A stretch of 64,000 nucleotides of DNA from Gaiellales bacterium (GTDB lineage: Bacteria > Actinomycetota > Thermoleophilia > Gaiellales > JAICJC01). The stretch lies in contig DASUHM010000002.1 in assembly GCA_036273515.1 (NCBI GenBank), forward strand, positions 64,748 through 128,747. The letters run 5' to 3'. Shown here piece after piece: positions 1 through 64,000 of this stretch; positions within the stretch are counted from its first letter, which is position 1, and each line of letters starts with the position of its first letter. The position numbers and the translations under genes are program-made. A model generated the notes under the pieces. It saw only the letters and a program-made list of their open reading frames with translations, was not told the DNA's origin and ran no database searches.

Positions 1-1
1 G

Positions 2-1267
2 ACCTTCGTCGCGTCGGCCGCCCTGGCGTTCCGCTCGTTCACCGACCGCACCGTCGTGGTCGGCGACGACCAGGTGGCCGTCGTGACGGCCGCCGGCGTC
101 ACGCTCTCCGACACCATGACCGCCGTCGAGCTGCCCGTCACCGTGCAGCGGGTCGGCTGGCTGGCCGACGACGTCGACAAGGGCGGCTACGCAACCTTCA
201 TGCGCAAGGAGATCGACGACCAGCCGGCCGGCTTCGCGGCCACCCTCGACGGGCACACGACAGAGTCCGGGCGGTTCACGCTCGGCGACGCCGAGCCCCT
301 GCTCGCCGAGGCGCGGCGCATCATCATGGTCGGCTGCGGGACCTCCTACCACGCCGGCCTGCTCGGCCGGCACCTGCTGCACGGCTGGGCACGGATGCCC
401 GCGGCCGTCGAGATCGCCTCGGAATGGCGCTACGCCGAGCCGGCCGTCGAGGCGGGCGACGTCGTCGTCGCCATCAGCCAGTCGGGCGAGACGCGCGACA
501 CGCTCGCGGCGATGCGCCTGGCCACGGAGCTGGGCGCTCCGACGGTGGCCGTCACGAACGTCGAGGGCTCGCAGATCTGCGAGCAGGCCGACGCGGTGCT
601 GCTCACGCACGCCGGGCCCGAGATCGGCGTCGCCGCGACCAAGACCTTTACGACCCAGGCCGGCCTCCTGGCCGTCGTCGCCGCGCGGCTCGCCGCCGCG
701 CGGCGCACGCTCGACCCGTTCGCGCTGCGCGACATCGGCAAGCAGCTTCGAGCCATCCCCGAGCTCATGACCGAGACGGTCGCCCGGGCCGAGCCGATCG
801 CCGCGGGCCTCGGGCACGACTGGTCGCAGGCCGGGTTCTTCTTCTACATCGCCCGCAACCTGGGTCTGCCCGTGGCGCTCGAGGGCGCGCTGAAGATGAA
901 GGAGATCAGCTACGTCCCCTCCGACGCCTACGCCGCCGGCGAGATGAAGCACGGCCCGATCGCGCTGCTCTCGGCCGAGACGCCGACCATCGCGGTGGCC
1001 GTGGGCACGCCGGTGATCGACAAGCTGGCGTCGAACGTCGCCGAGGTGAAGACGCGCGGCTCGAGCGTGCTCGCGGTCGCCTCCGAGGACGACCCGCGCA
1101 TCACCGAGTACGCCGACGAGACCATCTTCGTGCCGGCGCTCGACTGGCGCCTGCAGCCGATCCTGGCGGTGCTCCCGCTGCAGCTGCTCGCACTCGAGAC
1201 CGCCGAGTGCCGCGGCCTGAACGTCGACCAGCCCCGCAACCTCGCGAAGACGGTGACGGTCGAGTGA
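2..1267 (+). CDS. glmS: GlmS, glutamine-fructose-6-phosphate aminotransferase (3' part)
   Basis: This is the carboxy-terminal part of the enzyme that makes glucosamine-6-phosphate for cell-wall precursors. The frame is open from base 2, so the start and the glutaminase domain lie before the window; about 421 codons of a family length near 600 are visible. Both SIS sugar-isomerase domains are present: the first carries MVGCGTSYHAG and SQSGETRDT, the second carries ALEGALKMKEISY and GEMKHGP of the sugar-phosphate site. The protein ends in the usual AKTVTVE tail. The next gene starts inside its stop codon. Confidence 0.97.
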   Translation, partial: TFVASAALAFRSFTDRTVVVGDDQVAVVTAAGVTLSDTMTAVELPVTVQRVGWLADDVDKGGYATFMRKEIDDQPAGFAATLDGHTTESGRFTLGDAEPLLAEARRIIMVGCGTSYHAGLLGRHLLHGWARMPAAVEIASEWRYAEPAVEAGDVVVAISQSGETRDTLAAMRLATELGAPTVAVTNVEGSQICEQADAVLLTHAGPEIGVAATKTFTTQAGLLAVVAARLAAARRTLDPFALRDIGKQLRAIPELMTETVARAEPIAAGLGHDWSQAGFFFYIARNLGLPVALEGALKMKEISYVPSDAYAAGEMKHGPIALLSAETPTIAVAVGTPVIDKLASNVAEVKTRGSSVLAVASEDDPRITEYADETIFVPALDWRLQPILAVLPLQLLALETAECRGLNVDQPRNLAKTVTVE

Positions 1268-2841
1268 GGGCGCTCACGAGGCTCCTCGTCGCGGCGACCG
1301 CGGCGGCCGCGATCCTGGTCGTGGCCGGGTTCTCCGGCGTCGCCCACGCGTCCGTCTGCAGCTCGCACGCCGTCCGCGGCATGACCTGGACGCGCGCGCC
1401 GGGCGCCCGCTCGGGCGTCCTGCACTGGAAGGCGCCCGCCATCGTGCCCGCCGAGGTGGGCTACCGGGTGTGGCGCTCCGGCGCGCTCGTGGGCGTCGCC
1501 CGCCGCCGCCAGGCGGCGATCCGGGTGACACCGAAGCAGACGTACAGGTTCACCGTCCGGGTCGAGAACCTGGTCACCGGGCATGTGTCGATCTGCCCGG
1601 CCTCGATCACGCGGACGATCGGCTACTACCCGCCCGGGATGGCGGGGGGCCTGACCGCGTCGTCGGTCACCGCGTCCTCGGTGCACCTGACCTGGAACGC
1701 CGCCGCCCGCGGCGACGGCCGCCTGGCCGGCTACCGCGTCTACCGAAACGGCGACGTCGTCGGACAGGTCGAGGGCACCCACCTCACCGTCCGCAACCTC
1801 TATGCGGACACCGAGTACACCTTCGTCGTCCGCGCCGTCGACACGAACGGCGTGCAGGGCCACGCGTCGCGGACGGTCTCGGTGACGACGCGCACGCCGG
1901 CGAAGACGACCGGCAACGCGACGGCCTTCGTCCTCGAGTCCGACGGCGCCAGCTTCGCCGACCTCCAGCGCCACTACATGCACGTCGGCACGATCTTCCC
2001 GACCTACTTCAACTGCACGCCGTCCGGAGGCGTCTCCGGCGTCGACGACCCGCTGGTCACCACCTGGTCGCGCCAGCGCGGGATCACCGTCGAGCCGCGC
2101 TTCAACTGCCAGAACATGGCCGCGCTCAAGGCCATCCTGACCAACCAGACCGTCCAGAGCGCCACGATCTCCGCGCTCGTGAACCTCACGGTCGCGCACG
2201 GCTACCAGGGCATCAACGTCGACTTCGAGTCGAACGACGCCTCCCAGTACCGGGCGAACATGACCGCGTTCATCGGGAAGTTCGCGGCCGCGCTGCATGC
2301 GAAGGGCAAGCGGCTCTCGGTCGAGGTGTCGGCGGCGAGCTACAACCAGCTCACCGGCCGGGCCGGGTTCTACGACTACAAGGGTCTCTCGGCCACGGCC
2401 GACCAGGTGGTCGTGATGGCGTGGGGCAAGGCTTGGGCGACGAGCGCGCCGGGCGGCCTCGATCCGCTGCCCTGGTTCGACTCGATCCTCGCCTACGTCG
2501 CGACGATGCCCAAGCCCGCCAGGTTCACGATCTCGATGACGCTCTACGGGATCGACTGGCCGGCCGGCGGCACGACGACGCACCCGGGCACCCCGCTCGA
2601 GTGGACATTCGTGCAGCAGCTGATCGCGAAGTACCACGCGCAGCCGGTGCTCGATCCGGCCACCGACGACCGCCACTTCACCTACACCGACGCCGCCGGG
2701 ACGCACCACGACGTGTGGTACGTGAACAGCCGCACCGTCGGCGACCGCATCCAGCAGGCCCGCAAGCTGCACCTCGGGATCGCGTTCTGGCGCCTGGGCC
2801 GCGAGGACCCGGACGTCTGGACGGATCCCGGGATCGGCTGA
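1264..2841 (+). CDS. Secreted Fn3 / GH18-like glycoside hydrolase
   Basis: A 525-residue exported protein. I start it at GTG 1264, which overlaps the glmS stop as GTGA and gives a signal peptide of about 29 residues ending in AHA. Residues 30-120 look like a first fibronectin-III fold and about 122-213 are a clear second one (HLTWNAA, GYRVYRNG, YTFVVRAVD). The rest resembles a GH18 barrel: INVDFES near residue 322 keeps the last D and the catalytic E of DxxDxDxE, although the first two aspartates are Q and N. A chitinase or other beta-glycan hydrolase acting outside the cell is likely; the substrate cannot be told from sequence. Confidence 0.8.
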   Translation: MRALTRLLVAATAAAAILVVAGFSGVAHASVCSSHAVRGMTWTRAPGARSGVLHWKAPAIVPAEVGYRVWRSGALVGVARRRQAAIRVTPKQTYRFTVRVENLVTGHVSICPASITRTIGYYPPGMAGGLTASSVTASSVHLTWNAAARGDGRLAGYRVYRNGDVVGQVEGTHLTVRNLYADTEYTFVVRAVDTNGVQGHASRTVSVTTRTPAKTTGNATAFVLESDGASFADLQRHYMHVGTIFPTYFNCTPSGGVSGVDDPLVTTWSRQRGITVEPRFNCQNMAALKAILTNQTVQSATISALVNLTVAHGYQGINVDFESNDASQYRANMTAFIGKFAAALHAKGKRLSVEVSAASYNQLTGRAGFYDYKGLSATADQVVVMAWGKAWATSAPGGLDPLPWFDSILAYVATMPKPARFTISMTLYGIDWPAGGTTTHPGTPLEWTFVQQLIAKYHAQPVLDPATDDRHFTYTDAAGTHHDVWYVNSRTVGDRIQQARKLHLGIAFWRLGREDPDVWTDPGIG

Positions 2842-2864
2842 CCTTCCCGTCCCGGCTGGGCGGC

Positions 2865-2870
2865 TAGTTT
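2865..2870 (+). promoter_or_regulatory. -10 box of the FMN reductase gene
   Basis: TAGTTT ends 7 bases before ATG 2878, and no ribosome binding site fits between, which suggests a leaderless or nearly leaderless transcript. Confidence 0.5.
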
Positions 2871-2877
2871 TGGGGCG

Positions 2878-3456
2878 ATGTCGCCCGCAATCCAGCCGCT
2901 CAGCCGGATCCTCCTCGTCTCGGGCAGCACGCGGGGCGGTTCGACGAACAGCGCGCTCCTGCGCACCGCAGCCGCGGTGCCGCCGGACGGCGTCGAGGCG
3001 GAGCTGTACGCGGGGATGACCGACCTCCCCCACTTCAACCCGGACGACGACCACGACCCCCTGCCGCCGGCGGTCGCCGACCTGCGCGCCCGGATCGGGG
3101 CAGCGGCCGCCGTGCTCATCTGCACGCCGGAGTACGCGGGCGCACTGCCGGGGACGTTCAAGAACCTGCTCGACTGGTCAGTCGGCGGGCCGGAGATGTA
3201 CGGCAAGCCGGTCGCCTGGGTGAACGCCTCCGGGTCGCCGACGCGCGCGGCGCACGCCCATGCGTCGCTCGAGACGGTGCTGCGCACGATCCACGCCGAC
3301 ATCGTGAGGGAGGCCTGCGGCCACATCGCCGTGCCGCGTCAGCTGGTCGACGGGAGCGGCATGGTGGCGGATGCCGAGGTGCGCCACCGGATCCGCGAGG
3401 TGCTCGCAATCCTCGCCCGCTACGCCGCCGACCGGGGCGAGTGGACGCCGCACTGA
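2878..3456 (+). CDS. NADPH-dependent FMN reductase
   Basis: A 192-residue flavodoxin-like oxidoreductase. The amino end ILLVSGSTRGGSTN is the FMN phosphate loop, and the second signature TPEYAGALPGTFKNLLDW is the isoalloxazine-contacting segment of the NADPH:FMN reductase family. Its length is typical. It would be a cytosolic enzyme passing electrons from NAD(P)H to flavin or quinone. The gene stands alone and converges on the SDR gene 3 bases downstream. Confidence 0.88.
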   Translation: MSPAIQPLSRILLVSGSTRGGSTNSALLRTAAAVPPDGVEAELYAGMTDLPHFNPDDDHDPLPPAVADLRARIGAAAAVLICTPEYAGALPGTFKNLLDWSVGGPEMYGKPVAWVNASGSPTRAAHAHASLETVLRTIHADIVREACGHIAVPRQLVDGSGMVADAEVRHRIREVLAILARYAADRGEWTPH

Positions 3457-3459
3457 GGC

Positions 3460-4302
3460 TCAGCGCAGGCCGCAGAGCTCGTCGCTGAGCTCGCGGAGGC
3501 GGCGGCGGGCGTCCGGGTCGTCGGCCTGCGGGTCTGGCTCCGCCTGGCGCGGGCCGTCGAAGTAGCCGCCGGTGACGCCGTCGAGCTCCGGGTCGGCCAC
3601 GAGCCGGAAGGTGGCTTCGAGGCCCTGCTCGAGCGGGCTCGCGGGAGTCCTGCCGGAGTCGATCACCATCTTGGTGGGCATGAACGTGGCCGGGTGCAGG
3701 CAGGTCGCCGTCACGTCGCACCCGGCCAGCTCGTCCGCCAGGTCGAAGGTGAACATCACCTGCGCGAGCTTGCTCTGGCAGTACGCGCGGACGCCGCCGT
3801 AGCCGTTGGTCAGCATGACGTCGTCGAAGTCGATCGCCGCCTGGCCGGCGGAGCTCACGTTCACGATCCGGGCCGGCGCCGAGCGCTCCACGAGCGGCAG
3901 CAGCAGCCGGGTGAGCAGGTAGCCGGCCAGGTAGTTCACGGCGAAGCGCAGCTCGTACCCGTCGACGCTCTCCTCCCGCCGCTCCTCGCCGCCGGTCGTG
4001 AAGCCGATCCCGGCGTTGTTCACGAGCACGTCGAGCCGGCCCGTCTCGCGCTCCACCTGGGCGGCCAGGTCGCGCACCTCCGCGAGCGAGGCCAGATCGG
4101 CGCGCACGAACCGCACGCGGGCGTCGGGCGCGCGTTCGCGGATCTCGGCGAGGGTGTCGCGGCCGCGGCCCTCGTCGCGGCCGTGGACGAGGACGTCGGC
4201 GCCGGACGCCGCCAGCTCGCCCGCGAGGGCCCGACCGAGGCCGTCCGTCGCCCCGGTCACGAGGATCGTCTGCTCGACCAGCGGTCGCACGGCGGCCAGC
4301 AT
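3460..4302 (-). CDS. SDR-family oxidoreductase
   Basis: A 280-residue short-chain dehydrogenase/reductase. The Rossmann motif TGATDGLGRAL is at about residues 16-26, NNAG follows near 90, and YCQSK supplies the catalytic tyrosine and lysine; a serine pair (VNVSSAG) completes the triad. The long variable region after the active site resembles retinol-dehydrogenase/WWOX-like members. Substrate unknown. It is divergent from the AraC regulator at 4344, which may control it. Confidence 0.88.
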   Translation of the reverse strand: MLAAVRPLVEQTILVTGATDGLGRALAGELAASGADVLVHGRDEGRGRDTLAEIRERAPDARVRFVRADLASLAEVRDLAAQVERETGRLDVLVNNAGIGFTTGGEERREESVDGYELRFAVNYLAGYLLTRLLLPLVERSAPARIVNVSSAGQAAIDFDDVMLTNGYGGVRAYCQSKLAQVMFTFDLADELAGCDVTATCLHPATFMPTKMVIDSGRTPASPLEQGLEATFRLVADPELDGVTGGYFDGPRQAEPDPQADDPDARRRLRELSDELCGLR

Positions 4303-4343
4303 AGTGGGTGCCGCTCGTCACCCGGTCGGTGCAGAATGCAGGT

Positions 4344-4802
4344 ATGGGCGTCGACCTCGACGAGCTGCGCCGGCTGCGCCGGACCCGAGACCGGATGGAT
4401 CGCGAGTACGCAAAGCCGCTCGACGTCGCGGTGCTCGCGCGCACTGCGCTCATGTCGGAAGGGCACTTCAGCCGCCGGTTCCGCGAGGCGTACTCCGAGA
4501 CGCCCTACTCGTACCTCATGACCCGCCGGATCGAGCGGGCCAAGGCGCTGCTGCGAAAGGGCGACATGAGCGTGACCGACGTGTGCTTCGCGGTCGGCTG
4601 CACGAGCCTCGGCTCGTTCTCGTCCCGCTTCACCGAGCTCGTCGGCGAGACGCCCTCGGCCTACCGGGCCCGCGACCACGACGAGTTCCGGGTCGTCGCG
4701 CCGTGCCAGATGATGGTCGTCACGCGGCCGCGCAAGCATGGTGGGCCGCGGCCCGTCGACGAGATCAGTTTCGGAGAAGCGTCATCCGCGAGCCGCGCGT
4801 AG
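4344..4802 (+). CDS. AraC-family transcriptional regulator
   Basis: A 152-residue protein made almost entirely of an AraC-type double helix-turn-helix: residues about 20-120 contain LDVAVLARTALMSEGHFSRRF and the second-helix signature AVGCTSLGSFSSRFTELVGETP. There is no recognisable effector-binding domain, as in the small AraC proteins often found beside VOC genes. I start it at ATG 4344; an in-frame ATG at 4308 would add 12 residues of no family similarity. Only 10 bases separate it from the VOC gene, a common pairing that suggests it regulates that gene. Confidence 0.85.
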   Translation: MGVDLDELRRLRRTRDRMDREYAKPLDVAVLARTALMSEGHFSRRFREAYSETPYSYLMTRRIERAKALLRKGDMSVTDVCFAVGCTSLGSFSSRFTELVGETPSAYRARDHDEFRVVAPCQMMVVTRPRKHGGPRPVDEISFGEASSASRA

Positions 4803-4805
4803 CAT
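4800..4805 (+). promoter_or_regulatory. -10 box of the VOC gene
   Basis: TAGCAT ends 7 bases before ATG 4813 and overlaps the stop codon of the AraC gene. It supports separate, leaderless transcription of the VOC gene. Confidence 0.45.
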
Positions 4806-4812
4806 CGGTGCC

Positions 4813-5217
4813 ATGACCACCTCAATCAGCACAGTTCACATCCTCGTCGACGATCCCGACGCAGCGCTCGCGTTCTACCGCGACACGCTCGGCCTGAGCG
4901 TAAAGTTCCAGGTCGACCAGGGCGGCTTCCGCTGGATCACCCTCGTCTCCGAGAGCCAGCCCGAGATCGGCATCGTGCTCTCGCAGCCGCATGCCGGCCG
5001 CTCGCAGGAGGACGGCGATGCGATCGCCGCCCAGCTGGCCAAGGGCGAGCTCTACCCGGTGCACTTCCGGGTCGACGACCTCGACGAGTCGTTCGCGAAG
5101 ATCGCCGAGACCCCCGGCGTCGAGGTGCTCTCGGAGCCGGCGAGCCAGCCCTGGGGCGTCCGCGACGCGGCCGTGCGCGATCCGGCGGGGAATCGGCTGC
5201 GGATCGAGCAGGCGTAA
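4813..5217 (+). CDS. VOC-family protein (glyoxalase-like)
   Basis: A 134-residue vicinal-oxygen-chelate domain protein of two beta-alpha-beta-beta-beta units. The first unit begins VHILVDDPDAALAFYRDTLG, and the second ends with WGVRDAAVRDPAGNRLRIEQA, where the terminal glutamate is the usual metal ligand. The family includes glyoxalase I, antibiotic-resistance and ring-cleavage enzymes; this member cannot be assigned further. The ATG at 4813 gives the family-typical start. Confidence 0.85.
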   Translation: MTTSISTVHILVDDPDAALAFYRDTLGLSVKFQVDQGGFRWITLVSESQPEIGIVLSQPHAGRSQEDGDAIAAQLAKGELYPVHFRVDDLDESFAKIAETPGVEVLSEPASQPWGVRDAAVRDPAGNRLRIEQA

Positions 5218-5228
5218 GGCCGGCGCCC

Positions 5229-5249
5229 GCCGCGAGCATTGAACGCGGC
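5229..5249. terminator. Possible bidirectional terminator hairpin
   Basis: GCCGCG and CGCGGC form a 6-bp stem around a 9-base loop between the convergent ends of the VOC gene and hipA. There is no T-run on either side. Confidence 0.3.
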
Positions 5250-5288
5250 AAGCCGGCGCGAAGACGCAAGATCGAGTGGATCAGCCGT

Positions 5289-6557
5289 TTAGGGGCTGAC
5301 CTTGCCGGCCGGGAGCGCACGCGCCGCCCTAGCCTGCTCGTGCTCGAACGCAGGGGCCATATCGGCGATTGCCAGTCTGTTGAGGCCCAGTCCCTCGGCG
5401 ACCGATCGCCATCCCCTCGTAGCCTCTGCAGTCTCGCTGAGAATCGTGCGTGCCTCGTCAGCGCGAAGCCGAAAGAACTCAGCGACCTCCAACAACGGGC
5501 CGATCGCAGCCGTCGTGTCCGATCCGATCGCCGTTGAAAGGTGCTTGGTGCCCGGGCGAGGGTCCGGATTGAGATCAAACGCGGGCGCTAGCGTCCAACC
5601 GGCCGTGCTCACGCGCAGGAAGCCATGATTTCGCAGGTGATCGTCCGTATTGGACACGAGGACTGAAAAGGCGATCCGCCGCCACAACTCCCGCAGATCG
5701 GCTGTCGTGTCCGGTGACTGTCGCTCGATGGCATCGGCAATGTCGAGGTAGCTCGCCGCGTCACCGTCGGTTGCTTCGAGCATCGTCAGGGCACTCGCGT
5801 ACGCGATTCGGTGAGCCCCCTGCCGGTCGAAGCGACCTACGACGAGCACCGCCTTGCCATCCACAACGTGGAGATCCCAAGTTGGCACCCTGATCCCGCA
5901 GCGTGACGCGAGTTCAAGCGCAACCGCCTCCCAACGGATGACATCCCACTCGTCATTTGTCGGGCTGGGAAACTTCGCGATCGCGATTCTCCCGTCCTGA
6001 CTGATCACGTGCGCCTTAGGACGGGCACCACCCAGAGAGCTCCCGGCGCGCAGCAGCGTTCGGACGTCATCCGCGGTCGGATCGTCTCTCTCGAGATGGT
6101 CCGCCGCGTTCAGGAGTCGCGGCAGTTCCAGCAGGTGGGGAACACCCGAGTGTTCCGTAGCCAGGAACTCGAGGGATTCCGGATCGCGGAAACGCAGAGC
6201 TCCCTGGCGCAGGTCATCCCGGACGCCAAGCACGTAGTCCACCTCTCCAAAGCTTCGGGCGCCCGCTCCCTCACCCGCCGCACGCTGTCGCTCGGCCCTC
6301 TGAACAAGGCGACGCCCCCATCTGGCTGGGGCGCAGTCCGCGAACGCCCCGAAGATCTTCCTACCTAGACCCGTCTGTAGGGGGCCGTCGACGAGGGGAA
6401 GCTGTGGATCGAGTTCGTACGCGTCGCGGTGGGCCAGATACTCCGGCGCGTAGCGGAATGTCGCAGATTCGACCTGACCGCGTCGGTGCGCCCACAGCCT
6501 CCCGGCGAAAACGTCAGTGCCGCCGATCTGGACGTAGGTCTCGACCGGGCTAGGCAT
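5289..6557 (-). CDS. hipA: HipA-type serine/threonine kinase toxin
   Basis: A 422-residue HipA-like protein, close to the E. coli HipA length. The amino-terminal subdomain (residues 1-100) is followed by the kinase fold: the P-loop-like GSSLGGARPKA at 172-182, the ATP lysine at about 194 (AIAKF), the catalytic-loop motif NTDDHLRNHGF at 303-313 and the metal-binding DLNPDP at 328-333. All key residues look intact, so it should be active. The known E. coli protein phosphorylates glutamyl-tRNA synthetase and triggers dormancy; the target here is unknown. It overlaps hipB by 8 bases. A/T-ending codons are visibly more frequent than in neighbouring genes, which suggests acquisition by transfer. 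Confidence 0.92.
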   Translation of the reverse strand: MPSPVETYVQIGGTDVFAGRLWAHRRGQVESATFRYAPEYLAHRDAYELDPQLPLVDGPLQTGLGRKIFGAFADCAPARWGRRLVQRAERQRAAGEGAGARSFGEVDYVLGVRDDLRQGALRFRDPESLEFLATEHSGVPHLLELPRLLNAADHLERDDPTADDVRTLLRAGSSLGGARPKAHVISQDGRIAIAKFPSPTNDEWDVIRWEAVALELASRCGIRVPTWDLHVVDGKAVLVVGRFDRQGAHRIAYASALTMLEATDGDAASYLDIADAIERQSPDTTADLRELWRRIAFSVLVSNTDDHLRNHGFLRVSTAGWTLAPAFDLNPDPRPGTKHLSTAIGSDTTAAIGPLLEVAEFFRLRADEARTILSETAEATRGWRSVAEGLGLNRLAIADMAPAFEHEQARAARALPAGKVSP

Positions 6558-6909
6558 CAGTCGGCCGGTTCAGGTTTCGCGGTCGGACCCTCTCAGGCAA
6601 CTGCTCGTCCGCACGGAGACGCCCGAGATCCGACTCGTACGGATCAAGCGCCCGTGGCACAACCTCGCCGAGCCCAAGCGCACGCAAGATCCGTAGGAGG
6701 TTCTCGACGGTTATACGGCCGTCGCCCTTCTCCAGGCGCACGACCGTCATTCGACCAACACCAGCCCGATCGGCGAGCTGGGCCTGAGTCAGACCGCGGA
6801 GCTTCCGCCAGGCCGCCACCGCGGACGCGAGCTCATGCGCGGCGCGCCGTACCGGCGGCGGCACCGGCTTCCGTTGCTTCGAACCCTTAGCGTCGTCATA
6901 ATGATCCAT
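6550..6909 (-). CDS. hipB: HipB-type antitoxin, XRE-family repressor
   Basis: A 119-residue DNA-binding protein with one XRE helix-turn-helix at about residues 38-65 (LTQAQLADRAGVGRMTVVRLEKGDG). It precedes and overlaps hipA, the order expected of an antitoxin-toxin operon, and should repress its own promoter and sequester the kinase. It is longer than E. coli HipB (88 residues): about 35 basic residues precede the HTH and about 35 follow it. The start codon lies inside a palindromic operator. The gene shares the lower GC of hipA. Confidence 0.9.
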   Translation of the reverse strand: MDHYDDAKGSKQRKPVPPPVRRAAHELASAVAAWRKLRGLTQAQLADRAGVGRMTVVRLEKGDGRITVENLLRILRALGLGEVVPRALDPYESDLGRLRADEQLPERVRPRNLNRPTDA

Positions 6910-6924
6910 ACGAAGATCATTATA
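6898..6924 (-). promoter_or_regulatory. hipBA promoter and palindromic operator
   Basis: A perfect 9-bp inverted repeat with an 8-base spacer (arms 6898-6906 and 6915-6923; core TAATGATC-N8-GATCATTA) covers both the hipB start codon at 6909 and a consensus TATAAT at 6924-6919. The geometry matches the known E. coli HipB operator (TATCC-N8-GGATA). The -10 box ends only 9 bases from ATG, so the message has little or no leader. Two GGATCC sites at 6933-6938 and 6955-6960 flank TCTAGA and may be a second, weaker operator. Confidence 0.75.
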
Positions 6925-7004
6925 CCGCTTTAGGATCCTTATCTAGATCTTTACGGATCCGACCGCATGAGGCTACCCGCGGGTGCTGATCTCTCAAGGA
7001 CTTA

Positions 7005-7077
7005 TGGGCGGTACTGGGCTCGAACCAGTGACCCCCAGCTTGTCGAGCTGGTGCTCTCCCAACTGAGCTAACCGCCC
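7005..7077 (-). tRNA. tRNA-Val (anticodon GAC)
   Basis: A complete 73-base cloverleaf. The acceptor stem GGGCGGT/ACCGCCC, D stem GCTC/GAGC, anticodon stem CCAGC/GCTGG around loop TCGACAA, and T stem ACTGG/CCAGT with TTCGAGC all pair fully. The anticodon GAC reads valine GUC codons, abundant here. The discriminator base is A, and CCA is not encoded (TAA follows), so it must be added enzymatically. A TATCCT box at 7109-7104, 26 bases before the 5' end, could be its promoter. Confidence 0.96.
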
Positions 7078-7336
7078 CATGGCCGCATCGCGGCGCGCGC
7101 TGCAGGATACCGGGCCGACGCGAGCGGCGGCAACAGGAACCCGCCGCGGGCTGTCAGTTCTTGCGGACGAGCTTGCGCTGAACCGGTGCATCCAGCCGTT
7201 CTGGCGGGCGACCGCGCCGGCCGGGACGGCGGTGCCCGAGTGCGTCTTCGTCACCGTGCCGTTCGTCGACATCGTGACGAACGTCTTGTCCGAGTAGCGC
7301 GCGCCGGAATCCAGCGCCGGAACGGGGGATCCGCAC
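7078..7336. other. Unresolved 259-base stretch between tRNA-Val and pcrA
   Basis: No convincing gene. Complementary frames here both have very G/C-rich third positions: a plus-strand frame 7079-7297 that would begin at the edge of the tRNA gene, and a minus-strand stretch from about 7311 to 7177 including SDKTFVTMSTNGTVTKT. The minus frame runs on into the tRNA, but a one-base shift near 7180 would end it at 7154 with KLVRKN. A decayed or frameshifted minus-strand gene is possible. Confidence 0.3.
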
Positions 7337-9496
7337 CTAGATCCGCTCGAGCGGCGCGTAGCCGAGCATGAGCCGGCGCTCGGAGCCGTCCTCGCGGAAG
7401 CGCACTGCGACGACGTCGCGGTCGATGCCGATCACCGTGCCCTCGCCGAGCGTCGCGTGCCGCACCTCGTCGCCGATCGACAGGGTCGGCACGGGCTGCT
7501 CCGGCTGTCGCATCCCGGCCGGCATCGGCGGCGCCTGCCAGGCTGGTGCGCGGCGCTCGCGCTCGATCTCGTCGGCGGGCAGCTCGCTCAGGAAGCGCGA
7601 CGGCAGGTTGTAGCCGCGCATGCCGAAGATGGTGCGGCTGTGGGCATGCGTCAACACGAGCGACTGCTGCGCCCGGGTCATGCCGACGTAGCAGAGCCGC
7701 CGTTCCTCGGCCTCGTCGCCCTCGTCCAGCGAGCGCTGGTGCGGGAAGAGCCCCTCCTCCAGGCCGATCACGAACACGATCGGGAACTCGAGCCCCTTCG
7801 CGTTGTGGATCGTCATCAGCGTCACCTCGGGCCGCGGCTCGTTGAGCGCGTCCGAGTCGGAGTAGAGCGAGATCTCCTGCAGGAACGTCGCCAGCGACGC
7901 GTCCTCCTCCCCGCGGTCGGCGAACTCGCGGGCGACACCGACGAGCTCGTCCAGGTTCTCCATCCGGCCCTGCGACTCGAACGTGCGCTCGGCCTCCAGC
8001 ATCGCCCGGTAGCCGGTCTGCTCGAGCACCTGCTCCAGGAGCTCCGCCGGCGACGCCGTCGACGCCACCTCGCGCAGGTCCTCGATCAGCGCGGCGAACT
8101 CCCGCACGCGGGCCGCGGCGGCCGTGCCCAGCGGAACCGCGCTCGAATGGTCGATCGCCTCGAGCAGCGTCCAGTTCATCTGGGCGGCGTGCGCCGCCAG
8201 GCGATCGAGCGACGCTGTGCCGATCCCGCGCCGCGGCTGGTTCACGATCCGGCGCAGCGACACCTCGTCGGCTGGGTTGTGGATCACCTGGAGATAGGCG
8301 ATCGCATCCTTGATCTCGGCCCGCTCGTAGAACCGCGGCCCGCCGACGACGCGGTAGCCGACGCCCTGGCGGACGAGCACGTCCTCCAGCACGCGCGACT
8401 GCGCGTTCATCCGGTAGAAAACGGCGATGTCGGCCGGGCCGGCGCCCTCGTCGAGCGCCTTGGTGATCTCGCCGGCGACGAAGCGGGCCTCGGCGTGCTC
8501 GTCTTCGGCCTCGATGACGCGCACCGGCAGCCCGCGGCCGAGGTCGGACCAGAGCTTCTTCGGCCGCCGGTCGGGGTTGCGGGAGATCACCGCGTTGGCG
8601 GCGTCGAGGATCGCCTGCGTCGAGCGGTAGTTCTGCTCGAGCGCGACGACGCGCGCGCCGGGGAAGTCGTGCTCGAACTCCGCGATGTTGCGGATGTCGG
8701 CGCCGCGGAACGCGTAGATCGACTGGTCGGGATCGCCGACCACGGCGATGTTGCGGTGCTTGGCGGCGAGGACGGAGAGCAGCCGGAACTGGGCGTGGTT
8801 CGTGTCCTGGTACTCGTCGACCATGATGTGGCTGAACCGCTCCTGCCAGGCGGCCCGCGCCTCCTCGTCGGCCTCGAGCAGCAGCACCGCCTGGAGGATC
8901 ATGTCGTCGAAGTCCATCGCGTTCGCGGCGTAGAGCCGCCGCTGGTAGAGCGCATACACGCTCGCGACCGTCTGCTCGAAGAAGTTGCCGACCTGGTCGC
9001 CGTAGCCCTCGGCGGTCAGGAGCCTGTCCTTGGCACGCGAGATGGCCGAGTGGACGGCGCGCGGCGCGAACCGCTTCGGGTCGAGCTCCAGCTCCTCGAT
9101 GCACGCCTTCACGAGCCGCACCTGGTCGGCCTGGTCGTAGATCGTGAAGCTCGACCGGTAGCCGAGCCGCTCGGCGTCGCGGCGGAGCAGGCGGCCGCAG
9201 GCGGCGTGGAACGTCATGACCCACATCCGGGCGGCCGTGCGGCCCCCGACCAGCCCCTGCACACGCTCCTTCATCTCGTTCGCGGCCCGGTTCGTGAACG
9301 TAATCGCGAGGATCTCGCTCGGGGCCGCGGAGCCGGAGTCGATCAGGTGGGCGACCCGGTGCGTGAGCACACGGGTCTTGCCCGACCCGGCGCCGGCGAC
9401 CACCAGCATCGGTCCATCGGTGTGCACGACTGCCTCGCGCTGCTGGGGGTTGAGCGCGTCGAGCCGGGAGTTGGTGGCGGCGCCCGCCGCGCTCAC
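7337..9496 (-). CDS. pcrA: PcrA/UvrD-type ATP-dependent DNA helicase
   Basis: A 719-residue superfamily-1A helicase that unwinds DNA 3' to 5' in nucleotide-excision and mismatch repair and clears proteins from forks. Motif Q (NPQQREAV), Walker A GAGSGKT at 35-41, motif Ia TFTNRAANEM, Walker B VDEYQDTN near 226, motif III GDPDQSIYAFRGA, motif IV QNYRST, motif V TIHNAKGLEFP and motif VI VGMTRA are all present in order. The tail after residue 650 is the usual variable linker plus Tudor-like segment (IGDEVRHATLGEGTVIGID). The start is GTG 9496. Confidence 0.95.
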   Translation of the reverse strand: MSAAGAATNSRLDALNPQQREAVVHTDGPMLVVAGAGSGKTRVLTHRVAHLIDSGSAAPSEILAITFTNRAANEMKERVQGLVGGRTAARMWVMTFHAACGRLLRRDAERLGYRSSFTIYDQADQVRLVKACIEELELDPKRFAPRAVHSAISRAKDRLLTAEGYGDQVGNFFEQTVASVYALYQRRLYAANAMDFDDMILQAVLLLEADEEARAAWQERFSHIMVDEYQDTNHAQFRLLSVLAAKHRNIAVVGDPDQSIYAFRGADIRNIAEFEHDFPGARVVALEQNYRSTQAILDAANAVISRNPDRRPKKLWSDLGRGLPVRVIEAEDEHAEARFVAGEITKALDEGAGPADIAVFYRMNAQSRVLEDVLVRQGVGYRVVGGPRFYERAEIKDAIAYLQVIHNPADEVSLRRIVNQPRRGIGTASLDRLAAHAAQMNWTLLEAIDHSSAVPLGTAAAARVREFAALIEDLREVASTASPAELLEQVLEQTGYRAMLEAERTFESQGRMENLDELVGVAREFADRGEEDASLATFLQEISLYSDSDALNEPRPEVTLMTIHNAKGLEFPIVFVIGLEEGLFPHQRSLDEGDEAEERRLCYVGMTRAQQSLVLTHAHSRTIFGMRGYNLPSRFLSELPADEIERERRAPAWQAPPMPAGMRQPEQPVPTLSIGDEVRHATLGEGTVIGIDRDVVAVRFREDGSERRLMLGYAPLERI

Positions 9497-9576
9497 CTCG
9501 CGGTGGCGAGACGAGGACGGGCTGGTGCGATCGGCGAGGCGCTCACCCGACGGATTCTACCGGGGCGCCCGGAGGT

Positions 9577-9608
9577 GCCCGGGAGGGGCCGGACGACCCC
9601 TCCCGGGC
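9577..9608 (-). terminator. Strong hairpin after the 9619-10053 gene
   Basis: GCCCGGGAGGGG (9577-9588) and CCCCTCCCGGGC (9597-9608) form a perfect 12-bp stem with an 8-base loop, 10 bases after the stop of the minus-strand gene. There is no T-run, as is common in high-GC Actinomycetota terminators. It also insulates pcrA. Confidence 0.75.
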
Positions 9609-9618
9609 GCTGCCGGCT

Positions 9619-10053
9619 CTAGAGCGGCGGGCAGGCGACGACGAGGTGGAACGGCAGATACTCCGGGTTCCCGGTGGAGTCGACCGTCCGCACGAAGACC
9701 GCCGCCTTGTGCCCGGCGAAGGCCACGACGCTGACCTCGCCGACCGGCGGGACGCCCGTGAACCCGGTCGTCCCGATCGTGGCCTCGTAGGCGCACTTGC
9801 GGACGCCGCGCTTGAAGAACACGGTGTACCTGCCCGCGGTGCCCTGGACGACGTTCGTCGACGCGACGCCGAGCCCGCGGTTGAGCGCGCCCTTCTTGCC
9901 GACGACCGCGAACAGCACCTGGGCGCTCGCCCGAGTCGGGGCCGCCGCCACGTTCGCCGTGTGATGGCTCCCGCCCGACGCCGCCTGGGCAATGCCGGCG
10001 CCGAGTGCACCGACGGCGACGATGGCTGCCAGAATGGACAGCTTCGCTCTCAT
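9619..10053 (-). CDS. Small secreted protein of unknown function
   Basis: A 144-residue protein with a signal peptide at residues 1-24 (basic start, long Ala/Val/Ile core, cleavage after AQA). The mature part has two cysteines (KCAYEA and the penultimate VACPPL) that could form a disulfide, and alternating short hydrophobic strands suggesting a beta-sandwich. GGAGGGGG lies 4 bases before ATG 10053. I do not recognise a family. It is followed by its own terminator, so it is a single-gene unit. Confidence 0.7.
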   Translation of the reverse strand: MRAKLSILAAIVAVGALGAGIAQAASGGSHHTANVAAAPTRASAQVLFAVVGKKGALNRGLGVASTNVVQGTAGRYTVFFKRGVRKCAYEATIGTTGFTGVPPVGEVSVVAFAGHKAAVFVRTVDSTGNPEYLPFHLVVACPPL

Positions 10054-10159
10054 GATCCCCCTCCTGCCAGGGTCTGGAAGCGGCCAATGGTACCGCGCCC
10101 CCGGCGCAGGCCGATGCGCCCGGACCGGAGCCCGGGCGCATCGGTCGCGGAGCGTGGCG

Positions 10160-12454
10160 CTAGACGGCCCGGACGGTGATCGTCCGGCTGCGGCCGGCCG
10201 CGTTCGTCAGCGTCGCCGGCGCGATCACGCGCAGGAGGTACCGGCCCCGGGCTCCTGCGATCACGGTCTTCGCGTAGTGCGAGCCGATGCCGAGCCGCGG
10301 GTTGGCGACCGTGCGCCACCCGGAGGCGGTCAGCACCTGCACGTGCACCCGGCCGCCGGGGTGGCCCGGCGAGACGAGGCCGCTCAGCCGCACGGCGCCG
10401 CCGTGCCGGACGCGGAGGTGGTCGGCGACGAGCGCCACCCGCTGGCGGACGGCGACCGTGCGCGAGGCCCGCACCGTCGGCGCGGCCTCGAGCTCGGCGC
10501 GGTACACGGTGTTCCGCAGCGGCGCGGCGATCCAGGCGACGGCGCCGGCGGCGTTCGTCGTGATCGTGCGCAGCGTGTGGAAGCCGGTGCCGCCGGCGGC
10601 GCGAGCGGCGATCACGATCCGGGCGCCCGTCATCGGGACGGCCCCGTCACGGGCGACGAAGCGCATGGTCACCCTGCCGCCGGCGACGATCGACGTGGCG
10701 GTCTGCCCGGTCAGGCGCAGGTCGGCAGGGCTCGCGACGGCGAACTCCCACTCGATCGGGCCGGCCACGTTCCCGGCCCGGTCGGCGACCGTCACCGAGA
10801 CGGTGTGGACGCCGGCCGCCAGGCTGCCCGGCAGGTAGCGGAACTGCCCGGAGGCGAGGGTGCCCCAGGCGGAGACGTCGGAGCCGTCGACGAGGACGTG
10901 CAGCGTGTCCGGGTCGACGCCCGAGCCGGTGTCGCGAACGTCGAACCCGATCGCCGAGGCGCCGGGGACGGTACTGCCCGCGAGCGGCATGCGGTCGGTG
11001 ACGGTCGGCGCGGACTCGTCGGCCACGCCGAACGACCAGGTGAGCGGCGCCGAGCGGTTGCCCGCCGTGTCGCTCGCCGTCACCGAGACGGTGTGCGGGC
11101 CGAAGCCGAGGTCGGTCGCGGGCGTGTAGCCGAAGCGGCCGTTCGCGAACGAGCCCTGGGTCGAGACGTCGACGCCGTCGACGGTCATCCGGATCGAGGC
11201 CGGGTCGACGCCGACGCCCGCGTCGGCGACCGCGGCGGAGATGACCGGCGTGGCGTCCGACGAGCTCGAGCCCGCGTCGGGACGCACGTCGGAGATGACC
11301 GGCGGCACGGCGTCGTTGACCGCGAACGTCCAGACGGCGTCGCGCACGTTGCCGGCGCCGTCCGTCGCGTGCCAGCTCACCGTGTGGGTGCCGTAGGCCA
11401 GGTCGGCCGACGGCGTGTACGAGGCGGTGCTGCCGGAGATCGTCATCGGATCCCCGTCGACGGCGGCCTCGAACTGGCCGAGGCCGCTCGGGCCGGGATC
11501 GACCGAGAACGACACTGCCGCGCGCTGATCGGTCGTCGTCGCCGGAGACATGCCGGTGGCGACGGGCGGGTGGGCGTCGACGTTCACGACCAGGGGCGTC
11601 ACGGTGCGCTCGCCCGCGGCGTCGGTGACCTCGACGTCGAGCGTGTGCGTCCCGTCGCCGAGGGCCGCGGGGGTCGCGGCCAGGTCGTGGGAGTACGAGG
11701 TGAGGCCCGCATGCAGGCCGGCCTGCGGCGCCACGGCGTCGGAGTCGAGGGCGGTGCCGGACTGGGTGAGCGCCGCCCGGGCGACGCCCGCGCCGGCGTC
11801 GGTCGCGTCGACCGTGAGCGGGACGGGCTGGCCCTCGTTGTGCCAGGAGCCGTCGGCGAGCGGGCCGGACACGTCGAACGTCGGCGCGGTGTCATCGGTC
11901 AGCTTCGCCGTCAGACCGGTGATGGCGACGTTGTTGTTCCACTTCTCGACGAAGTCGTGGGCGTCGTCGGTCTTGAGGAAGATGCCGACGACCTGGTTCC
12001 CGGCCGGGATCGACCACGTGGTCGCGCCGTCGTCGGTCGCGGCGTGCAGCTGCGGCATCGAGGGGAACGTCTCGTTGCGAAGGCGGGCCTTCATGTAGGC
12101 GGAGACGCTGCTCGTGGCCGTGCGGTAGGAGAGCGAGACGCTGCCGGATGCGATCGTCGTCGTGTCCGGCGCCTCCCACTGCCACCAGGCGTTGGCGAGG
12201 TTGGCGGCGTGGCCGAAGCCGAAGATGCGAAGCGGCGTCGGGCTGGGGACGTCGGCGTCGGCGCACGGGCCCGGCCTGGACTTGAGCGAGCAGCCGGCAA
12301 AGCCGTCGTCGTGGGAGAACGTCCAGCCGCCGTTCTGCTTGGTGGTGTCGAGCGAGACGGTGTACGTCCCGGCACGGGCGACGGCCGGGACGAGCGCCGC
12401 GGCGAGGAGCGACGCCGTCACGGCAGCGCCCAGCGCAAGGGCATGGAGCTTCAT
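10160..12454 (-). CDS. Secreted protein with repeated Ig/cadherin-like domains
   Basis: A 764-residue exported protein. Residues 1-28 are a signal peptide ending AVARA. About 29-180 form an unrecognised domain rich in Trp, Asn and Thr. From about 185 on come beta-sandwich repeats; three carry the same closing motif in the form DTAGN, DRAGN or DGAGN followed by a W-[ST/E]-F strand, and two begin with a PxVxDxxP segment. The last ~190 residues (from LRLTGQTATSIVAGG) are another beta-rich region. No anchor or catalytic motif is visible. It is likely a surface or adhesive protein. GAAAGGA precedes ATG 12454. Confidence 0.7.
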   Translation of the reverse strand: MKLHALALGAAVTASLLAAALVPAVARAGTYTVSLDTTKQNGGWTFSHDDGFAGCSLKSRPGPCADADVPSPTPLRIFGFGHAANLANAWWQWEAPDTTTIASGSVSLSYRTATSSVSAYMKARLRNETFPSMPQLHAATDDGATTWSIPAGNQVVGIFLKTDDAHDFVEKWNNNVAITGLTAKLTDDTAPTFDVSGPLADGSWHNEGQPVPLTVDATDAGAGVARAALTQSGTALDSDAVAPQAGLHAGLTSYSHDLAATPAALGDGTHTLDVEVTDAAGERTVTPLVVNVDAHPPVATGMSPATTTDQRAAVSFSVDPGPSGLGQFEAAVDGDPMTISGSTASYTPSADLAYGTHTVSWHATDGAGNVRDAVWTFAVNDAVPPVISDVRPDAGSSSSDATPVISAAVADAGVGVDPASIRMTVDGVDVSTQGSFANGRFGYTPATDLGFGPHTVSVTASDTAGNRSAPLTWSFGVADESAPTVTDRMPLAGSTVPGASAIGFDVRDTGSGVDPDTLHVLVDGSDVSAWGTLASGQFRYLPGSLAAGVHTVSVTVADRAGNVAGPIEWEFAVASPADLRLTGQTATSIVAGGRVTMRFVARDGAVPMTGARIVIAARAAGGTGFHTLRTITTNAAGAVAWIAAPLRNTVYRAELEAAPTVRASRTVAVRQRVALVADHLRVRHGGAVRLSGLVSPGHPGGRVHVQVLTASGWRTVANPRLGIGSHYAKTVIAGARGRYLLRVIAPATLTNAAGRSRTITVRAV

Positions 12455-12548
12455 CGGAGGGTCCTTTCGGGGGACGGGGGCAAGCCCATCCTGTCGCCAG
12501 ATCCCGTCACGCCTCCAGACCGATCCGGCCGCGATTGCGCGCCGGAAG

Positions 12549-12567
12549 TGTCACGCGCGGTGTGACA
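12549..12567. promoter_or_regulatory. Inverted repeat in a divergent promoter region
   Basis: TGTCAC-N7-GTGACA lies between the secreted repeat protein and the HAD-like gene, 21 bases before the latter's -10 box. It resembles GntR- or CRP-type operators, but no adjacent regulator supports this. Confidence 0.35.
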
Positions 12568-12587
12568 TGCGCCGCCCGTCGGACCGC

Positions 12588-12593
12588 TACCCT
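12588..12593 (+). promoter_or_regulatory. -10 box of the HAD-like gene
   Basis: TACCCT ends 8 bases before ATG 12602, with no Shine-Dalgarno sequence between. Confidence 0.45.
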
Positions 12594-12601
12594 GACCGGG
12601 C

Positions 12602-13153
12602 ATGCAGGCGGTCATCCTCTCGGAGCGCGCGCTCGGCGACACGGACGGGCTCTTCGCCGCCGCGGTGGCCCACATCGCCCGCAAGCTGGGACGCGTGAAG
12701 CCGCTCGACGCCGATGCGCTGCCCGCCGATCGGGCCGGGAAGCTGCGGGCGCTCGACCGGTGGGCGGGGTCGGACATCGACTGGCGGGGCGAGCTGATCC
12801 GCTTCTACGAGGACCACATCCCGCTCCACCTGAGGCCGAATCCCGGCCTGAACGCCGCGCTGCGCGTGCTCCAGGCCCGCGGGGTGCGGATCGGCTGCTG
12901 GTCGGCGGGGCCGGAAGAGGCGGGCCGGATCGTCGTCCACCACCTCGGGCTCTCCCGCCGGGTCGAGGCGATCGCCGCCGGCGGCGGCGACGCCGCGGCG
13001 CAGCTCGCCGCCGAGCTGGGCGCACCGCCCGCGGAGACGGTCGTCGTCACACTGGACGAGGACGAGCTGGTCGTCGCTGCCGGGCTGGGCCTCGCGACGG
13101 CGACCCCGGACGAGCTCGGCGGGCTGGCGGCGGAGACGGCAGTGCCGCAGTGA
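12602..13153 (+). CDS. HAD-fold protein lacking catalytic aspartates
   Basis: A 183-residue protein that follows the layout of beta-phosphoglucomutase-like HAD hydrolases: an amino-terminal strand, a helical cap (residues 20-85), IGCWSAGPEE in the place of motif II and a final LGLATATPDEL segment. The motif I position, normally DxDGT, reads LSERALGDTD, and the motif IV position reads VTLDEDELV, so the nucleophile and metal ligands appear lost. It may be a non-enzymatic HAD scaffold. Its stop codon overlaps the start of the next gene. Confidence 0.6.
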   Translation: MQAVILSERALGDTDGLFAAAVAHIARKLGRVKPLDADALPADRAGKLRALDRWAGSDIDWRGELIRFYEDHIPLHLRPNPGLNAALRVLQARGVRIGCWSAGPEEAGRIVVHHLGLSRRVEAIAAGGGDAAAQLAAELGAPPAETVVVTLDEDELVVAAGLGLATATPDELGGLAAETAVPQ

Positions 13154-13359
13154 TGGACGAGGGCGACCGCCGCCTCGAGACGCTGCTCGAGCGGATCGAC
13201 CTGCTGCGCCACGAGCTCGAGGGCATCGGCCGGCGCATGGACCGGCTCGAGGGCCTGAACCGCATCGCCGACGAGCTCCACGAGCTGAACTCCTCGCTCC
13301 AGACCCTGGCCTACGCGGCGCTCGGCCGGCGCGGCCCGGACGTCCACCGCAAGGGCTGA
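13153..13359 (+). CDS. Small coiled-coil protein
   Basis: A 68-residue acidic-basic helical protein. Residues 5-50 follow a heptad pattern (LETLLERIDLLRHELEGIG, MDRLEGLNRIADELHELN) typical of a short coiled coil. No family is recognised. Its ATG 13153 shares a base with the stop of the HAD-like gene (TGATG), so the two are translationally coupled and their products may associate. Confidence 0.7.
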   Translation: MDEGDRRLETLLERIDLLRHELEGIGRRMDRLEGLNRIADELHELNSSLQTLAYAALGRRGPDVHRKG

Positions 13360-13368
13360 CCCACCAAT

Positions 13369-13433
13369 CGGGGTCAGACCCCGAACGCCGGCCGTCACAC
13401 TTCTGTTGCACTTCCGTTCGGGGTCTGACCCCG
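13369..13433. repeat. Paired GGGGTCNGACCCC intergenic repeat
   Basis: An 18-bp perfect inverted repeat (13369-13386 and 13416-13433, loop 29 bases) is built from two copies of a self-palindromic unit: GGGGTCAGACCCC at 13370 and GGGGTCTGACCCC at 13420. A third unit is at 33846. It sits between convergent gene ends, where it could serve as a terminator. It looks like a REP-type dispersed repeat. Confidence 0.7.
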
Positions 13434-13434
13434 G

Positions 13435-14301
13435 TTAGCTGACCGTGACGCCGCGCTCGGCCACGGCGAGGGGGACGGGCCGCGCGCCGAGGCCGTCGAG
13501 GCCGGCAGCCACCGCCTCCCCGCTTCCCGGCTCGCACCAGACGAGCACCGACGGCCCGGCGCCCGAGAGGGTGGCGCCGTAGGCCGGCAGCCCGGCAAGG
13601 CGCGCGCGAACGGCGGCCAGCAGCGGCACGAGCGGCGCCCGGAACGGCTCGTGCAGGCGGTCGTCCAGGGCCTCGGCGATCGCGTCGGCCCGGCCCGCGT
13701 CGAGCGCCGCCACCAGGAGCGCGGCCCGGCCGGCCGTGTGCACGGCGTCGGCGTGCTCGACCTGCGCCGGCAGGGCGGCCCGCGCCCGGCTCGTCTCGAG
13801 CTCGTCCGCGGCAACCACGCACACGAAGTCGACCGGGCAGGAGCGCAGCCGCAGCGCCCGGGCGCCGGTCGCGGCGTTCCAGGCCACCGTGACGCCGCCG
13901 AGGAGCGCCGCCGCAACGTTGTCGGGGTGGCCCTCGAGCGTCGCCGCATCCGGCAGCGGGTCGGCCTCCCGTCCCGCCCACGCCTGCCCCGCGGCGACGC
14001 CGGCCGCGATCGTCGCGGCGCTCGATCCCAGCCCGCGCGCCAGCGGGATTCGGTTCGTCATGCGGAACGAGAGCCCGGCCGGGTCGGCGCCGGCGGCGGC
14101 GAAGGCGCGCACGAACAGGTTGGAGGCGTCTGTCGGGACGCCCTCGGCGCCCTCGCCCAACACATGGACGTCGGTCCCATCGCCGCCCGAGGCCGACACG
14201 ACCACCTCGTTTCGCAGCTCGAGCGCCACGGCCAGGCAGTCGAAGCCCGGCCCCAGGTTGGCCGACGACGCCGGCGCCGTCACGCGCACGCGGTCAGGCA
14301 A
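13435..14301 (-). CDS. thrB: Homoserine kinase
   Basis: A 288-residue GHMP-family kinase that phosphorylates homoserine with ATP in threonine synthesis. The amino end [17 protein letters not shown] is the family signature, [16 protein letters not shown] at 86-101 is the ATP phosphate loop, and [14 protein letters not shown] near 245 is the carboxy-terminal GHMP motif. It overlaps thrC by 8 bases and is last in a run with thrC and two TrkA-type genes. Confidence 0.95.
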
Positions 14302-15349
14302 CGACGGGCTCCGCGCCGGACGCGAAGGCGACCTCCTCGAGGCGGTCGATCTGCGGCGGACAGCGCAGGATCTCGGCGCCCTCGGCGCCGGCCGTGTCGG
14401 GGTCCTTGAGTCCGTGGCCGGTGAGGACGCAGACGACGGTCGCCCGGGGCTCGACGAGGCCGTCGGCGCAGGCCTCGAGGAGGGCGGCGACGGACGCCGC
14501 CGACGCCGGCTCGCAGAACACGCCCTCGCCCTGCGCCAGCAGCCGGTAGGCCGCCAGAATCGCGCCGTCGGGGAGCGCGCGCACGCCGCCGTTCGACTCG
14601 GACACGGCGGCCAGCGCCTGGTCGAGCCGGGCCGGGTTGCCGATCCGGATCGCCGTCGCCACCGTCTCCGGGTTCGGCACGGGCGCGCGGTGCACGAGCG
14701 GCGCCGCCCCCTCGGCCTGGCCGGCCAGCATCCGCGGCGCCGCGCCGATCTCGCCGAAGCCCTTCCAGTAGGCCGTGATGTTGCCGCCGTTTCCGACCGG
14801 GAGCGCCACCCAGTCGGGCACGCGGCCGAGCTGCTCGACCACCTCGAAGGCGGCGGTCTTCTGGCCCTCGAGCCGGTACGGGTTGACCGAGTTCAGGAGC
14901 GCGATGTCGCGGCGCGAGACCAGCTCGCGGACGAGTCCGAGCGCGTCGTCGAAGTCGCCCTGGATGGCGATCACGCGCGCCCCGGCGATCTGGGCCTGGG
15001 CCAGCTTGCCGCGGGCGATCGCCCCCTCCGGGAGCACGACCGCCAGGCGCAGCCCGGCCCGGCCGCAGTAGGCCGCCGCCGACGCCGACGTGTTGCCGGT
15101 CGACGCGCACACCGCCTCGCGGGCGCCGTCCTCGACCGCCTTCGACACCGCGACCGTCATCCCCCGGTCCTTGAACGACCCGGTCGGGTTCGCGCCCTCG
15201 TACTTCAGGTAGACGTCGCAGCCGGCCCGCTCCGACACCCGCGGCGCGTGCAGGAGCGGCGTCCCGCCCTCGCCCAGCGTGATCACCGGCGTGGCGGCGC
15301 TCACCGGCAGCCGGTCGCGGTAGCGCTCGATCAGCCCCGGGGTCATCAC
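14294..15349 (-). CDS. thrC: Threonine synthase
   Basis: A 351-residue PLP enzyme converting phosphohomoserine to threonine. GSFKDRG at 57-63 holds the PLP lysine (K60), ASTGNTSAS follows, and PVGNGGNIT near 180 is the phosphate-binding loop. The length fits the short bacterial/plant-like class. The product feeds threonine and isoleucine synthesis together with thrB and hom (16728), which is on the other strand. TrkA ends 10 bases upstream, so cotranscription is likely. Confidence 0.95.
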
Positions 15350-15359
15350 CCTCGCCCGC

Positions 15360-16025
15360 CTACGCGGGCACGGCCATCAGCACCCGTTTCAGCTCGTCCT
15401 CGGCGCCGGGCTCGAGGATGGCCATCACGAGGTCGCCGGGACGCAGCTCGGTGTCGCCGATGGCGATCTCGGCGCGGCCGTCGCGCGTGACCGAGATCAG
15501 CCGGGACTTGTTGGGCAGATTCAGGTCGCGCACCGAGCGGCCGGCGGCGGGAGAGCCCGCCTCGATCGCGAACTCGACGATCTCGAGGTTCTCTCGGTGC
15601 AGGTCGAGCAGCTTCACGAGCTGGTGCTCCGGGAGCTCGTGCTCGATCAGCGCCAGGATCGTCGCCGTCGCCGACACGGTCAGGCCGACCCCAACCATGT
15701 CGAAGTGCGGCTGGTTGCGCGGATCGTTCACGCGGGCGATGCACTTGGCGACGCCGTACTTCTCCTTCGCCACCTGGCAGACGATGACGTTGTCCTCGTC
15801 ATCGCCGGTAACGGCGACGACCAGGTCGGCCCGCTCGACGCCGGCCCGCTCGAGCACGAAGAGCTCCGTGGCGTCGCCGTAACGGACGACATGCTCGAAG
15901 CGCTCCTCGAGCCGGGCGTAGCGCTCGCGGTCGTTCTCGAGCAGCGTGACCTCGTGCCCCATCTTGAGCAGGCTGGAGGCCAGGTTGGCTCCCACCTTGC
16001 CCCCACCCGCGATCAGGATGTACAC
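15360..16025 (-). CDS. trkA: TrkA-type potassium uptake regulatory protein
   Basis: A 221-residue RCK protein with both halves: an NAD-binding TrkA-N domain ([10 protein letters not shown] at 7-16, acidic residue after strand 2 in LLEND) and a TrkA-C domain at about 140-215 ([27 protein letters not shown]). It should sit on the cytosolic face of a K+ transporter and gate it in response to nucleotides. A shorter relative lies 13 bases upstream, like the ceoB-ceoC pair of mycobacteria. No channel subunit gene is nearby. Confidence 0.88.
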
Positions 16026-16038
16026 GGTCTCTCCTGTC

Positions 16039-16455
16039 CTACGCCGCGCGCCCGGGGTTGTCGCAGATCGCCTGGAAGGCGGTGTCGATCACCGCCGACG
16101 TTGCGCAGATCGTCTGCAGGCCGAGCGTCTTGTAGAACTTCGCCCGGGCGGGGTCGAGCACGCGCGTCACGACGCACGGCACGTTGAAGCGCTTCTGCGC
16201 CACCTGGGCGATCACGATGTTCGTGTTGTCGCCGTCCGTGGCGATGATCGCCGCGTCGGCGCTCTCGATGCCGGCGTCGACGAGGACGTCGGTGTCGAGG
16301 CCGTGGCCCTGAAGGAAGCGTCCGGGCCAGTCCTCGGGGAGGCGCCCGAGCGCCTCGGGGTCTTCGTCGATGACCGTCACGTCGTTGCCGTCGTCGGTCA
16401 TCCGCAGGGCCAGCGCCGAACCCACCCGGCCACAGCCCACAATGAGCACTTTCAT
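16039..16455 (-). CDS. TrkA-N-only NAD-binding protein
   Basis: A 138-residue protein consisting of just the RCK nucleotide-binding domain (IVGCGRVGSALA, VIDEDPEAL, IIATDGDNTNIVIAQVA). There is no TrkA-C domain: it stops shortly after TICATSAVIDTAFQAI, where relatives of ~220 residues continue. I start it at ATG 16455; upstream the frame runs into a repeat element. It leads the run with trkA, thrC and thrB. It may pair with the full-length TrkA. Confidence 0.82.
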   Translation of the reverse strand: MKVLIVGCGRVGSALALRMTDDGNDVTVIDEDPEALGRLPEDWPGRFLQGHGLDTDVLVDAGIESADAAIIATDGDNTNIVIAQVAQKRFNVPCVVTRVLDPARAKFYKTLGLQTICATSAVIDTAFQAICDNPGRAA

Positions 16456-16462
16456 ACGTTGA

Positions 16463-16468
16463 AGCGTA
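16463..16468 (-). promoter_or_regulatory. -10 box of the trkA-thrCB run
   Basis: TACGCT (minus strand) ends 7 bases before ATG 16455. It lies just outside the end of the repeat element at 16480. Confidence 0.45.
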
Positions 16469-16479
16469 CACCGCGGGAA

Positions 16480-16679
16480 GGCGGTTGATCGGCGAGACCG
16501 CGATGTCCTGGGCGGCTGCGAACCGAGCAGCGCACGGACGCAGGTCGCGTTCATACCGCGTTGTAAGGGCGCGGCCGAGAGGCGCGATGCGACGGTTCGC
16601 AGCCGCAGCGCCGCCAGCATTCCACCGGAACAGTGGCCGCCGTGCGTCCAGGCGCACGTGATCTTGCCGATCAACCGCC
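16480..16679. mobile_element. MITE-like element, copy A (200 bp)
   Basis: The ends are a perfect 14-bp inverted repeat: GGCGGTTGATCGGC at 16480-16493 and its complement at 16666-16679. Inside, GGCGGCTGCGAACC (16511-16524) is mirrored near 16594-16606, so the element can fold extensively. On the minus strand it matches copy B at 32384-32564, with 43 of 47 identical bases from 16554 down to 16508 plus shared ends. It encodes no protein of its own. It lies between the divergent promoters of trkA and hom. I see no target-site duplication. Confidence 0.75.
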
Positions 16680-16714
16680 CTGGGCGCCTGTGCCCGCGGA
16701 ATCGGCCCGTGGAC

Positions 16715-16720
16715 TATCGT
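16715..16720 (+). promoter_or_regulatory. -10 box of hom
   Basis: TATCGT ends 7 bases before ATG 16728, with no Shine-Dalgarno sequence; a leaderless transcript is likely. Confidence 0.5.
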
Positions 16721-16727
16721 CGCGCGG

Positions 16728-18002
16728 ATGAGCGAGACGCGCATCGGACTGCTCGGCTTCGGCACCGTCGGATCGGCCGTCCACCGGCTGCTCGGCGAGA
16801 GCGCCGAGGCCATCGAGCGGGTCACCGGCGGGCCCGTCGTGGTGGCCGGCGCGCTCGTCCGCGACCCCTCCCGGCGGCGGTCGGCGCCTGACGGCCTGCT
16901 CACCACCGACTTCGCCCGCCTGCGTGACGACCCGTCGATCAGCGTGGTCGCCGAGGTGATGGGCGGGATCGAGCCGACACGCACCCACCTGCTCGAGCTG
17001 ATGGCCGCCGGCAAGTCGGTCGTGTCGGCCAACAAGCAGCTGCTGGCGCGCCACGGCGAGGAGCTCTTCGCCGAGGCCGAGCGGCGCGGTGTGCAGCTGC
17101 GCTTCGAGGCCAGCGTGTGCGCCGCGATCCCGGTCGTGAAGGTGTTGCGCGAGTCGCTGATCGTGACCGGCGTCCACCGCATCGACGGCATCGTGAACGG
17201 CACGACGAACTTCATCCTCACGCGCATGGTCTCCGCCGGCGACACCTACGCCGCCGCGCTGCACGAGGCGCAGGAGCTGGGCTACGCGGAGGCCGACCCC
17301 ACCGAGGACGTGACCGGCGCCGACGCCGCCGCCAAGATCGCGATCCTGGCGTCGATCGCCTTCCACACGCGGGTACGCACGGACGAGGTCGACCACGTCG
17401 GCATCGACGGGCTCGACCTGGTCGACGTCCGCCACGCCTCCGAGCTCGGCTACCAGGTGAAGCTGATCGCCTCGGCGATGCAGGTCGGCGAGGCGGTGTG
17501 CGCCCGCGTCCATCCCTGCTTGCTCGCGGCCGACCATCCGCTCGCGTCGGTACAGGGCGCGTTCAACGCGGTGATGCTGCGGGGGAGCTCGATCCGCGAG
17601 GTCATCCTCGAGGGCCCCGGCGCCGGTGGCGAGGAGACCGCCACGGCCGTGATCGGCGACCTGCTGGCCGTGATCGGGACGTCGGGCACCGGCTTCCTGC
17701 AGCACGACGGCTACTACCGCGGCCTGCACCGGCTGCCGCTCGACGAGCTGCGCAGCCCCTTCTACCTGCGCTTCGAGGTGGACGACGAGCCCGGCGTGCT
17801 CGCCCAGGTTGCCCAGGCGCTCGCCAAGGAGGGCGTGTCGGTGGCCCAGGTCGTGCAGCACTCCGGACGGGGCGTCCACATCGTCATCCTCACCCACACG
17901 GCCCGCGAGGGCTCGGTGCGGTCGGCCGCGCGCGCGGTCGCGGGGCTCGGCTTCAGCCGGTCTGCGCCGGTAGTGCTTCCGGTGCTCGCACGCTCGGCCT
18001 GA
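16728..18002 (+). CDS. hom: Homoserine dehydrogenase
   Basis: A 424-residue enzyme that reduces aspartate semialdehyde to homoserine. The Rossmann motif GFGTVGSAV is near residue 9, NKQLLA follows near 101, and VNGTTNFIL near 157 and GADAAAKIAILA are the family signatures. The carboxy-terminal ~85 residues (FEVDDEPGVLAQVAQALAKEG) are an ACT domain for threonine feedback inhibition. Its product feeds thrB and thrC on the opposite strand. The last 50 bases overlap the end of the convergent MFS gene. Confidence 0.95.
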   Translation: MSETRIGLLGFGTVGSAVHRLLGESAEAIERVTGGPVVVAGALVRDPSRRRSAPDGLLTTDFARLRDDPSISVVAEVMGGIEPTRTHLLELMAAGKSVVSANKQLLARHGEELFAEAERRGVQLRFEASVCAAIPVVKVLRESLIVTGVHRIDGIVNGTTNFILTRMVSAGDTYAAALHEAQELGYAEADPTEDVTGADAAAKIAILASIAFHTRVRTDEVDHVGIDGLDLVDVRHASELGYQVKLIASAMQVGEAVCARVHPCLLAADHPLASVQGAFNAVMLRGSSIREVILEGPGAGGEETATAVIGDLLAVIGTSGTGFLQHDGYYRGLHRLPLDELRSPFYLRFEVDDEPGVLAQVAQALAKEGVSVAQVVQHSGRGVHIVILTHTAREGSVRSAARAVAGLGFSRSAPVVLPVLARSA

Positions 18003-19167
18003 CGGCCACCGCGACGACGACGGCCGTCGCGAGGGCGCCGGCGAGGCCCCCCAGGGCGAACACGCCGCTCACGCCGACCGCGTGGATCAGCGTGCCGGCG
18101 CACACCATCGAGAGCGCGTAGGTGCCGTTCAGGATCGAGACGGCCGCCGCCCGGACGCGGCCCATCAGCCGGTTGGGCAGGTGGCGCTGGTAGATCAGCA
18201 TCTCGGCCGTGCCGAAGAGGCCGTTGCCCGCGCCGGAGAGGGCGAGGCCGAGGAGCACGACGGCGAAGGCCGGGGCGATCGCCACCATGCCGATGCCGAG
18301 GCCGAAGGCCGCCGAGCCGGCGGCGAAGACGTGGAGCGGATCGCGGCGGGCGGTCAGCCGGCCGCCGAGCCACGAGCCGGCCAGCATGCCGAGGCCGCAG
18401 GCGCTCATCTCGATGCCGAAGCCGCTGCCGCCGGCGTGGAACGAGCCCGCCAGCGGGATCATCGCCACGACGACCGCGCCGTCGACGGCGATCATGATCG
18501 CCACGGCGACCGTCGTCGTGAAGACCATCCGCGCCCGGATGAGCTCGCCGAACCCGGCCGACGCCTCGCGGACGAAGCCGCGCCGCGGCTCCGGATCCGG
18601 CCGGGTGTCGCCATGCACGCGGGCGACTGCGAGCGCCGCGCCCATGTAGGCGAGGGCGATCGCGGCCATCGCCGCGCGCCCGCCGACGAGCGCGAACGCG
18701 AGACCCGCTGCCGCGGGAGCTACCAGCACCGCCACCTGATTCGAACCGAACAACGCCGCGTTCGCCCCCGGCAAGCGTTCGTCGGAGATCAGGGCCTGCA
18801 CCGCCGCCGCCTGGGCGGGCCCGTACGGGACCGCTGCGATGGCGGCGAGTGCGGCGGCCGCCAGCAGCTCCCACGGCCGGGTGGCGGCGAGGGCCGCCGT
18901 CGCGAAGATGACCGTCTCGGCCACCGCGACGCCCACCAGCACACGGCGGCGGTCGTAGCGGTCGGCGACGACGCCGCCGAAGGGGCCGAGGAGCATCGCC
19001 AGGCCCAGGGATGCCGCCAGCACGGCGGACACCCAGTAGGTGCTCCCGGTCATCCGAAGAACGCTCAGCGCCAGCACGATCGCCGTGGCCTCCGTGCCCG
19101 CGACCACCAGGACGGCGGAGGTCATCAGGCGGCGCAGATCGGGATCGAGGAAGTGTGCGCGCTTCAA
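17953..19167 (-). CDS. MFS transporter
   Basis: A 404-residue major-facilitator protein with about 12 predicted membrane helices and the motif A loop GGVVADRYDRRRVLV between helices 2 and 3. It resembles the MFS_3/EntS-like exporters of drugs or siderophores; the substrate is unknown. The first codon is TTG 19167, preceded by TAAAGT 9 bases upstream; ATG 19122 is an alternative. The 3' end overlaps hom by 50 bases tail to tail. Confidence 0.85.
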   Translation of the reverse strand: MKRAHFLDPDLRRLMTSAVLVVAGTEATAIVLALSVLRMTGSTYWVSAVLAASLGLAMLLGPFGGVVADRYDRRRVLVGVAVAETVIFATAALAATRPWELLAAAALAAIAAVPYGPAQAAAVQALISDERLPGANAALFGSNQVAVLVAPAAAGLAFALVGGRAAMAAIALAYMGAALAVARVHGDTRPDPEPRRGFVREASAGFGELIRARMVFTTTVAVAIMIAVDGAVVVAMIPLAGSFHAGGSGFGIEMSACGLGMLAGSWLGGRLTARRDPLHVFAAGSAAFGLGIGMVAIAPAFAVVLLGLALSGAGNGLFGTAEMLIYQRHLPNRLMGRVRAAAVSILNGTYALSMVCAGTLIHAVGVSGVFALGGLAGALATAVVVAVAVRPSVRAPEALPAQTG

Positions 19168-19179
19168 GTTGACAAGACT

Positions 19180-21123
19180 TTACACACTCGCCGACTCGCC
19201 TGCAACTTCCGCCGGAAAATGCGTCACGATCACGCGGCACGGGGCCTTGCGGAGGATGAAGTCCACCGTCTGGCCGAAGAACTCCTCGTGCAGGCTGGTG
19301 GCCAGCCGGCGCTTGTATGGCGAGCCGACCATGATCAGCTGGGCGCCGTACTCGATCGCGGCGTCGACGATGAGCCGCCCCGGGCTGCGCGTGCGCGAGA
19401 CGACCGACCGGTACTCGACGCCATACTCCGAGGCCAGCGACCGGGCCAGCTCCTGCACCTCCTCCACCTCCTGCTCGCGCTCGGGCATCGGGATGTCGAT
19501 CGGCTCCCGCACCGGCACGTAGATGGCGCTCACCCCGACCACCACCGCGCCCGAGTCGACCGCGATCCGGCACGACGCGGCCATCGTCTCCTCCGCCACG
19601 GCGTCGAGCCGCTCGAGCGGGACGACGATGGTCGAGTAGGCGACGTCGGTCACGTCCTCCGGCGGCGGCAAGACCTCGTCGACGCGCTCGATGATCGGCA
19701 GGCCCGCGCGGACGCGCACGACGACGTAGACGGCGAGGCCCGCCACCATCCACAGCGGCCCGACCACCCGCGCGCCGGGGTGCGTGCCGAGCGCGATCAC
19801 CCACGCCACGAACGCCAGCAGCGTCCCGACGACCGACGTGATCGGGATCAGCCGGCCGCGGATCCAGACGTTCCCCTTCATCATGAACGGGCGCGGCAGG
19901 TCGGGCTCCGTGATCCGCAGCCAGACGACGGCGGCCTGCGTCAGCATGAACGCGATCAGGATCCCGAAGCTGTAGAGCGACGCCAGCGTGATCACTTCCT
20001 GCCCGTGGTAGAGCGCGCCGACGACGATGAACCCGATCGAGAGCAGGCCGACGCCGAGGATCGCGGCGGGCGGGTGGAGCACGCGCCGGCTCGCGCGGCC
20101 GAACACCGGCGGGAGCTGGTCATGCCGGCCCATCGCCGCGGCCAGGCGGCCGCAGCCCGAGAAGCTCGTCGAGATCGCGAGCACCAGGATCGCGCAGGCG
20201 GTGGCGCCGACGCCGATGCGCAGGGCGACGGCGAACCAGTCCGGGCCGTGGCTGCCGATGCGCTCGGCGAGCCCGAGCATCGGCGCGTTCTGCCACGTGG
20301 TCCCGAGCTCGGTCGTGCCGTGGGCGGGCACCACCGTCGGATCCGGCGTCGTCGGGAACGCCGACGACGCCGCGGTGGCCACGGCGGCGTACACGATGAC
20401 GACGGTGAAGACCGACGAGCGGACGCTGTCGGGCACCGAGCGCTCGGGATCCTTCGCGAGCGCGGCCACGCTGCTCACCTTCTCGAGGCCGGTGTAGCCG
20501 ATCATCGCGATCGGGAACGAAAAGGCCAGCGAGTTCCAGGTCGGCACCGACCCGACGTCGATGTTGCGGGTGAGCGCGCTCCACGAGAACAGCAGCGCCA
20601 GGCCCAGCACCGCCAGGCTGACCTGCACGATCAGGTCGAGCGCGGCGACGGCGACCCCGGTCGTGTAGATCTCGGTGCGGCGGGCGAGCCGCACGGTGGT
20701 GATGATCACCAGGGTCCCGACCGCGTAGGCGGCCGCCTCGTGCACCGAGATCGCCCCCGGGTCCTGACCCAGCGCTCCCGACACGTAGTGCGGCAGGAAC
20801 AGCGCCGACAGCGAGACCGTGATCACGAAGTCGAGGACGGTCGCCCAGCCGGCGATGAAGCCGACGAGGTCGCCCCACGCCCGCCGCGCCAGGGCGGAGG
20901 AGCCGCCCGGCTCGGAGAGCGTCGCGCCGCCCTCGGCGTAGGCGGCCGCGGCGAACGCGAACAGGATCCCCGCCACGAGGAACACGACCGGCGTCAGCGA
21001 CAGCGCGTAGATCGCGGTCAGGCCGAGGGCGTAGTAGAGCGACGAGGAGATCTCGCCGTACGCCATCGCGTAGAGCGACGGGGCGCCCAGGAACCGGCCC
21101 AGAGACGGGATCTTGCGCGCCAT
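19180..21123 (-). CDS. APC-superfamily amino-acid permease with universal-stress-protein domain
   Basis: A 647-residue protein. Residues ~10-470 are an amino-acid/polyamine/organocation transporter (helix 1 AYGEISSSLYYALG, GGSSALARRAWG in the helix 2-3 region, about 12 hydrophobic segments). Residues ~490-640 are a cytosolic USP fold ending MVGSPYKRRL and APCRVIVTHF. Such fusions in bacteria and archaea couple transport to nucleotide sensing. The substrate is not evident. A paralogue of identical length is at 23041. TATCCT lies 9 bases before ATG 21123. Confidence 0.85.
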   Translation of the reverse strand: MARKIPSLGRFLGAPSLYAMAYGEISSSLYYALGLTAIYALSLTPVVFLVAGILFAFAAAAYAEGGATLSEPGGSSALARRAWGDLVGFIAGWATVLDFVITVSLSALFLPHYVSGALGQDPGAISVHEAAAYAVGTLVIITTVRLARRTEIYTTGVAVAALDLIVQVSLAVLGLALLFSWSALTRNIDVGSVPTWNSLAFSFPIAMIGYTGLEKVSSVAALAKDPERSVPDSVRSSVFTVVIVYAAVATAASSAFPTTPDPTVVPAHGTTELGTTWQNAPMLGLAERIGSHGPDWFAVALRIGVGATACAILVLAISTSFSGCGRLAAAMGRHDQLPPVFGRASRRVLHPPAAILGVGLLSIGFIVVGALYHGQEVITLASLYSFGILIAFMLTQAAVVWLRITEPDLPRPFMMKGNVWIRGRLIPITSVVGTLLAFVAWVIALGTHPGARVVGPLWMVAGLAVYVVVRVRAGLPIIERVDEVLPPPEDVTDVAYSTIVVPLERLDAVAEETMAASCRIAVDSGAVVVGVSAIYVPVREPIDIPMPEREQEVEEVQELARSLASEYGVEYRSVVSRTRSPGRLIVDAAIEYGAQLIMVGSPYKRRLATSLHEEFFGQTVDFILRKAPCRVIVTHFPAEVAGESASV

Positions 21124-21188
21124 TGCCCGCAGAGGATACTGACCCCGGCGGACCCGCCGACAAGAGCCTTACCCCGTTTGGCGGGGCG

Positions 21189-22379
21189 TCAGCCGATCAG
21201 GGCTTGCATCTCGGCGCGGCGGCGCTCGAGGAACGCGCGGTCGGCGTCGCCGTGGGCGAGCTCGAGCGCCCGCGTGTAGGCGGCCAGGGCGTCGGCCGGG
21301 CGGCCCAGCCGGCGCAGCATGTCCGCCCGCGCCGCATGCAGCAGGTGGTAGCGGTCGAGCGCGCCAGAGGCGGCCAGCGCGTCGACCAGCACGAGGCCGT
21401 GGGCCGGCCCGTCGGCCAGCGAGACGGCGGCCGCGTGGTTGAGGTCGACGACGGGCGACGGCGCGACGCGCGCGAGCTGCGCATAGAGGGCGGCGACCCG
21501 GCTCCAGTCGGTCTCGGCGAACGTGCCCGCGCACGCGTGCTGCTCGGCGATCGCCGCCTGGAGCTGGTACGGCCCCGTCACCCCGGCCCGCTCGGCCAGG
21601 CGCAGCTCGGCCGAGCCCGACCGGATCATCCCCGCGTCCCAGCGGCCCCGGTCCTGGTCTTCGAGCAGGACGATCTCGCCGGCCGCGGTCGTCCGGGCGG
21701 CGGCGCGGGCGTGGTGCAGCAGCATCAGGGCGAGCAGGCCGCGCGGCTCCGGCTCGGACGGGAGCAGCGAGACGAGCAGGCGGGCGAGCCTGATCGACTC
21801 GTCGCACAGGTCGCGGCGGACGACGTCCGCCCCGGACGACGCCGAGTAGCCCTCGTTGAAGACGAGGTAGACCACGGCCGCGGCATGATCGAGCCGCTCG
21901 GCCAGCAGGTGGCCGGGCGGGCGCCGGAACGGGATCCCGGCCATGCGGATCTTGGCCTTGGCCCGCACCAGCCGCTGGGCCATCGACGGCTCCGGCACGA
22001 GGAAGGCGCGGGCGATCTCGGCGGTCGTCAGGCCGGCCACCAGACGCAGGGTGAGCGCGACGCTGGCCTCGGCCGCGAGCGCCGGGTGGCAGCAGGTGAA
22101 GATCAGCTCCAGTCGGTCGTCGGGCACCACGTCGTGCTCCTCGAACGGGTCGGGGTCGGGCCGGGCGGGCGCGGCCGCGAGGGCCGGGAGCCGCTCGCGC
22201 AACGCCCGCTCGCGACGGAGGCGGTCGACGGCGACGTTCCCGGCCGTGGCGACGATCCAGCCGAGCGGCGAGTCCGGCGTGCCGTCGGCCGGCCACCGGG
22301 CCGCCGCCCGGCCGAACGCCTCCTGCACCGACTCCTCGGCCAGGTCGGCGTCGCCGAAACGGCGCATGAGCGCCGCCAC
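21189..22379 (-). CDS. ECF42-type RNA polymerase sigma factor
   Basis: A 396-residue extracytoplasmic-function sigma factor with a long carboxy-terminal extension. Region 2 is residues ~1-60 (DADLAEESVQEAF, SPLGWIVATAGNVAVDRLRR), region 4 is ~110-160 (RLVAGLTTAEIARAFLVPE), and the remaining ~230 residues are the TPR-like extension of the ECF42 group (VYLVFNEGYSASSG). The adjoining DGPF gene is the known partner of this group. The start is uncertain: GTG 22379 is the first standard codon, but family-like sequence (FREHWGRAVAAL) continues upstream to the DGPF stop codon. Confidence 0.88.
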   Translation of the reverse strand: MAALMRRFGDADLAEESVQEAFGRAAARWPADGTPDSPLGWIVATAGNVAVDRLRRERALRERLPALAAAPARPDPDPFEEHDVVPDDRLELIFTCCHPALAAEASVALTLRLVAGLTTAEIARAFLVPEPSMAQRLVRAKAKIRMAGIPFRRPPGHLLAERLDHAAAVVYLVFNEGYSASSGADVVRRDLCDESIRLARLLVSLLPSEPEPRGLLALMLLHHARAAARTTAAGEIVLLEDQDRGRWDAGMIRSGSAELRLAERAGVTGPYQLQAAIAEQHACAGTFAETDWSRVAALYAQLARVAPSPVVDLNHAAAVSLADGPAHGLVLVDALAASGALDRYHLLHAARADMLRRLGRPADALAAYTRALELAHGDADRAFLERRRAEMQALIG

Positions 22380-22426
22380 CGCGCGTCCCCAGTGCTCGCG
22401 GAACGCGGCGGCGGCCGCGTCGGCTC

Positions 22427-22774
22427 CTACCGCTCCACCAATGGCCGCACCTCGATCGAGCCGTTGCGGGCCGAGGGGATCCGGCCCGCCGCTTCGATGG
22501 CGTCGTCGATCGACTCGCAGTCGAGCACGAAGTAGCCGCCCAGCTGTTCCTTCGTCTCGGCGAACGGGCCGTCGGTGACCAGGGGCTGGCCGTCGCGCAC
22601 GCGGACGGTCGTGGCGGCCGTAGTCGGCCGCAGCTCGGCGCCGTCGACCATCATCCCGCGCCGGCCCATGTCCTCGGCGAACGTGGCGTACTCGGCGTAC
22701 ATCGCCCCGCGGGCCTCGTCGGTCATCTGGGCGAGGTCGGTCTCGTCCGTGTAGATCGCAAGCATGTACTTCAT
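22427..22774 (-). CDS. DGPF/YCII-domain protein
   Basis: A 115-residue YciI-like protein starting MKYMLAIYTDE and containing the name-giving VTDGPFAETKEQLGGYFVLD at about 70-89. Members of this family are encoded beside ECF42 sigma factors and are regarded as part of the same stress-responsive unit; their biochemical role is unsettled. GGGAGA lies 7 bases before ATG 22774, which I prefer over upstream in-frame codons. The sigma gene follows at once. Confidence 0.9.
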   Translation of the reverse strand: MKYMLAIYTDETDLAQMTDEARGAMYAEYATFAEDMGRRGMMVDGAELRPTTAATTVRVRDGQPLVTDGPFAETKEQLGGYFVLDCESIDDAIEAAGRIPSARNGSIEVRPLVER

Positions 22775-22862
22775 GGTCGTCTCCCTTCGCATCGGCGGCC
22801 GCATCTCGACCGCTCCGTCCTCATGGACGAACGGCGGCCCCCGAAATCGACAGCTCTCGTCA

Positions 22863-23036
22863 TCACCGTCTCGGCAGCCGCGCCGCCCGCCGCCGCAGCA
22901 GGCCGAGGGCGATGAAGACGACGCCGGCCAGATAGCCCACCCGGAAGCCGCGCCCGCCGAGCGCCGCCGTCTCGATGATCAGGGCGACCCCGATCATGAG
23001 GAACGCGACCGCGAGGACCCGGTTCAGGAGCAGCAT
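22863..23036 (-). CDS. Small two-helix membrane protein
   Basis: A 57-residue protein with two hydrophobic segments (about 5-22, VLAVAFLMIGVALIIET; and 34-47, GYLAGVVFIALGLL) and a very basic tail RRRAARLPRR. Third positions are G/C-rich throughout, supporting real coding. It starts 4 bases after the stop of the APC permease at 23041, so it is probably cotranscribed and may be an accessory subunit. No family recognised. Confidence 0.65.
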   Translation of the reverse strand: MLLLNRVLAVAFLMIGVALIIETAALGGRGFRVGYLAGVVFIALGLLRRRAARLPRR

Positions 23037-23040
23037 CGGC

Positions 23041-24984
23041 TCACCCGCTCGGCTGCGTGCCGACCATCACCCGGCAGTCGGCATTGCGCAACACGTAGTC
23101 GATCACCTTCCCGAACATCCGCTCGCCGCCGCGCTTGCGCTGCTCGGCGCCGAGCACGATGATCTCGGCCCGCCGCCGGCTGGCCTCGTCGACGATCGCC
23201 TGGCCGACGTTGCGGGTGCGGACGATGCGCGGGATCACGGCCACGCCGTACTGGCGACCCAGCGCCGCCGCCTCGCTCAGCTCCTGCTCGGCCCTCTCGA
23301 CCGCCTCGTCCATCGGCGCCGAGAGCGGCAGGTTCATGGGCACGGGGATCGGGTAGAGGGCGACCAGCTTCGTGCCCGATTCGGCGGCCAGCCGCAGGGC
23401 GGTCGCGGTCATCTCGTCCGTCACCCGGTGCGCCGTCAGCGGCAGGATGATCGAGCGGTACTCGACCTCGACGGCGGGCCCGGTCGAGAGCCGCTCGGCG
23501 ATCACCGTCTCGGTCAGCGGCAGGTGCTGCGAGCGGCGGTAGAGGACGTAGACGACCATCCCGATCGCGAGCCAGATGAGACCGACCGGGGCGACGCCGT
23601 CGGTGAGGTGCAGCCCGACGGTGACGAGCCACGATGCGCCCGTGCCGATCAGGCCGAGGATCGCGAACACGGGCCAGTCGTACGAGCGCGTCCTGTACGA
23701 GAGCGGCCCCCGCCAGGGCATGTCGGCCTCCGGCATCGTCCGCCGCATCTGGATCACCGACGCGTGCGCGAGCGTGAAGGAGAGCATCGCGCCGAACGCG
23801 TACAGGTTTCCCAGGAACGCGATCGCCCCGGGCGGGATCATCAGGAAGATCGCGATCACGCTGTAGAGCACGATGGCCACGTAGGGCGTGTTGAACTTCG
23901 GGTGGACGTGGCGCAGCGCCTCCGGCAGCTGCCGGTGCTGACCCATCGAGTAGGTCAATCTCGAGACGCCGATGATGCCGGCATTCGTGGCGATGATCAG
24001 GATCGTCGCGGCCAGGATGGCCACGTAGTAGCCCATCCCCTCCTTGATCGTGTTCGGGATGGTCAGGTGCTCGACGAGGCCGGCGACCGGGTCGCCCGCG
24101 TACTGGCAGGCCAGGTCGGACGTCGGCTCGCCGAGCTTCACCTCCTTGGGGCACGCCAGCACCGGGTCCTTCGAGTTCTTCACCTGCACCGCCGTCGCCG
24201 GCTGCACCGGCAGGGCGGAGAGCGCGACCGACGGCAGGAACGCGTAGATCGCGAACACCGCGAGGACGACGTACATGATCGCGCTGGGCACGTGCCGGGG
24301 CGGGTCGATGGCCTCCTCGGCCATGTTCGAGACCGTCTCGATGCCGGTGTAGGCGACCATCGCGACCGGGATCGCGACGATGAAGTTCGACCACGTCGGC
24401 ACCGTGCCCAGGTGCACGTTGTTCACGAGCGTCGAGGGGCTCAGCACCGTGACGAGGCCGATCATCACGAGCAGCGCCTGCGTGGCCAGGTCGGTCAGGG
24501 CGAGGAAGATGTTCAGCCCGGCCGCCTCCTTGACGCCGACGATGTTGATCGCGACGAGCAGGGCGACGACGATCCCGCCGCCGACGATGTCCCACGGGTG
24601 CCCGATCAGGTTCACGCCGAGGTTGAACTTGTTCAGGTAGTGCGGGACGAAGATCGCCGAGATCGCGATCGTCACCGTGTAGTTCAGCATCTGTGCCCAG
24701 CCGGCGAAGAACGAGACCGCCTCGTTGAACGCGTGGCGGGTGAACGACGACGAGCCGCCGGCTTCGGGGAAGCGGGCCGTCGCTTCGGCGTAGGTGACCG
24801 CCGTGAAGAAAAAGATGGCGCCGGAGACGGCGAACGCAACCGGTGTCAGGCCGAGCGCGTAGACCGTGACCAGGCCGAGCGCGTAGTAGATCGACGAGCC
24901 GACGTTGCCGTACGCCGTCGAGAACAGCGCGGCCGTCCCGAGCACTCGGTGGAGCCCACCGGCCTGGCGGCGCTTCAGCGGCAT
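23041..24984 (-). CDS. APC-superfamily permease with universal-stress-protein domain (paralogue)
   Basis: A 647-residue relative of the permease at 19180 with the same architecture: helix 1 AYGNVGSSIYYALG, GGSSSFTRHAFN, about 12 membrane segments to residue ~470, then a USP domain (~490-645, ending RNADCRVMVGTQPSG). A long loop near residues 230-290 with two cysteines (LACPKEV, DLACQYAG) is absent from the paralogue and may be extracellular. CATAAT ends 6 bases before ATG 24984. Confidence 0.85.
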   Translation of the reverse strand: MPLKRRQAGGLHRVLGTAALFSTAYGNVGSSIYYALGLVTVYALGLTPVAFAVSGAIFFFTAVTYAEATARFPEAGGSSSFTRHAFNEAVSFFAGWAQMLNYTVTIAISAIFVPHYLNKFNLGVNLIGHPWDIVGGGIVVALLVAINIVGVKEAAGLNIFLALTDLATQALLVMIGLVTVLSPSTLVNNVHLGTVPTWSNFIVAIPVAMVAYTGIETVSNMAEEAIDPPRHVPSAIMYVVLAVFAIYAFLPSVALSALPVQPATAVQVKNSKDPVLACPKEVKLGEPTSDLACQYAGDPVAGLVEHLTIPNTIKEGMGYYVAILAATILIIATNAGIIGVSRLTYSMGQHRQLPEALRHVHPKFNTPYVAIVLYSVIAIFLMIPPGAIAFLGNLYAFGAMLSFTLAHASVIQMRRTMPEADMPWRGPLSYRTRSYDWPVFAILGLIGTGASWLVTVGLHLTDGVAPVGLIWLAIGMVVYVLYRRSQHLPLTETVIAERLSTGPAVEVEYRSIILPLTAHRVTDEMTATALRLAAESGTKLVALYPIPVPMNLPLSAPMDEAVERAEQELSEAAALGRQYGVAVIPRIVRTRNVGQAIVDEASRRRAEIIVLGAEQRKRGGERMFGKVIDYVLRNADCRVMVGTQPSG

Positions 24985-24990
24985 GCGGTG

Positions 24991-24996
24991 ATTATG
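24991..24996 (-). promoter_or_regulatory. -10 box of the second APC permease
   Basis: CATAAT (minus strand) ends 6 bases before ATG 24984, with no Shine-Dalgarno sequence. Confidence 0.4.
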
Positions 24997-25029
24997 GCGG
25001 GTCGGTCAGCGGGGGACCGGGGTGATGAT

Positions 25030-25068
25030 GGCGCCTGGCCCCGTCCGGCAAGGGCGGGGCCAGGCGCC
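25030..25068 (-). terminator. hppA terminator hairpin
   Basis: GGCGCCTGGCCCCG (25030-25043) and CGGGGCCAGGCGCC (25055-25068) form a perfect 14-bp stem with an 11-base loop, starting 6 bases after the hppA stop. No T-run follows. Confidence 0.75.
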
Positions 25069-25074
25069 GGGTGC

Positions 25075-27150
25075 TCATCGTGCCAGCAGCGGGATGATCA
25101 GGATCGCCACGATGTTCGTGATCTTGATCATCGGGTTGATGGCCGGGCCGGCGGTGTCCTTGTAGGGGTCGCCGACGGTGTCGCCGGTGATCGAGGCCGC
25201 ATGGGCCTCCGAGCCCTTGCCGCCGTGGGCGCCGTCCTCGATCAGCTTTTTCGCGTTGTCCCAGGCGCCGCCGCCGGAGGTCATCGAGATGGCCAGGAAC
25301 AGGCCGGTCACGATCGTCCCCACCAGCAGGCCGCCGAGGGCCTGATAGGAGATCAGCCCGACGATGATCGGCACCGCCACCGGGATCAGCGCCGGCAGCT
25401 GCATCTCGCGGATCGCCGACCGGGTCACGAGGTCGACGCAGCGGGCGTAGTCGGGACGGGCGGTGCCCTCCATGATCCCGGGCATCTCACGGAACTGACG
25501 CCGCACCTCCTGCACCACGAGACCGCCCGTGCGGCCGACCGCGTCCATCGCAAGCGACGCGAACAGGAACGGCATCAGGCCGCCGATCAGGAGGCCCGCC
25601 AGCACCCACGGGTCGTTGATCGTGAAGGTGATGCTGTGGCCGACCTTCTTCCCCAGCTCGTCGCTGTAGGACTGGAACAACACCAGCGCCGCCAGTCCGG
25701 CGGAGCCGATCGCGTAGCCCTTCGTGACCGCCTTGGTGGTATTGCCGACGGCATCGAGCGGATCCGTCACGTTGTCGCGCACCTCGTGCGGCAGGTCGGC
25801 CATCTCGGCGATGCCGCCGGCGTTGTCGGTGATCGGCCCGAAGGCGTCGAGCGCGACGACCATGCCGGCCATCGAGAGCATCGAGGTGACCGCGATGGCG
25901 ATGCCGTAGATCCCGGCCAGCTTGAACGACGCCACCGTGCCGATCGCGATCACGATCACCGGGAGCGCCGTCGCCTGCATCCCGACCGCCAGGCCGGAGA
26001 TGATGTTGGTCGCGTGGCCCGTCTCGGACTGCTGCGCGATCCGCTTGACCGGCCCGAAGCGGGTGCCGGTGTAGAACTCGGTGATCGCCACGATCAGGGC
26101 GGTGATGAGCAGCCCGATCAGGCCGCACACGTAGATCTTGCCCCAGCCGGCGCCGTCGGTGAAGGCACCGAAGCTCTTGGCGCTGTTGTCGACGACGGGG
26201 ATGTAGATCAGCGCCGAGAGCACCGCCGAGACGATCACCCCGACGTAGAGGGCGGAGATCACACCCATGTTCCCGTACAGGCGGACGAGGAGGGTGCCGA
26301 CGATCGACGCCGGGATCGAGAACGCCGCCAGCAGCAGCGGCAGCATGACCGCGTCGTGGTTGCCGAAGAGCGCGCCCAGAAACATCGATGCGACCACCGT
26401 CACGGCGTAGGTCTCGAACAGGTCGGCCGCCATGCCGGCGTCGTCGCCGACGTTGTCGCCCACGTTGTCGGCGATCACCGCCGGGTTGCGGGGATCGTCC
26501 TCGGGGATGCCCGCCTCGATCTTGCCGACCAGGTCGGCGCCGACGTCGGCGGCCTTCGTGAAGATGCCGCCGCCGAGCCGGGCGAACACCGAGATCAGCG
26601 AGCCGCCGAAGGCCAGTCCGACGAGCGCCTTGGTCGTCTCGAGGTCGCGCTGTGCCTGCGTCCCCGACCCGATCTTGTCCAGGATGCCGAAGTAGGCGCC
26701 GACGCCGAGCAGGCCGAGGCCGACGACGAGGATGCCGGTGACCGTGCCGCCCTTGAAGGCGACGGAGAGCGCCGGAGCCAGCCCGGACTTGGCTGCCTCC
26801 GCCGTGCGCACGTTCGAGCGCACCGCCACGTTCATGCCGATGAAGCCCGTGAGCCCCGAGAGCACTGCGCCGATCAGGAAGCCGATCGCGACCTTCCAGC
26901 CCAGGTCGGATGTCCACGTCCCGGCGACGCCGATCAGGATGAAGACGACGACGGCGACGCCGGCGATCGTCGTGTACTGGCGCTTGAGGTAGGCGGCGGC
27001 GCCCTCCTGCACCGCGGCCGAGATCTCACGCATCCGGTCGGTGCCGGCCGGCTGGCTGAGCACCCAGCGGGTGAGTGCGAGGCCGTACACGACAGCGAGC
27101 GCGCCGCATACGAGAGAGATCAGCACGGCATGGCTAGCGAGCGAACTCAC
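25075..27150 (-). CDS. hppA: Membrane-bound proton-pumping pyrophosphatase
   Basis: A 691-residue, ~16-helix pump that couples pyrophosphate hydrolysis to ion export. Catalytic motifs are intact: [31 protein letters not shown] and the late [18 protein letters not shown]. Near residue 472 it reads [10 protein letters not shown]; the lysine at the first of the two diagnostic positions marks the potassium-independent H+-pumping class rather than the K+-dependent one. AAGGAG lies 8 bases before GTG 27150. It is transcribed alone, with its own terminator. Confidence 0.95.
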
Positions 27151-27207
27151 GTGGTGGACTCCTTGTTTGAAACCCGAGGGACGGAAGGCGGAAAAATGAG
27201 CCGCGGG

Positions 27208-27235
27208 ATTGTAACAGCGGCCTCGGTTCTCAAAA
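27208..27235 (-). promoter_or_regulatory. hppA promoter
   Basis: TACAAT at 27213-27208 is a good -10 box; upstream TTTTGA (27235-27230, 16-base spacer) is a weak -35 match. The leader to GTG 27150 is about 50 bases, with a Shine-Dalgarno sequence. Confidence 0.5.
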
Positions 27236-27256
27236 CCCGTTAGCGACTGGTTTTAC

Positions 27257-28081
27257 TCATCCAGAGCCGTATTCGAGCACCAGATCGCGGATGAACGGGT
27301 TGAGGACTTCGTGCGCGTGCCCGTAGATCGAGCAGTGGCCCATGCCCGCGAACTCGTGGTAATGGCCGTCGCCCGCAAGCTCGGCCAGCTCGATCCCGTC
27401 CTGCGGGGGCGCCTGGACGTCCTCCGCGAAGGCGAGCACGTGCATCGGCACCGGGCAGCCGGGTAGCGCCTCGCGCTGGTCGTACAGCAGGCTCGCCTCC
27501 CACTGCGGGATCAGCGAGCTCTCGGCGTCGTCCGTCGACAGCCACGATTCCAGGTCGGCCCGCAGCTTCGGCCACAGCTCGCGGTCGCCGAGCACCTTCG
27601 CCGGATACATCATCATCGCGTGATGGGCCACGGCCATCGGGCCCTCGAGGTGGTTGCCGGCCTTGCGCCAGTCGATCTCGGCCTTCTGGTAGTCCCAGCC
27701 CCACCCGACGCTGCGCGCGCCGGTGCCCATGGTGATGCAGCAGCGCAGCAGGTCGGGGCGGTCGATGGCCACCTGCTGCACGATCGCCCCGCCGAGCGAG
27801 AGGCCGACGATCGCGACCGGCGGCGTGCAGACGGCCTCGATCAGCTCGGCCGCGTCGCGCGCGAACGACTCGAGCGGCCACGGGATCGGCACGTCGCACT
27901 CGGTGGCGCCGACGCCGCGGTTGTCGAACGTGGTGTTGCGGAACTCCCGCTCGAAGAACGGGATCTGGTACGGGTGCCAGTCGGCCGCCAGGCCGCCGCC
28001 GCCGGACACCCAGACGATGTCGGGCCCCTCGCCGTGCTGGACGTAGTGGATCCGGGCCTCGGAGCACAGGACCATCGGCAT
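27257..28081 (-). CDS. Alpha/beta hydrolase
   Basis: A 274-residue alpha/beta-hydrolase. VWVSGGGGL is the oxyanion-hole strand, FDNRGVGAT follows, the nucleophile elbow is GLSLGGA near residue 104, the acid is probably FAED near 230, and the histidine is in GMGHCSIYGH near 255. It resembles the dehalogenase/esterase group; substrate unknown. I start it at ATG 28081. It is the distal gene after mtnP, but a hairpin in the 128-base gap suggests separate expression. Confidence 0.85.
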   Translation of the reverse strand: MPMVLCSEARIHYVQHGEGPDIVWVSGGGGLAADWHPYQIPFFEREFRNTTFDNRGVGATECDVPIPWPLESFARDAAELIEAVCTPPVAIVGLSLGGAIVQQVAIDRPDLLRCCITMGTGARSVGWGWDYQKAEIDWRKAGNHLEGPMAVAHHAMMMYPAKVLGDRELWPKLRADLESWLSTDDAESSLIPQWEASLLYDQREALPGCPVPMHVLAFAEDVQAPPQDGIELAELAGDGHYHEFAGMGHCSIYGHAHEVLNPFIRDLVLEYGSG

Positions 28082-28182
28082 CCGGCTAGCCTCTCTCGGT
28101 CCGGCGGAGCCGTGAGGGTGTGACGAGTTCTCCTGCGCCGAAGGAGCGCGCTGGGCGGCGGAGGCGAGACCGCGCTCTCGCC

Positions 28183-28209
28183 CGTGGGGGAACCATGGGC
28201 TCCCCCACG
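28183..28209 (-). terminator. mtnP terminator hairpin
   Basis: CGTGGGGGA and TCCCCCACG form a 9-bp stem with a 9-base loop directly after the mtnP stop codon. Confidence 0.6.
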
Positions 28210-29010
28210 TCAAAAGCGCGCGCCCTTGAGGGCGTTGGCGCAGACGTCCGACGGCTGCTCCCCGATCTTGGGGATGGCCTCGAACAGGAGCTTCCGCAGC
28301 TTGTCGTTGTTCTCGGTGAACACCTTCACGACCGCCTCGTGGCTGACGGGCTCGATGTTCGGGTCGTCCTCGAGGCCGACGTCGTAGTCGGTGATGAGCG
28401 AGACGTTGGCGTAGCAGAGGCCGAGCTCGCGGGCGAGCCAGCCCTCGGGGTAGGCGGTCATGTTGATGACGCCCCAGCCCATCGCCGAGAACCACTTGCT
28501 CTCCGCGCGGGTCGAGAAGCGCGGCCCCTGGATGACGACCACGGTGCCGCCGTCGCGGATGTCGAGCCCCTGCGCCCGGCCGGTCTCGAGCAGAATGGAG
28601 CGCAGGTCGGGGCAGTACGGGTCGGCGGCCGAGACGTGCGTCGTCACGGGGCCGTCGTAGAACGTGTCCCTGCGGGCGCTCGTGCGGTCGACGAACTGGT
28701 CGCAGACCACGAACGTGCCGGGAGGCAGATCCTTCTGGAGGCTGCCGGACGCGCACGGCCCGATCAGGCGGCGGACGCCCAGCTCGCGCATCGCCCACAG
28801 GTTCGCCCGGTAGGGGATCGCGTGCGGCGGGAGCTGGTGGTTGCGGCCGTGGCGGGGCAGGAACGCCACCCGCTTGCCGCCGATGTCGCCGATCGTGAAG
28901 CGGTCGGACGTCGGCCCGTAGGGCGTGTCCACCGTCACGTCCTCCGCGCGCTCGAGGAACGAGTAGAACCCCGATCCCCCGAACACGCCGATCTCGGCCG
29001 TCGCGCTCAT
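28210..29010 (-). CDS. mtnP: S-methyl-5'-thioadenosine phosphorylase
   Basis: A 266-residue PNP/MTA-phosphorylase family-2 enzyme that cleaves methylthioadenosine by phosphorolysis in methionine salvage. GVFGGSGFYSFL at the amino end is the phosphate site, FLPRHGRNHQLPPHAIPYRAN and IGPCASGSLQ follow, and GVINMTAYPE holds the methionine and other base-site residues. It overlaps the preceding gene by ATGA, as part of the run from 30628. Confidence 0.93.
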   Translation of the reverse strand: MSATAEIGVFGGSGFYSFLERAEDVTVDTPYGPTSDRFTIGDIGGKRVAFLPRHGRNHQLPPHAIPYRANLWAMRELGVRRLIGPCASGSLQKDLPPGTFVVCDQFVDRTSARRDTFYDGPVTTHVSAADPYCPDLRSILLETGRAQGLDIRDGGTVVVIQGPRFSTRAESKWFSAMGWGVINMTAYPEGWLARELGLCYANVSLITDYDVGLEDDPNIEPVSHEAVVKVFTENNDKLRKLLFEAIPKIGEQPSDVCANALKGARF

Positions 29011-29435
29011 ACGTCACCTCCGGGTGTCCAGATCCGTGGCCGCTCGGGTGTGATACGGCTCTCCTGCTCCTGCGGCGGCGGCTTCGGCGCGTCCGGCTCG
29101 GCGGCCTGCGGCTCCCCCGGCGCGGACGGCTCGGCCGCCGCGGGCGCCTCCGCCGCCTGGGCATACGCCAGCTGCAGCTCGGAGAGGGCCGAGCGCAGAG
29201 TCGTCATCGACGCCGCGTCGAGCACGCGCTCGAGCACCGGCATGAGCGCCCGCACGGTCTCGATGGCGAGGGCCGTCTGGGCGAGATCCCGCTGGTCGCC
29301 GCCCTCGATCAGGCCGGTGCGGCGGTAGCCGACGTCGAACACCGTCTGCACCATCGAGACGATCACGTCCTGCACCGGCACGGTGCGCATGAACTCGGCA
29401 GCCGCCTCCTGGACGCGCTGCTCGTCGTCGCTCAT
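29007..29435 (-). CDS. DUF1844-like protein
   Basis: A 142-residue cytosolic protein. Residues 1-95 are helical (VIVSMVQTVFDVGYRRTGL, DLAQTALAIETVRALMPVLE, LSELQLAYAQA) in a pattern like DUF1844; the rest is a Pro/Ala/Glu-rich tail. Function unknown. It overlaps the GCS2 gene upstream and mtnP downstream by ATGA at both ends, so the three are translationally coupled. Confidence 0.65.
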   Translation of the reverse strand: MSDDEQRVQEAAAEFMRTVPVQDVIVSMVQTVFDVGYRRTGLIEGGDQRDLAQTALAIETVRALMPVLERVLDAASMTTLRSALSELQLAYAQAAEAPAAAEPSAPGEPQAAEPDAPKPPPQEQESRITPERPRIWTPGGDV

Positions 29436-30628
29436 CCCGTCCCCTCCTCCCTGACGGACAGCCATTCCACGACAGAGCCGCGGGTGCGCTCGACCGCCCG
29501 CGGCCACACCTCCTCCACGGTCGCTCCCGCCTCGAGCTCGGCGCCGTAGACCTCACCGGCCGACGGCTCGGAAAGCGGCACCAGGTACGACGCGATGCCG
29601 AGCTCGGACGCAACGTCGGAGACCTCGTCGACGAGCGCCTCGAGGCGCGCGCGGGCGGGGACGGCGACGCCGGCGTCGAGGTCGATCAGCTCGCCGGTCA
29701 TACCCCACCGGATCGCCCGCCACATGTTCTCCTCGATCAACCGGTGGGGATGGGCGGGCAGCGGCCGGCCCTCGTCGAACCCGCGCGCGTAGTAGGCCGA
29801 GAGCGCCGTCATCAGCCCGGCCAGCGCGACGGCCCGCGAGAACTCCGGCTGCGCGTCGCAGATCCGTACCTCGACCGTCGGGAAGGCCTGATGCGGCCGC
29901 ACGCTCCACCAGATCTCGGTGTGCTCGCGGATCGAGCGGGTCGCGATCAGGAACCGCACGAAGCGGTCGTACTCGGCCCAGCCGTCGAAGGCGTCCGGGA
30001 CGCCGCAGCGGGGGAAGAAGCGGGTGAAGATCTGGGTGCGCGTCGACTGCAGGTGCGTGTGGCGCCCCTCCAGCCACGGGGAGCTGCACGAGGCCGCCAG
30101 GAGCTCCGGCAGGACGGAGCGCAGGGCGTTGTTGACGGCGATCGCGCGGTCGGCGCCGCGGATGCCGGTGTGCACGTGGATGCCGAACGTGTTGTTGCGC
30201 CAGGCCACGTAGCGGAGCGTCGACTCGACCAGGTGGTAGTGGGGCGTGTCGATCACCTCCTGGTCCTGCCACAGCGCGAACGGGTGCGTCCCCGCCGCCG
30301 ACAGCCGGTACCCGAGCCCGTCGGCCACGTCCAGCAGATCGAGCCGGCGCCGGGCCATGGTCTCGGCCGCCTCGGGGAACGACTCGCACCGGCCGGTGCG
30401 CACCTCGACCTCGGAGCGGATCAGCTCGCCGGCCACCATCCCGGCCAGCGGCCCGGTCTTCGTCGCCGCGTCGAAGCGCTCGAAGCCGGCGGTCATGTTC
30501 AGCCGCTCGGCGTCGAGGATGGCGAACTCCTCCTCGACGCCGACGGTGAAGTCGTCGCCGTTCTCGAAGGACGTCCGGGCCGCCGCGAGCGCCTCGAGCG
30601 GGTCGGTGATCTTGGGGGTCTCACCCAT
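29432..30628 (-). CDS. GCS2-family carboxylate-amine ligase
   Basis: A 398-residue YbdK-type glutamate-cysteine-ligase-2 protein. VGVEEEFAILDAE near the amino end, RSEVEVRTGRC, TFGIHVHTGI, RTQIFTRFFPRCGVP and EIWWSVRPHQAFPTVEVRICDAQ are the family signatures with ATP and glutamate ligands. It may make gamma-glutamylcysteine or a related amide. I prefer ATG 30628; an in-frame GTG at 30640 overlaps a TATCGT box that would be the -10 of this operon. Confidence 0.88.
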   Translation of the reverse strand: MGETPKITDPLEALAAARTSFENGDDFTVGVEEEFAILDAERLNMTAGFERFDAATKTGPLAGMVAGELIRSEVEVRTGRCESFPEAAETMARRRLDLLDVADGLGYRLSAAGTHPFALWQDQEVIDTPHYHLVESTLRYVAWRNNTFGIHVHTGIRGADRAIAVNNALRSVLPELLAASCSSPWLEGRHTHLQSTRTQIFTRFFPRCGVPDAFDGWAEYDRFVRFLIATRSIREHTEIWWSVRPHQAFPTVEVRICDAQPEFSRAVALAGLMTALSAYYARGFDEGRPLPAHPHRLIEENMWRAIRWGMTGELIDLDAGVAVPARARLEALVDEVSDVASELGIASYLVPLSEPSAGEVYGAELEAGATVEEVWPRAVERTRGSVVEWLSVREEGTG

Positions 30629-30674
30629 CGGCGGTGGCACGATACCCGCTGAGGCGCGCCGCGACGGGCCTTAC

Positions 30675-32342
30675 TCAGGCGGCGAGCGGCAGGCGAACGG
30701 TCACGGTCGTGCCCTCGCCGAGCGCCGACTCGAGCGAGAGGTGGCCGGCGTGGGCGTCGACGATGCCCTTGCAGATGGCGAGGCCGAGGCCCGTGCCCGG
30801 GATCGCCTGCTCGACGGCGTTTCCGGCGCGGAAGAAGCGCTCGAAGAGGCGCTCGCGGTCGTCCTCGGAGATCCCGATGCCGGAGTCCGAGACGCGCAGC
30901 ACGGCCTGGCCGCCCTCGACGGCGAGGGCGATGCCCAGGTCGCCCTCGTCAGGCGTGAACTTGATGGCGTTGGAGACCAGGTTCGAGAGCACCTGGGCGA
31001 TGCGGTCGGAGTCGACCTCGACCGTCACGGGGTCGTCGGGCAGCTGGAGGTCGAGCCGCAGGCGGTGGGCGACGACGGCGGGCGCGTGGACGTGGACGTT
31101 CGCCCGGGCGAGGTCGCGCAGGTCGACCGGCTCGGGCCGGATCACCATGCGCCCGCTCTCCAGGCCGGACAGCGTCAGCAGGTCGTTGATGAGCGTGAGC
31201 AGGCGGCGCGCGTTCTGGTCGATGATGTCCAGGAACTCGGCCTGGTCGGCGGTCATCTCCCCCACCTCGCCGTTCACCAGGATGTCCGTGTAGCCCAGGA
31301 TCGAGGCCAGCGGCGTGCGCAGCTCATGCGAGACGCTCGAGACGAAGTCCGACTTGAACTGGTCGGAGAGGCGCAGCGCCTCGACCTGCTGGGCCAGCGC
31401 GTTGTTCAGCTCGTCCAGGCGGGCGAGGATGTCGACGCGCTCGATGGCGACGGCGGCCTCGGCGGCGAACAGGCCGACGACGGCCGCGGCCCGGTCGGAG
31501 ATCAGCGTCACGTGCCGGTCCCAGGCGACGAGGAGGACGCCGACGGGGTCGCCGTCTCGCAGCACCGGCTGCCACAGCGCCGTGACGAGGCCGGAGGCCT
31601 CGACCAGCTGGGGCGAGACGCCGCCGTGGGTGGAGAGGTCGGCGAAGAACGGCTCCCGCGAGGCGAACACCTGGGCCGTGGCCGAGCTCGTGTGGTCCAT
31701 CGGCACCATCAACGGCTCCGAGTGTGCGCCCGCGATGGCCGTCGAGACGAGGTTTCCGGCGCCGTCGGGCTCCATCAGCACGGCCATTGCGCCGTCGCAC
31801 ACCTCCAGGGCGGCCTCGCAGATCGCGGTGCGCGCAGAGGCGGCGTCGGCCGTCCGCGGCAGCCGCCGGGCCACCTCGGCGACGACGGTCAGGTCGGCCG
31901 CGTACTGGAACGCGAGCACGCCCGCCTGCTCCTCGGCCTGGCGGCGGTCGGTGACGTCGCGCAGCGCCAGCATGCCCCAGCCGTCCTCGCGGTCGAGCGT
32001 CTGCCGCGCGGACACCTCCAGATAGCAGGGCGCGCCGGCCTTGGTCGCCCCGATGAGCTCGAACGGCGCCGGCTCGCCGATGCGGATCCGCTCGGCCAGC
32101 GCCGCCCGCTCGGCGGGCGCAGCCAGGTCGAGCACGGTCAGCTCGAGCGCCTCGTCGGCGGTGTAGCCGAAGGTGTGCGAGAAAGCCGGGTTGACGTCGA
32201 CGATCTGGCCGTCGACGTGGGCCAGGAGCGGCTCGAAGGACGCGTCCCAGAGGGTCCGGAATGGGTCCGCGGCAGTGCCGCCCCGGCGTCGCCGGAGGGG
32301 GACGGCGAGTCTCCGCAGTCCGCGGGGGGCGGAAGCGTTCAC
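30675..32342 (-). CDS. PAS/GAF sensor histidine kinase
   Basis: A soluble kinase of about 555 residues with no membrane segment. A PAS domain (VDVNPAFSHTFGYTADEAL) is followed by a GAF-like region (LTVVAEVARRLPRTADA to VGLFAAEAAVAI), then HisKA with SSVSHELRTPLASILGY, and HATPase with DRIAQVLSNLVSNAIKF, VSDSGIGIS and GTGLGLAICKGIV. No partner response regulator is adjacent. The start is uncertain: GTG 32342 is the first plausible codon outside the repeat element upstream. Confidence 0.88.
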   Translation of the reverse strand: MNASAPRGLRRLAVPLRRRRGGTAADPFRTLWDASFEPLLAHVDGQIVDVNPAFSHTFGYTADEALELTVLDLAAPAERAALAERIRIGEPAPFELIGATKAGAPCYLEVSARQTLDREDGWGMLALRDVTDRRQAEEQAGVLAFQYAADLTVVAEVARRLPRTADAASARTAICEAALEVCDGAMAVLMEPDGAGNLVSTAIAGAHSEPLMVPMDHTSSATAQVFASREPFFADLSTHGGVSPQLVEASGLVTALWQPVLRDGDPVGVLLVAWDRHVTLISDRAAAVVGLFAAEAAVAIERVDILARLDELNNALAQQVEALRLSDQFKSDFVSSVSHELRTPLASILGYTDILVNGEVGEMTADQAEFLDIIDQNARRLLTLINDLLTLSGLESGRMVIRPEPVDLRDLARANVHVHAPAVVAHRLRLDLQLPDDPVTVEVDSDRIAQVLSNLVSNAIKFTPDEGDLGIALAVEGGQAVLRVSDSGIGISEDDRERLFERFFRAGNAVEQAIPGTGLGLAICKGIVDAHAGHLSLESALGEGTTVTVRLPLAA

Positions 32343-32383
32343 ATCGGCGCTATCGGCGGTCTGGCCTGGTCTCTTGAGCGTCA

Positions 32384-32564
32384 GGATGGTTGATCCCACG
32401 CCCCCGCGCGCCTGGACGTCAGGATGTTGGAAGGGGTTCGGTCCGCGGGTGGGCTGCGCCTCGGTCGCGCCCATATTTCGGGCCCAATATGAACGCTCCC
32501 TGCGTCCTTGCGCTGCTCGGTTCGCAACCGCCCAGAACTTCACGGGGCGCGGGATCAACCATCC
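32384..32564. mobile_element. MITE-like element, copy B (181 bp)
   Basis: Terminal inverted repeats of 21 bp match at 20 positions (32384-32404 and 32544-32564; ends GGATGGTTGATC and GATCAACCATCC). From 32489 to 32535, 43 of 47 bases equal copy A, and GCGCCTGGACG and a GCGCCTC..CGCGCCC block are shared in the left half. No protein-coding capacity. The right arm contains the last codons and stop of the glycosyltransferase gene; the left end lies 42 bases from the kinase start. Confidence 0.75.
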
Positions 32565-33811
32565 ACCAGCGCGTCGTCGAGCAGGCGCTGGGCGATCCCC
32601 TGCCAGCTCCAGCGGGCGACGACGGCGGCGCGGGCGACCGCGCCCAGCCGGGCCCGTTCCTCCGGCGGCAGGGCGAGCAGCCCGGCGAGCCTGCGGGCCA
32701 GGTCGGCGCTCGTCCCGTCGAACGTGATCCCGGCCTCGCCGAGCCCGGCCGCGACCTCGGCCAGCCCCGAGTGGTCGGACACGACCGGGACGACCTCGCA
32801 CGACGCCGCCTCGGCCGCGACCATGCCGAACGCCTCGGGCAGCACCGACGGCACGACGACCGCCTCTGCCAGCGGCACCAGCAGCTGCAGCTGCTCATGG
32901 TCCATCGCGCCGGTGAAGATCGTGCCGGGCGGCGCGGCCGCCTCGAGCTCGGCGCGGGCGTCGCCGAAGCCGACCACCACGAGACCGACGTCCGGGTGCC
33001 ACGGGCCCACGTCGCGCCAGGCCTCGAGCAGCAGGTGCACGCCCTTCTGGCGCATGAGCTTGCCGAAGTAGAGGACGAAGCGGCCGAGGCCCGCGAGCGC
33101 CGCGGAGGCGCCCGCGTCGGCCGAGCGCTCGGCCGGCTCCCCGCCCGCTCGCCCTGCCTCCGCCTCGAGCAGGCGCCGCAGCGCGGCGAGCGACCCGCGA
33201 CCGGGCGCGAACTCGTCGGTGTCGACGCCCGGCGGGACGATCCGCATCGCGTTCCGGTACGCCCCCTCCCCCAGGAGCTCCTTCGTCACCGCGACGATGT
33301 GCTCCGACCCGGCGTACACGGCGGCAGCGCCGGCCAGGCTCTCGCGCGCGAGGGCGGCCAGCGGCGGCCGGCCCCGGATCGCGTACTCGAGCTCCGAGCC
33401 GTGCACCTTGACGGCGAAGGGCGTCCCGTCGCCGCATGCCGCCGAGGCCACCGGCCCGCCCATGATGGCGTGGTTTGCGAGCACGAGGTCGGTCGGGGCC
33501 GCGTCGAGCTCCGCCCGGACCGCGGCGACGTTCGCGGCGGTGTAGCGGTCGAGCTCGGCCGCCGTCAGATCGGCGACGTGGCGGGCCTCGATGCCCTCGT
33601 AGCGGTCGACCACGAAGGTGGGCAGGAGCGGCCCGGCGTCCGGCCGCACCACCCGCACCCGCGGCCCGAGGTCGAACCGCTCGGCCCGCCGCTGCTGGCA
33701 GACGACCACGACGTCATGCCCGAGCCGGCCCCAGGCACGGGCGATGGCTTGCGTGTAGATGTTCGAGCCGGTGCCCTCGAGCAGGTAGCCGTGCCACAGG
33801 ATCAGCCGCAC
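32555..33811 (-). CDS. GT4-type glycosyltransferase
   Basis: A 418-residue two-lobed glycosyltransferase of family 4 type. The donor-binding half has VLYFGKLMRQKGVHLLLEAW near residue 250, VVGFGDAR, and EAFGMVAAEAASCEVVPVV with the catalytic glutamates of the EX7E motif. It would use a nucleotide-sugar to build a glycolipid or polysaccharide. Start GTG 33811 is set by TAGCCT 7 bases upstream. The stop codon lies within the inverted repeat of a MITE-like element. Confidence 0.85.
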   Translation of the reverse strand: MRLILWHGYLLEGTGSNIYTQAIARAWGRLGHDVVVVCQQRRAERFDLGPRVRVVRPDAGPLLPTFVVDRYEGIEARHVADLTAAELDRYTAANVAAVRAELDAAPTDLVLANHAIMGGPVASAACGDGTPFAVKVHGSELEYAIRGRPPLAALARESLAGAAAVYAGSEHIVAVTKELLGEGAYRNAMRIVPPGVDTDEFAPGRGSLAALRRLLEAEAGRAGGEPAERSADAGASAALAGLGRFVLYFGKLMRQKGVHLLLEAWRDVGPWHPDVGLVVVGFGDARAELEAAAPPGTIFTGAMDHEQLQLLVPLAEAVVVPSVLPEAFGMVAAEAASCEVVPVVSDHSGLAEVAAGLGEAGITFDGTSADLARRLAGLLALPPEERARLGAVARAAVVARWSWQGIAQRLLDDALVDG

Positions 33812-33818
33812 GGGCGCA

Positions 33819-33824
33819 AGGCTA
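33819..33824 (-). promoter_or_regulatory. -10 box of the glycosyltransferase gene
   Basis: TAGCCT (minus strand) ends 7 bases before GTG 33811. Confidence 0.45.
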
Positions 33825-33845
33825 TCCGCCCACCGGTGAATAAAA

Positions 33846-33858
33846 GGGGTCTGACCCC
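33846..33858. repeat. Single GGGGTCTGACCCC repeat unit
   Basis: A 13-bp palindrome with the same sequence as the unit at 13420, lying in the gap between rex and the glycosyltransferase gene. Confidence 0.65.
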
Positions 33859-33870
33859 GTTATCCAGCGG

Positions 33871-34494
33871 TTAGGTCAGGTGGAAGTAGAGCGCGTGCAG
33901 GATCTCGACGACCGGGCTCGAGCGGTGCACGGTCACGTCGGGCGGCGTGTCGATCAGCGCGTCGGAGTAGTTGAAGATGATCTTCACGCCCGCGCCGACC
34001 AGCAGGTCGGCGGCCTCCTGGGCGGCCTCCTCGGGCACGGCCAGGACGCCGACGATGATGTTGCGGTCGCGGACGGCGGCGGGCAGGTCGGACACGTCCT
34101 GCACGGCGCGCTCGCCGATGCTCGTCCCGATCTTGGCCGGGTCAGAGTCGAAGACCCCGGCGACGTTGAAGCCGTGATCGGCGAACGTCGGCGACGACGC
34201 GATCGCGGAGCCCAGCCGGCCGGCCCCGATGAGCACGATGTTGTGCTGCCCCGACGTCCGCAGGATCTTGCGGATCTCGGTGACCAGGTAGTCGATGTTG
34301 TAGCCCACGCCGCGCTTGCCGAACTTGCCGAACCCGGACAGGTCACGCCGGATCTGGGTGGCGTTCACGTTCGTGTACTCGCCGATCTCCTGCGACGAGA
34401 TCGAGTCGCGCCCCATCTTCTTCGCCTGGGTGAGAACCTGCAGGTAACGCGAAAGCCGCGCGGCGACACCGACCGTCAGGCGTTCGGACTCCAC
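33871..34494 (-). CDS. rex: Redox-sensing transcriptional repressor Rex
   Basis: A 207-residue repressor that senses the NADH/NAD+ ratio. Residues ~5-80 are the winged helix (ISSQEIGEYTNVNATQIRRDLS, FGKFGKRGVGYNI), residues ~85-190 the Rossmann fold (LIGAGRLGSAI, VFDSDPAKIG), and the end is the swapped helix. AAGGAG about 8 bases before GTG 34494 fixes the start. I do not see a clear Rex operator (TTGTGA-N6-TCACAA) in the 89-base gap before it. Confidence 0.94.
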   Translation of the reverse strand: MESERLTVGVAARLSRYLQVLTQAKKMGRDSISSQEIGEYTNVNATQIRRDLSGFGKFGKRGVGYNIDYLVTEIRKILRTSGQHNIVLIGAGRLGSAIASSPTFADHGFNVAGVFDSDPAKIGTSIGERAVQDVSDLPAAVRDRNIIVGVLAVPEEAAQEAADLLVGAGVKIIFNYSDALIDTPPDVTVHRSSPVVEILHALYFHLT

Positions 34495-34583
34495 AGGTCT
34501 CTCCTTCGAGGCGGGGGCGTGCAACACGATGTCTCCAGTGTAGCCACCGCCATTTCGCACCCGCGCCGGTGCCCTGTGGGACG

Positions 34584-34838
34584 TCAGCCTGGCCGCTCGG
34601 CGATGTCCAGCCGGCGGCGCAGCTCCGCCACGTCGACGTGGTACTTGAACGCCTTGCGCCCGTCGACGAACACGACCGGGATCTGCTCCCGGTAGGCCGC
34701 CTCGAGCTCGTCGTCGCCGGTGATGTCCACCTCGACGAGGTCGAACCCACGCGCCTCGCGCTCCCGCTCCAGGAGCTCCTTGGCCACGTCGCACAGGTGG
34801 CACCCGGCCGCCGAGTACACGCGCACCTCGACGCTCAC
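34584..34838 (-). CDS. Glutaredoxin-like (DUF836) protein
   Basis: An 84-residue thioredoxin-fold protein with the redox motif CHLC at about residues 13-16 and cis-proline IPVVFVDGRK near 55. It is probably a small thiol-disulfide oxidoreductase. GTG 34838 overlaps the tsaD stop as GTGA, so it is coupled to tsaD; rex follows, which fits a redox-related role. Confidence 0.85.
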   Translation of the reverse strand: MSVEVRVYSAAGCHLCDVAKELLEREREARGFDLVEVDITGDDELEAAYREQIPVVFVDGRKAFKYHVDVAELRRRLDIAERPG

Positions 34839-35818
34839 GAGGCGGTGGCGTACGCGTCGCGGCGCAGGTAGCCCGGAAACGCGATCGGATCGGTGTACCG
34901 GGCCGCGCTCGCGATCATCGCCGCGTTGTCGGTGCAGAGCTCCGGCGCCACCAGCGCCAGCCGGATGCCGAGCTTGCGGCAGCGGTCGGCGAAGGCCTCG
35001 CGCAGGGCGCCGTTTCGGGCCACGCCGCCGACGACGGCGAGCGTCGTCGCGCCGGTCTCGACCGCCGCCGACGCGGTGCGCTCGACCAGCGACCGCACGA
35101 TCGCCGCCTGGTAGGACGCAGCCAGATCGGCGTGGTCGGCGTCGGGCTCCCGGGCGAGGGCGTAGCGCAGCGCCGTCTTCAAGCCGCTGAACGAGAGGTC
35201 GTGGCCGGGCTTGCCCGACATCCCGGTCGGGAAGGCGTGCGCGGTCGGATCGCCGCCCGCCGCCAGGCGCTCGAGCTTGGCGCCGCCGGGGTAGCCGAGG
35301 CCGAGCAGGCGGGCGCCCTTGTCGAACGCCTCGCCCGCCGCGTCGTCGAGCGTGCCGCCGATCACGCGGTAGCCGCGCCACTCGGTCACCTCGACGATCA
35401 GCGTGTGGCCGCCGGAGGCGAGCAGGGCGAGGAACGGCGGCTCGACCGGGTCGGGCTCGAGGTAGAGCGCCGCCAGGTGGCCGTGCAGATGGTCGACGGG
35501 GATCAGCGGGAGCCGGCGCGCGAACGCGATCGCCTTCGCCGCCGAGAGGCCGACCAGGAGCGCGCCGATCAGCCCCGGGCCCTCGGTGACGGCCACAGAC
35601 TCGATGTCATCGAGCGTCACGCCGGCCTCGCCGAGCGCCTGCTCGACGACCGGGACGACGAGCTCCAGGTGGCGGCGCGAGGCCACCTCCGGGACCACCC
35701 CGCCGTAGCGGGCGTGCAGCTGGGCCTGCGACGAGACGACGTTCGCGCGCACGACCCCGTCGGCGGTGACCACCGCCGCGGCCGTCTCGTCGCACGACGT
35801 CTCGATCGCGAGGATCAC
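34835..35818 (-). CDS. tsaD: tRNA N6-threonylcarbamoyladenosine transferase TsaD
   Basis: A 327-residue ASKHA-fold enzyme that transfers the threonylcarbamoyl group to A37 of ANN-decoding tRNAs. It begins ILAIETSCDETAAAVV, has the metal ligands HLHGH near residue 110 and the sugar-phosphate loop LLASGGHT, and ends with TDNAAMIASA. Length is normal. GTG 35818 lies 7 bases after the rimI stop. Together with TsaB and TsaE from the same run it forms the bacterial transfer complex. Confidence 0.95.
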   Translation of the reverse strand: MILAIETSCDETAAAVVTADGVVRANVVSSQAQLHARYGGVVPEVASRRHLELVVPVVEQALGEAGVTLDDIESVAVTEGPGLIGALLVGLSAAKAIAFARRLPLIPVDHLHGHLAALYLEPDPVEPPFLALLASGGHTLIVEVTEWRGYRVIGGTLDDAAGEAFDKGARLLGLGYPGGAKLERLAAGGDPTAHAFPTGMSGKPGHDLSFSGLKTALRYALAREPDADHADLAASYQAAIVRSLVERTASAAVETGATTLAVVGGVARNGALREAFADRCRKLGIRLALVAPELCTDNAAMIASAARYTDPIAFPGYLRRDAYATAS

Positions 35819-35825
35819 GGAACGC

Positions 35826-36275
35826 CTATTCGGGGTCGCGCCACATGATGAGCGCGTCCTCGCGGTTGTCCGTGTAGTAGCCGCGGCGCACGCCGGTGGC
35901 CACGAACCCGAGCGACTCGTACAAGTGGATCGCGATGTGGTTGGAGACGCGCACCTCGAGCGTGTATCCGCGCTCGACATCCTCGTCGGTCAGCTCGAAC
36001 AGCTTGTCGAGCAGCGCCCGGGCGACGCCGCGGCCGCGCCAGGCCGGGTCGACGGCGACGTTCATGACGTGCCAGGCGTCGACGTAACGGGCGACGATCA
36101 GGTAGCCGAGCATGTCCTCGCCCTGGAACGCGCCGAGGCAGATGCCGCTCGGCTTCGACAGCTCGCCGGCGAACATCGAGCGCGACCACGGCGTCGGGTA
36201 GGAGGCCCGCTCGACAACCTCGATCGCGTCGAGGTCGGACGTCTTCAGCGGGCGCAGCTCGACGGCGGTGATCAT
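35826..36275 (-). CDS. rimI: Ribosomal-protein-S18-alanine N-acetyltransferase RimI
   Basis: A 149-residue GNAT acetyltransferase. The acetyl-CoA loop is VDPAWRGRGVARALLDKL (near residues 79-96), and LYESLGFVATGVRRGYY is the carboxy-terminal GNAT signature seen in RimI. It overlaps tsaB by ATGA; rimI lying between tsaB and tsaD is a widespread arrangement in Actinomycetota. Confidence 0.93.
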   Translation of the reverse strand: MITAVELRPLKTSDLDAIEVVERASYPTPWSRSMFAGELSKPSGICLGAFQGEDMLGYLIVARYVDAWHVMNVAVDPAWRGRGVARALLDKLFELTDEDVERGYTLEVRVSNHIAIHLYESLGFVATGVRRGYYTDNREDALIMWRDPE

Positions 36276-36892
36276 CCGGCCGCCCTCATGGCCAGGTTGC
36301 GGTCGGCGTCCGGGGCGCGCAGGTAGCAGGGCTCCGGCGGGCCGGCGGCCGCGTGGAGCGCGGCATGGTGGCGCGCGTGCGGCACGTGCAGCGGCGAGTC
36401 GTCCGGCGGGATGTGGGCGGTGGAGAGCGCCTCGCGGTAGCGCACGGCGCCGTCGCCGGCGACCGTCGCGCCGGCCGGGAGCAGGGCCGCGAGCGCCTCC
36501 GGATCGATCGCCTGGGGCTCGATCCCCGGGGCCGAGCAGAAGACCTCGCCGCGGCGGGCGTCGATGCAGGCCACGTCCACCTCGGCGGGGACGCGCAGCG
36601 CGGCGAGCGTCGAGACGCCGCGCACCGGGACGCCCAGGGCAAACCCGAGCGCGCGCGCCGTCGCAAGGCCGATGCGCAGGCCCGTGAACGTGCCCGGGCC
36701 GGTGCCGGCGACGATCAGGTCGAGGTCGCCCGGCGCCACGCCGGCACGGTCGAGCAGCCCGTGCACGTCGTCGAGCAGGCGCTGGGCGCCGACCGAGCGG
36801 CCGGCGCTTGCCGACTCCCCCAGCACCTCGCCGTCCGAGCTCACGCAGGCCGTCGCGACATCGGTCGCGGTATCAAACGAGAGGATCACCAA
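36272..36892 (-). CDS. tsaB: TsaB, tRNA threonylcarbamoyladenosine complex dimerisation subunit
   Basis: A 206-residue non-catalytic TsaD paralogue. It begins VILSFDTATDVATACV, has GPGTFTGLRIGLATARAL near residues 67-84, and lacks the TsaD metal histidines, as expected. It overlaps tsaE upstream by 20 bases and rimI downstream by 4. Confidence 0.93.
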   Translation of the reverse strand: MVILSFDTATDVATACVSSDGEVLGESASAGRSVGAQRLLDDVHGLLDRAGVAPGDLDLIVAGTGPGTFTGLRIGLATARALGFALGVPVRGVSTLAALRVPAEVDVACIDARRGEVFCSAPGIEPQAIDPEALAALLPAGATVAGDGAVRYREALSTAHIPPDDSPLHVPHARHHAALHAAAGPPEPCYLRAPDADRNLAMRAAG

Positions 36893-37349
36893 TCGCGTGG
36901 AGCAGTTCCGCGTCGTTGCTTCGAAGCTCGATCAGCCTAGCATCGCCCTCTCCGACCCGCATGTCGACCGCAACCCGGGGCGGCGGCAGCATCCCGGCGC
37001 CGGCGTCGGGCCACTCGACGAAGCAGATCGTGCCGTCGAAGTACGGCTCGAGATCGGCCGCCTCCTCGACGGTCACGCCGGCCGACCGGTACAGGTCGAG
37101 GTGGGCCACCGCAACACCGCCGGCGCGGTAGAGGTTGCCGACCGTATAGGTCGGGCTCGTCACCGGCCCGGCGATGCCCAGGGCCCGGCAGGCCCCGCGC
37201 ACGAACACGGTCTTCCCCACGCCGAGCTCGCCCGACACGTGGACGACGTCGCCGGGGGCGAGGACGGCGGCGAGCGCGGCGCCGAGGCGCTCGGTGTCCT
37301 CGGCGCTAGAAGAGGCCCAGCTGCGCGTATTCGGGCTCGGGCTCGGCAA
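36873..37349 (-). CDS. tsaE: TsaE, ATPase of the threonylcarbamoyladenosine complex
   Basis: A P-loop ATPase with Walker A GELGVGKT followed by FVRG, the TSPTYT switch and HLDLYR plus FVEWPD of the family. The start is uncertain: the only codon upstream of the fold in this frame is TTG 37349, which gives 158 residues and overlaps the uracil-DNA glycosylase gene by 44 bases. No ATG or GTG lies between that and the fold. Confidence 0.9.
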   Translation of the reverse strand: MPSPSPNTRSWASSSAEDTERLGAALAAVLAPGDVVHVSGELGVGKTVFVRGACRALGIAGPVTSPTYTVGNLYRAGGVAVAHLDLYRSAGVTVEEAADLEPYFDGTICFVEWPDAGAGMLPPPRVAVDMRVGEGDARLIELRSNDAELLHAIGDPLV

Positions 37350-37992
37350 CCGGCGCCGGCGCCTCGCGGGCGACCGGCGGCGGAGGCGGCGGCGCGGCGG
37401 ACACGCCGGTCAGAAGCTCGGGCAGGTTCGCGAAGTCGGTCCGCAGGGTGTCCATCATCGCCGGGGTGTAGAGCGCGGCCGCCGGGTGGAAGATCGGGTA
37501 CAGCACGAGGTCGACGCCGGCGATCCGCCGCGGCTGGGCGCGCCCGTGGACGCGGGTGATGCCGTGCGGCTGGCCGGACAGGAGCTTGGTGGCGAAGTTC
37601 CCGAGCGTGCAGATGACCCGCGGCCGGATCAGCTCCACCTGGGCGAAGAGGTGGCCCTCGCACGCGGAGATCTCGTCCGGCTGGGGATCGCGGTTGCCGG
37701 GCGGGCGGCACTTCAGCACGTTCGCGATGTAGACGTCGGGGCGCGAGAGCCCGATCGAGCCGAGCAGCGACTCGAGCACCTTGCCGGCCTGGCCGACGAA
37801 CGGTGCGCCCTGGCGGTCCTCGTGGTAGCCGGGGGCCTCGCCCACGAACATGAGATCGGCGTCCGGATGGCCCGACCCGACCACCACCTGCGTCCGGGTG
37901 CGGGCGAGCGCGCACTTCTGACACCCCTGCCACTCGGCGGTTAGCCGGTCGAGCTCGGCCGCGCGGACGGGTGCTTCGCTCACGGTCCGCAT
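37306..37992 (-). CDS. Family 4 uracil-DNA glycosylase
   Basis: A 228-residue 4Fe-4S uracil-DNA glycosylase that removes uracil from deaminated DNA. Cluster cysteines CQKC are at about 24-27; [20 protein letters not shown] is the motif I loop, [11 protein letters not shown] and the later cysteine in EGHLFAQ-region follow, and FHPAAAL is the uracil-binding histidine loop. The last ~40 residues are a Pro/Ala-rich extension. It begins 21 bases after the FmdB gene. Confidence 0.92.
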
Positions 37993-38013
37993 TGTGTCAC
38001 CCGCTCCGGACGG

Positions 38014-38220
38014 TCAGTGGCCGCAGCCGCAGCTGCCGCCGCAGCATCCCCCGCCGCCGCCGCCGCCGGCCATCACGGGCCGCGGAGTCGCGAAGGAGGA
38101 CAGGAGACGCGTGACCGTCGAGGCGCCGCATTCAGGGCAGCGGACGTCGTCCGCCTCGCTCCGCACCAGCTCCTCGAACGTGCCCGAACAGTCTGCGCAC
38201 AGGTACTCGTAAATCGGCAT
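38014..38220 (-). CDS. FmdB-family zinc ribbon protein
   Basis: A 68-residue protein starting MPIYEYLCADC, with CPEC near residue 28-31 completing a zinc ribbon. The tail is Gly-rich and then Cys/Gly-rich (CCGGSCGCGH), which is unusual and could bind additional metal. The start at ATG 38220 is fixed by the family and by a -10 box 6 bases upstream. It leads the minus-strand run through tsaE, tsaB, rimI and tsaD. Confidence 0.9.
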   Translation of the reverse strand: MPIYEYLCADCSGTFEELVRSEADDVRCPECGASTVTRLLSSFATPRPVMAGGGGGGGCCGGSCGCGH

Positions 38221-38226
38221 GTGCGA

Positions 38227-38246
38227 AGCATACCGGCCGCTATGCT
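38227..38246. promoter_or_regulatory. Back-to-back divergent -10 boxes
   Basis: AGCATA (38227-38232) and TATGCT (38241-38246) are exact inverted repeats around CCGGCCGC. On the minus strand TATGCT ends 6 bases before the FmdB start (leaderless); on the plus strand TATGCT lies 39 bases before ATG 38286. The two promoters overlap and may compete. Confidence 0.55.
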
Positions 38247-38285
38247 GAGCCTGCGAGCCTGGTATCCGCAATCGGAACTGGAGCC

Positions 38286-39008
38286 ATGCACAGAACCACA
38301 GTTGTCATCGGCGCTGGCCGCGTCGGCACGGTCGTCGCCGCGCGCCTCGGCGCCCGGCTCTTCGCCCGAGGTGAGGACCCCGACCTGGGCGGCTGCCGCC
38401 TGCTGCTGCTCGCGACGCCCGACGCGGCCATCGCGGAGGTGTGCGGGGCGCTCGCCCCGCGGCTCGACTCCCAGGCGGGCGTCGTCCACTTCTCCGGCGG
38501 AACGAGCGTCGCGGCGCTCGCCGCCGCTCCGGGGCCGCGCGCGAGCGTGCACCCGCTGCAGACGGTCTGGCCCGACCGCGGTCCGGGCCAGCTCGAGGGC
38601 GCCCACGCCGCGGTGACCGGCGACTGGGAGCTCGGCGCCGGCCTGGCCCGGGAGCTCGGCATGACGCCGTTCCCGCTCGCCGACGAGGCCAAGCCCGCCT
38701 ATCACGCCGCCTCCGTCTTCGCCTCGAACTACGTCGTCACGCTCACGCACGCGGCCGTCTCGCTGCTCGAGCGCACGGGCCTCGAGCGGGAGGCCGCGCT
38801 GGCCGCCCTGCGGCCGCTGCAGCACCGCACGATCGACGTCGCCGGCTCGCCCCCGACGGGACCGATCGCCCGCGGCGACGTGGCCACGGTCGCCGCCCAC
38901 CTGCGCGCGGTCGGGCCGGAGCTCGAGCCGCTCTACCGGGCGCTCGGGCGCGCCACCCTGCCCATCGTGCCGGCCGCGAGCGCCGCGGCCGTCCGGGAGC
39001 TCCTGTGA
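38286..39008 (+). CDS. DUF2520 Rossmann-fold protein (possible ketopantoate reductase-like)
   Basis: A 240-residue protein with an NAD(P)-binding Rossmann domain (VVIGAGRVGTVVAARL at 6-21, LLLATPDAAI) and an all-helical DUF2520 domain from about residue 120 (YHAASVFASNYVVTLTHAA). The layout resembles 6-phosphogluconate/ketopantoate reductase folds. It overlaps panC by 4 bases and panB follows, yet no panE is present, so a role in reducing ketopantoate is plausible but unproven. Confidence 0.82.
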   Translation: MHRTTVVIGAGRVGTVVAARLGARLFARGEDPDLGGCRLLLLATPDAAIAEVCGALAPRLDSQAGVVHFSGGTSVAALAAAPGPRASVHPLQTVWPDRGPGQLEGAHAAVTGDWELGAGLARELGMTPFPLADEAKPAYHAASVFASNYVVTLTHAAVSLLERTGLEREAALAALRPLQHRTIDVAGSPPTGPIARGDVATVAAHLRAVGPELEPLYRALGRATLPIVPAASAAAVRELL

Positions 39009-39727
39009 AGACGGGGCTCGTGCCGACCATGGGCGCCCTGCACGACGGCCACCGCGCGCTCCTGCGGGCCGCCCGGGCGGAGTGCGACCGGGTCGTGATG
39101 AGCCTGTTCGTGAACCCGACCCAGTTCGGGCCCGGCGAGGATCTCGACCGCTATCCGCGCGACGAGGCGGGCGACCGCGCCATCGCGGCCGAGGAGGGCG
39201 CCGACGAGGTGTACGCGCCGACCGCGGTGGAGATGTATCCCGACGGCTTCGCGACCACCGTGTCGGTCGGCGGGCTCGGGCACGTGTTCGAGGGCGCCGA
39301 GCGACCCGGCCACTTCGACGGCGTCGCCACCGTGGTGCTCAAGCTGTTCACGCGCGTGCGCCCGGACGTCGCCTACTTCGGCCGCAAGGACGCCCAGCAG
39401 CTCGCCGTCGTGCGGCGGATGGTCGCCGACCTCGACGTCGAAGTCGCCATCCGGCCGGTCGAGACCGTCCGCGAGCAGGACGGCCTCGCGATCTCGTCCC
39501 GAAATGTCTACCTGTCAGCAGAGGACCGGCAGGCCGCGCCGTCGCTCCACCGCGCGCTCGTCGCCCGCGACCCGTCGGCCTGCGAGGGCGAGCTCGACTA
39601 CCTGGCCGTGGTCGACCCGGACACCTTCGAGCCCGTCCAGCCGCGGCCCGGCGCGCTCGTGATCGGCGCCGCCCGGTTCGGAACCACCCGCCTGATCGAC
39701 AACATCACGCTTGAGGAGGCGTCATGA
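39005..39727 (+). CDS. panC: Pantothenate synthetase (compact form)
   Basis: A 240-residue enzyme joining pantoate and beta-alanine with ATP. Core motifs are intact: VPTMGALHDGH (HxGH-type ATP motif, H13/H16), NPTQFGPGEDLDRYPR, RPGHFDGVATVVLKLF, YFGRKDAQQ and ISSRNVYLS. It is about 40 residues shorter than usual: the amino-terminal helix is missing because GTG 39005 sits in the upstream stop codon, and a helical stretch in the carboxy-terminal domain is absent between APSLHRALVA and LDYLAVVDP. Coupled to panB by ATGA. Confidence 0.92.
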   Translation: MKTGLVPTMGALHDGHRALLRAARAECDRVVMSLFVNPTQFGPGEDLDRYPRDEAGDRAIAAEEGADEVYAPTAVEMYPDGFATTVSVGGLGHVFEGAERPGHFDGVATVVLKLFTRVRPDVAYFGRKDAQQLAVVRRMVADLDVEVAIRPVETVREQDGLAISSRNVYLSAEDRQAAPSLHRALVARDPSACEGELDYLAVVDPDTFEPVQPRPGALVIGAARFGTTRLIDNITLEEAS

Positions 39728-40611
39728 AGATCTCCCTGCCCCAGCTGCACGAGATGAAGCTGGCCGGAACCCCGATCGTGATGGTGACGGCCTACGACCA
39801 CCCCAGCGGCCGCATCGTCGACCAGGCCGGGGTCGACATGGTGCTCGTCGGCGACTCCGCCGCGAACACGGTGCTCGGCCACGACGCCGTCTCGACCGTC
39901 GGCGCGACGATGGACGAGCTGCTCGTCCTCACCCGCGCGGTCGCCCGCGCCTGCACCCGCCCGCTCGTGATCGGCGACCTGCCGTTCATGTCCTACCAGG
40001 TGTCGGACGAGGACGCCGTCCGAAACGGCGGCCGGTTCATCAAGGAGGCGGGCGCCGATGCTGTCAAGCTCGAGGGCGGCGGACAGTCGGTGCAGCGAGC
40101 CGCGGCGCTCACGGCGGCGGGCATCCCGGTGGTGGGCCACATCGGCCTCACACCGCAGACGGCGACGTTCCTCGGCGGGCACAAGGCCCAGGGGCGGCAG
40201 TGGCAGCAGGCCAAGGCGCTCTACGACTCGGCCGTCGCGCTCCAGGCCGCCGGCTGCTTCGCCATCGTGCTCGAGTGCGTCCCGGAGCCCGTCGCAGCGG
40301 CCATCACCCGCCGCGTGACGATTCCGACGATCGGGATCGGCTCGGGCGCGGTCTGCGACGGCCAGGTGCTCGTGCTGCACGACCTGCTCGACATCCGCCC
40401 CGACTCCGACTTCCTGCCGAAGTTCGTGAAGCAGTTCGCCCACGTCGGGGAGGCGATGCGCGAGGGCGTCTCGGCCTACGCGAACGAGGTGCGGTCGCGG
40501 TCGTATCCCGCGCCGGAGCACACCTACGCGATCGACCCCGACCAGCTCTCGGCGTTCGAGATCGCGGTCGAGGCGGGCGCCGGCGGCGACAACGTCCTCG
40601 CCGACTGGTGA
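39724..40611 (+). CDS. panB: 3-methyl-2-oxobutanoate hydroxymethyltransferase
   Basis: A 295-residue TIM-barrel enzyme of pantothenate synthesis that hydroxymethylates ketoisovalerate. MVTAYDHPSGRIVDQAGVD, the metal aspartate in LVGDSAANTVLGHD, GADAVKLEGG, HIGLTPQ and the catalytic glutamate in VLECVPEPVA are all present. The length is somewhat above the E. coli enzyme. It is the last gene of the run with DUF2520 and panC. Confidence 0.95.
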   Translation: MKISLPQLHEMKLAGTPIVMVTAYDHPSGRIVDQAGVDMVLVGDSAANTVLGHDAVSTVGATMDELLVLTRAVARACTRPLVIGDLPFMSYQVSDEDAVRNGGRFIKEAGADAVKLEGGGQSVQRAAALTAAGIPVVGHIGLTPQTATFLGGHKAQGRQWQQAKALYDSAVALQAAGCFAIVLECVPEPVAAAITRRVTIPTIGIGSGAVCDGQVLVLHDLLDIRPDSDFLPKFVKQFAHVGEAMREGVSAYANEVRSRSYPAPEHTYAIDPDQLSAFEIAVEAGAGGDNVLADW

Positions 40612-40616
40612 CGATC

Positions 40617-40622
40617 TAGGAT
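40617..40622 (+). promoter_or_regulatory. -10 box of the VOC gene at 40629
   Basis: TAGGAT ends 6 bases before ATG 40629, 5 bases after the panB stop. Confidence 0.45.
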
Positions 40623-40628
40623 CACGGC

Positions 40629-41015
40629 ATGACCACATATCTGCACACCATGGTTCGGATCACGGACGCCGAGAAGAGCGGCAGGTTCTACGAGGCGCTG
40701 GGATTCCAGAAGGGCAAGGAGTCGCCCATCGTCCGAAACGGCGAGCTCGAGGCGACCAACTACTTCTACGGCCTGCCCGGCCAGCCCGACGTGCTCGAGC
40801 TGACGCTCAACCACGACGGCCGCACCTACGAGATGGGCACCGGCTACGGCCACATCGCCATCGGCGTCGAGGATCTCGACGCCACGCTCGAGGCGCTGAA
40901 GGCCCAGGGCATCGAGCCCGAGCGAGCGCCGTACCAGGTCTCCGAGGGCGGGTCGTTCCTCTGCTTCGTCCGCGACCCGGACGACTACCGCGTGGAGATC
41001 ATCGGCCGGAAGTGA
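40629..41015 (+). CDS. VOC-family protein, glyoxalase I-like
   Basis: A 128-residue protein with two VOC modules. HTMVRITDAEKSGRFYEALGF and a metal glutamate in LELTLNHD occupy the first half; the second has GYGHIAIGVEDLDATLEAL and ends DPDDYRVEIIGRK. The arrangement of His and Glu ligands resembles lactoylglutathione lyase, so methylglyoxal removal is possible. Confidence 0.87.
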   Translation: MTTYLHTMVRITDAEKSGRFYEALGFQKGKESPIVRNGELEATNYFYGLPGQPDVLELTLNHDGRTYEMGTGYGHIAIGVEDLDATLEALKAQGIEPERAPYQVSEGGSFLCFVRDPDDYRVEIIGRK

Positions 41016-41057
41016 GACGCGGCGTCGGCCCGGCGACGCGCGCCGGTGGTTGCGTGC

Positions 41058-41672
41058 TCAGGCAGACCGGCCATACGTCCCCACGACGCTGCACCGGCCC
41101 GTCCTCAAGGTGAATCCGCCGGCGAGGTGTGAGAACCGGGTCGACCCGATGTGGTATCGGAGCGGAACGGCCAGCCGCCAACAGCCGGGTCGGCGGACGT
41201 CGATCACGGCGACGATCGGAATCCACCACACCCCGTGACCGCCCACGTGGGCGTCCGGTGGACGCAGCCGCTGTGCCTGCAACGGCTCGAGCGTGGACGG
41301 CGGAAAGATGCTCGCGTCCTCCGGGATGATCTCCGCGCCGGCGGAGGTGGGGATGCTCGACGTCGTCATCATGTGGATGCGGAGCCCGGGGTATGCCACG
41401 GGAGAGGCGTCGAAGACGACGCCGACGCGGTGGCGCGTGGCCAGCCAGCCCACCAGCGCGAGTGTCTGGCCGGGCTTGGCAGACAGCCCACTCCCGGCGT
41501 AGACCAGCCCGGCCTGGTCGAACGGGTCGGCCGGAATCGTCGTTCGGTACGCCCAGACACCGGCGGCAGCGACCAGCAACACGATCGCTCCGCTCACGAG
41601 TGCGCGCGTGCCCCGACGTCCCCGCCACCCGATCCGGGGCGCCGCAACGGAACGCTCGGCGTCCGCGTACAC
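41058..41672 (-). CDS. Membrane-anchored protein of unknown function
   Basis: A 204-residue protein with a basic cytosolic start, one membrane helix at about residues 28-46 (ALVSGAIVLLVAAAGVWAY) and an external domain with two cysteines (PGCWRLAV and GRCSVV) that may pair. GTG 41672 is chosen because TACACT ends 6 bases upstream; the frame is open further but without a promoter. Family not recognised. Confidence 0.65.
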   Translation of the reverse strand: MYADAERSVAAPRIGWRGRRGTRALVSGAIVLLVAAAGVWAYRTTIPADPFDQAGLVYAGSGLSAKPGQTLALVGWLATRHRVGVVFDASPVAYPGLRIHMMTTSSIPTSAGAEIIPEDASIFPPSTLEPLQAQRLRPPDAHVGGHGVWWIPIVAVIDVRRPGCWRLAVPLRYHIGSTRFSHLAGGFTLRTGRCSVVGTYGRSA

Positions 41673-41678
41673 ACGTCG

Positions 41679-41684
41679 AGTGTA
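41679..41684 (-). promoter_or_regulatory. -10 box of the 41058-41672 gene
   Basis: TACACT (minus strand) ends 6 bases before GTG 41672. Confidence 0.4.
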
Positions 41685-41817
41685 TCCGGATGGAGCTCCG
41701 GCGGAAGAGTGCGGGCCGATCGACCCCAAGTGGCGCGGGCGGATCATCCCGCCGGAAGGAGGCGCGACACCGGTCATCTGACACGATCGGTGACGCCAAC
41801 GTCCCTGGGGGTTACCC

Positions 41818-43206
41818 GTGCCGCTCAAGCATCCCGCGCGCCCGCTCGCACATCCGCGCGACCTGTCACCGCCGCCGCTCTTCAGCCTCGAGAGCGACGA
41901 GATCCCGCGAAACGCGGTGCCGGCCGGCGAGATGTCGCCCGACCTCGCCTATCAGCTGATCCACGACGAGCTGATGCTGGACGGCAACGCTCGCCTCAAC
42001 CTGGCCACGTTCGTCACCACCTGGATGGAGCCCCAGGCGCGCCAGCTGATGGCGGACTGCCTGGACAAGAACATGATCGACAAGGACGAGTATCCGCAGA
42101 CCGCGGAGCTCGAGATGCGCTGCGTGAACATCCTGAGCCGGCTCTGGCACGCTCCCGACGCCGCCCAGGCGACCGGTTGTTCGACGACGGGGTCGAGCGA
42201 GGCGGCCATGCTGGGCGGGCTCGCGCTCAAGCGGCGGTGGCAGAAGCGCCGGACGGCCGAGGGCAAGCCGGCGGACAAGCCCAACCTTGTGATGGGCATC
42301 AACGTCCAGATCTGCTGGGAGAAGTTCGCGAACTACTGGGACGTCGAGATGCGGTTGGTGCCGATGGAGGGCGACCGCTTCATGCTCTCGGCCGAGGAGG
42401 CGGTGAAGCGCTGCGACGAGAACACGATCGGCGTGGTCGCGATCCTCGGCTCGACGTTCGACGGCGCCTACGAGCCGGTCGAGGAGATCTGCGCGGCGCT
42501 CGACGACCTCCAGGAGCGCACCGGCCTCGACGTCCCCGTGCATGTCGACGGGGCGTCGGGCGCGTTCGTCGCGCCCTTCGTCGATCCCGACCTGCGCTGG
42601 GACTTCCAGCTGCGGCGGGTCGCCTCGATCAACGCGTCGGGGCACAAGTACGGGCTCGTCTACCCGGGGGTCGGGTGGATCGTCTGGCGCGACGCCGACG
42701 CGCTGCCGGACGACCTGATCTTCTGGGTCAACTACCTCGGCGACAACATGCCGACGTTCGCGCTCAACTTCTCCCGCCCCGGAGCCCAGGTGGTCGCCCA
42801 GTACTACAACTTCCTGCGCCTCGGATTCGAGGGCTACCGCGCCATCCAGGCCTACTGCCGCGACGTGGCCACACGGCTCTCGGCGAACATCGCCGAGCTC
42901 GGCCCGTTCGAGCTGCTGACACGCGGCGACGCCCTGCCCGTGTTCGCGTTCAAGGTCAAGGACGAGATCGACAACTTCACCGCCTTCGACGTGTCGAGCG
43001 CCCTGCGGGAGCGCGGCTGGCAGGTGCCCGCATACACCTTTCCGGCGAACCGCACCGACCTGGCGGCGCTGCGCGTGGTGGTGCGGCGCGGATTCACGCA
43101 TGACCTCGCGGACCTCCTGATCGCCGATCTCGAGCGGCAGCTGCCGAAGCTGCAGAAGCAGCCCGAACCTGTTCACGACGCGGCCGAGGCCGGCTTCCAC
43201 CACTGA
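41818..43206 (+). CDS. gadB: Glutamate decarboxylase
   Basis: A 462-residue PLP-dependent decarboxylase converting glutamate to GABA. It follows GadB along its length: PAGEMSPDLAYQLIHDELMLDGNARLNLATF, GCSTTGSSEAAMLGG, VDGASGAF, and SINASGHKYGLVYPGVGW with the PLP lysine near residue 280. In other bacteria the reaction consumes a proton in acid resistance; no antiporter gene (gadC) is adjacent, so its role here is open. The amino end lacks the helix that targets E. coli GadB to the membrane. Confidence 0.94.
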   Translation: MPLKHPARPLAHPRDLSPPPLFSLESDEIPRNAVPAGEMSPDLAYQLIHDELMLDGNARLNLATFVTTWMEPQARQLMADCLDKNMIDKDEYPQTAELEMRCVNILSRLWHAPDAAQATGCSTTGSSEAAMLGGLALKRRWQKRRTAEGKPADKPNLVMGINVQICWEKFANYWDVEMRLVPMEGDRFMLSAEEAVKRCDENTIGVVAILGSTFDGAYEPVEEICAALDDLQERTGLDVPVHVDGASGAFVAPFVDPDLRWDFQLRRVASINASGHKYGLVYPGVGWIVWRDADALPDDLIFWVNYLGDNMPTFALNFSRPGAQVVAQYYNFLRLGFEGYRAIQAYCRDVATRLSANIAELGPFELLTRGDALPVFAFKVKDEIDNFTAFDVSSALRERGWQVPAYTFPANRTDLAALRVVVRRGFTHDLADLLIADLERQLPKLQKQPEPVHDAAEAGFHH

Positions 43207-43215
43207 CAGGCGCCG

Positions 43216-44142
43216 TTGAGCCGCCGGGCGTACGTTCAGCCGCCGCCGGGCGCCGAGCCCATCGCCGTCGAAGGGCCGGGCCCGTTCGTCACCCGTGCCC
43301 ACTTCCGGCTGGCCGACGGCCGCGTGCTGGGGTGGGCGTCGCGCCGCCACCGCAAGGGCCGCGGCGACCGGCTCGGCCGCTGGATCGCCGTGCTCTTCAT
43401 CGTCGGGTCGGCCTGCTTCGCCGTAGGCTCGCTGCCCGGATACTCCTCCCTGGTCGGCCGGCGCGCGGACGCGATCACCTACTTCGTCGGCTCGATCTTC
43501 TTCACATCTGCGGCGTATCTGCAGTACGTGGAGTGCATCAGCGCCGCGCCGAGCCTCGATCGTGACGCGACGCCGCAACGCCGTCTGCTCGGCCTGGCGC
43601 CGGGGCGAATCGACTGGTGGGCGACCACGGTACAGCTCGCCGGAACGCTCTTCTTCAATGTCACGACCTTCACCGCCCTGGACGCGAGCCTCTCGCCGAA
43701 GGGCGCAGACCTGGTCGTGTGGACGCCGGATGCGCTCGGCTCGATCTGCTTCCTGGTCGCGAGCGAGCTGGCGTTCGCCGAGGCCGGCCACGCCTGGTTC
43801 TCGTGGCGCACGTCCGACCCGGGATGGAGGATCGGGGCGCTGAACCTGATCGGGTCCGTGTTCTTCGGCATCTCCGCGATCGCCGGGTGGGTGCAGCCGT
43901 CCACCGGCGACCTGCTCGACGCCGCCCTCGACACGTCGGGGACGTTCTGGGGGGCGGTCTGCTTCCTCGTGGGTGCGGTGCTGCTGCTGTTCCCGGTCCC
44001 GGCCCCGGACTCGTCACCTGCGATGTCTGGCTCGCCGGCGCTCGCGCCGGGAGGGCGCGATGACGGCGCCGGTGCTCCGCGCCCGCTCCGCGACGACGAC
44101 CATCTGCGCGGCCAGGGTGATCGCGAGCATCAGCGGGATTGA
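43216..44142 (+). CDS. Multispanning membrane protein, YrhK-like
   Basis: A 308-residue protein starting at TTG 43216, 9 bases after gadB. About six hydrophobic segments follow a 50-residue cytosolic start (WIAVLFIVGSACFAVGS, AITYFVGSIFFTSAAYLQY, a middle pair, LIGSVFFGISAIAGWV, FWGAVCFLVGAVLLLF). The last two resemble YrhK domains. The tail after residue 265 is Asp/Arg-rich and overlaps the convergent gene by 129 bases, so the true end may differ. Function unknown. Confidence 0.65.
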   Translation: MSRRAYVQPPPGAEPIAVEGPGPFVTRAHFRLADGRVLGWASRRHRKGRGDRLGRWIAVLFIVGSACFAVGSLPGYSSLVGRRADAITYFVGSIFFTSAAYLQYVECISAAPSLDRDATPQRRLLGLAPGRIDWWATTVQLAGTLFFNVTTFTALDASLSPKGADLVVWTPDALGSICFLVASELAFAEAGHAWFSWRTSDPGWRIGALNLIGSVFFGISAIAGWVQPSTGDLLDAALDTSGTFWGAVCFLVGAVLLLFPVPAPDSSPAMSGSPALAPGGRDDGAGAPRPLRDDDHLRGQGDREHQRD

Positions 44143-44529
44143 GGTCGGGGACGCCGCGAGCGTGGCGCCGAGAGCCGCGGCCGTGGCGATGAGGCCCAGG
44201 CGGACGATCAGCAGCCCGCCCCAGCCGATGCCGAGATTGGCCCAGGATGCCCGCTCCCAGAGCTCGCCGTCGCGGACGAAGAGCTCGATCGTGCGTCCTC
44301 GAAACACGCCGAAGACGATCGAGGCGACGGCGCTCAGCGTCAGCAGGAGCGCCGACGAGGCGGTGAATGGATCCTGTTTGGACGTGTGATCCAGCAGCAC
44401 GAGGCCGTAGACGGCGAGCGCGGCGGGGATGAGCAGCGATCGCTGCTCGAATCGCTCGCTGCGCCGCTGCCGCGCGATGAAGAACGCCACGATGGCGAGG
44501 CCGCCGACGACGTAGACCGCGTCCCTCAT
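44014..44529 (-). CDS. Four-helix membrane protein of unknown function
   Basis: A 171-residue protein with about four membrane segments (VYVVGGLAIVAFFIA, LLIPAALAVYGLVLL, LLLTLSAVASIVFGVF, GLLIVRLGLIATAAALGATLA) and a basic tail. It has some likeness to CcdC/DUF1453 proteins, not enough to assign. TAGAAT lies 9 bases before ATG 44529. Its 3' third runs opposite the end of the 43216 gene. Confidence 0.65.
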   Translation of the reverse strand: MRDAVYVVGGLAIVAFFIARQRRSERFEQRSLLIPAALAVYGLVLLDHTSKQDPFTASSALLLTLSAVASIVFGVFRGRTIELFVRDGELWERASWANLGIGWGGLLIVRLGLIATAAALGATLAASPTSIPLMLAITLAAQMVVVAERARSTGAVIAPSRRERRRARHRR

Positions 44530-44579
44530 CTCGGCGCGATTCTACGACTCGCGCGCGCCGGGCGTGAGAAAATCCCGGC

Positions 44580-44987
44580 ATGTCCTCCGAAGACCGAATG
44601 CTCACGGGTGGCTGTGAGTGTGGCGCCGTGCGGTACGAGGTGCCGGACGCCTTCCTCTACTCCCTGAACTGCCACTGCTCGCGCTGCCGCGCGGCGACCG
44701 GCTCGGCCTTCAAGGCGCTGGCCGGCATCGAGCGCGAGAAGCTCGAGGTCACCAGGGGCGCCGACACGCTCTTCATCTACGGCGAGCCCGACGCCCACGA
44801 CACCCGCTGCGGGGTCTGCGGGTCGCTCCTCTTCTCGGTGGTGCGAGCCGGCGAATACGTGCACGTCGCCATGGGCTCGCTCGTGGACGAGCCGAGCATC
44901 CGGCCGACCGACCACATCTTCGTCGGCTCCAAGGCACCCTGGTTCGAGATCACGGACGACCTGCCTCAGTCGGTCGAGCTGGAGTAG
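44580..44987 (+). CDS. GFA-family zinc protein
   Basis: A 135-residue protein of the glutathione-dependent-formaldehyde-activating (GFA/CENP-V) fold. The zinc ligands are complete: CECGAVRYEV, NCHCSRCRAATGS and TRCGVCGSLLFS. Most bacterial members have unknown substrates. Only 3 bases separate it from the DUF4188 gene. A decayed relative lies at 49226-49440. Confidence 0.88.
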   Translation: MSSEDRMLTGGCECGAVRYEVPDAFLYSLNCHCSRCRAATGSAFKALAGIEREKLEVTRGADTLFIYGEPDAHDTRCGVCGSLLFSVVRAGEYVHVAMGSLVDEPSIRPTDHIFVGSKAPWFEITDDLPQSVELE

Positions 44988-44990
44988 CCG

Positions 44991-45467
44991 ATGGCCGATG
45001 CCGCCAACCGGAACACCGTCGACCTCTCCGCGTACCCGGATCTGGTCGTGATCTACCTGGGCATGCGGGTCGAGGAGCCGCGCGGGCTCGAGAGCCTGCA
45101 GACGCTCGGGCCGCAGATCGAGGCGTCGGTCGCCGAGGGGCCGGAGGGCCTGCTGCTGCACGAGCGGCTCATCTACGGGGACGACCCGCCCCACGTCGGC
45201 ATGCGCCAGTACTGGCGCGACTTCGACTCGCTCACCGCCTGGTCGCGGACGCTGCCCCACAAGCAGTGGTGGACGGACTACCTGCGGGATCGCGGCGGCA
45301 CGTCGTTCTGGCACGAGACGTACCTGCGGCGCGGCGGGTTCGAGTCGATCTACGTGGACGTCGACGAGGGCATCGGGATGGGCCGGTTCGCACCGACCCG
45401 GCACGCCACCGGGCCGATGCTCGGTGCGCGTGCGCGGGTCGATGCCCACCGTTCGGACGCCGGCTAG
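44991..45467 (+). CDS. DUF4188-family protein
   Basis: A 158-residue protein matching the DUF4188 pattern, a ferredoxin-like fold sometimes annotated as monooxygenase-like: VIYLGMRV, MRQYWRDFDSL, FWHETYLRRGGFESIYVDV and GMGRFAPT. No catalytic residues are known. It is probably cotranscribed with the GFA gene, and its stop overlaps the convergent gene by 4 bases. Confidence 0.78.
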   Translation: MADAANRNTVDLSAYPDLVVIYLGMRVEEPRGLESLQTLGPQIEASVAEGPEGLLLHERLIYGDDPPHVGMRQYWRDFDSLTAWSRTLPHKQWWTDYLRDRGGTSFWHETYLRRGGFESIYVDVDEGIGMGRFAPTRHATGPMLGARARVDAHRSDAG

Positions 45468-45892
45468 CTCGCGACGCTCGTGAGCGAGCGGCCGCGGAGC
45501 GCGGTCGCGACCTGGCGCCCGGCCAGCGTGCCGAGCACGGCGGTGGCCACGACGATCGCCGGCTGGACGGCGATCTCGCCCGCGCCGAGGGCGCTGTCGC
45601 CGAAGCTTCCGTCGGCGAACCCCGAGAGGACGCTGACGAGGCAGAGCGGCACGAGCAGCCCGGCGGCGATCGTGCCGCCGAGGCGGCCTCGATACGCGAC
45701 GGCGAGCGCGGCGATTGTCATCTGGACGACGACGAATGGCGCCGGGGCGTTGATCGACGTTCCCGAGACGATCGCGTGGGAGACGCCGGAGAGCCCGCTC
45801 GTGGTGGCGACGATGAAGCCGGCGACGTCGGCCGCGAGGACGGCGGCGGCGGCGGCGGCGAGCGGGGACGGGATGTGAGTGAGACGACGCAA
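45464..45892 (-). CDS. Small membrane protein of unknown function
   Basis: A 142-residue protein with four hydrophobic segments (LAAAAAAVLAADVAGFIVA, FVVVQMTIAALAVAY, TIAAGLLVPLCLVSVLSGF, AIVVATAVLGTLAGRQV). It starts at TTG 45892 after GAAAGGA at a good distance. It is divergent from the two-component genes at 46032, which could regulate it. No family recognised. Confidence 0.65.
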   Translation of the reverse strand: MRRLTHIPSPLAAAAAAVLAADVAGFIVATTSGLSGVSHAIVSGTSINAPAPFVVVQMTIAALAVAYRGRLGGTIAAGLLVPLCLVSVLSGFADGSFGDSALGAGEIAVQPAIVVATAVLGTLAGRQVATALRGRSLTSVAS

Positions 45893-46019
45893 CGTGATCC
45901 TTTCGGTGGGGTGATCTCGAGTGTCCCGTCACGCTACGGACGCCGGCCCCTCCCGTCGTCAGCCCGCGGCCGGAAACCGGCTCAGCCCACGGGCTGATGT
46001 CACCCTCCCCGGCCGTCGA

Positions 46020-46025
46020 TACGCT
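46020..46025 (+). promoter_or_regulatory. -10 box of the NarL-type kinase gene
   Basis: TACGCT ends 6 bases before ATG 46032 and supports that start over in-frame codons upstream. Confidence 0.45.
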
Positions 46026-46031
46026 TGGCGC

Positions 46032-47180
46032 ATGGCGGTCGACGACATACGTGGGGCGCTCCGGCGCAACCCGACGGCCACCGACGCGCTGCTGGCCGCG
46101 CCGCTGGTTGCGGCGGCCATCGCCCAGGCGCTCGTCGCCTCGATCGCAGACGACCTGATCACGGGCCTTGCGATCGCGCTCCTCACCACCGTCCCGGTCG
46201 CGTTCCGCCGGTCGCGCCCGGTCGCAGCGGCGCTCGTCTCGACCGCCGCCGGCCTGATCCCGAGCGACGGCTACGTCTACGTCGGCTACGTCGCTGCGTT
46301 CATCGTCTTCTACTCGGTGGCTGCGCACGTGGACGCGCGCGCGTCCGTCGCGGCGACCGTGGTCGCGGGCTGCGGGCTCGCGGTGACCGGATCGCTCATC
46401 CACGGCGCCGCGTTTGGCGAGTACTTCGGGGCGCTCTCGGCCGTGGCCGCGCCGGCCGTGGTCGGCCGGTTCGTCCGCCACCAGCGCATCCAGGCCGCCC
46501 GTCTGCGTGACCTGACGGAGCAGCTCGAGCGGGAGCGCGAGCAGCGCGTGACAGCCGCTGTCACGGATGAGCGGACCCGCATCGCCCGGGAGCTGCACGA
46601 CGTGATCGCGCACGAGGTGAGCGTGATCGCGATCCAGTCGGACGCCGCCGAGGCCGCGCTCGACACCGATCCCGCCCTGGCCCGGCAGCCGCTGGTCGCG
46701 ATCCGCGCGTCGGCCGTCTCGGCGCTCGCCGAGATGCGCCGCCTCCTGAGCGTCCTACGCGACCCGGACGAGCCCGTCGGGGAGGCGCCGCAGCCGGGGC
46801 TGGCCCAGCTGGAGGAGCTGATCGAGCGCGCGGGCGCCCTCGGCATCGACGTGCGCCTGGACGTCGAGGGAAGGCCGGCCGCGATCCCGGCGAGCGTCGA
46901 CCTCTCCGCCTACCGGATCCTCCAGGAGGCGCTCACCAACGTCCACAAGCACGCGCACGGCGCCCCGACGGTGATCCGCGTGCGCTGGCTCGCCGACCGC
47001 CTCGAGCTCGAGGTGCGCGACCGCGGGAACGGCACGGCTGCCCCGCCGAACGGCAACGGCCACGGGCTCGTCGGCATGCGCGAGCGCGCGCGCATGCACG
47101 GCGGATCCGTCGACGCGGGCGCCGGCCCCGACGGCGGGTTCGTCGTCACCGCCGTCCTGCCTCTGGGAACGTCGGCGTGA
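46032..47180 (+). CDS. Sensor histidine kinase, NarL/LiaS type
   Basis: A 382-residue membrane kinase. Several helices span residues ~15-145, a coiled linker follows (RLRDLTEQLERERE), and the HisKA_3 box is TDERTRIARELHDVIAHEVSV with the phosphorylated histidine near 193. HATPase motifs are SAYRILQEALTNVHKHA and GNGHGLVGMRERARMHGG. The signal is unknown. Its GTGA overlap with the response regulator makes them a cognate pair. Confidence 0.92.
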   Translation: MAVDDIRGALRRNPTATDALLAAPLVAAAIAQALVASIADDLITGLAIALLTTVPVAFRRSRPVAAALVSTAAGLIPSDGYVYVGYVAAFIVFYSVAAHVDARASVAATVVAGCGLAVTGSLIHGAAFGEYFGALSAVAAPAVVGRFVRHQRIQAARLRDLTEQLEREREQRVTAAVTDERTRIARELHDVIAHEVSVIAIQSDAAEAALDTDPALARQPLVAIRASAVSALAEMRRLLSVLRDPDEPVGEAPQPGLAQLEELIERAGALGIDVRLDVEGRPAAIPASVDLSAYRILQEALTNVHKHAHGAPTVIRVRWLADRLELEVRDRGNGTAAPPNGNGHGLVGMRERARMHGGSVDAGAGPDGGFVVTAVLPLGTSA

Positions 47181-47836
47181 TCCGCCTCCTGCTCGCCGAC
47201 GACCAGGAGATGGTGCGTACCGGATTCCGCCTGATCCTCGAGCTGGCCGGCATGGAGGTCGTCGGGGAGGCGGCCGACGGCCGCGAGGCCGTCGAGCTCT
47301 GCCGCCGTCTTGCGCCCGACGTCGTCCTCATGGACGTGCGCATGCCCGTGATGGACGGGATCGAGGCGACCCGCCAGATCGCCGCCGCGGCGCCGCAGAC
47401 GCGGACGCTGATCCTGACGACGTTCGACCAGGACGAGAACGTCTACCGGGCGCTCGAGGCGGGCGCGAGCGGCTTCCTGCTCAAGGACGCGGGCCGCGAG
47501 CGGCTCGTCGACGCGATCGAGACTGTCGCCCGCGGCGAGGCGCTCGTGGCACCGCAGATCCTCGAGCGGCTGGTGGCGCACTACGTCGCGGCGCCGCCCG
47601 TCGAGGCCCGGCGCCCGCCCGCGCTGGACGAGTTGACCGAGCGGGAGCTCGAGGTCTTACGCCTGATCGGCCTCGGGCTCTCGAACGACGAGATCGCCGC
47701 GCGGCTCTACGTCAGCATGGCGACGGTGAAGACGCACGTCCGCCACGTGCTCGCCAAGCTGGCGCTGCGCGACCGCGTCCAGGCCGTCGTCCTGGCCTAC
47801 GAGGTCGGGCTCGTGCGACCCGGCTCGACGGTGTGA
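47177..47836 (+). CDS. Response regulator, NarL/LuxR family
   Basis: A 219-residue regulator. The receiver domain has LLADDQEMVRTGF, the phosphorylated aspartate in VVLMDVRMPVMDG near residue 53, and LTTFDQDE; the LuxR-type HTH is at about 150-212 (LTERELEVLRLIGLGLSNDEIAARL, TVKTHVRHVLAKL). It starts at GTG 47177 within the kinase stop and its own stop overlaps the kinase-like gene at 47833. Confidence 0.94.
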   Translation: MIRLLLADDQEMVRTGFRLILELAGMEVVGEAADGREAVELCRRLAPDVVLMDVRMPVMDGIEATRQIAAAAPQTRTLILTTFDQDENVYRALEAGASGFLLKDAGRERLVDAIETVARGEALVAPQILERLVAHYVAAPPVEARRPPALDELTERELEVLRLIGLGLSNDEIAARLYVSMATVKTHVRHVLAKLALRDRVQAVVLAYEVGLVRPGSTV

Positions 47837-48321
47837 GCGCCGTCCTGATCACGGGGATGTCCGCCACCGGCAAGTCGACCGCGCTGGCCGAGCTCGCCCG
47901 CGCCGGGCACGCCGTCGTCGACACCGACGCCGGCGGCTGGGTCGTCGACGTGCCCCAGGACGACGGCTCGACCGAGCCGATATGGGACGAGCCGCGGATC
48001 TCCGCTCTGCTCGACGAACACGCCGACGGCACGCTCTTCGTGGCCGGCTGCGTGGCGAACCAGGGCCGCTTCTACCCCCGCTTCCACGCGGTCGTGCTGC
48101 TGAGCGCGCCGGAGGAGACGCTGCTCGAGCGGCTCGCGACGCGGACGACGAACGACTTCGGCAAGGCTGCCGCCGAGCGCGAGGCGATCCTGGCCGACCT
48201 GCGTGCCGTCGAGCCGCTGCTGCGGGCCGGCGCCACCGCCGAGATCGATACGCGGGCGCCCGTGGCCGAGGTGGCCGCGCGGCTGGTGGAGATCGCGCGC
48301 GGGCCGGCCGCCCGGCGCTGA
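47833..48321 (+). CDS. P-loop nucleoside/sugar kinase-like protein
   Basis: A 162-residue AAA_18-type P-loop protein with Walker A GMSATGKST at 8-16, VVDTDAGGW as the acceptor-site aspartate and a lid-like ERLATRTTNDFGK. It resembles shikimate/gluconate kinases, but the substrate is unknown. GTG 47833 overlaps the response regulator stop (GTGA), so it is coupled to the two-component system although its role there is unclear. Confidence 0.8.
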   Translation: MSAVLITGMSATGKSTALAELARAGHAVVDTDAGGWVVDVPQDDGSTEPIWDEPRISALLDEHADGTLFVAGCVANQGRFYPRFHAVVLLSAPEETLLERLATRTTNDFGKAAAEREAILADLRAVEPLLRAGATAEIDTRAPVAEVAARLVEIARGPAARR

Positions 48322-48322
48322 T

Positions 48323-48793
48323 TCACCAGACCCGGCCCGACCGCACCGGGGCGGCCTCGGCCCACGGCGGGTCGTAGGCGAGCCGTTCGAGCCCGGCCCG
48401 GATGTGGGCGGCTGGCTCATCGCCGAGGTCGCGGGCCAGATCGCGCTCGACGGCGTTCCCGATCTCGATCGCGGCCGTGACCAGCGCCCGCCCCCGCGCG
48501 CTCAGGCGCAGGAGGGTCGCGCGGCCGTCGTCCGGCGAGGGCTCGCGCGCGATCAGCGACCGCCCCTCGAGCTCGGCCACGATCTTGGCGGCCGCCTGCT
48601 TGCTCACCCCCAGGCCCCGGGCGAGCTCGGTCAGCGTTCGTGGGCGCTCGCTCAGGGCCCGCAGCGGCAGACCGAACGTCGGCCGCAGGTCGCCGAACCC
48701 GCGCTCGCCGAGCCGGCGGTGCAGGTGCGCGACGTACGCGTTCAGCGCCTGCGCGATGAGCAGCCCGAAGTCGGTGCCGGTTCGGTCTTGCAT
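48323..48793 (-). CDS. MarR-family transcriptional regulator
   Basis: A 156-residue winged-helix repressor. The recognition region is TLTELARGLGVSKQAAAKIVAEL near residues 57-79, and the wing is PSPDDGRATLLRLSARGRAL. I prefer ATG 48793; TTG 48799 is also in frame. It is divergent from a cupin gene across an intergenic region with a 16-bp palindrome, so it probably represses both. Confidence 0.88.
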   Translation of the reverse strand: MQDRTGTDFGLLIAQALNAYVAHLHRRLGERGFGDLRPTFGLPLRALSERPRTLTELARGLGVSKQAAAKIVAELEGRSLIAREPSPDDGRATLLRLSARGRALVTAAIEIGNAVERDLARDLGDEPAAHIRAGLERLAYDPPWAEAAPVRSGRVW

Positions 48794-48816
48794 CGTCAAC
48801 CTCGCCTGACTATATT
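48788..48816 (+). promoter_or_regulatory. Promoter of the cupin gene at 48854
   Basis: TTGCAT (48788-48793), a 17-base spacer and TATATT (48811-48816) form one of the best sigma-70 matches in the window. The -35 box overlaps the MarR start codon. Confidence 0.65.
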
Positions 48817-48820
48817 ACTC

Positions 48821-48836
48821 GTCAACCCTGGTTGAC
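48821..48836. promoter_or_regulatory. Palindromic operator, probable MarR-type site
   Basis: GTCAACC-CT-GGTTGAC is a perfect 16-bp palindrome just downstream of the -10 box at 48811. A third half-site GTCAAC lies at 48795-48800 at the MarR start codon. Placement fits autorepression and repression of the cupin gene. Confidence 0.6.
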
Positions 48837-48853
48837 CATTAGGAGGTCGAGAA

Positions 48854-49225
48854 GTGCCTGTCATCGAACGCGACGCCCAGCGCCACCACGAGCTTCACGG
48901 CGCCCGCTTCCACACCCTGGCCAGCCCGTCGCTGGGATCCCGGGAGACGAGCGTCTGGCGGGTGCATCTGGAGGCCGGCACGCCCGGCCTGCCCCACCGC
49001 GTCACCCGTGAGGAGATCTTCGTCGTCGTCTCCGGCTCCGCGACGGCGACCCTCGACGGGATGGCCCATCCGCTCTCGGCCGGATCCACGCTCGTCCTCC
49101 CCGCCGGCGTCGAGCTGGCGCTCGAGACAGGCGCCGCGGCGCTCGAGGCGATCGTCTGCCTGCCGGTCGGCGGCCAGGGCGTCGTCGGAGACGGCGAGCC
49201 GTTCACGCCGCCGTGGGCCGAGTGA
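48854..49225 (+). CDS. Cupin-domain protein
   Basis: A 123-residue single cupin barrel (LEAGTPGLPHRVTREEIFVVVSG, then AHPLSAGSTLVLPAGVELAL). The second motif histidine is replaced by Glu/Leu, so metal binding may be incomplete. AGGAGG at 48841-48846 precedes GTG 48854 at good spacing. It is divergent from, and probably controlled by, the MarR regulator. Confidence 0.82.
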   Translation: MPVIERDAQRHHELHGARFHTLASPSLGSRETSVWRVHLEAGTPGLPHRVTREEIFVVVSGSATATLDGMAHPLSAGSTLVLPAGVELALETGAAALEAIVCLPVGGQGVVGDGEPFTPPWAE

Positions 49226-49440
49226 GCCAAGGCGCGCAGCGCCTGGAACCCCGGCTCGCCGCGGATGGCGTCCATGCTCCCGCAGTCCGGGCAGAAGTGG
49301 AACGAGTGCACGCGCTGGTCGGGCTCGGTGGACGTGCGGCGCCGACAGGCGTGGCAGTGGCACATCGTCACCTCGAAGGGTTCCCCCTCGACCGTCACCC
49401 GCAGCTGCCCGCAGCAGCAGGCTGCCTCACACGTCGGCAT
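49226..49440 (-). pseudogene. Truncated GFA-family gene
   Basis: From ATG 49440 the minus strand reads like the start of a GFA protein (CCCGQLRVTVEGEPF, CHCHACRRRT) and then jumps to the late zinc motif FHFCPDCGSMDAIRGEPG. The roughly 30-40 residues normally between these motifs, starting with GSAF, are missing, and after about residue 70 the frame loses similarity and runs under the cupin gene. Internal deletion with a degraded 3' end is the best reading; the boundary at 49226 is approximate. Confidence 0.55.
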
Positions 49441-49477
49441 GCAGGCGTGGTACGAGCTCTGGCGCGCGCCGGCACGA

Positions 49478-49483
49478 TAGAGT
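49478..49483 (+). promoter_or_regulatory. -10 box of the cupin gene at 49490
   Basis: TAGAGT ends 6 bases before ATG 49490, with no Shine-Dalgarno sequence. Confidence 0.45.
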
Positions 49484-49489
49484 CACCGC

Positions 49490-49858
49490 ATGAGCGCGTT
49501 CAACGGTCTCGCGACCCACGACCATCTGCGCATCTGGGACGGCGTCACCGTCCAGGCGGTCGAGGGCGAGCGCACGACGCTCGCGTTCGTCGACCTGGAG
49601 CCGGACAGCACCGTCCCGGAGCACCGCCACGACAACGAGCAGCTCGGCATCCTGATCCGCGGGGCGATGCGGTTCCGGGTCGCGGACGAGACCCGCGACC
49701 TCGTTCCCGGCGACACCTGGCGCATCCTGAGCGACGTGCCGCACGAGGTGACGGCCGGCCCCGAGGGCGCGCTCGCCGTCGAGTGCTTCACGCCGACCCG
49801 CAGCGACTGGGCCGGGCTCGAGCGCCTGGCGGGCCGCCCCGCGCCGAAGCTTCGCTAG
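49490..49858 (+). CDS. Cupin-domain protein
   Basis: A 122-residue cupin with both motifs intact: PEHRHDNEQLGILIRGAMRF (His, His, Gln/Glu ligands) near residues 44-63 and PGDTWRILSDVPHEVTA near 75-91. It resembles small dioxygenase-type or pectin-degradation cupins; function unknown. Its stop codon overlaps the GTG of the next gene (TAGTG). Confidence 0.85.
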   Translation: MSAFNGLATHDHLRIWDGVTVQAVEGERTTLAFVDLEPDSTVPEHRHDNEQLGILIRGAMRFRVADETRDLVPGDTWRILSDVPHEVTAGPEGALAVECFTPTRSDWAGLERLAGRPAPKLR

Positions 49859-50304
49859 TGCGGCGCAACCGGTCAGTCCCGCCGCCGCAGGTCATCCCCG
49901 TGCTCGTCTACCCGGACGTGCGCGAGGCCGTCGCCTGGCTCGAAGGCGCGCTCGGCGCGAGCGAGCGCGTCCGCATCGGCGACGGGCACCGCGCGCAGCT
50001 CTCGCTCAACGGCGAGGCCGTCATCGTGGCCGAGCCCGGCAACACCCGCGTGCCCCCGAGCGGCGGCGTCACGACGCACATGGTGATGCTCCGGGTGGAC
50101 GACGTCGACGCCGTCTGCGAGCGGGCGCGCGGGCACGGCGCCCGGGTGCTGATGGAGCCGACCAGCTTCGCGTACGGCGAGCGCCAGTGCGAGCTCGAGG
50201 ATCCGTTCGGCCAGCGCTGGTCGCTCACCCAGACCATCGCCGACGTCGCGCCGGAGGAATGGGGCGGCGTGACCGTCAACGGCGGCCACGACTACCCGGG
50301 CTAG
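49858..50304 (+). CDS. VOC-family protein, PhnB-like
   Basis: A 148-residue protein starting at GTG 49858. VIPVLVYPDVREAVAWLEGALG, MLRVDDVDAVCERARGHGA and a closing YGERQCELEDPFGQRWSLTQ are typical of the PhnB/bleomycin-resistance VOC branch. It is coupled to the cupin gene upstream. The last 4 bases overlap the M24 peptidase gene tail to tail. Confidence 0.85.
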   Translation: MRRNRSVPPPQVIPVLVYPDVREAVAWLEGALGASERVRIGDGHRAQLSLNGEAVIVAEPGNTRVPPSGGVTTHMVMLRVDDVDAVCERARGHGARVLMEPTSFAYGERQCELEDPFGQRWSLTQTIADVAPEEWGGVTVNGGHDYPG

Positions 50305-51437
50305 ACCGTGAGGTCGTACGGGTAGCGGGTGAGCGTCTCGCTGCCGTCCTCGGTGACGAGCAGCAGGTCTTCCAGCCGCACCTCGCCGAGGCCCGCGACC
50401 GTGAGGCCCGGCTCGATTGCGATCACGTCGCCAGGCACGAGCTCGTCCCGACCGACCGGCCCGACGCCCGGCGCCTCGTGAACCGCCAGGCCGACGCCGT
50501 GGCCGAGCGAGAACTGGAAGCCCTCGTCCGGGTTCTCGCCCGGACCCGTGCGGAGCGTGCGGTGGCCGGCCTCCTCGAAGACGTCGCAGGCGATCGCGTA
50601 GAGGGTCTCGCCGGTCACTCCCGGCCGCACCGCCTCGCGCGCCCGCTCGAGCGCCGTCCGCACGAGCGCCTCGAGCTCGCGCACGGCCGCCGGCACCTCG
50701 CCGACGACGAACGTGCGGGTCATGTCGGCATAACAGGCGGACTCCTCGTCGCGCGGCCACAGGTCGATCACGATCGGCAGGTTGGCGGGCAGCGGGCCTG
50801 AGCCGGGCTCGTGGCCGCCGCCCTCCCAGGCCGACGAGACGATGAGGTCGGTCGGCGCCGGCGCACCGTGCTCCTGACAGGCCGCGCGGATCGCCGCGCG
50901 CACGCGGTTCGAGGTCAGCACCTCGCCGTCGGCGACGAGCCCATCGCCGTTCACGGCGGTTCGGCGCAGGATCTCCGCCGCGGCGCGTATGCCCGCTTCG
51001 GCGGCCGCCTGGGCCCGCCGGATCCCGGCCATCTCGGCCTCCGTCTTCACCCGCCGCCGGGCCGCGATCGCCTCATGGTCGAGGTGGAGCACGATGCCGT
51101 CTGCCCGGAAGCGGTCGGCAATGAACACCGGCATCTCCGGGTCGGCGACCGCCTCGCGGATGCCGATCGCGGCGACCGCGCGCGACGACAGCTCGAGGTC
51201 GATCTCGTGGTGGCGCAGGCCCTGGTCGAGGAGCTCGAAGAGCCCGAGCTCCTTGAACCCGTGCACCGTCGCACCCGGGGCCGTCGCCTCGATCCGCGAG
51301 CGTTCCAGATCGCTCGCCACCACATGCAGCTTCCCGTCGACGACGGCGAGGACGAACGGGTCGCCGATCCCGACGGGGAGCTCGTGGCGCATCGCGGGCG
51401 AGCGCTCGGTGTCGCCGAAGAAGAGGAAGCTGGACAT
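50301..51437 (-). CDS. M24-family Xaa-Pro aminopeptidase-like protein
   Basis: A 378-residue pita-bread metallopeptidase. The amino-terminal ~130 residues are the creatinase-like domain; the catalytic half carries metal ligands in IDLWPRDEESACYADMTRTF (two Asp), SLGHGVGLAVHE (His), VIAIEPGLTV (Glu) and EVRLEDLLLV (Glu). Xaa-Pro dipeptide cleavage is likely. ATG 51437 follows TAGCCT by 7 bases. Confidence 0.9.
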   Translation of the reverse strand: MSSFLFFGDTERSPAMRHELPVGIGDPFVLAVVDGKLHVVASDLERSRIEATAPGATVHGFKELGLFELLDQGLRHHEIDLELSSRAVAAIGIREAVADPEMPVFIADRFRADGIVLHLDHEAIAARRRVKTEAEMAGIRRAQAAAEAGIRAAAEILRRTAVNGDGLVADGEVLTSNRVRAAIRAACQEHGAPAPTDLIVSSAWEGGGHEPGSGPLPANLPIVIDLWPRDEESACYADMTRTFVVGEVPAAVRELEALVRTALERAREAVRPGVTGETLYAIACDVFEEAGHRTLRTGPGENPDEGFQFSLGHGVGLAVHEAPGVGPVGRDELVPGDVIAIEPGLTVAGLGEVRLEDLLLVTEDGSETLTRYPYDLTV

Positions 51438-51444
51438 CGCGGCC

Positions 51445-51450
51445 AGGCTA
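51445..51450 (-). promoter_or_regulatory. -10 box of the M24 peptidase gene
   Basis: TAGCCT (minus strand) ends 7 bases before ATG 51437 and overlaps the stop codon of the cupin gene upstream. Confidence 0.45.
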
Positions 51451-51798
51451 GCGCAGGCCGGCCGCGAAGCCGGTGTTCGGCGCGCTCAGGTTCAGCATCC
51501 GCAGCTCGCCCGTGCCGGCGTTGCGGAACCCGTGCACCGTGCCGATCGGCGCGGCGATGAAGCTGCCCGGGCCGAAGCGGTGCGTCTCGCCGTCGAGCGC
51601 GAACTCGGCCTCGCCCTCGAGGACGAAGAAGCAGTCGGCGTGGGCGCGGTGCGTGTGCGGCTCGACGCCCTCGAAATCCGGCCCGAACCGCAGCTCGACC
51701 ACCTCGAGCGCGTCGATCTCGCACAGAATGCGGTGGTGCCGTGCCTCCCGCTGCACGTGCTCGCCGCCCTCCGGGCCGTGCGCGATCCCGCTCCCCAC
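51448..51798 (-). CDS. Cupin-domain protein
   Basis: A 116-residue cupin: EPHTHRAHADCFFVLEGEAEF holds the first-motif ligands, and GPGSFIAAPIGTVHGFRN the second-motif histidine. All metal ligands appear present. It starts 4 bases after the ZIP transporter gene and is likely cotranscribed with it, so control by metal is possible. Confidence 0.83.
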   Translation of the reverse strand: MGSGIAHGPEGGEHVQREARHHRILCEIDALEVVELRFGPDFEGVEPHTHRAHADCFFVLEGEAEFALDGETHRFGPGSFIAAPIGTVHGFRNAGTGELRMLNLSAPNTGFAAGLR

Positions 51799-51802
51799 GG
51801 GG

Positions 51803-52657
51803 CTAGCCCCCGCCGTAGGTGATGACGAGGTCGGACGCGAGCCCGATCAGGTATCCGAGCGAGAGGCCGAGCAGCACCAGCCGGCCCCCGAGCCGCCGGT
51901 TGGCGGAGTTCCAGAGCTGGCCGACGACGTAGAGGATGGCGCCGGCCGCGAGGGTGTAGAACGCGATCTCGAGCGCCGGGGACGTGACCCGGTAGCCGAT
52001 CAGCGTGCCGACGAAGGTGGGGCCGCCGCCGATCAGGCCGGCGAGGATGATCCAGCGCCAGCTCGGCCGCACGCCGCCGAGCGGCCCGACGATGCCGAAG
52101 CCCTCGGTCGCGTTGTGGAGCGCGAAGCCGATGATGAGCGTGGTCGCGAGCGCCACCTCGCCTCCCCGGGCCGACACGCCGATGGCGAGGCCCTCCGAGA
52201 AGTTGTGCAGGCCGATCGCGACGGCGATCAGCATGCCGAGCGTGAGCGACGCCCGCTCGGCCAGCGCCGCCAGGTCGGCTGTCGGCACGGCCGCGCCCAC
52301 CGCCGCCGCTTCGGCGCTTCCGCCTGCCATCGGCGCCGGCGTGCGCCGCCGCAGGAGCTGATGCTCGATCCAGGCCAGGCCCAGCCCGCCGGCGAGGATC
52401 CCGGCCGCGGCCATGATCCCTCGCGCTGCGAACGTCCCCCAGCCCTGGCCGTCCTTGGCCATCATGAGCCCCGACTCGAGGATCCCGTGGGCCGCGTCGA
52501 GCACGTCCCAGAAGATGAAGAGCAGGATCCCGGCGGCGAGCACGGACAGGAACGCGCGGGTGCGGTCGCTCAGTCCCTGCAATCGACCCACCGGCAGGCC
52601 GAAGTAAATGGTGAAGCCGGCGATCGCGCCGAGCATTGCCGTCTTCTCCGGGCTCAT
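51803..52657 (-). CDS. ZIP-family divalent metal transporter
   Basis: A 284-residue transporter with about eight helices. The metal-site motifs are IGLHNFSEGLAIG in helix 4 and ALHNATEGFGIVGP in helix 5. A histidine-containing loop (EHQLLRRRTPAPM) lies in the middle. It moves Zn, Mn or Fe into the cytosol, or out if like the ZupT/GufA branch. A DtxR/IdeR-like box upstream suggests iron or manganese control. Confidence 0.9.
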   Translation of the reverse strand: MSPEKTAMLGAIAGFTIYFGLPVGRLQGLSDRTRAFLSVLAAGILLFIFWDVLDAAHGILESGLMMAKDGQGWGTFAARGIMAAAGILAGGLGLAWIEHQLLRRRTPAPMAGGSAEAAAVGAAVPTADLAALAERASLTLGMLIAVAIGLHNFSEGLAIGVSARGGEVALATTLIIGFALHNATEGFGIVGPLGGVRPSWRWIILAGLIGGGPTFVGTLIGYRVTSPALEIAFYTLAAGAILYVVGQLWNSANRRLGGRLVLLGLSLGYLIGLASDLVITYGGG

Positions 52658-52678
52658 CCCGTCATCCGATCCACGCCC

Positions 52679-52715
52679 TTAGGCTACCCTAACCGGCCCC
52701 GACTTAGGCCACCTA
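52679..52715 (-). promoter_or_regulatory. DtxR/IdeR-like operator before the ZIP gene
   Basis: TTAGGCTACCCTAACC (from 52679) matches 14 of 19 positions of the known IdeR/DtxR iron-box consensus. The minus-strand reading contains TAGGGT (52691-52686), a possible -10 box 29 bases before ATG 52657. A second, weaker half, TTAGGCCACCTA, is at 52704-52715. Confidence 0.55.
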
Positions 52716-52746
52716 CCGCGCGGCGCGGCATGCCGCGTGAGAGGGC

Positions 52747-53598
52747 TCACACCGCCGGGACGAAGCGGCGGACGAACGAGAGCGCCGTTTCGGCCACCTC
52801 GCGCCAGCCGTGATCGATCGTCAGCGCATGCCCGCGGCCGGCGATCTCGACGATCTCCGTCACCCCCGGGTTGTGCTGCTGGCGCTTGTACGAGGCGTTC
52901 GCGATCGCCCACGGAACCGTGTGGTCGTGCTCGCCCGAGACGATCAGGAGCGGGCCGCGCTCGGGGTTCTTCGTGTCCACCTTCGCTTCGGTCCACGGGT
53001 TGAAGTTCGCCGTCGCGGCCTGGAACAGCGGCGCGCCCGGCGCGGGCACGGCGTAGGCCTCGTAGAGCTCCTTCGCCTCGGCCTCGTCGACGGCGTTCGC
53101 AAAGGCATAGCGGAACTGCTCGTAGGTGAGCGGGACTGCCCGGTTCCAGTTGAGCGGGTTCGCGAGCACCGGCGCGGACGAGCGCAGCGCCGAGATCGGC
53201 AAGGGCAGCACGCCCCGGAACGGCGCCGGGTCGATCGCGACCGATACGGCCGCCCGCCCCCGTCCGGCCAGGATCTGCGTGAGCAGGCCGCCGAACGAGT
53301 GGCCGATGACCGCCGGCTTCTGATCGAGCCCGGCGATCAGCTCGTCGAGGTGGTCGGCCACCTCGTTGATCGTCTTCCCCGCGAACACCTCGGGGTGCTC
53401 CTGGGCCTCCTCGACGCTGGCCGGATCGTCCGGCCAGCCCGGCGTGAGCGAGGCGAATCCCGCCTCCGCGAAGAGCTCCGCCCACCGGTCCCAGCTGCTC
53501 GGAAGCAGCCATAGGCCGTGGATGAACACCACCGGCGTCAGGCCGGACGCGTTCGCGCGCTCGACCTGCAGACCCTCATGCTCGGTAACGGTCGCGAT
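52747..53598 (-). CDS. Alpha/beta hydrolase
   Basis: A hydrolase of about 283 residues. VVFIHGLWLLPSSWDRW is the oxyanion strand, VIGHSFGG the nucleophile elbow near residue 103, EHDHTVPW supplies the acid, and GRGHALT the histidine. The fold is complete. The start is odd: family-like sequence begins (x)ATVTEHEGLQVE, where the expected first codon is ATC at 53598, with no ATG or GTG in frame nearby. A non-standard start or a base change is possible. Confidence 0.83.
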   Translation of the reverse strand: MATVTEHEGLQVERANASGLTPVVFIHGLWLLPSSWDRWAELFAEAGFASLTPGWPDDPASVEEAQEHPEVFAGKTINEVADHLDELIAGLDQKPAVIGHSFGGLLTQILAGRGRAAVSVAIDPAPFRGVLPLPISALRSSAPVLANPLNWNRAVPLTYEQFRYAFANAVDEAEAKELYEAYAVPAPGAPLFQAATANFNPWTEAKVDTKNPERGPLLIVSGEHDHTVPWAIANASYKRQQHNPGVTEIVEIAGRGHALTIDHGWREVAETALSFVRRFVPAV

Positions 53599-53652
53599 CG
53601 CATCCCCCTGTCCCTGGTGACGCCCCGGAGCCCGCCAGTGTACCGAGGCCGA

Positions 53653-53658
53653 TAAGCT
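53653..53658 (+). promoter_or_regulatory. -10 box of the 53665 gene
   Basis: TAAGCT ends 6 bases before GTG 53665. Confidence 0.45.
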
Positions 53659-53664
53659 GGCGCG

Positions 53665-54726
53665 GTGGGCGTTCACCGCTTGCGCACACTCGTCATCGCC
53701 GGCCTCGGGCTCGTTCCGGCACTCGTGCTCGCGGCCGGCGTCGAGTCGGGCCCGTCGAGCGCCGCGGGAACGTCGCGCACGCTCCCGGCACACGTCTTCG
53801 CCCCGTACTTCGAGACCTGGACGACGAACCGCCTCATCCGCGTCGCCGGCCGCTCGGGCGCGCGTGACTTCACCCTCGCGTTCGTTCAGGCGCCGCAGCG
53901 CGGGTCGTGCACGCCGACGTGGAACGGCGACCCGGCCGACCCCACCGCGGCCGGCCGGTATCTGCCCGGGCTGGCCGCGCTGCGGCGCCTGGGCGGCGAC
54001 GTCATCCCCTCGTTCGGCGGCTACAGCGCCGACCATGCCCTCACCGAGATCGCCGACTCGTGCCCGAGCGTGCGGCGTCTGGCACATGCCTACGAGTCGG
54101 TGGTGCGCACCTACGGCGCGATCCGGCTCGACATGGACGTCGAGGACCGCTCGCTCGCGCACGCGGCCGGGATCGACCGCCGCAACCGGGCATTGCTGAT
54201 CGTCGAGCGCTGGGCGCACCGCCACGGCCGGCCGCTCCAGATCTCCTACACGCTCCCGGTCGAGCCGGCGGGCCTCGAGGCCGACGGCCTGGCCGTGCTC
54301 CGCGACGCCGTCCGCGTCGGCACCCGCGTCGACGTCGTGAACATCATGAGCTTCGACTACTACGACGGCGTGACGACCGACATGGGCGCGGCGGCGATCA
54401 GCGCGGCGCGCGGCCTGCACCGCCAGCTGCACCGGCTGTATCCGCACCGCAGCAGCCGGCGGCTGTGGGGGATGGTGGGCGTGACGATCCTGCCGGGCAT
54501 CGACGACTACCCGCGCAAGACCGAGGTCACGTACCTCCGCGACGCGGCCCGGCTGCGGCGGTTCGCGGAGCGCGTCGGGATCGGCACGCTCTCGATGTGG
54601 GCGATCGAGCGCGACAACGGCGCCTGCCCGGGCCGGATCGACTCCAACACCTGCTCGGGCATCGCCCAGGCGCCCTGGGCGTTCACGCACCTGCTCCAGC
54701 CCTTCACCTCGGCGCCGCCGCGGTGA
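53665..54726 (+). CDS. Secreted GH18-like (chitinase-type) protein
   Basis: A 353-residue exported protein. Residues 1-34 form a signal peptide; the mature part starts LPAHVFAPYFETW, has IPSFGGYSA (substrate strand) and the catalytic segment IRLDMDVED, matching DxDxE with the acid glutamate near residue 165, then INIMSFDYYDG-like VNIMSFDYYDGV. This is the layout of bacterial ChiC/ChiD-type GH18 enzymes. It overlaps the next gene by GTGA. Confidence 0.8.
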   Translation: MGVHRLRTLVIAGLGLVPALVLAAGVESGPSSAAGTSRTLPAHVFAPYFETWTTNRLIRVAGRSGARDFTLAFVQAPQRGSCTPTWNGDPADPTAAGRYLPGLAALRRLGGDVIPSFGGYSADHALTEIADSCPSVRRLAHAYESVVRTYGAIRLDMDVEDRSLAHAAGIDRRNRALLIVERWAHRHGRPLQISYTLPVEPAGLEADGLAVLRDAVRVGTRVDVVNIMSFDYYDGVTTDMGAAAISAARGLHRQLHRLYPHRSSRRLWGMVGVTILPGIDDYPRKTEVTYLRDAARLRRFAERVGIGTLSMWAIERDNGACPGRIDSNTCSGIAQAPWAFTHLLQPFTSAPPR

Positions 54727-55358
54727 GCGGCCTGCGCGTGGTCGGCGCCGGCCTCGGCCGCACCGGCACGAACTCGCTCAAGCTCGCGCTCGAGCGCCTC
54801 ACCGGCGGGCCCTGCTACCACATGATCGAGCTGTTCGCGAACCCCGGCGACCTGGCGCAGTGGCGCGGCGCCCTGCACGGCGACCCACCCGACTGGCGCA
54901 CGTTCCCCGCGGGCTACACGGCCACCGTCGACTGGCCGGCGTGTGCCTTCTGGGCCGGGCTCGCCGACGCGTACCCCGACGCGATCGTGCTGCTCTCGGT
55001 GCGCGCCTCCGCCGATCAGTGGTGGCGCAGCTTCGAGGCGACGATCCATGCGGGACTGTCGCGGCCCGTACCGGCCGACCAGCCGGAGTGGGCGGAGCGG
55101 CGGGAGGTCACCCTCGAGATGCTCGACCGCACGTTCACGCCCAGGTGGCGCGAGCGCGAAGGCGCGATGGCCGGCTACGAGGCGCACAATGCGGCCGTCC
55201 GCGAGGCGGTGCCGGCCGGCCGGCTCGTCGAATGGCGGGCGGGCGACGGCTGGGAGTCGATCTGCACAGCGCTCGGCGTCCCTGTCCCGGAGGAGCCGTT
55301 CCCGCACGTGAATACGACCGCGGAGTTCCAGGCGGCCGACCAGCCGTCGCCCGAGTGA
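54723..55358 (+). CDS. Sulfotransferase-family protein
   Basis: A 211-residue protein of the NodH/Sulfotransfer_4 type. VVGAGLGRTGTNSLKLALERL holds the PAPS 5'-phosphate loop, AIVLLSVRASADQWWRSFEAT the 3'-phosphate site, and LVEWRAGDGWESICTALGVPVP the carboxy-terminal signature. The acceptor is unknown. It is coupled to the GH18-like gene. Confidence 0.85.
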   Translation: MSGLRVVGAGLGRTGTNSLKLALERLTGGPCYHMIELFANPGDLAQWRGALHGDPPDWRTFPAGYTATVDWPACAFWAGLADAYPDAIVLLSVRASADQWWRSFEATIHAGLSRPVPADQPEWAERREVTLEMLDRTFTPRWREREGAMAGYEAHNAAVREAVPAGRLVEWRAGDGWESICTALGVPVPEEPFPHVNTTAEFQAADQPSPE

Positions 55359-55365
55359 ACGGCGG

Positions 55366-55974
55366 CTAGTAGAGCTCCTGGTGGTAGCGCGCGACCATCG
55401 CGGTCTGCGACTCCGCCGCGCCCGAGCCGGTCTGGTCGCGCAGCATCTCGCCGAGCGTCGGCAGCTCCGACCGGTCGATCTGCGCCTCTGCGCTCCAGAG
55501 GTGTGAGCGCATGAGCGCCTTGGCGCAGTGCAGATAGGCCTCGCGCACGGTGATCCGCAGCACGACGGCCGGCGCCCGCCGGCCGACCCGGAACGGCTCG
55601 GCGAGGTCGGCGTCCGTGCGCAGCTCGACCGCGCCGTTCACGCGCAGGGTCTCGTCGACGCCCGGGATCATGAACAGCAGCCCGATCTCGGGGTGCTCGG
55701 TGAGGTTCGAGAGCGAGTCGAGCCGGTTGTTCCCCGGCCGGTCGGGCAGGAGCAGCGTCCGCTCGTCGGCAACCTTGACGAAGCCGGGCGCGCCGCCGCG
55801 CGGCGTCGCGTCCATGTGGCCCGCGGCGTCCGCCGTCGCCATCACGACGAACGGGGCGAGCTCGATGAACCGGCGGCAGTGGCGATCGAGCCGGTCGAGC
55901 TGCTTGCGCAGCGTGCGCTCCTTCGGCGCCGGATGCAGCGCCCGCAGCTCTGTCTCGGAGGAGATCGCGGCCAT
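55366..55974 (-). CDS. FMN-dependent pyridoxamine-phosphate-oxidase-fold protein
   Basis: A 202-residue split-barrel flavoprotein of the MSMEG_1061 type. APFVVMATADAAGHMDATPRGG is the FMN-binding strand, PDRPGNNRLDSLSNL the phosphate contact, and YLHCAKALMRSHLW the late signature. F420 or FMN oxidoreductase activity is possible. I choose ATG 55974 because TACGAT ends 7 bases upstream; ATG 55983 lies within that box. Confidence 0.87.
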   Translation of the reverse strand: MAAISSETELRALHPAPKERTLRKQLDRLDRHCRRFIELAPFVVMATADAAGHMDATPRGGAPGFVKVADERTLLLPDRPGNNRLDSLSNLTEHPEIGLLFMIPGVDETLRVNGAVELRTDADLAEPFRVGRRAPAVVLRITVREAYLHCAKALMRSHLWSAEAQIDRSELPTLGEMLRDQTGSGAAESQTAMVARYHQELY

Positions 55975-55981
55975 CCCGGCC

Positions 55982-55987
55982 ATCGTA
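55982..55987 (-). promoter_or_regulatory. -10 box deciding the PPOX-fold gene start
   Basis: TACGAT (minus strand) overlaps ATG 55983 and ends 7 bases before ATG 55974. Confidence 0.45.
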
Positions 55988-55993
55988 ACGGCC

Positions 55994-56788
55994 TCAGCCC
56001 GCGGCGCGGCGCCAGAGGCGGCGCAGGGCGGCGTTGACCACCCCGGGCCGTTCGGCATGCGGCCAGTGCGACGCGCCCTCCACGCGCAGGACGTCCGCCC
56101 GGATCTCCCGCGCGACGACCGCCGCGCACGCCATGAGCGCGTCCCCCGCCGCCTCGCGGTAGGCGGCCGGAGCGGTCTCCCACGTCCCGCAGATCACGAC
56201 CTTCGGGTAGGGGCCGGCGGCGAGCGCGTCCAGCGAGACGTCCGCCTCCCAGCACGGGCGTTCCCGCATCGCCGTCGCGGCGGCCCGCAGACGGGCCGGC
56301 GTCGGATCGAGCGGCGGCATGCCGACCGCCTCGGTGGAGGCCCGGAGCCATTCGCGCGGGGTCGTCGCGGACGCCTGCGCGATCGCCGCGCGCATCCGCG
56401 CGAGCGCGGCGGCCACCACGGCGTCGCCGGCCGCGGCCCGGTGCGCGGCGGGCTCGATCAGCGCCAGCGAGCGAACGTCGCCGGGCCGCCTCGCGGCGGC
56501 CAGCATCGCAACGACGCCGCCATAGGAGTGCCCGACCAGATGCGCGCCGCCCGCCATGAGGCCGGCGACGTCCGCCGCGTCGAGCTCGTAGTCGCTCCGG
56601 CCGACGTCCGGGCTCGCCCCGAAGCCGCGCCGGTCGACGACCCAGAGCTCGGCCATCTCGGCCAGGGGCCGCTGCGCGGCGAAGCCGTACTCGTCCGTGC
56701 CCCACGTCATCGTGCCGTGGACGAGCACCGCGCGCGGCGCGGGCGTGCGCCCGTCGCCCCACACGGTGACGTGGACAGGCCCGGTCAC
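55994..56788 (-). CDS. Alpha/beta hydrolase
   Basis: A 264-residue hydrolase. AVLVHGTMTWG is the oxyanion strand, VVDRRGFGAS follows, GHSYGGV near residue 86 is the nucleophile elbow, and the histidine is GASHWPHAE near the end. The triad looks complete; substrate unknown. GTG 56788 is set by TACGAT 6 bases upstream. Confidence 0.87.
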   Translation of the reverse strand: MTGPVHVTVWGDGRTPAPRAVLVHGTMTWGTDEYGFAAQRPLAEMAELWVVDRRGFGASPDVGRSDYELDAADVAGLMAGGAHLVGHSYGGVVAMLAAARRPGDVRSLALIEPAAHRAAAGDAVVAAALARMRAAIAQASATTPREWLRASTEAVGMPPLDPTPARLRAAATAMRERPCWEADVSLDALAAGPYPKVVICGTWETAPAAYREAAGDALMACAAVVAREIRADVLRVEGASHWPHAERPGVVNAALRRLWRRAAG

Positions 56789-56794
56789 GAGGCG

Positions 56795-56800
56795 ATCGTA
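56795..56800 (-). promoter_or_regulatory. -10 box of the hydrolase gene at 56788
   Basis: TACGAT (minus strand) ends 6 bases before GTG 56788. Confidence 0.45.
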
Positions 56801-56850
56801 GACGGCGGCCGCCCTGATACGGTCGCCGCTCGACCGACCCGGGGGTGGCG

Positions 56851-57114
56851 ATGCGCTACATGGTGATCGAGACGTTCACGCAGGGCGCGCGGCCCGTGTA
56901 CGAGCGGGCCCGCGACCGCGGCCGGATGCTGCCGGACGGGCTCGAGTACGTCGAGAGCTGGGTGACGGAGGGGCTCGGAGGCTGCTTCCAGCTGATGGAG
57001 ACCGACGACCCGGCGCTGTTCGACACGTGGACGGCACGGTGGGCCGACCTCGCCGAATTCGAGATCGTGCCAGTGCTGGCGTCGGCCGACGCGGCCGCGC
57101 AGGCGCTGCGGTGA
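56851..57114 (+). CDS. DUF3303-family protein
   Basis: An 87-residue small alpha-beta protein matching DUF3303: MRYMVIETF, ARDRGRMLPDGLEYVESWV, CFQLMETDDPALFDTW and FEIVPV. Function unknown. GGGGG precedes ATG 56851 at about 5 bases; GTG 56845 is a second option. Its stop overlaps the acetyltransferase GTG (GTGA). Confidence 0.82.
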   Translation: MRYMVIETFTQGARPVYERARDRGRMLPDGLEYVESWVTEGLGGCFQLMETDDPALFDTWTARWADLAEFEIVPVLASADAAAQALR

Positions 57115-57590
57115 CCGCCGCGGTCGAGGTGCGCGCCCTGCGGCCGCTGGACGGGCCCGCCTGCGACGCCATCGTCGCGTCGCTGCCCTACCACTTCGGC
57201 GTGGAGTCGGGCCGCGAGGCGTGTGCCGCCGCCGTGCGCCGCGAGGAGGGCCTGGCCGCGCTCGCGGGCGGCGAGATCGCCGGGTTCCTCACCTGGCGGC
57301 CGTGGTACCGGGCGAGCCGCGAGATCACCTGGATGGCCGTCCACGCCAACCGCCGCGGCGAGGGCATCGGCCGGGCGCTGCTCGACCATCTGGCCGCCGA
57401 GAGCGCGGCGCACGCCCGCTACCTGGTGGTCACGACGCTGTCCGAGGCGACGCCGGAGCCGGGCGTCGCCGACGGCTACGCCCGCACCCGCCGGTTCTAC
57501 GAGAGCAACGGGTTCGAGCCCGTGTGGGACCCGGACGGCTGGTGGAACGAGGCCAACCAGGCCGTCGTCATGGTGCGCAGCCTGGATTGA
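57111..57590 (+). CDS. GNAT-family N-acetyltransferase
   Basis: A 159-residue acetyltransferase. The acetyl-CoA loop is VHANRRGEGIGRALLDHLA near residues 82-100, and RRFYESNGFEPVWD is the final GNAT signature. The acceptor is unknown. It is coupled to the DUF3303 gene. Confidence 0.88.
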   Translation: MTAAVEVRALRPLDGPACDAIVASLPYHFGVESGREACAAAVRREEGLAALAGGEIAGFLTWRPWYRASREITWMAVHANRRGEGIGRALLDHLAAESAAHARYLVVTTLSEATPEPGVADGYARTRRFYESNGFEPVWDPDGWWNEANQAVVMVRSLD

Positions 57591-57596
57591 GGCGGC

Positions 57597-57821
57597 TCAG
57601 CGGCCGCGGTCTGCGCCGGGCACGCTGTGGGATGCCGAGTCGGCCGCGACGACCGCGTCGATCTCCGTCCCGAGGTCGGCGGCCGCCTCGCGCAGGTGGT
57701 CGAGGATCTCCGCGTTCTCGCCGTCGTGGTCGCGCAGGGCGAGGATCTCGATGTACCCGACGATCACGGCGAGCGGCGTCCGCAGACGGTGCGCCAGGTC
57801 CGGCTGCTCCGTGTGACCCAT
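57597..57821 (-). CDS. Stand-alone histidine-kinase dimerisation-domain protein
   Basis: A 74-residue protein that is little more than a HisKA domain. AHRLRTPLAVIVGYIEIL at about 10-27 matches the H-box (usual HELRTPL), with the histidine kept at 11 and the following glutamate changed to arginine. A second helix (ENAEILDHLREAAADLGTEID) completes the hairpin. There is no sensor and no HATPase. Start ATG 57821 follows TAGTGT by 7 bases. Confidence 0.7.
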   Translation of the reverse strand: MGHTEQPDLAHRLRTPLAVIVGYIEILALRDHDGENAEILDHLREAAADLGTEIDAVVAADSASHSVPGADRGR

Positions 57822-57828
57822 GCCTCGA

Positions 57829-57834
57829 ACACTA
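57829..57834 (-). promoter_or_regulatory. -10 box of the HisKA-only gene
   Basis: TAGTGT (minus strand) ends 7 bases before ATG 57821, indicating a leaderless transcript. Confidence 0.45.
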
Positions 57835-57858
57835 CCGGGCGACATCCCATGCCCCGGA

Positions 57859-57874
57859 TCACCCGAACGGGTGA
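57859..57874. promoter_or_regulatory. Palindrome between two divergent small genes
   Basis: TCACCCG-AA-CGGGTGA has perfect 7-bp arms and lies in the 108-base gap between the HisKA-only gene and the gene at 57930. Two GGGGGCA repeats follow toward 57930. A shared operator is plausible. Confidence 0.45.
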
Positions 57875-57929
57875 GGGCACTACCCGAATCTGGGGGCAGA
57901 CTAATCGGGGGCACAACGGAGGAGGCATG

Positions 57930-58184
57930 ATGGCTGAGGCAGAGGACGACGTCCGGGCACTGGCGGGGCACATCGATCACGAGCTGGGGCATCGCGTGCA
58001 CTGGCGGCTGGCGGTTCCGGGGGGACGCCGGTATCTCGTGTTCGACGGCGACAGCTTCATCGGCGAAGCGGTCGGATACACGGGCGTCGAAGCGCTTCTG
58101 CGAGCGTGGGTGCGTGGGTTCGAGGCGGGACAGTTCCGCGCCGACCTGGACGAGTTCCTGGCGGAGCTGCTGCGCGAGTCATAG
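57930..58184 (+). CDS. Small protein of unknown function
   Basis: An 84-residue acidic protein with the pattern helix (DDVRALAGHIDHELG), three short strands (HWRLAVPGGRRYLVFDGDSFIGEAVGYTG region) and a helical end (LDEFLAELLRES). No family recognised. GGAGGAGG at 57918-57925 suits ATG 57930 better than ATG 57927. It is divergent from the HisKA-only gene across a shared palindrome. Confidence 0.7.
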   Translation: MAEAEDDVRALAGHIDHELGHRVHWRLAVPGGRRYLVFDGDSFIGEAVGYTGVEALLRAWVRGFEAGQFRADLDEFLAELLRES

Positions 58185-58224
58185 GCCCGCCGGGCCCACG
58201 CGTGGAGCGGCTCGCGGGCCGGTG

Positions 58225-58230
58225 TAGGAT
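58225..58230 (+). promoter_or_regulatory. -10 box of the Nudix-like gene
   Basis: TAGGAT ends 6 bases before GTG 58237. Confidence 0.45.
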
Positions 58231-58236
58231 CTGCCC

Positions 58237-58803
58237 GTGACCGAGCGCACAGAGCCGGATCCCTCGGCGGTGGTCGCGGCCGTCCGCGACCTCCTCGGGG
58301 TCGACCATCCCGCCATCATGGCGACGACCGTGTGCTCGATCGTCGAGCACGGCGGCGAGCTGCTGATGGTGCGGCAGCTGAACCGGGAGGGCGAGGAGCG
58401 CTGGAACTTCCCCACCGGGTGGATGGCGCCGATCGACGAGGACGGCCACGTCCAGCTGCCCGAGCACTCCGTGAACCGAAACCTGCTCATGGAGACGGGT
58501 TACGCGGCCTCGGACGCGCACCTGATCGGCGTGTCCGTCGTGCGCGAGCACGACCCCGACGGCCACCGGGTGGGCACCTCGTTGCGGCTCAACTACCTGT
58601 CGGCGCACCCGCGCCAGACGAGCTACGCCGTCACCGACTCCGACATCCTCGGCACGCCCGCGTGGTTCGCGCCCGCGGAGATCGAGGACCTGATCGGCCG
58701 CAAGGAGGTCAAGGGCGAGCTCACGGCAGCGGCGTTCCGCCACTGGCAGGCGTATCACAAGAGCGGCGCGCTCTCGGCCGACGTGGTCGACATCCCCAAC
58801 TGA
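58237..58803 (+). CDS. Nudix-fold protein with a degenerate Nudix box
   Basis: A 188-residue protein with the Nudix layout: VCSIVEHGGELLMVRQ, RWNFPTGWMAPI, then a box region ending SVNRNLLMETGY. Against GX5EX7REUXEEXGU it keeps the R and one late E but lacks the REx and first EE glutamates, so ordinary pyrophosphohydrolase activity is doubtful. The carboxy end (GTPAWFAPAEIEDLIGRKE) is a normal substrate-side helix. It might bind a nucleotide without cleaving it. Confidence 0.72.
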   Translation: MTERTEPDPSAVVAAVRDLLGVDHPAIMATTVCSIVEHGGELLMVRQLNREGEERWNFPTGWMAPIDEDGHVQLPEHSVNRNLLMETGYAASDAHLIGVSVVREHDPDGHRVGTSLRLNYLSAHPRQTSYAVTDSDILGTPAWFAPAEIEDLIGRKEVKGELTAAAFRHWQAYHKSGALSADVVDIPN

Positions 58804-58850
58804 ACGCCCGCACCTGTCCGCCGGGTCCGCTACCCTGCGCAGCGGACACC

Positions 58851-59993
58851 ATGGCAGGTCGTTTTCGACTGTTCATCGTTGGCGCGGCGATGACTGCCCT
58901 GATAGCGCCGGGAGCTGCGAACGCATTGACGTCGACTCCCGCGAGCTCCTGGCAGACCAACGGACGTGTGCGCGCGATTGCCGTCGCCGGCGGGAAGATC
59001 TTCATCGGCGGCGACTTCACCCGTGTCCGTGCGCCCGGGGCGAGCGGCGGCGGCGTCCTCAGGAACCACCTGGCTGCGCTCAGCCTCAAGACCGGCCGGG
59101 TCATGCCGTGGCATCCGCGCGCCAACGGCACCGTGACGGCGCTGCGGGCGAACGCGGCCGGAACGACGATCTACATCGGCGGCGGCTTCACCACGATCAA
59201 CGGCTTCTCGCGCGCCCACGTGGCCGCGGTGACGACGTCCGGATCGGCGCTGCGCAAGTGGCACGCGAACACGAACGGCACGGTGTACGCGATCGCCGTC
59301 AGCGCGAGCCGCGTTTACCTCGGCGGCAGCTTCACGGCCGTGAAGGGCGCGCGGCGGGTGCGCCTGGCCGCGATCGGGAACACCAGCTCGGCGCTGCTCG
59401 CACGGTGGCGTCCGAACGCGAACTCGACCGTCCGCGCTCTCACGATGTCGCCCGGCGGCAAGCGCGTCTTCGCCGGCGGCGACTTCAGCCGCGTAAACGG
59501 CTTCCTGCGCCCGCACCTGGCGGCGCTGTGGGTGGCCGGCGGCCTGAGCCGGTTCGCGGCGCGGCCGACCTGGCCCGTCTCGGCGCTGCGCACGGCGGGC
59601 CGGCAGCTGGTCGCGGGGGGCGGCGGCAACGGCGGCCACGTCGCGCTGTACTCGGCGGCGAACGGCGCCCGCAGGTGGCTCGCGCTCACCGACGGCGACG
59701 TCCAGGGCGTCGCGATCTCCGGGTCAAGCGTCATCGTCGGCGGCCACTTCAACAGCTTCTGCATCGGCGGCGAGGGCCATGGCGACCCGCTCCAGTGCAA
59801 CACCCCGCTGACGCGCCGCAAGCTGATGGCGCTGTCGCTCGGCGAGGGCGCCCCGACCGGATGGGATCCCGATGTGGTCGGCAGCCCGATCGGCGTCTCA
59901 GCTGTCGCCGCGGGCGGGGGTGGAGCCCAGGCCGGAGGCGCGTTCACGAAGGTGCACGGCGTGAACCAGCAGGGCTTTGTCCGGTTCCGCTGA
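58851..59993 (+). CDS. Secreted beta-propeller-like repeat protein
   Basis: A 380-residue exported protein with a signal peptide (residues 1-25, ending ANA). It contains at least six repeats built on an IGGDF motif: KIFIGGDFTRV, IYIGGGFTTING, VYLGGSFTAVKG, VFAGGDFSRVNG, VIVGGHFNSF and AQAGGAFTKVHG, each followed by an AALxxxSG or similar turn. This is the pattern of delta-60/Kelch-type propellers found in extracellular proteins. Function unknown. Confidence 0.75.
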   Translation: MAGRFRLFIVGAAMTALIAPGAANALTSTPASSWQTNGRVRAIAVAGGKIFIGGDFTRVRAPGASGGGVLRNHLAALSLKTGRVMPWHPRANGTVTALRANAAGTTIYIGGGFTTINGFSRAHVAAVTTSGSALRKWHANTNGTVYAIAVSASRVYLGGSFTAVKGARRVRLAAIGNTSSALLARWRPNANSTVRALTMSPGGKRVFAGGDFSRVNGFLRPHLAALWVAGGLSRFAARPTWPVSALRTAGRQLVAGGGGNGGHVALYSAANGARRWLALTDGDVQGVAISGSSVIVGGHFNSFCIGGEGHGDPLQCNTPLTRRKLMALSLGEGAPTGWDPDVVGSPIGVSAVAAGGGGAQAGGAFTKVHGVNQQGFVRFR

Positions 59994-60122
59994 CGCGGTC
60001 GCGCGCGCGAGCTGTTCGGGTCGTGTGAGGTTTTCGTATGGGCCGTTGACGCGGAGACGGCCCCCGCGCTACTGAGAGAGCAGCACCGGCGGGCACCCGC
60101 CCGCCTCGACGAGGGAGACCAG

Positions 60123-60323
60123 ATGCAGAAGGGCTCAGCGCAGACCGGCAGCACCGCCCCCGGCAAGGTCGGCGACATCCAGTTCGCCGGCAATCGCACG
60201 GGCAAGATCGACTGGCGCAGCCGGCCGGCGTCGGCGCTCGGCCACGACGCCGCGGTCAAGCGGCGCCGGATCGAGCGGCGCATCGAGCGCGGCCTCCTGC
60301 TCGACGGGCTCCGGGAGGGGTAG
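60123..60323 (+). CDS. Small basic protein of unknown function
   Basis: A 66-residue protein with a Gly/Ser/Thr-rich start (about 1-30) and a basic helical end (KRRRIERRIERGLLLDGLR). Third positions are nearly all G or C, and GAGGGAGA lies 5 bases before ATG 60123, supporting a real gene. No family recognised; nucleic-acid binding would fit the charge. The 129 bases upstream hold no other gene. Confidence 0.65.
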   Translation: MQKGSAQTGSTAPGKVGDIQFAGNRTGKIDWRSRPASALGHDAAVKRRRIERRIERGLLLDGLREG

Positions 60324-60328
60324 CCTCC

Positions 60329-60362
60329 AGGCGCCGCGGAAGCCCCTAGGCGCCGCGGAAGC
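60329..60362. repeat. 15-bp tandem direct repeat at the end of the hydratase gene
   Basis: AGGCGCCGCGGAAGC occurs at 60329-60343 and 60348-60362, 4 bases apart; the second copy contains the last codons and stop of the enoyl-CoA hydratase gene. Confidence 0.6.
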
Positions 60363-61110
60363 GCGGCGCCCGCTTCTCGCGAAACGCGGCCACGCCCTCG
60401 GCGAAGTCGGCCGTGCCCGCAGCCGCGGTCTGCAGCGAGGCCTCCAGCTCGAGCTGCTCGGCGAGCGTGTTCGCCGGCGCCCGGTCGAACAGCTGCTTGT
60501 GCAGCGCGATCGCCGCAGTCGGCAGCGCCGCCAGCTCGTCCGCCAGGGCGTCCGACCGTCCGGGCAGATCGCCGGGCTCCACCACCTCGGACACGAGGCC
60601 AGACGCGAGCGCGTCGTCGGCCGAGAGCCGGCGTCCCGACGCCATCCATTCGAGCGCCCGCGCGGGGCCGAGGATGCGGCTCAGGAAGTACGTCGCGCCC
60701 GAGTCGGGCACGAGCCCGATGCGCACGAAGGCCGGCACGAAGACCGCCGAGCGGGCGCAGATGCGCACGTCGCAGGCTGAGGCGAGGGCCAGCCCCGCGC
60801 CGGCGGCGGCGCCGTTGACCGCGGCGATCACCGGCTTTCGGAGCGCTCGCAGCGCGAGGATGTTCGGGTGGAAGCGGCCGCGCAGCAGCGCGCCCACCGC
60901 CTCGGGCGACGTGAGCGCCGCGACGTCCTGGCCGACGCAGAACCCGCGGCCCGCGCCCGTGATGACGACCGCTCGCACGGCGTCGTCGCCGGCCTCGGCG
61001 AGCGCCGCCCGCAGGCCGTCGTGCATCGCCTCGTCGAAGGCGTTCAGCACGTCTGGCCGGTTCAGCGTGATGGTGAGCACCGCCCCGCGGCGGGCGACCT
61101 CGACCTCCAC
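60346..61110 (-). CDS. Enoyl-CoA hydratase/isomerase
   Basis: A 254-residue crotonase-fold enzyme, possibly PaaG-like. The CoA and oxyanion-hole segments are GAGRGFCVGQDV near residues 54-65 and AAVNGAAAGAGLALASACD near 94-112; ATYFLSRILGPARALEW follows. In the catalytic glutamate region it reads VRIGLVPDSG, with Asp in place of the second glutamate, as in PaaG-type isomerases. GTG 61110 begins the fold, 5 bases after the ankyrin gene. Confidence 0.88.
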   Translation of the reverse strand: MEVEVARRGAVLTITLNRPDVLNAFDEAMHDGLRAALAEAGDDAVRAVVITGAGRGFCVGQDVAALTSPEAVGALLRGRFHPNILALRALRKPVIAAVNGAAAGAGLALASACDVRICARSAVFVPAFVRIGLVPDSGATYFLSRILGPARALEWMASGRRLSADDALASGLVSEVVEPGDLPGRSDALADELAALPTAAIALHKQLFDRAPANTLAEQLELEASLQTAAAGTADFAEGVAAFREKRAPRFRGA

Positions 61111-61115
61111 CGGAC

Positions 61116-61781
61116 CTAGCCGCCGAGCAGCGCGCGGATGCCGTCGCCGGCCGGCGCGAGGTCGATGGGCCGGCGGCCGTCGTCGGCGCGGAAGTCGGGG
61201 GTGGCGCCATGGTCGAGCAGCAGCCGCCCCGTCACCTGATCGCCCCGCGCCGCCGCCGAGTGCAGCGGCGCGAAGCCGCCCTGCTGGCGGGCGTCCGGAT
61301 CGGCGCCGCGCTCGAGCAGGAGCGCCACGATGGCGGCGTGCCCGCCGGCCGCGGCGGAGTGCAGCGGCTGCACCCGGGTCGGGTTGCCCGCCTGTGCGTC
61401 CACCGGAGCGCCGTGCTCGAGCAGCACGGCAGCCACCTCGAGCTGGCCGAAGAACGCGGCCAGGTGAAGCGCAGTGAAGCCATCGGGCGCCTCGGCCCGG
61501 ACGGCGGCCGGATCGGCGCGCACGACCTCGGCGACCCGCCCGGCGCGGCCCAGCGCGGCAGCCTCGAACATGTCGAGCTCGGACACGGCATCGGCGAGCC
61601 GCTCGGCGATCCAGGCGTGGCCGTGGTAGCGCGCGCGCAGGATGGCGGAGATCCCGTCCGGGCCGCGGGCGGAGGCCAGGTCGGGGCTCTCGCCGATGAG
61701 CCGCTCCACACCCGCCGCGTCGCCGGCCTCGGCCGCCTCGATCATCTGCCGCGCGTCCGCCGCGGCTGTCCCCTCCCCCAC
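61116..61781 (-). CDS. Ankyrin-repeat protein
   Basis: A protein of about 221 residues made of ankyrin repeats; GFTALHLAAFFGQLEVAAVLLEHGAPVDA, TRVQPLHSAAAGGHAAIVALLLERGADPDA and GGFAPLHSAAARGDQVTGRLLLDHGA are the clearest three of about five. It has no signal peptide, so it is probably a cytosolic binding protein. GTG 61781 follows GAGGGGG at about 9 bases; ATG 61742 is another possible start. Confidence 0.83.
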   Translation of the reverse strand: MGEGTAAADARQMIEAAEAGDAAGVERLIGESPDLASARGPDGISAILRARYHGHAWIAERLADAVSELDMFEAAALGRAGRVAEVVRADPAAVRAEAPDGFTALHLAAFFGQLEVAAVLLEHGAPVDAQAGNPTRVQPLHSAAAGGHAAIVALLLERGADPDARQQGGFAPLHSAAARGDQVTGRLLLDHGATPDFRADDGRRPIDLAPAGDGIRALLGG

Positions 61782-61818
61782 CTGCCCACCCCCTCGTCGT
61801 GTGCGGGCGAAGGTAGTT

Positions 61819-61855
61819 GATGGCGGGCGCCCGCGCAAGGAGGACGCCCGCCATC
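61819..61855 (-). terminator. Hairpin after the DoxX gene
   Basis: GATGGCGGGCG (61819-61829) and CGCCCGCCATC (61845-61855) form a perfect 11-bp stem with a 15-base loop, 20 bases after the DoxX stop. Confidence 0.6.
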
Positions 61856-61875
61856 AGGAGGCGCGCCGCCGGTCG

Positions 61876-62394
61876 TTAGGACGCAGGATGGCCGCTGAGC
61901 ATGGAGTGCTCACGACCGAGCGTGGTCGTCGCGACCGAGATGACCGCGGCGACGACGATCACGATCGGCGCCCACCACGCGCCGGAGAGCGAGCCGGCGA
62001 TGCCCAAGGCGTTGTCGAGCGAGTCCGTGCCCGGCCCGATCGCCGAGACGCCGGTGGCGATTGCGATGACCATGAGGTTGTACTCGTAGCCGCCGGCGGT
62101 GACGAAGAAGCCCTTCGGCCAGTGGACGGTGATGATCGCGTTCAGCATCACGACGACGAGGGCGATCGCGGCGAACGGCGTCAGCAGGCCGAGCGCGAAA
62201 AGCAGGCCGCCGAAGAACTCGGCCGCGCCGGCGAGCAGCGCCATCGTCGTGGGCCAGCGGAAGCCGAGCTTCGTGAACATGCCCGTGGTCCCGGCCCGGC
62301 CCGGGCCCTCGAACCAGCCGAAGAGCTTCTGCGAGCCGTGCGCCGCCAGGGTCAGGCCCATGACGACCCTGAGAATGAGTAGTCCGAGAGTCAC
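61876..62394 (-). CDS. DoxX-family membrane protein
   Basis: A 172-residue, four-helix membrane protein. LILRVVMGLTLAAHGSQKLFGWFEG at the amino end and LAGAAEFFGGLLFALGLLTPFAAIALVVVM mark the DoxX family, linked in other bacteria to sulfur-compound oxidation or redox stress. GGAGG precedes GTG 62394 at about 8 bases. Confidence 0.9.
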   Translation of the reverse strand: MTLGLLILRVVMGLTLAAHGSQKLFGWFEGPGRAGTTGMFTKLGFRWPTTMALLAGAAEFFGGLLFALGLLTPFAAIALVVVMLNAIITVHWPKGFFVTAGGYEYNLMVIAIATGVSAIGPGTDSLDNALGIAGSLSGAWWAPIVIVVAAVISVATTTLGREHSMLSGHPAS

Positions 62395-62431
62395 GTTGCA
62401 AATCCTCCAGACAATTTGCTTGCGCCCTCAT

Positions 62432-62959
62432 CTATTCCCCGGAGGGAACGGGGCTAACCAGTAGCCCCGACACCAGCGCGTCGGCGCGGGCGTTCTCCGC
62501 GGCGGGCACCCAGCGGTACGTGACGCCGCCGAGCTCGTCCGCCGCCGCCCGGGCGCGATCGCGCAGGGCGGCCAGGGCGGGGTTTCGCAGCGGCCGCTCG
62601 GCGGCCAGGTGGCGGACGACGAGGCGCGAGTCGGTGCGCACCTCGACCCGCTCGAGACCGAGCCGGGACGCCGCGGCGAGGCCCTCGGCGACGGCCCGGT
62701 ACTCGGCCGTCCCGACCGTTGCGACGCCGATCTCCGCCGCGAAGGCCGCGACCTCGCGCCCTTCAGGATCGTCGATCACGTAGGCATACGCGGCGGGACC
62801 GGGGTTGCCGCGGGAGCCGCCGTCGCACCAGACCACCGCCCAGCCCGGCGGCGCCGCGCCGGAGCGCTCGGCCGCCTCGGCGCCGCGCGAGCGCCGTGCC
62901 AGCCGGCGGCGCTCGGCATCCTTCATCGTCTTGCCGGCCTTGCGGACGCCCTTCGTCAC
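62432..62959 (-). CDS. RNase HI-family ribonuclease
   Basis: A 175-residue protein with a basic leader of about 38 residues and an RNase H fold. The catalytic residues are D46 in CDGGSRGNPG, the glutamate in GTAEYRAVAEGL, the aspartate in RTDSRLVV and the last aspartate in ENARADALV. It resembles the short reverse-transcriptase-like RNase HI proteins that remove RNA from RNA-DNA hybrids. GTG 62959 overlaps the Nudix stop. Confidence 0.9.
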   Translation of the reverse strand: MTKGVRKAGKTMKDAERRRLARRSRGAEAAERSGAAPPGWAVVWCDGGSRGNPGPAAYAYVIDDPEGREVAAFAAEIGVATVGTAEYRAVAEGLAAASRLGLERVEVRTDSRLVVRHLAAERPLRNPALAALRDRARAAADELGGVTYRWVPAAENARADALVSGLLVSPVPSGE

Positions 62960-63408
62960 GCCGGCGGCGACGGGCGCTCGTCGGTGACGAGGTGCTGCAC
63001 CGGCCGCGTGAACCCGTCGCGGAGGTCGGCGGCGACTGCCTGGGCAACGTCGGGCGGCAGGAACGGCCCCGGCGTGGCGTCCGGCGGGTGCCACTCGTGG
63101 TGTCGCAGGTCGACCGGCGCACCGGGGAGCGTCTCCCCCGCCTCGGCCAGGAAGTACAGGATCAGCTCGTGGCGGTAGTCGCCGGACTCGACGAACAGGT
63201 TCTCGCTGATGTAGAGGAGCCGCTGCACGCGGATGACGAGCGACGCCTCCTCGATCAGCTCCCGCCGCACCGCCTCCTCGGCCGTCTCGCCGGCCTCGAC
63301 GCCGCCGCCGGGAAGCCAGTAGAACGGCGCCCGGTCGAAGTGGTGGGTGCGGTCGAAGAGCACGCGGCCCTCGCCGTCGGGGATCACGGCCCGCGCCCGC
63401 ACCGACAT
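62956..63408 (-). CDS. Nudix hydrolase
   Basis: A 150-residue Nudix protein with an intact box: GGVEAGETAEEAVRREL followed by IEEASL, keeping the REUXEE metal glutamates though the final glycine position is Ala/Ser. WLPGG precedes it. Substrate unknown. ATG 63408 gives the family-typical start; TTG 63444 is also in frame and would overlap uvrA by 11 bases. Confidence 0.88.
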   Translation of the reverse strand: MSVRARAVIPDGEGRVLFDRTHHFDRAPFYWLPGGGVEAGETAEEAVRRELIEEASLVIRVQRLLYISENLFVESGDYRHELILYFLAEAGETLPGAPVDLRHHEWHPPDATPGPFLPPDVAQAVAADLRDGFTRPVQHLVTDERPSPPA

Positions 63409-63433
63409 CACCGGGACGGCCGCGGGCCGCGGC

Positions 63434-64000
63434 TCAACCGACAAGCGCTTGCTCCGCCTCGTAGACCGGCAGCACCCGGCGCAGGAACTCGCCCGTGTGA
63501 CTGCCCGGCGTCTCGGCGACCTCCTCGGGCGTGCCCTGCGCGACCACCTGGCCGCCGGCGTCGCCGCCCTCCGGCCCGAGGTCGAGCACCCAGTCGGCCT
63601 GCTTGATCACGTCGAGGTTGTGCTCGATCACGAGCACGGTGTTGCCCGCGTCGACGAGCCGCTGCAGCACCTCGAGCAGCTTCTCGATGTCGTACGTGTG
63701 CAGGCCCGTCGTGGGCTCGTCCAGGATGTAGAGCGTGCGCCCGGTGGCGACCTTGCTGAGCTCGGTCGCCAGCTTGACCCGCTGCGCCTCGCCGCCGGAG
63801 AGCGTCGTCGCCGGCTGGCCCAGCCGCATGTAGTCGAGGCCAACGTCGTGCAGCGTCTGCAGGCGCCGGCGCAGCTTCGGGATCTTGGCGAAGAACTCGA
63901 GCGCCTCCTCGACCGACATGTCGAGCACGTCGGCGATCGACTTGCCCTTGAACTTCACCTCGAGCGTCTCGCGGTTGTAGCGTCGGCCGCGGCAGGCCTC
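63434..64000 (-). CDS. uvrA: UvrA, excinuclease ABC subunit A (3' part)
   Basis: This is the end of UvrA, which finds bulky lesions for nucleotide-excision repair. The frame is open to the last base of the window, so about 189 codons of a ~950-residue protein are visible. It begins after the last zinc-finger region (EACRGRRYN), then shows the ABC signature [15 protein letters not shown], Walker [13 protein letters not shown], and the switch histidine in [14 protein letters not shown]. Confidence 0.97.

What the first reader, a model, noticed from the sequence alone, without database searches (positions are those of the whole stretch)
16480..16679. A MITE-like element family with at least two copies in 64 kb
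Seen directly: copy A (200 bp) has perfect 14-bp terminal inverted repeats, and its minus strand matches copy B at 32384-32564 in 43 of 47 core bases (16554-16508 against 32489-32535), with shared GGTTGATC ends and shared blocks in the other half. Neither copy encodes a protein. Inference: non-autonomous elements moved by a transposase elsewhere, or a REP/BIME-like structural repeat. Copy A separates the divergent promoters of the thrCB run and hom, so it may influence threonine gene expression.
Basis: partly seen in the sequence, partly recalled or inferred. Interest (0 to 1): 0.62.

Follow-up and report, generated by a model that had tools for sequence, protein, structure and literature searches.

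The report
Actinobacterial MITE family with conserved hairpin core
The two repeats belong to a large family of small, protein-free mobile DNA elements in soil actinobacteria that share a fold-conserved hairpin core found in more than a hundred related genomes, which suggests the hairpin does a job of its own.

Summary
In detail: copy A (16480-16679) has perfect 14-bp inverted ends, and copy B (32384-32564) matches its core at 43 of 47 bases. But there are far more than two copies: this genome (a Thermoleophilia MAG, G000) has 34 hits to a core model plus about a dozen core-less relatives. Both window sites are empty in two congeners; of 14 further sites aligned to the closer one, 13 are empty. 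So the family moves: it is MITE-like. New here is a conserved core (GTCCTC[A/G]GTCG - covarying stem-loop - CTCCCTGCGTCCT) in 157 of 299 class genomes and in other actinobacterial families, while the terminal arms differ between genera yet stay self-complementary within each copy. Wobble pairs occur almost only on one strand, so selection seems to act on a single-stranded fold. In one family the ends carry a stop codon and a Shine-Dalgarno sequence and fill gaps between operon genes. Ends abut TA; young copies in one relative have 3-bp TTA/TAA duplications. No transposase with matching ends was found; IS630 and Y1 types are not supported. Copy A lies between a TrkA-N gene and hom, not beside thrC; an expression effect is untested. 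Best reading: an ERIC-like MITE family with an unusually conserved structured core of unknown function.

The parts
16480..16679 (+). Copy A, full element. The + strand is the strand with the more stable fold (model R1 strand)
16480..16493 (+). Copy A left terminal arm, GGCGGTTGATCGGC
16666..16679 (-). Copy A right terminal arm (perfect inverted copy)
16514..16525 (+). Copy A inner stem, 5' side (GGCTGCGAACCG)
16593..16604 (+). Copy A inner stem, 3' side (CGGTTCGCAGCC)
16513..16604 (+). Copy A conserved core, model R1 match, 62.3 bits
16547..16572 (+). Copy A apical hairpin of the core (GCGTTCATAC..GTAAGGGCGC)
   Evidence: position by reading the sequence
32384..32564 (-). Copy B, full element (R1 strand is minus)
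32384..32397 (+). Copy B left terminal arm, GGATGGTTGATCCC
32551..32564 (-). Copy B right terminal arm; read on the minus strand it gives the glycosyltransferase gene its present stop codon TGA (gene 32555-33811, minus)
32434..32530 (-). Copy B conserved core, model R1 match, 60.1 bits

Best explanation
A and B are two of at least 45 copies of a MITE-like non-autonomous mobile element. Each full copy is one long imperfect hairpin: outer arms (terminal inverted repeats), an inner stem, and a conserved core with an apical stem-loop. Shown: copies are dispersed, and most G000 sites examined are empty in the nearest relative; the core is conserved in sequence and covaries in structure across a class and beyond; ends abut TA. 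Inferred: copies are inserted in trans by a DDE-type transposase at TA, CTAG or TTA/TAA sites, close in behaviour to IS5- or IS630-type MITEs. Inferred: the single-stranded hairpin (RNA or ssDNA of the R1 strand) is under selection, either as part of the mobility cycle or because it makes insertion into operons tolerable. In the f3 family the ends bring a stop codon and a Shine-Dalgarno sequence, so an insertion between two genes keeps both readable; that this works as translational coupling is a hypothesis.
For: Many copies. Empty sites for A and B in G002 and G001; 13 of 14 further aligned sites empty in G002. Core conservation: 157/299 class genomes, 76/114 genera, also other families of the phylum. 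Structure: 21 of 29 pairs with double changes, covariation 0.335 against 0.137 in shuffles, all slid versions far lower. Arms: 386/434 paired cells against 301+-10 when arms are permuted among copies. Strand: 37 wobbles on the R1 strand against 3 on the other; the R1 strand folds better in 88 of 89 apical hairpins. TA at ends: 15/31 left and 9/31 right against a 0.9% background. Young copies: TTA/TTA, TAA/TAA, TAA/TAA in G052; TA on both sides in at least four of eight G159 copies. Operon fit with stop codon and Shine-Dalgarno sequence; ribosomal junctions.
Against: No transposase with matching ends was found (only part of any one genome could be read). The four best-resolved empty sites show no duplication in the window's genome. 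Arms that change from genus to genus are odd for a DDE transposon, whose ends should match its enzyme. Core-less copies suggest that the core is dispensable for spread, which leaves its conservation unexplained. Some copies stay in one place for long: rpsJ-rplC is occupied in three genomes of two genera.
Confidence: 0.78

Rival explanations
1. An ssDNA element moved by a HUH (Y1) transposase, like REP/RAYT or IS200/IS605: the strand-specific hairpin would be the substrate, and insertion next to TA without duplication would follow.
For: Strand-specific structure; no duplication at the best-resolved G000 sites; CTAG at many ends; Y1 genes occur in G000 (C8:47281, C8:68976) and co-occur with the core within the order (64 both, 18 core only, 9 Y1 only, 11 neither).
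Against: Outside the order the association is negative (6 both, 69 core only, 30 Y1 only). No confident core hit lies within about 1.5 kb of 30 Y1 genes, and none beside the G000-G002 Y1 genes read. G012 has 15 elements and no Y1 match. Young G052 copies have 3-bp direct duplications.
Confidence: 0.12
2. A cis-regulatory RNA (leader, attenuator or intercistronic coupler) that is conserved, not mobile; multiple copies arose by slow duplication.
For: Covarying core, strand bias in operons, exact fit between stop and start codons, long retention at rpsJ-rplC.
Against: Most sites are empty in a congener; copies lie in divergent, convergent and tandem contexts beside unrelated genes; no Rfam match.
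Confidence: 0.06
3. The pairing of the arms is not selected but made by template-switch correction of quasi-palindromes during replication (compatible with the MITE reading; it rivals only the claim of selection on the fold).
For: Arms are long near-perfect palindromes whose two sides change together within a copy; the process is established for quasi-palindromes (own knowledge).
Against: It should also erase the C.A mismatches (U.G on the other strand) that persist at two core pairs in a third to over half of the sequences, and it does not explain the invariant internal-loop sequence across a class.
Confidence: 0.3

Closest known systems
ERIC/IRU/RU-1 elements of enterobacteria
   Same: Small (127 bp) repeats shared by several genera, TIR, TA at the ends, stable stem-loop transcript, intergenic and co-transcribed, orientation matters for the effect on neighbours (PMC2229807).
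   Different: No sequence relation known; here the ends differ between genera while the core is conserved, the DNA is GC-rich, and the range is class-wide or wider.
RUP of Streptococcus pneumoniae (IS630-Spn1 MITE)
   Same: 107 bp, about 108 intergenic copies, TIR, inserts at TA (PMC2229807).
   Different: RUP has a matching IS630; here several element-rich genomes gave no IS630 match at all.
Correia/NEMIS of Neisseria
   Same: About 100-155 bp MITE in two length classes, transcripts fold into long hairpins (PMC2229807).
   Different: Not described with a covarying core conserved across a class, as far as I know.
IS5-family (PIF/Harbinger-like) MITEs
   Same: TTA/TAA 3-bp duplications and TA/CTAG targets are typical of this superfamily (own knowledge).
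   Different: No IS5-type transposase with these ends is known here; the family was not searched.
REP/BIME with RAYT (Y1) transposases
   Same: Palindromic, intergenic, single-strand structure.
   Different: Much longer, and not next to Y1 genes.

Membership tests
Bacterial MITE | Short, no protein coded | tested here: met
   Lengths about 87-318 bp, mostly 100-206; no conserved ORF seen in the copies
Bacterial MITE | Terminal inverted repeats | tested here: met
   31 G000 copies, 386/434 arm cells paired
Bacterial MITE | Dispersed copies, sites empty in relatives | tested here: met
Bacterial MITE | TA at the termini | tested here: met
   TA 15/31 and 9/31 against 0.9% background; in G000 -1 A 44/62, -2 T 28/62
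Bacterial MITE | Target-site duplication | tested here: inconclusive
   3-bp TTA/TAA in three of three complete young G052 copies of one arm type; none at four well-resolved G000 sites
Bacterial MITE | Autonomous transposon with the same ends in the genome | tested here: inconclusive
   None by end pattern in G041, G249, G051 or in 0.97 Mb of G052; assemblies are fragmented
IS630 (Tc1/mariner) MITE | IS630 transposase present | tested here: not met
   No match in G002, G041, G051, G012, all rich in elements; no match over cut-off in any of 11 genomes
REP/RAYT | Linked or co-occurring Y1 transposase | tested here: not met
IS5-family MITE | IS5-type transposase with matching ends | not tested
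Any Rfam RNA family | Match to a curated covariance model | tested here: not met
   No match covering an element

The most novel reading that the evidence does not exclude
The core is a functional structured RNA (or a structured single-stranded DNA) that an actinobacterial mobile element carries, conserved across families and beyond one class, while its terminal arms turn over freely; that is, a mobile element defined by an internal RNA-like fold instead of by its ends.
Probability: 0.3. Interest if true: 0.85.

Novelty: new variant of a known kind. Interest (0 to 1): 0.6.

Why it matters
If right, about half of the Thermoleophilia genomes sampled carry a structured mobile repeat that I found neither in Rfam nor in the papers searched. 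It would be a large natural experiment on how insertions between operon genes are tolerated (stop codon and ribosome-binding site built into the ends). It also raises a direct question: what does an invariant internal loop do in an element whose ends are free to change?

Tried and rejected
IS630 transposase and Y1 transposase as movers: not supported. A 'no target duplication' reading from G000 empty sites was softened after the young G052 and G159 copies. The global alignment of empty sites was poor; the junctions were read by hand and by flank BLAST. Rfam, plasmid and phage searches: no match to an element. A pattern scan of IMG/VR gave one 15.7-kb contig. The weak R1 match at 61858-61951 (E 0.05) lacks the invariant loop and is taken as chance. 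Literature searches found no description, but the library lacks most subscription journals.

Full report
Observation. Copy A (16480-16679) has perfect 14-bp inverted ends and copy B (32384-32564) has perfect ends of another sequence; the core match is 43 of 47 bases as stated. Both fold far better than dinucleotide shuffles (z = -7.7 and -5.1). The neighbours of A are a TrkA-N gene (16039-16455, minus) and hom (16728-18002, plus); thrC-like and thrB-like genes follow behind a second TrkA gene. B lies between a glycosyltransferase gene and a histidine kinase gene, both on the minus strand.

Copy number. A and B hit 44 and 48 places in their own genome (G000, 4.07 Mb, 98 contigs). A covariance model of the core (R1) finds 34 copies in G000, 23 and 36 in two congeners, and 7 to 25 in the other genomes counted. 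About a dozen further G000 relatives, mostly near 105 bp, have the arms but lack the core; several share nearly the same deletion junction. Some copies sit at contig ends, as expected of repeats.

Mobility. At the orthologous places in congener G002 (about 86-92% identical in the flanks), A and B are absent and only short unaligned spacers remain; the more distant G001 shows no element there either. Flanks of 30 other copies were searched in both genomes. Fourteen sites aligned in G002 from both sides: 13 are empty and one holds an element-like sequence. The ancestral sequence at several of these sites has CTAG or CTAA at the boundary. These data support insertion after divergence; precise loss in G002 is not excluded site by site but is an unlikely explanation for 15 of 16.

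Conserved core. BLAST with B already matched in 25 of 61 genomes. Aligned cores from many genomes show an invariant internal loop, GTCCTC(G/A)GTCG and CTCCCTGCGTCCT, around an apical stem whose sequence changes freely but stays paired. For the named structure 82.0% of cells pair against 69.3% in shuffles, 21 of 29 pairs have changes on both sides, and the covariation score is 0.335 against 0.137; slid versions reach at most 0.133. The set is biased: the sequences were found by similarity to A and B, and relatedness inflates such scores. No Rfam family matches an element.

Strand. In the inner stems, departures from Watson-Crick pairs are C.A in the B orientation (37) and hardly ever G.T (3); on the opposite strand the former are G.U wobbles. 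Most come from two pairs. The R1 strand folds better in 88 of 89 apical hairpins, by 6.5 kcal/mol on average; for full elements the gain is 14.7, of which about 4 is base composition. Selection thus seems to act on one strand as a single strand, RNA or ssDNA. In operons the R1 strand is mostly antisense to the genes (27 against 7; the set, read by eye, leans the same way). These are top-scoring hits that include repeated junctions, so the bias is indicative only; in G000 itself it is weak (8 against 5).

Ends and operon fit. Arms differ between genera but are complementary within each copy; in 31 G000 copies 386 of 434 arm cells pair, against 301 +- 10 if arms are exchanged among copies. In the f3 family copies fit between genes with the upstream stop codon at the left end, TA|GTGCCCCTTCC, and the right arm GGAAGGGGCAC followed by the start codon, so that a Shine-Dalgarno sequence is built in. 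Ribosomal and ATP-synthase junctions are among them: rpsJ-rplC in three genomes of two genera, rpsQ-rplN, rplE-rpsN, upstream of rplT, atpF-atpH (gene names by reading the sequences). Gene calls in these loci come from a simple codon-based finder written here.

Target. TA stands next to the arms far more often than the 0.9% background. Young G052 copies have direct 3-bp repeats TTA/TTA, TAA/TAA and TAA/TAA; G159 copies are often flanked by TA, mostly within CTAG, on both sides. Four well-resolved G000 insertions show no duplication, and in G000 the T of TA tends to be at one end only. The duplication question is therefore open for the window's own genome.

Mover. IS630 transposases are absent from several element-rich genomes. 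Y1 transposases co-occur within the order but not outside it, and elements are not near them; no correction for phylogeny was made. No long element with the same ends was found. IS5-type enzymes, which the duplications suggest, were not searched.

Judgement. By the features listed for bacterial MITEs (PMC2229807 and PMC10969869) this is a MITE-like family, closest in behaviour to ERIC. It differs in the conserved, covarying core and in the free turnover of its ends. The function of the core is unknown; core-less copies indicate that it is not strictly needed for spread.

Noticed in passing
L280 1-982 (G052:C6): Two elements of one arm type in tandem at a contig start; the first is split by about 650 bp of AT-rich DNA with a 168-aa lipoprotein-like ORF (no Pfam match). 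Cargo capture or a chimeric contig.
   Followed up: partly
L116, L118, L128: An element between rpsJ and rplC in three genomes of two genera, so some copies are kept for a long time in an essential operon.
   Followed up: partly
G000:C8:47281-47613 and C8:68976-69308: Two Y1-type transposase genes about 22 kb apart, with no element beside them.
   Followed up: partly
L015, L025, L022, L024: Some G000 copies carry extra near-perfect hairpin modules (GTGCAAGCCC..GGGCTTGCAC, GCGTCTGCGTGATCGCAGACGC, GTCAAGGGCATCTGCCCTTGAC), as if built from exchangeable hairpins.
   Followed up: no
window 32555-32566: Insertion of B changed the C-terminus of the glycosyltransferase: its stop codon now lies in the element's arm, while G002 has TAG at the empty site.
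   Followed up: yes
L335 (IMGVR_UViG_3300026300_000009): One contig of the viral collection holds the core; it may be host DNA.
   Followed up: no
L065 784-1098: Sub-threshold match to the cspA thermoregulator RNA (44.3 bits, gathering 78).
   Followed up: no
window 7005-7077 (minus): A tRNA, the only Rfam match in the window at gathering threshold.
   Followed up: no
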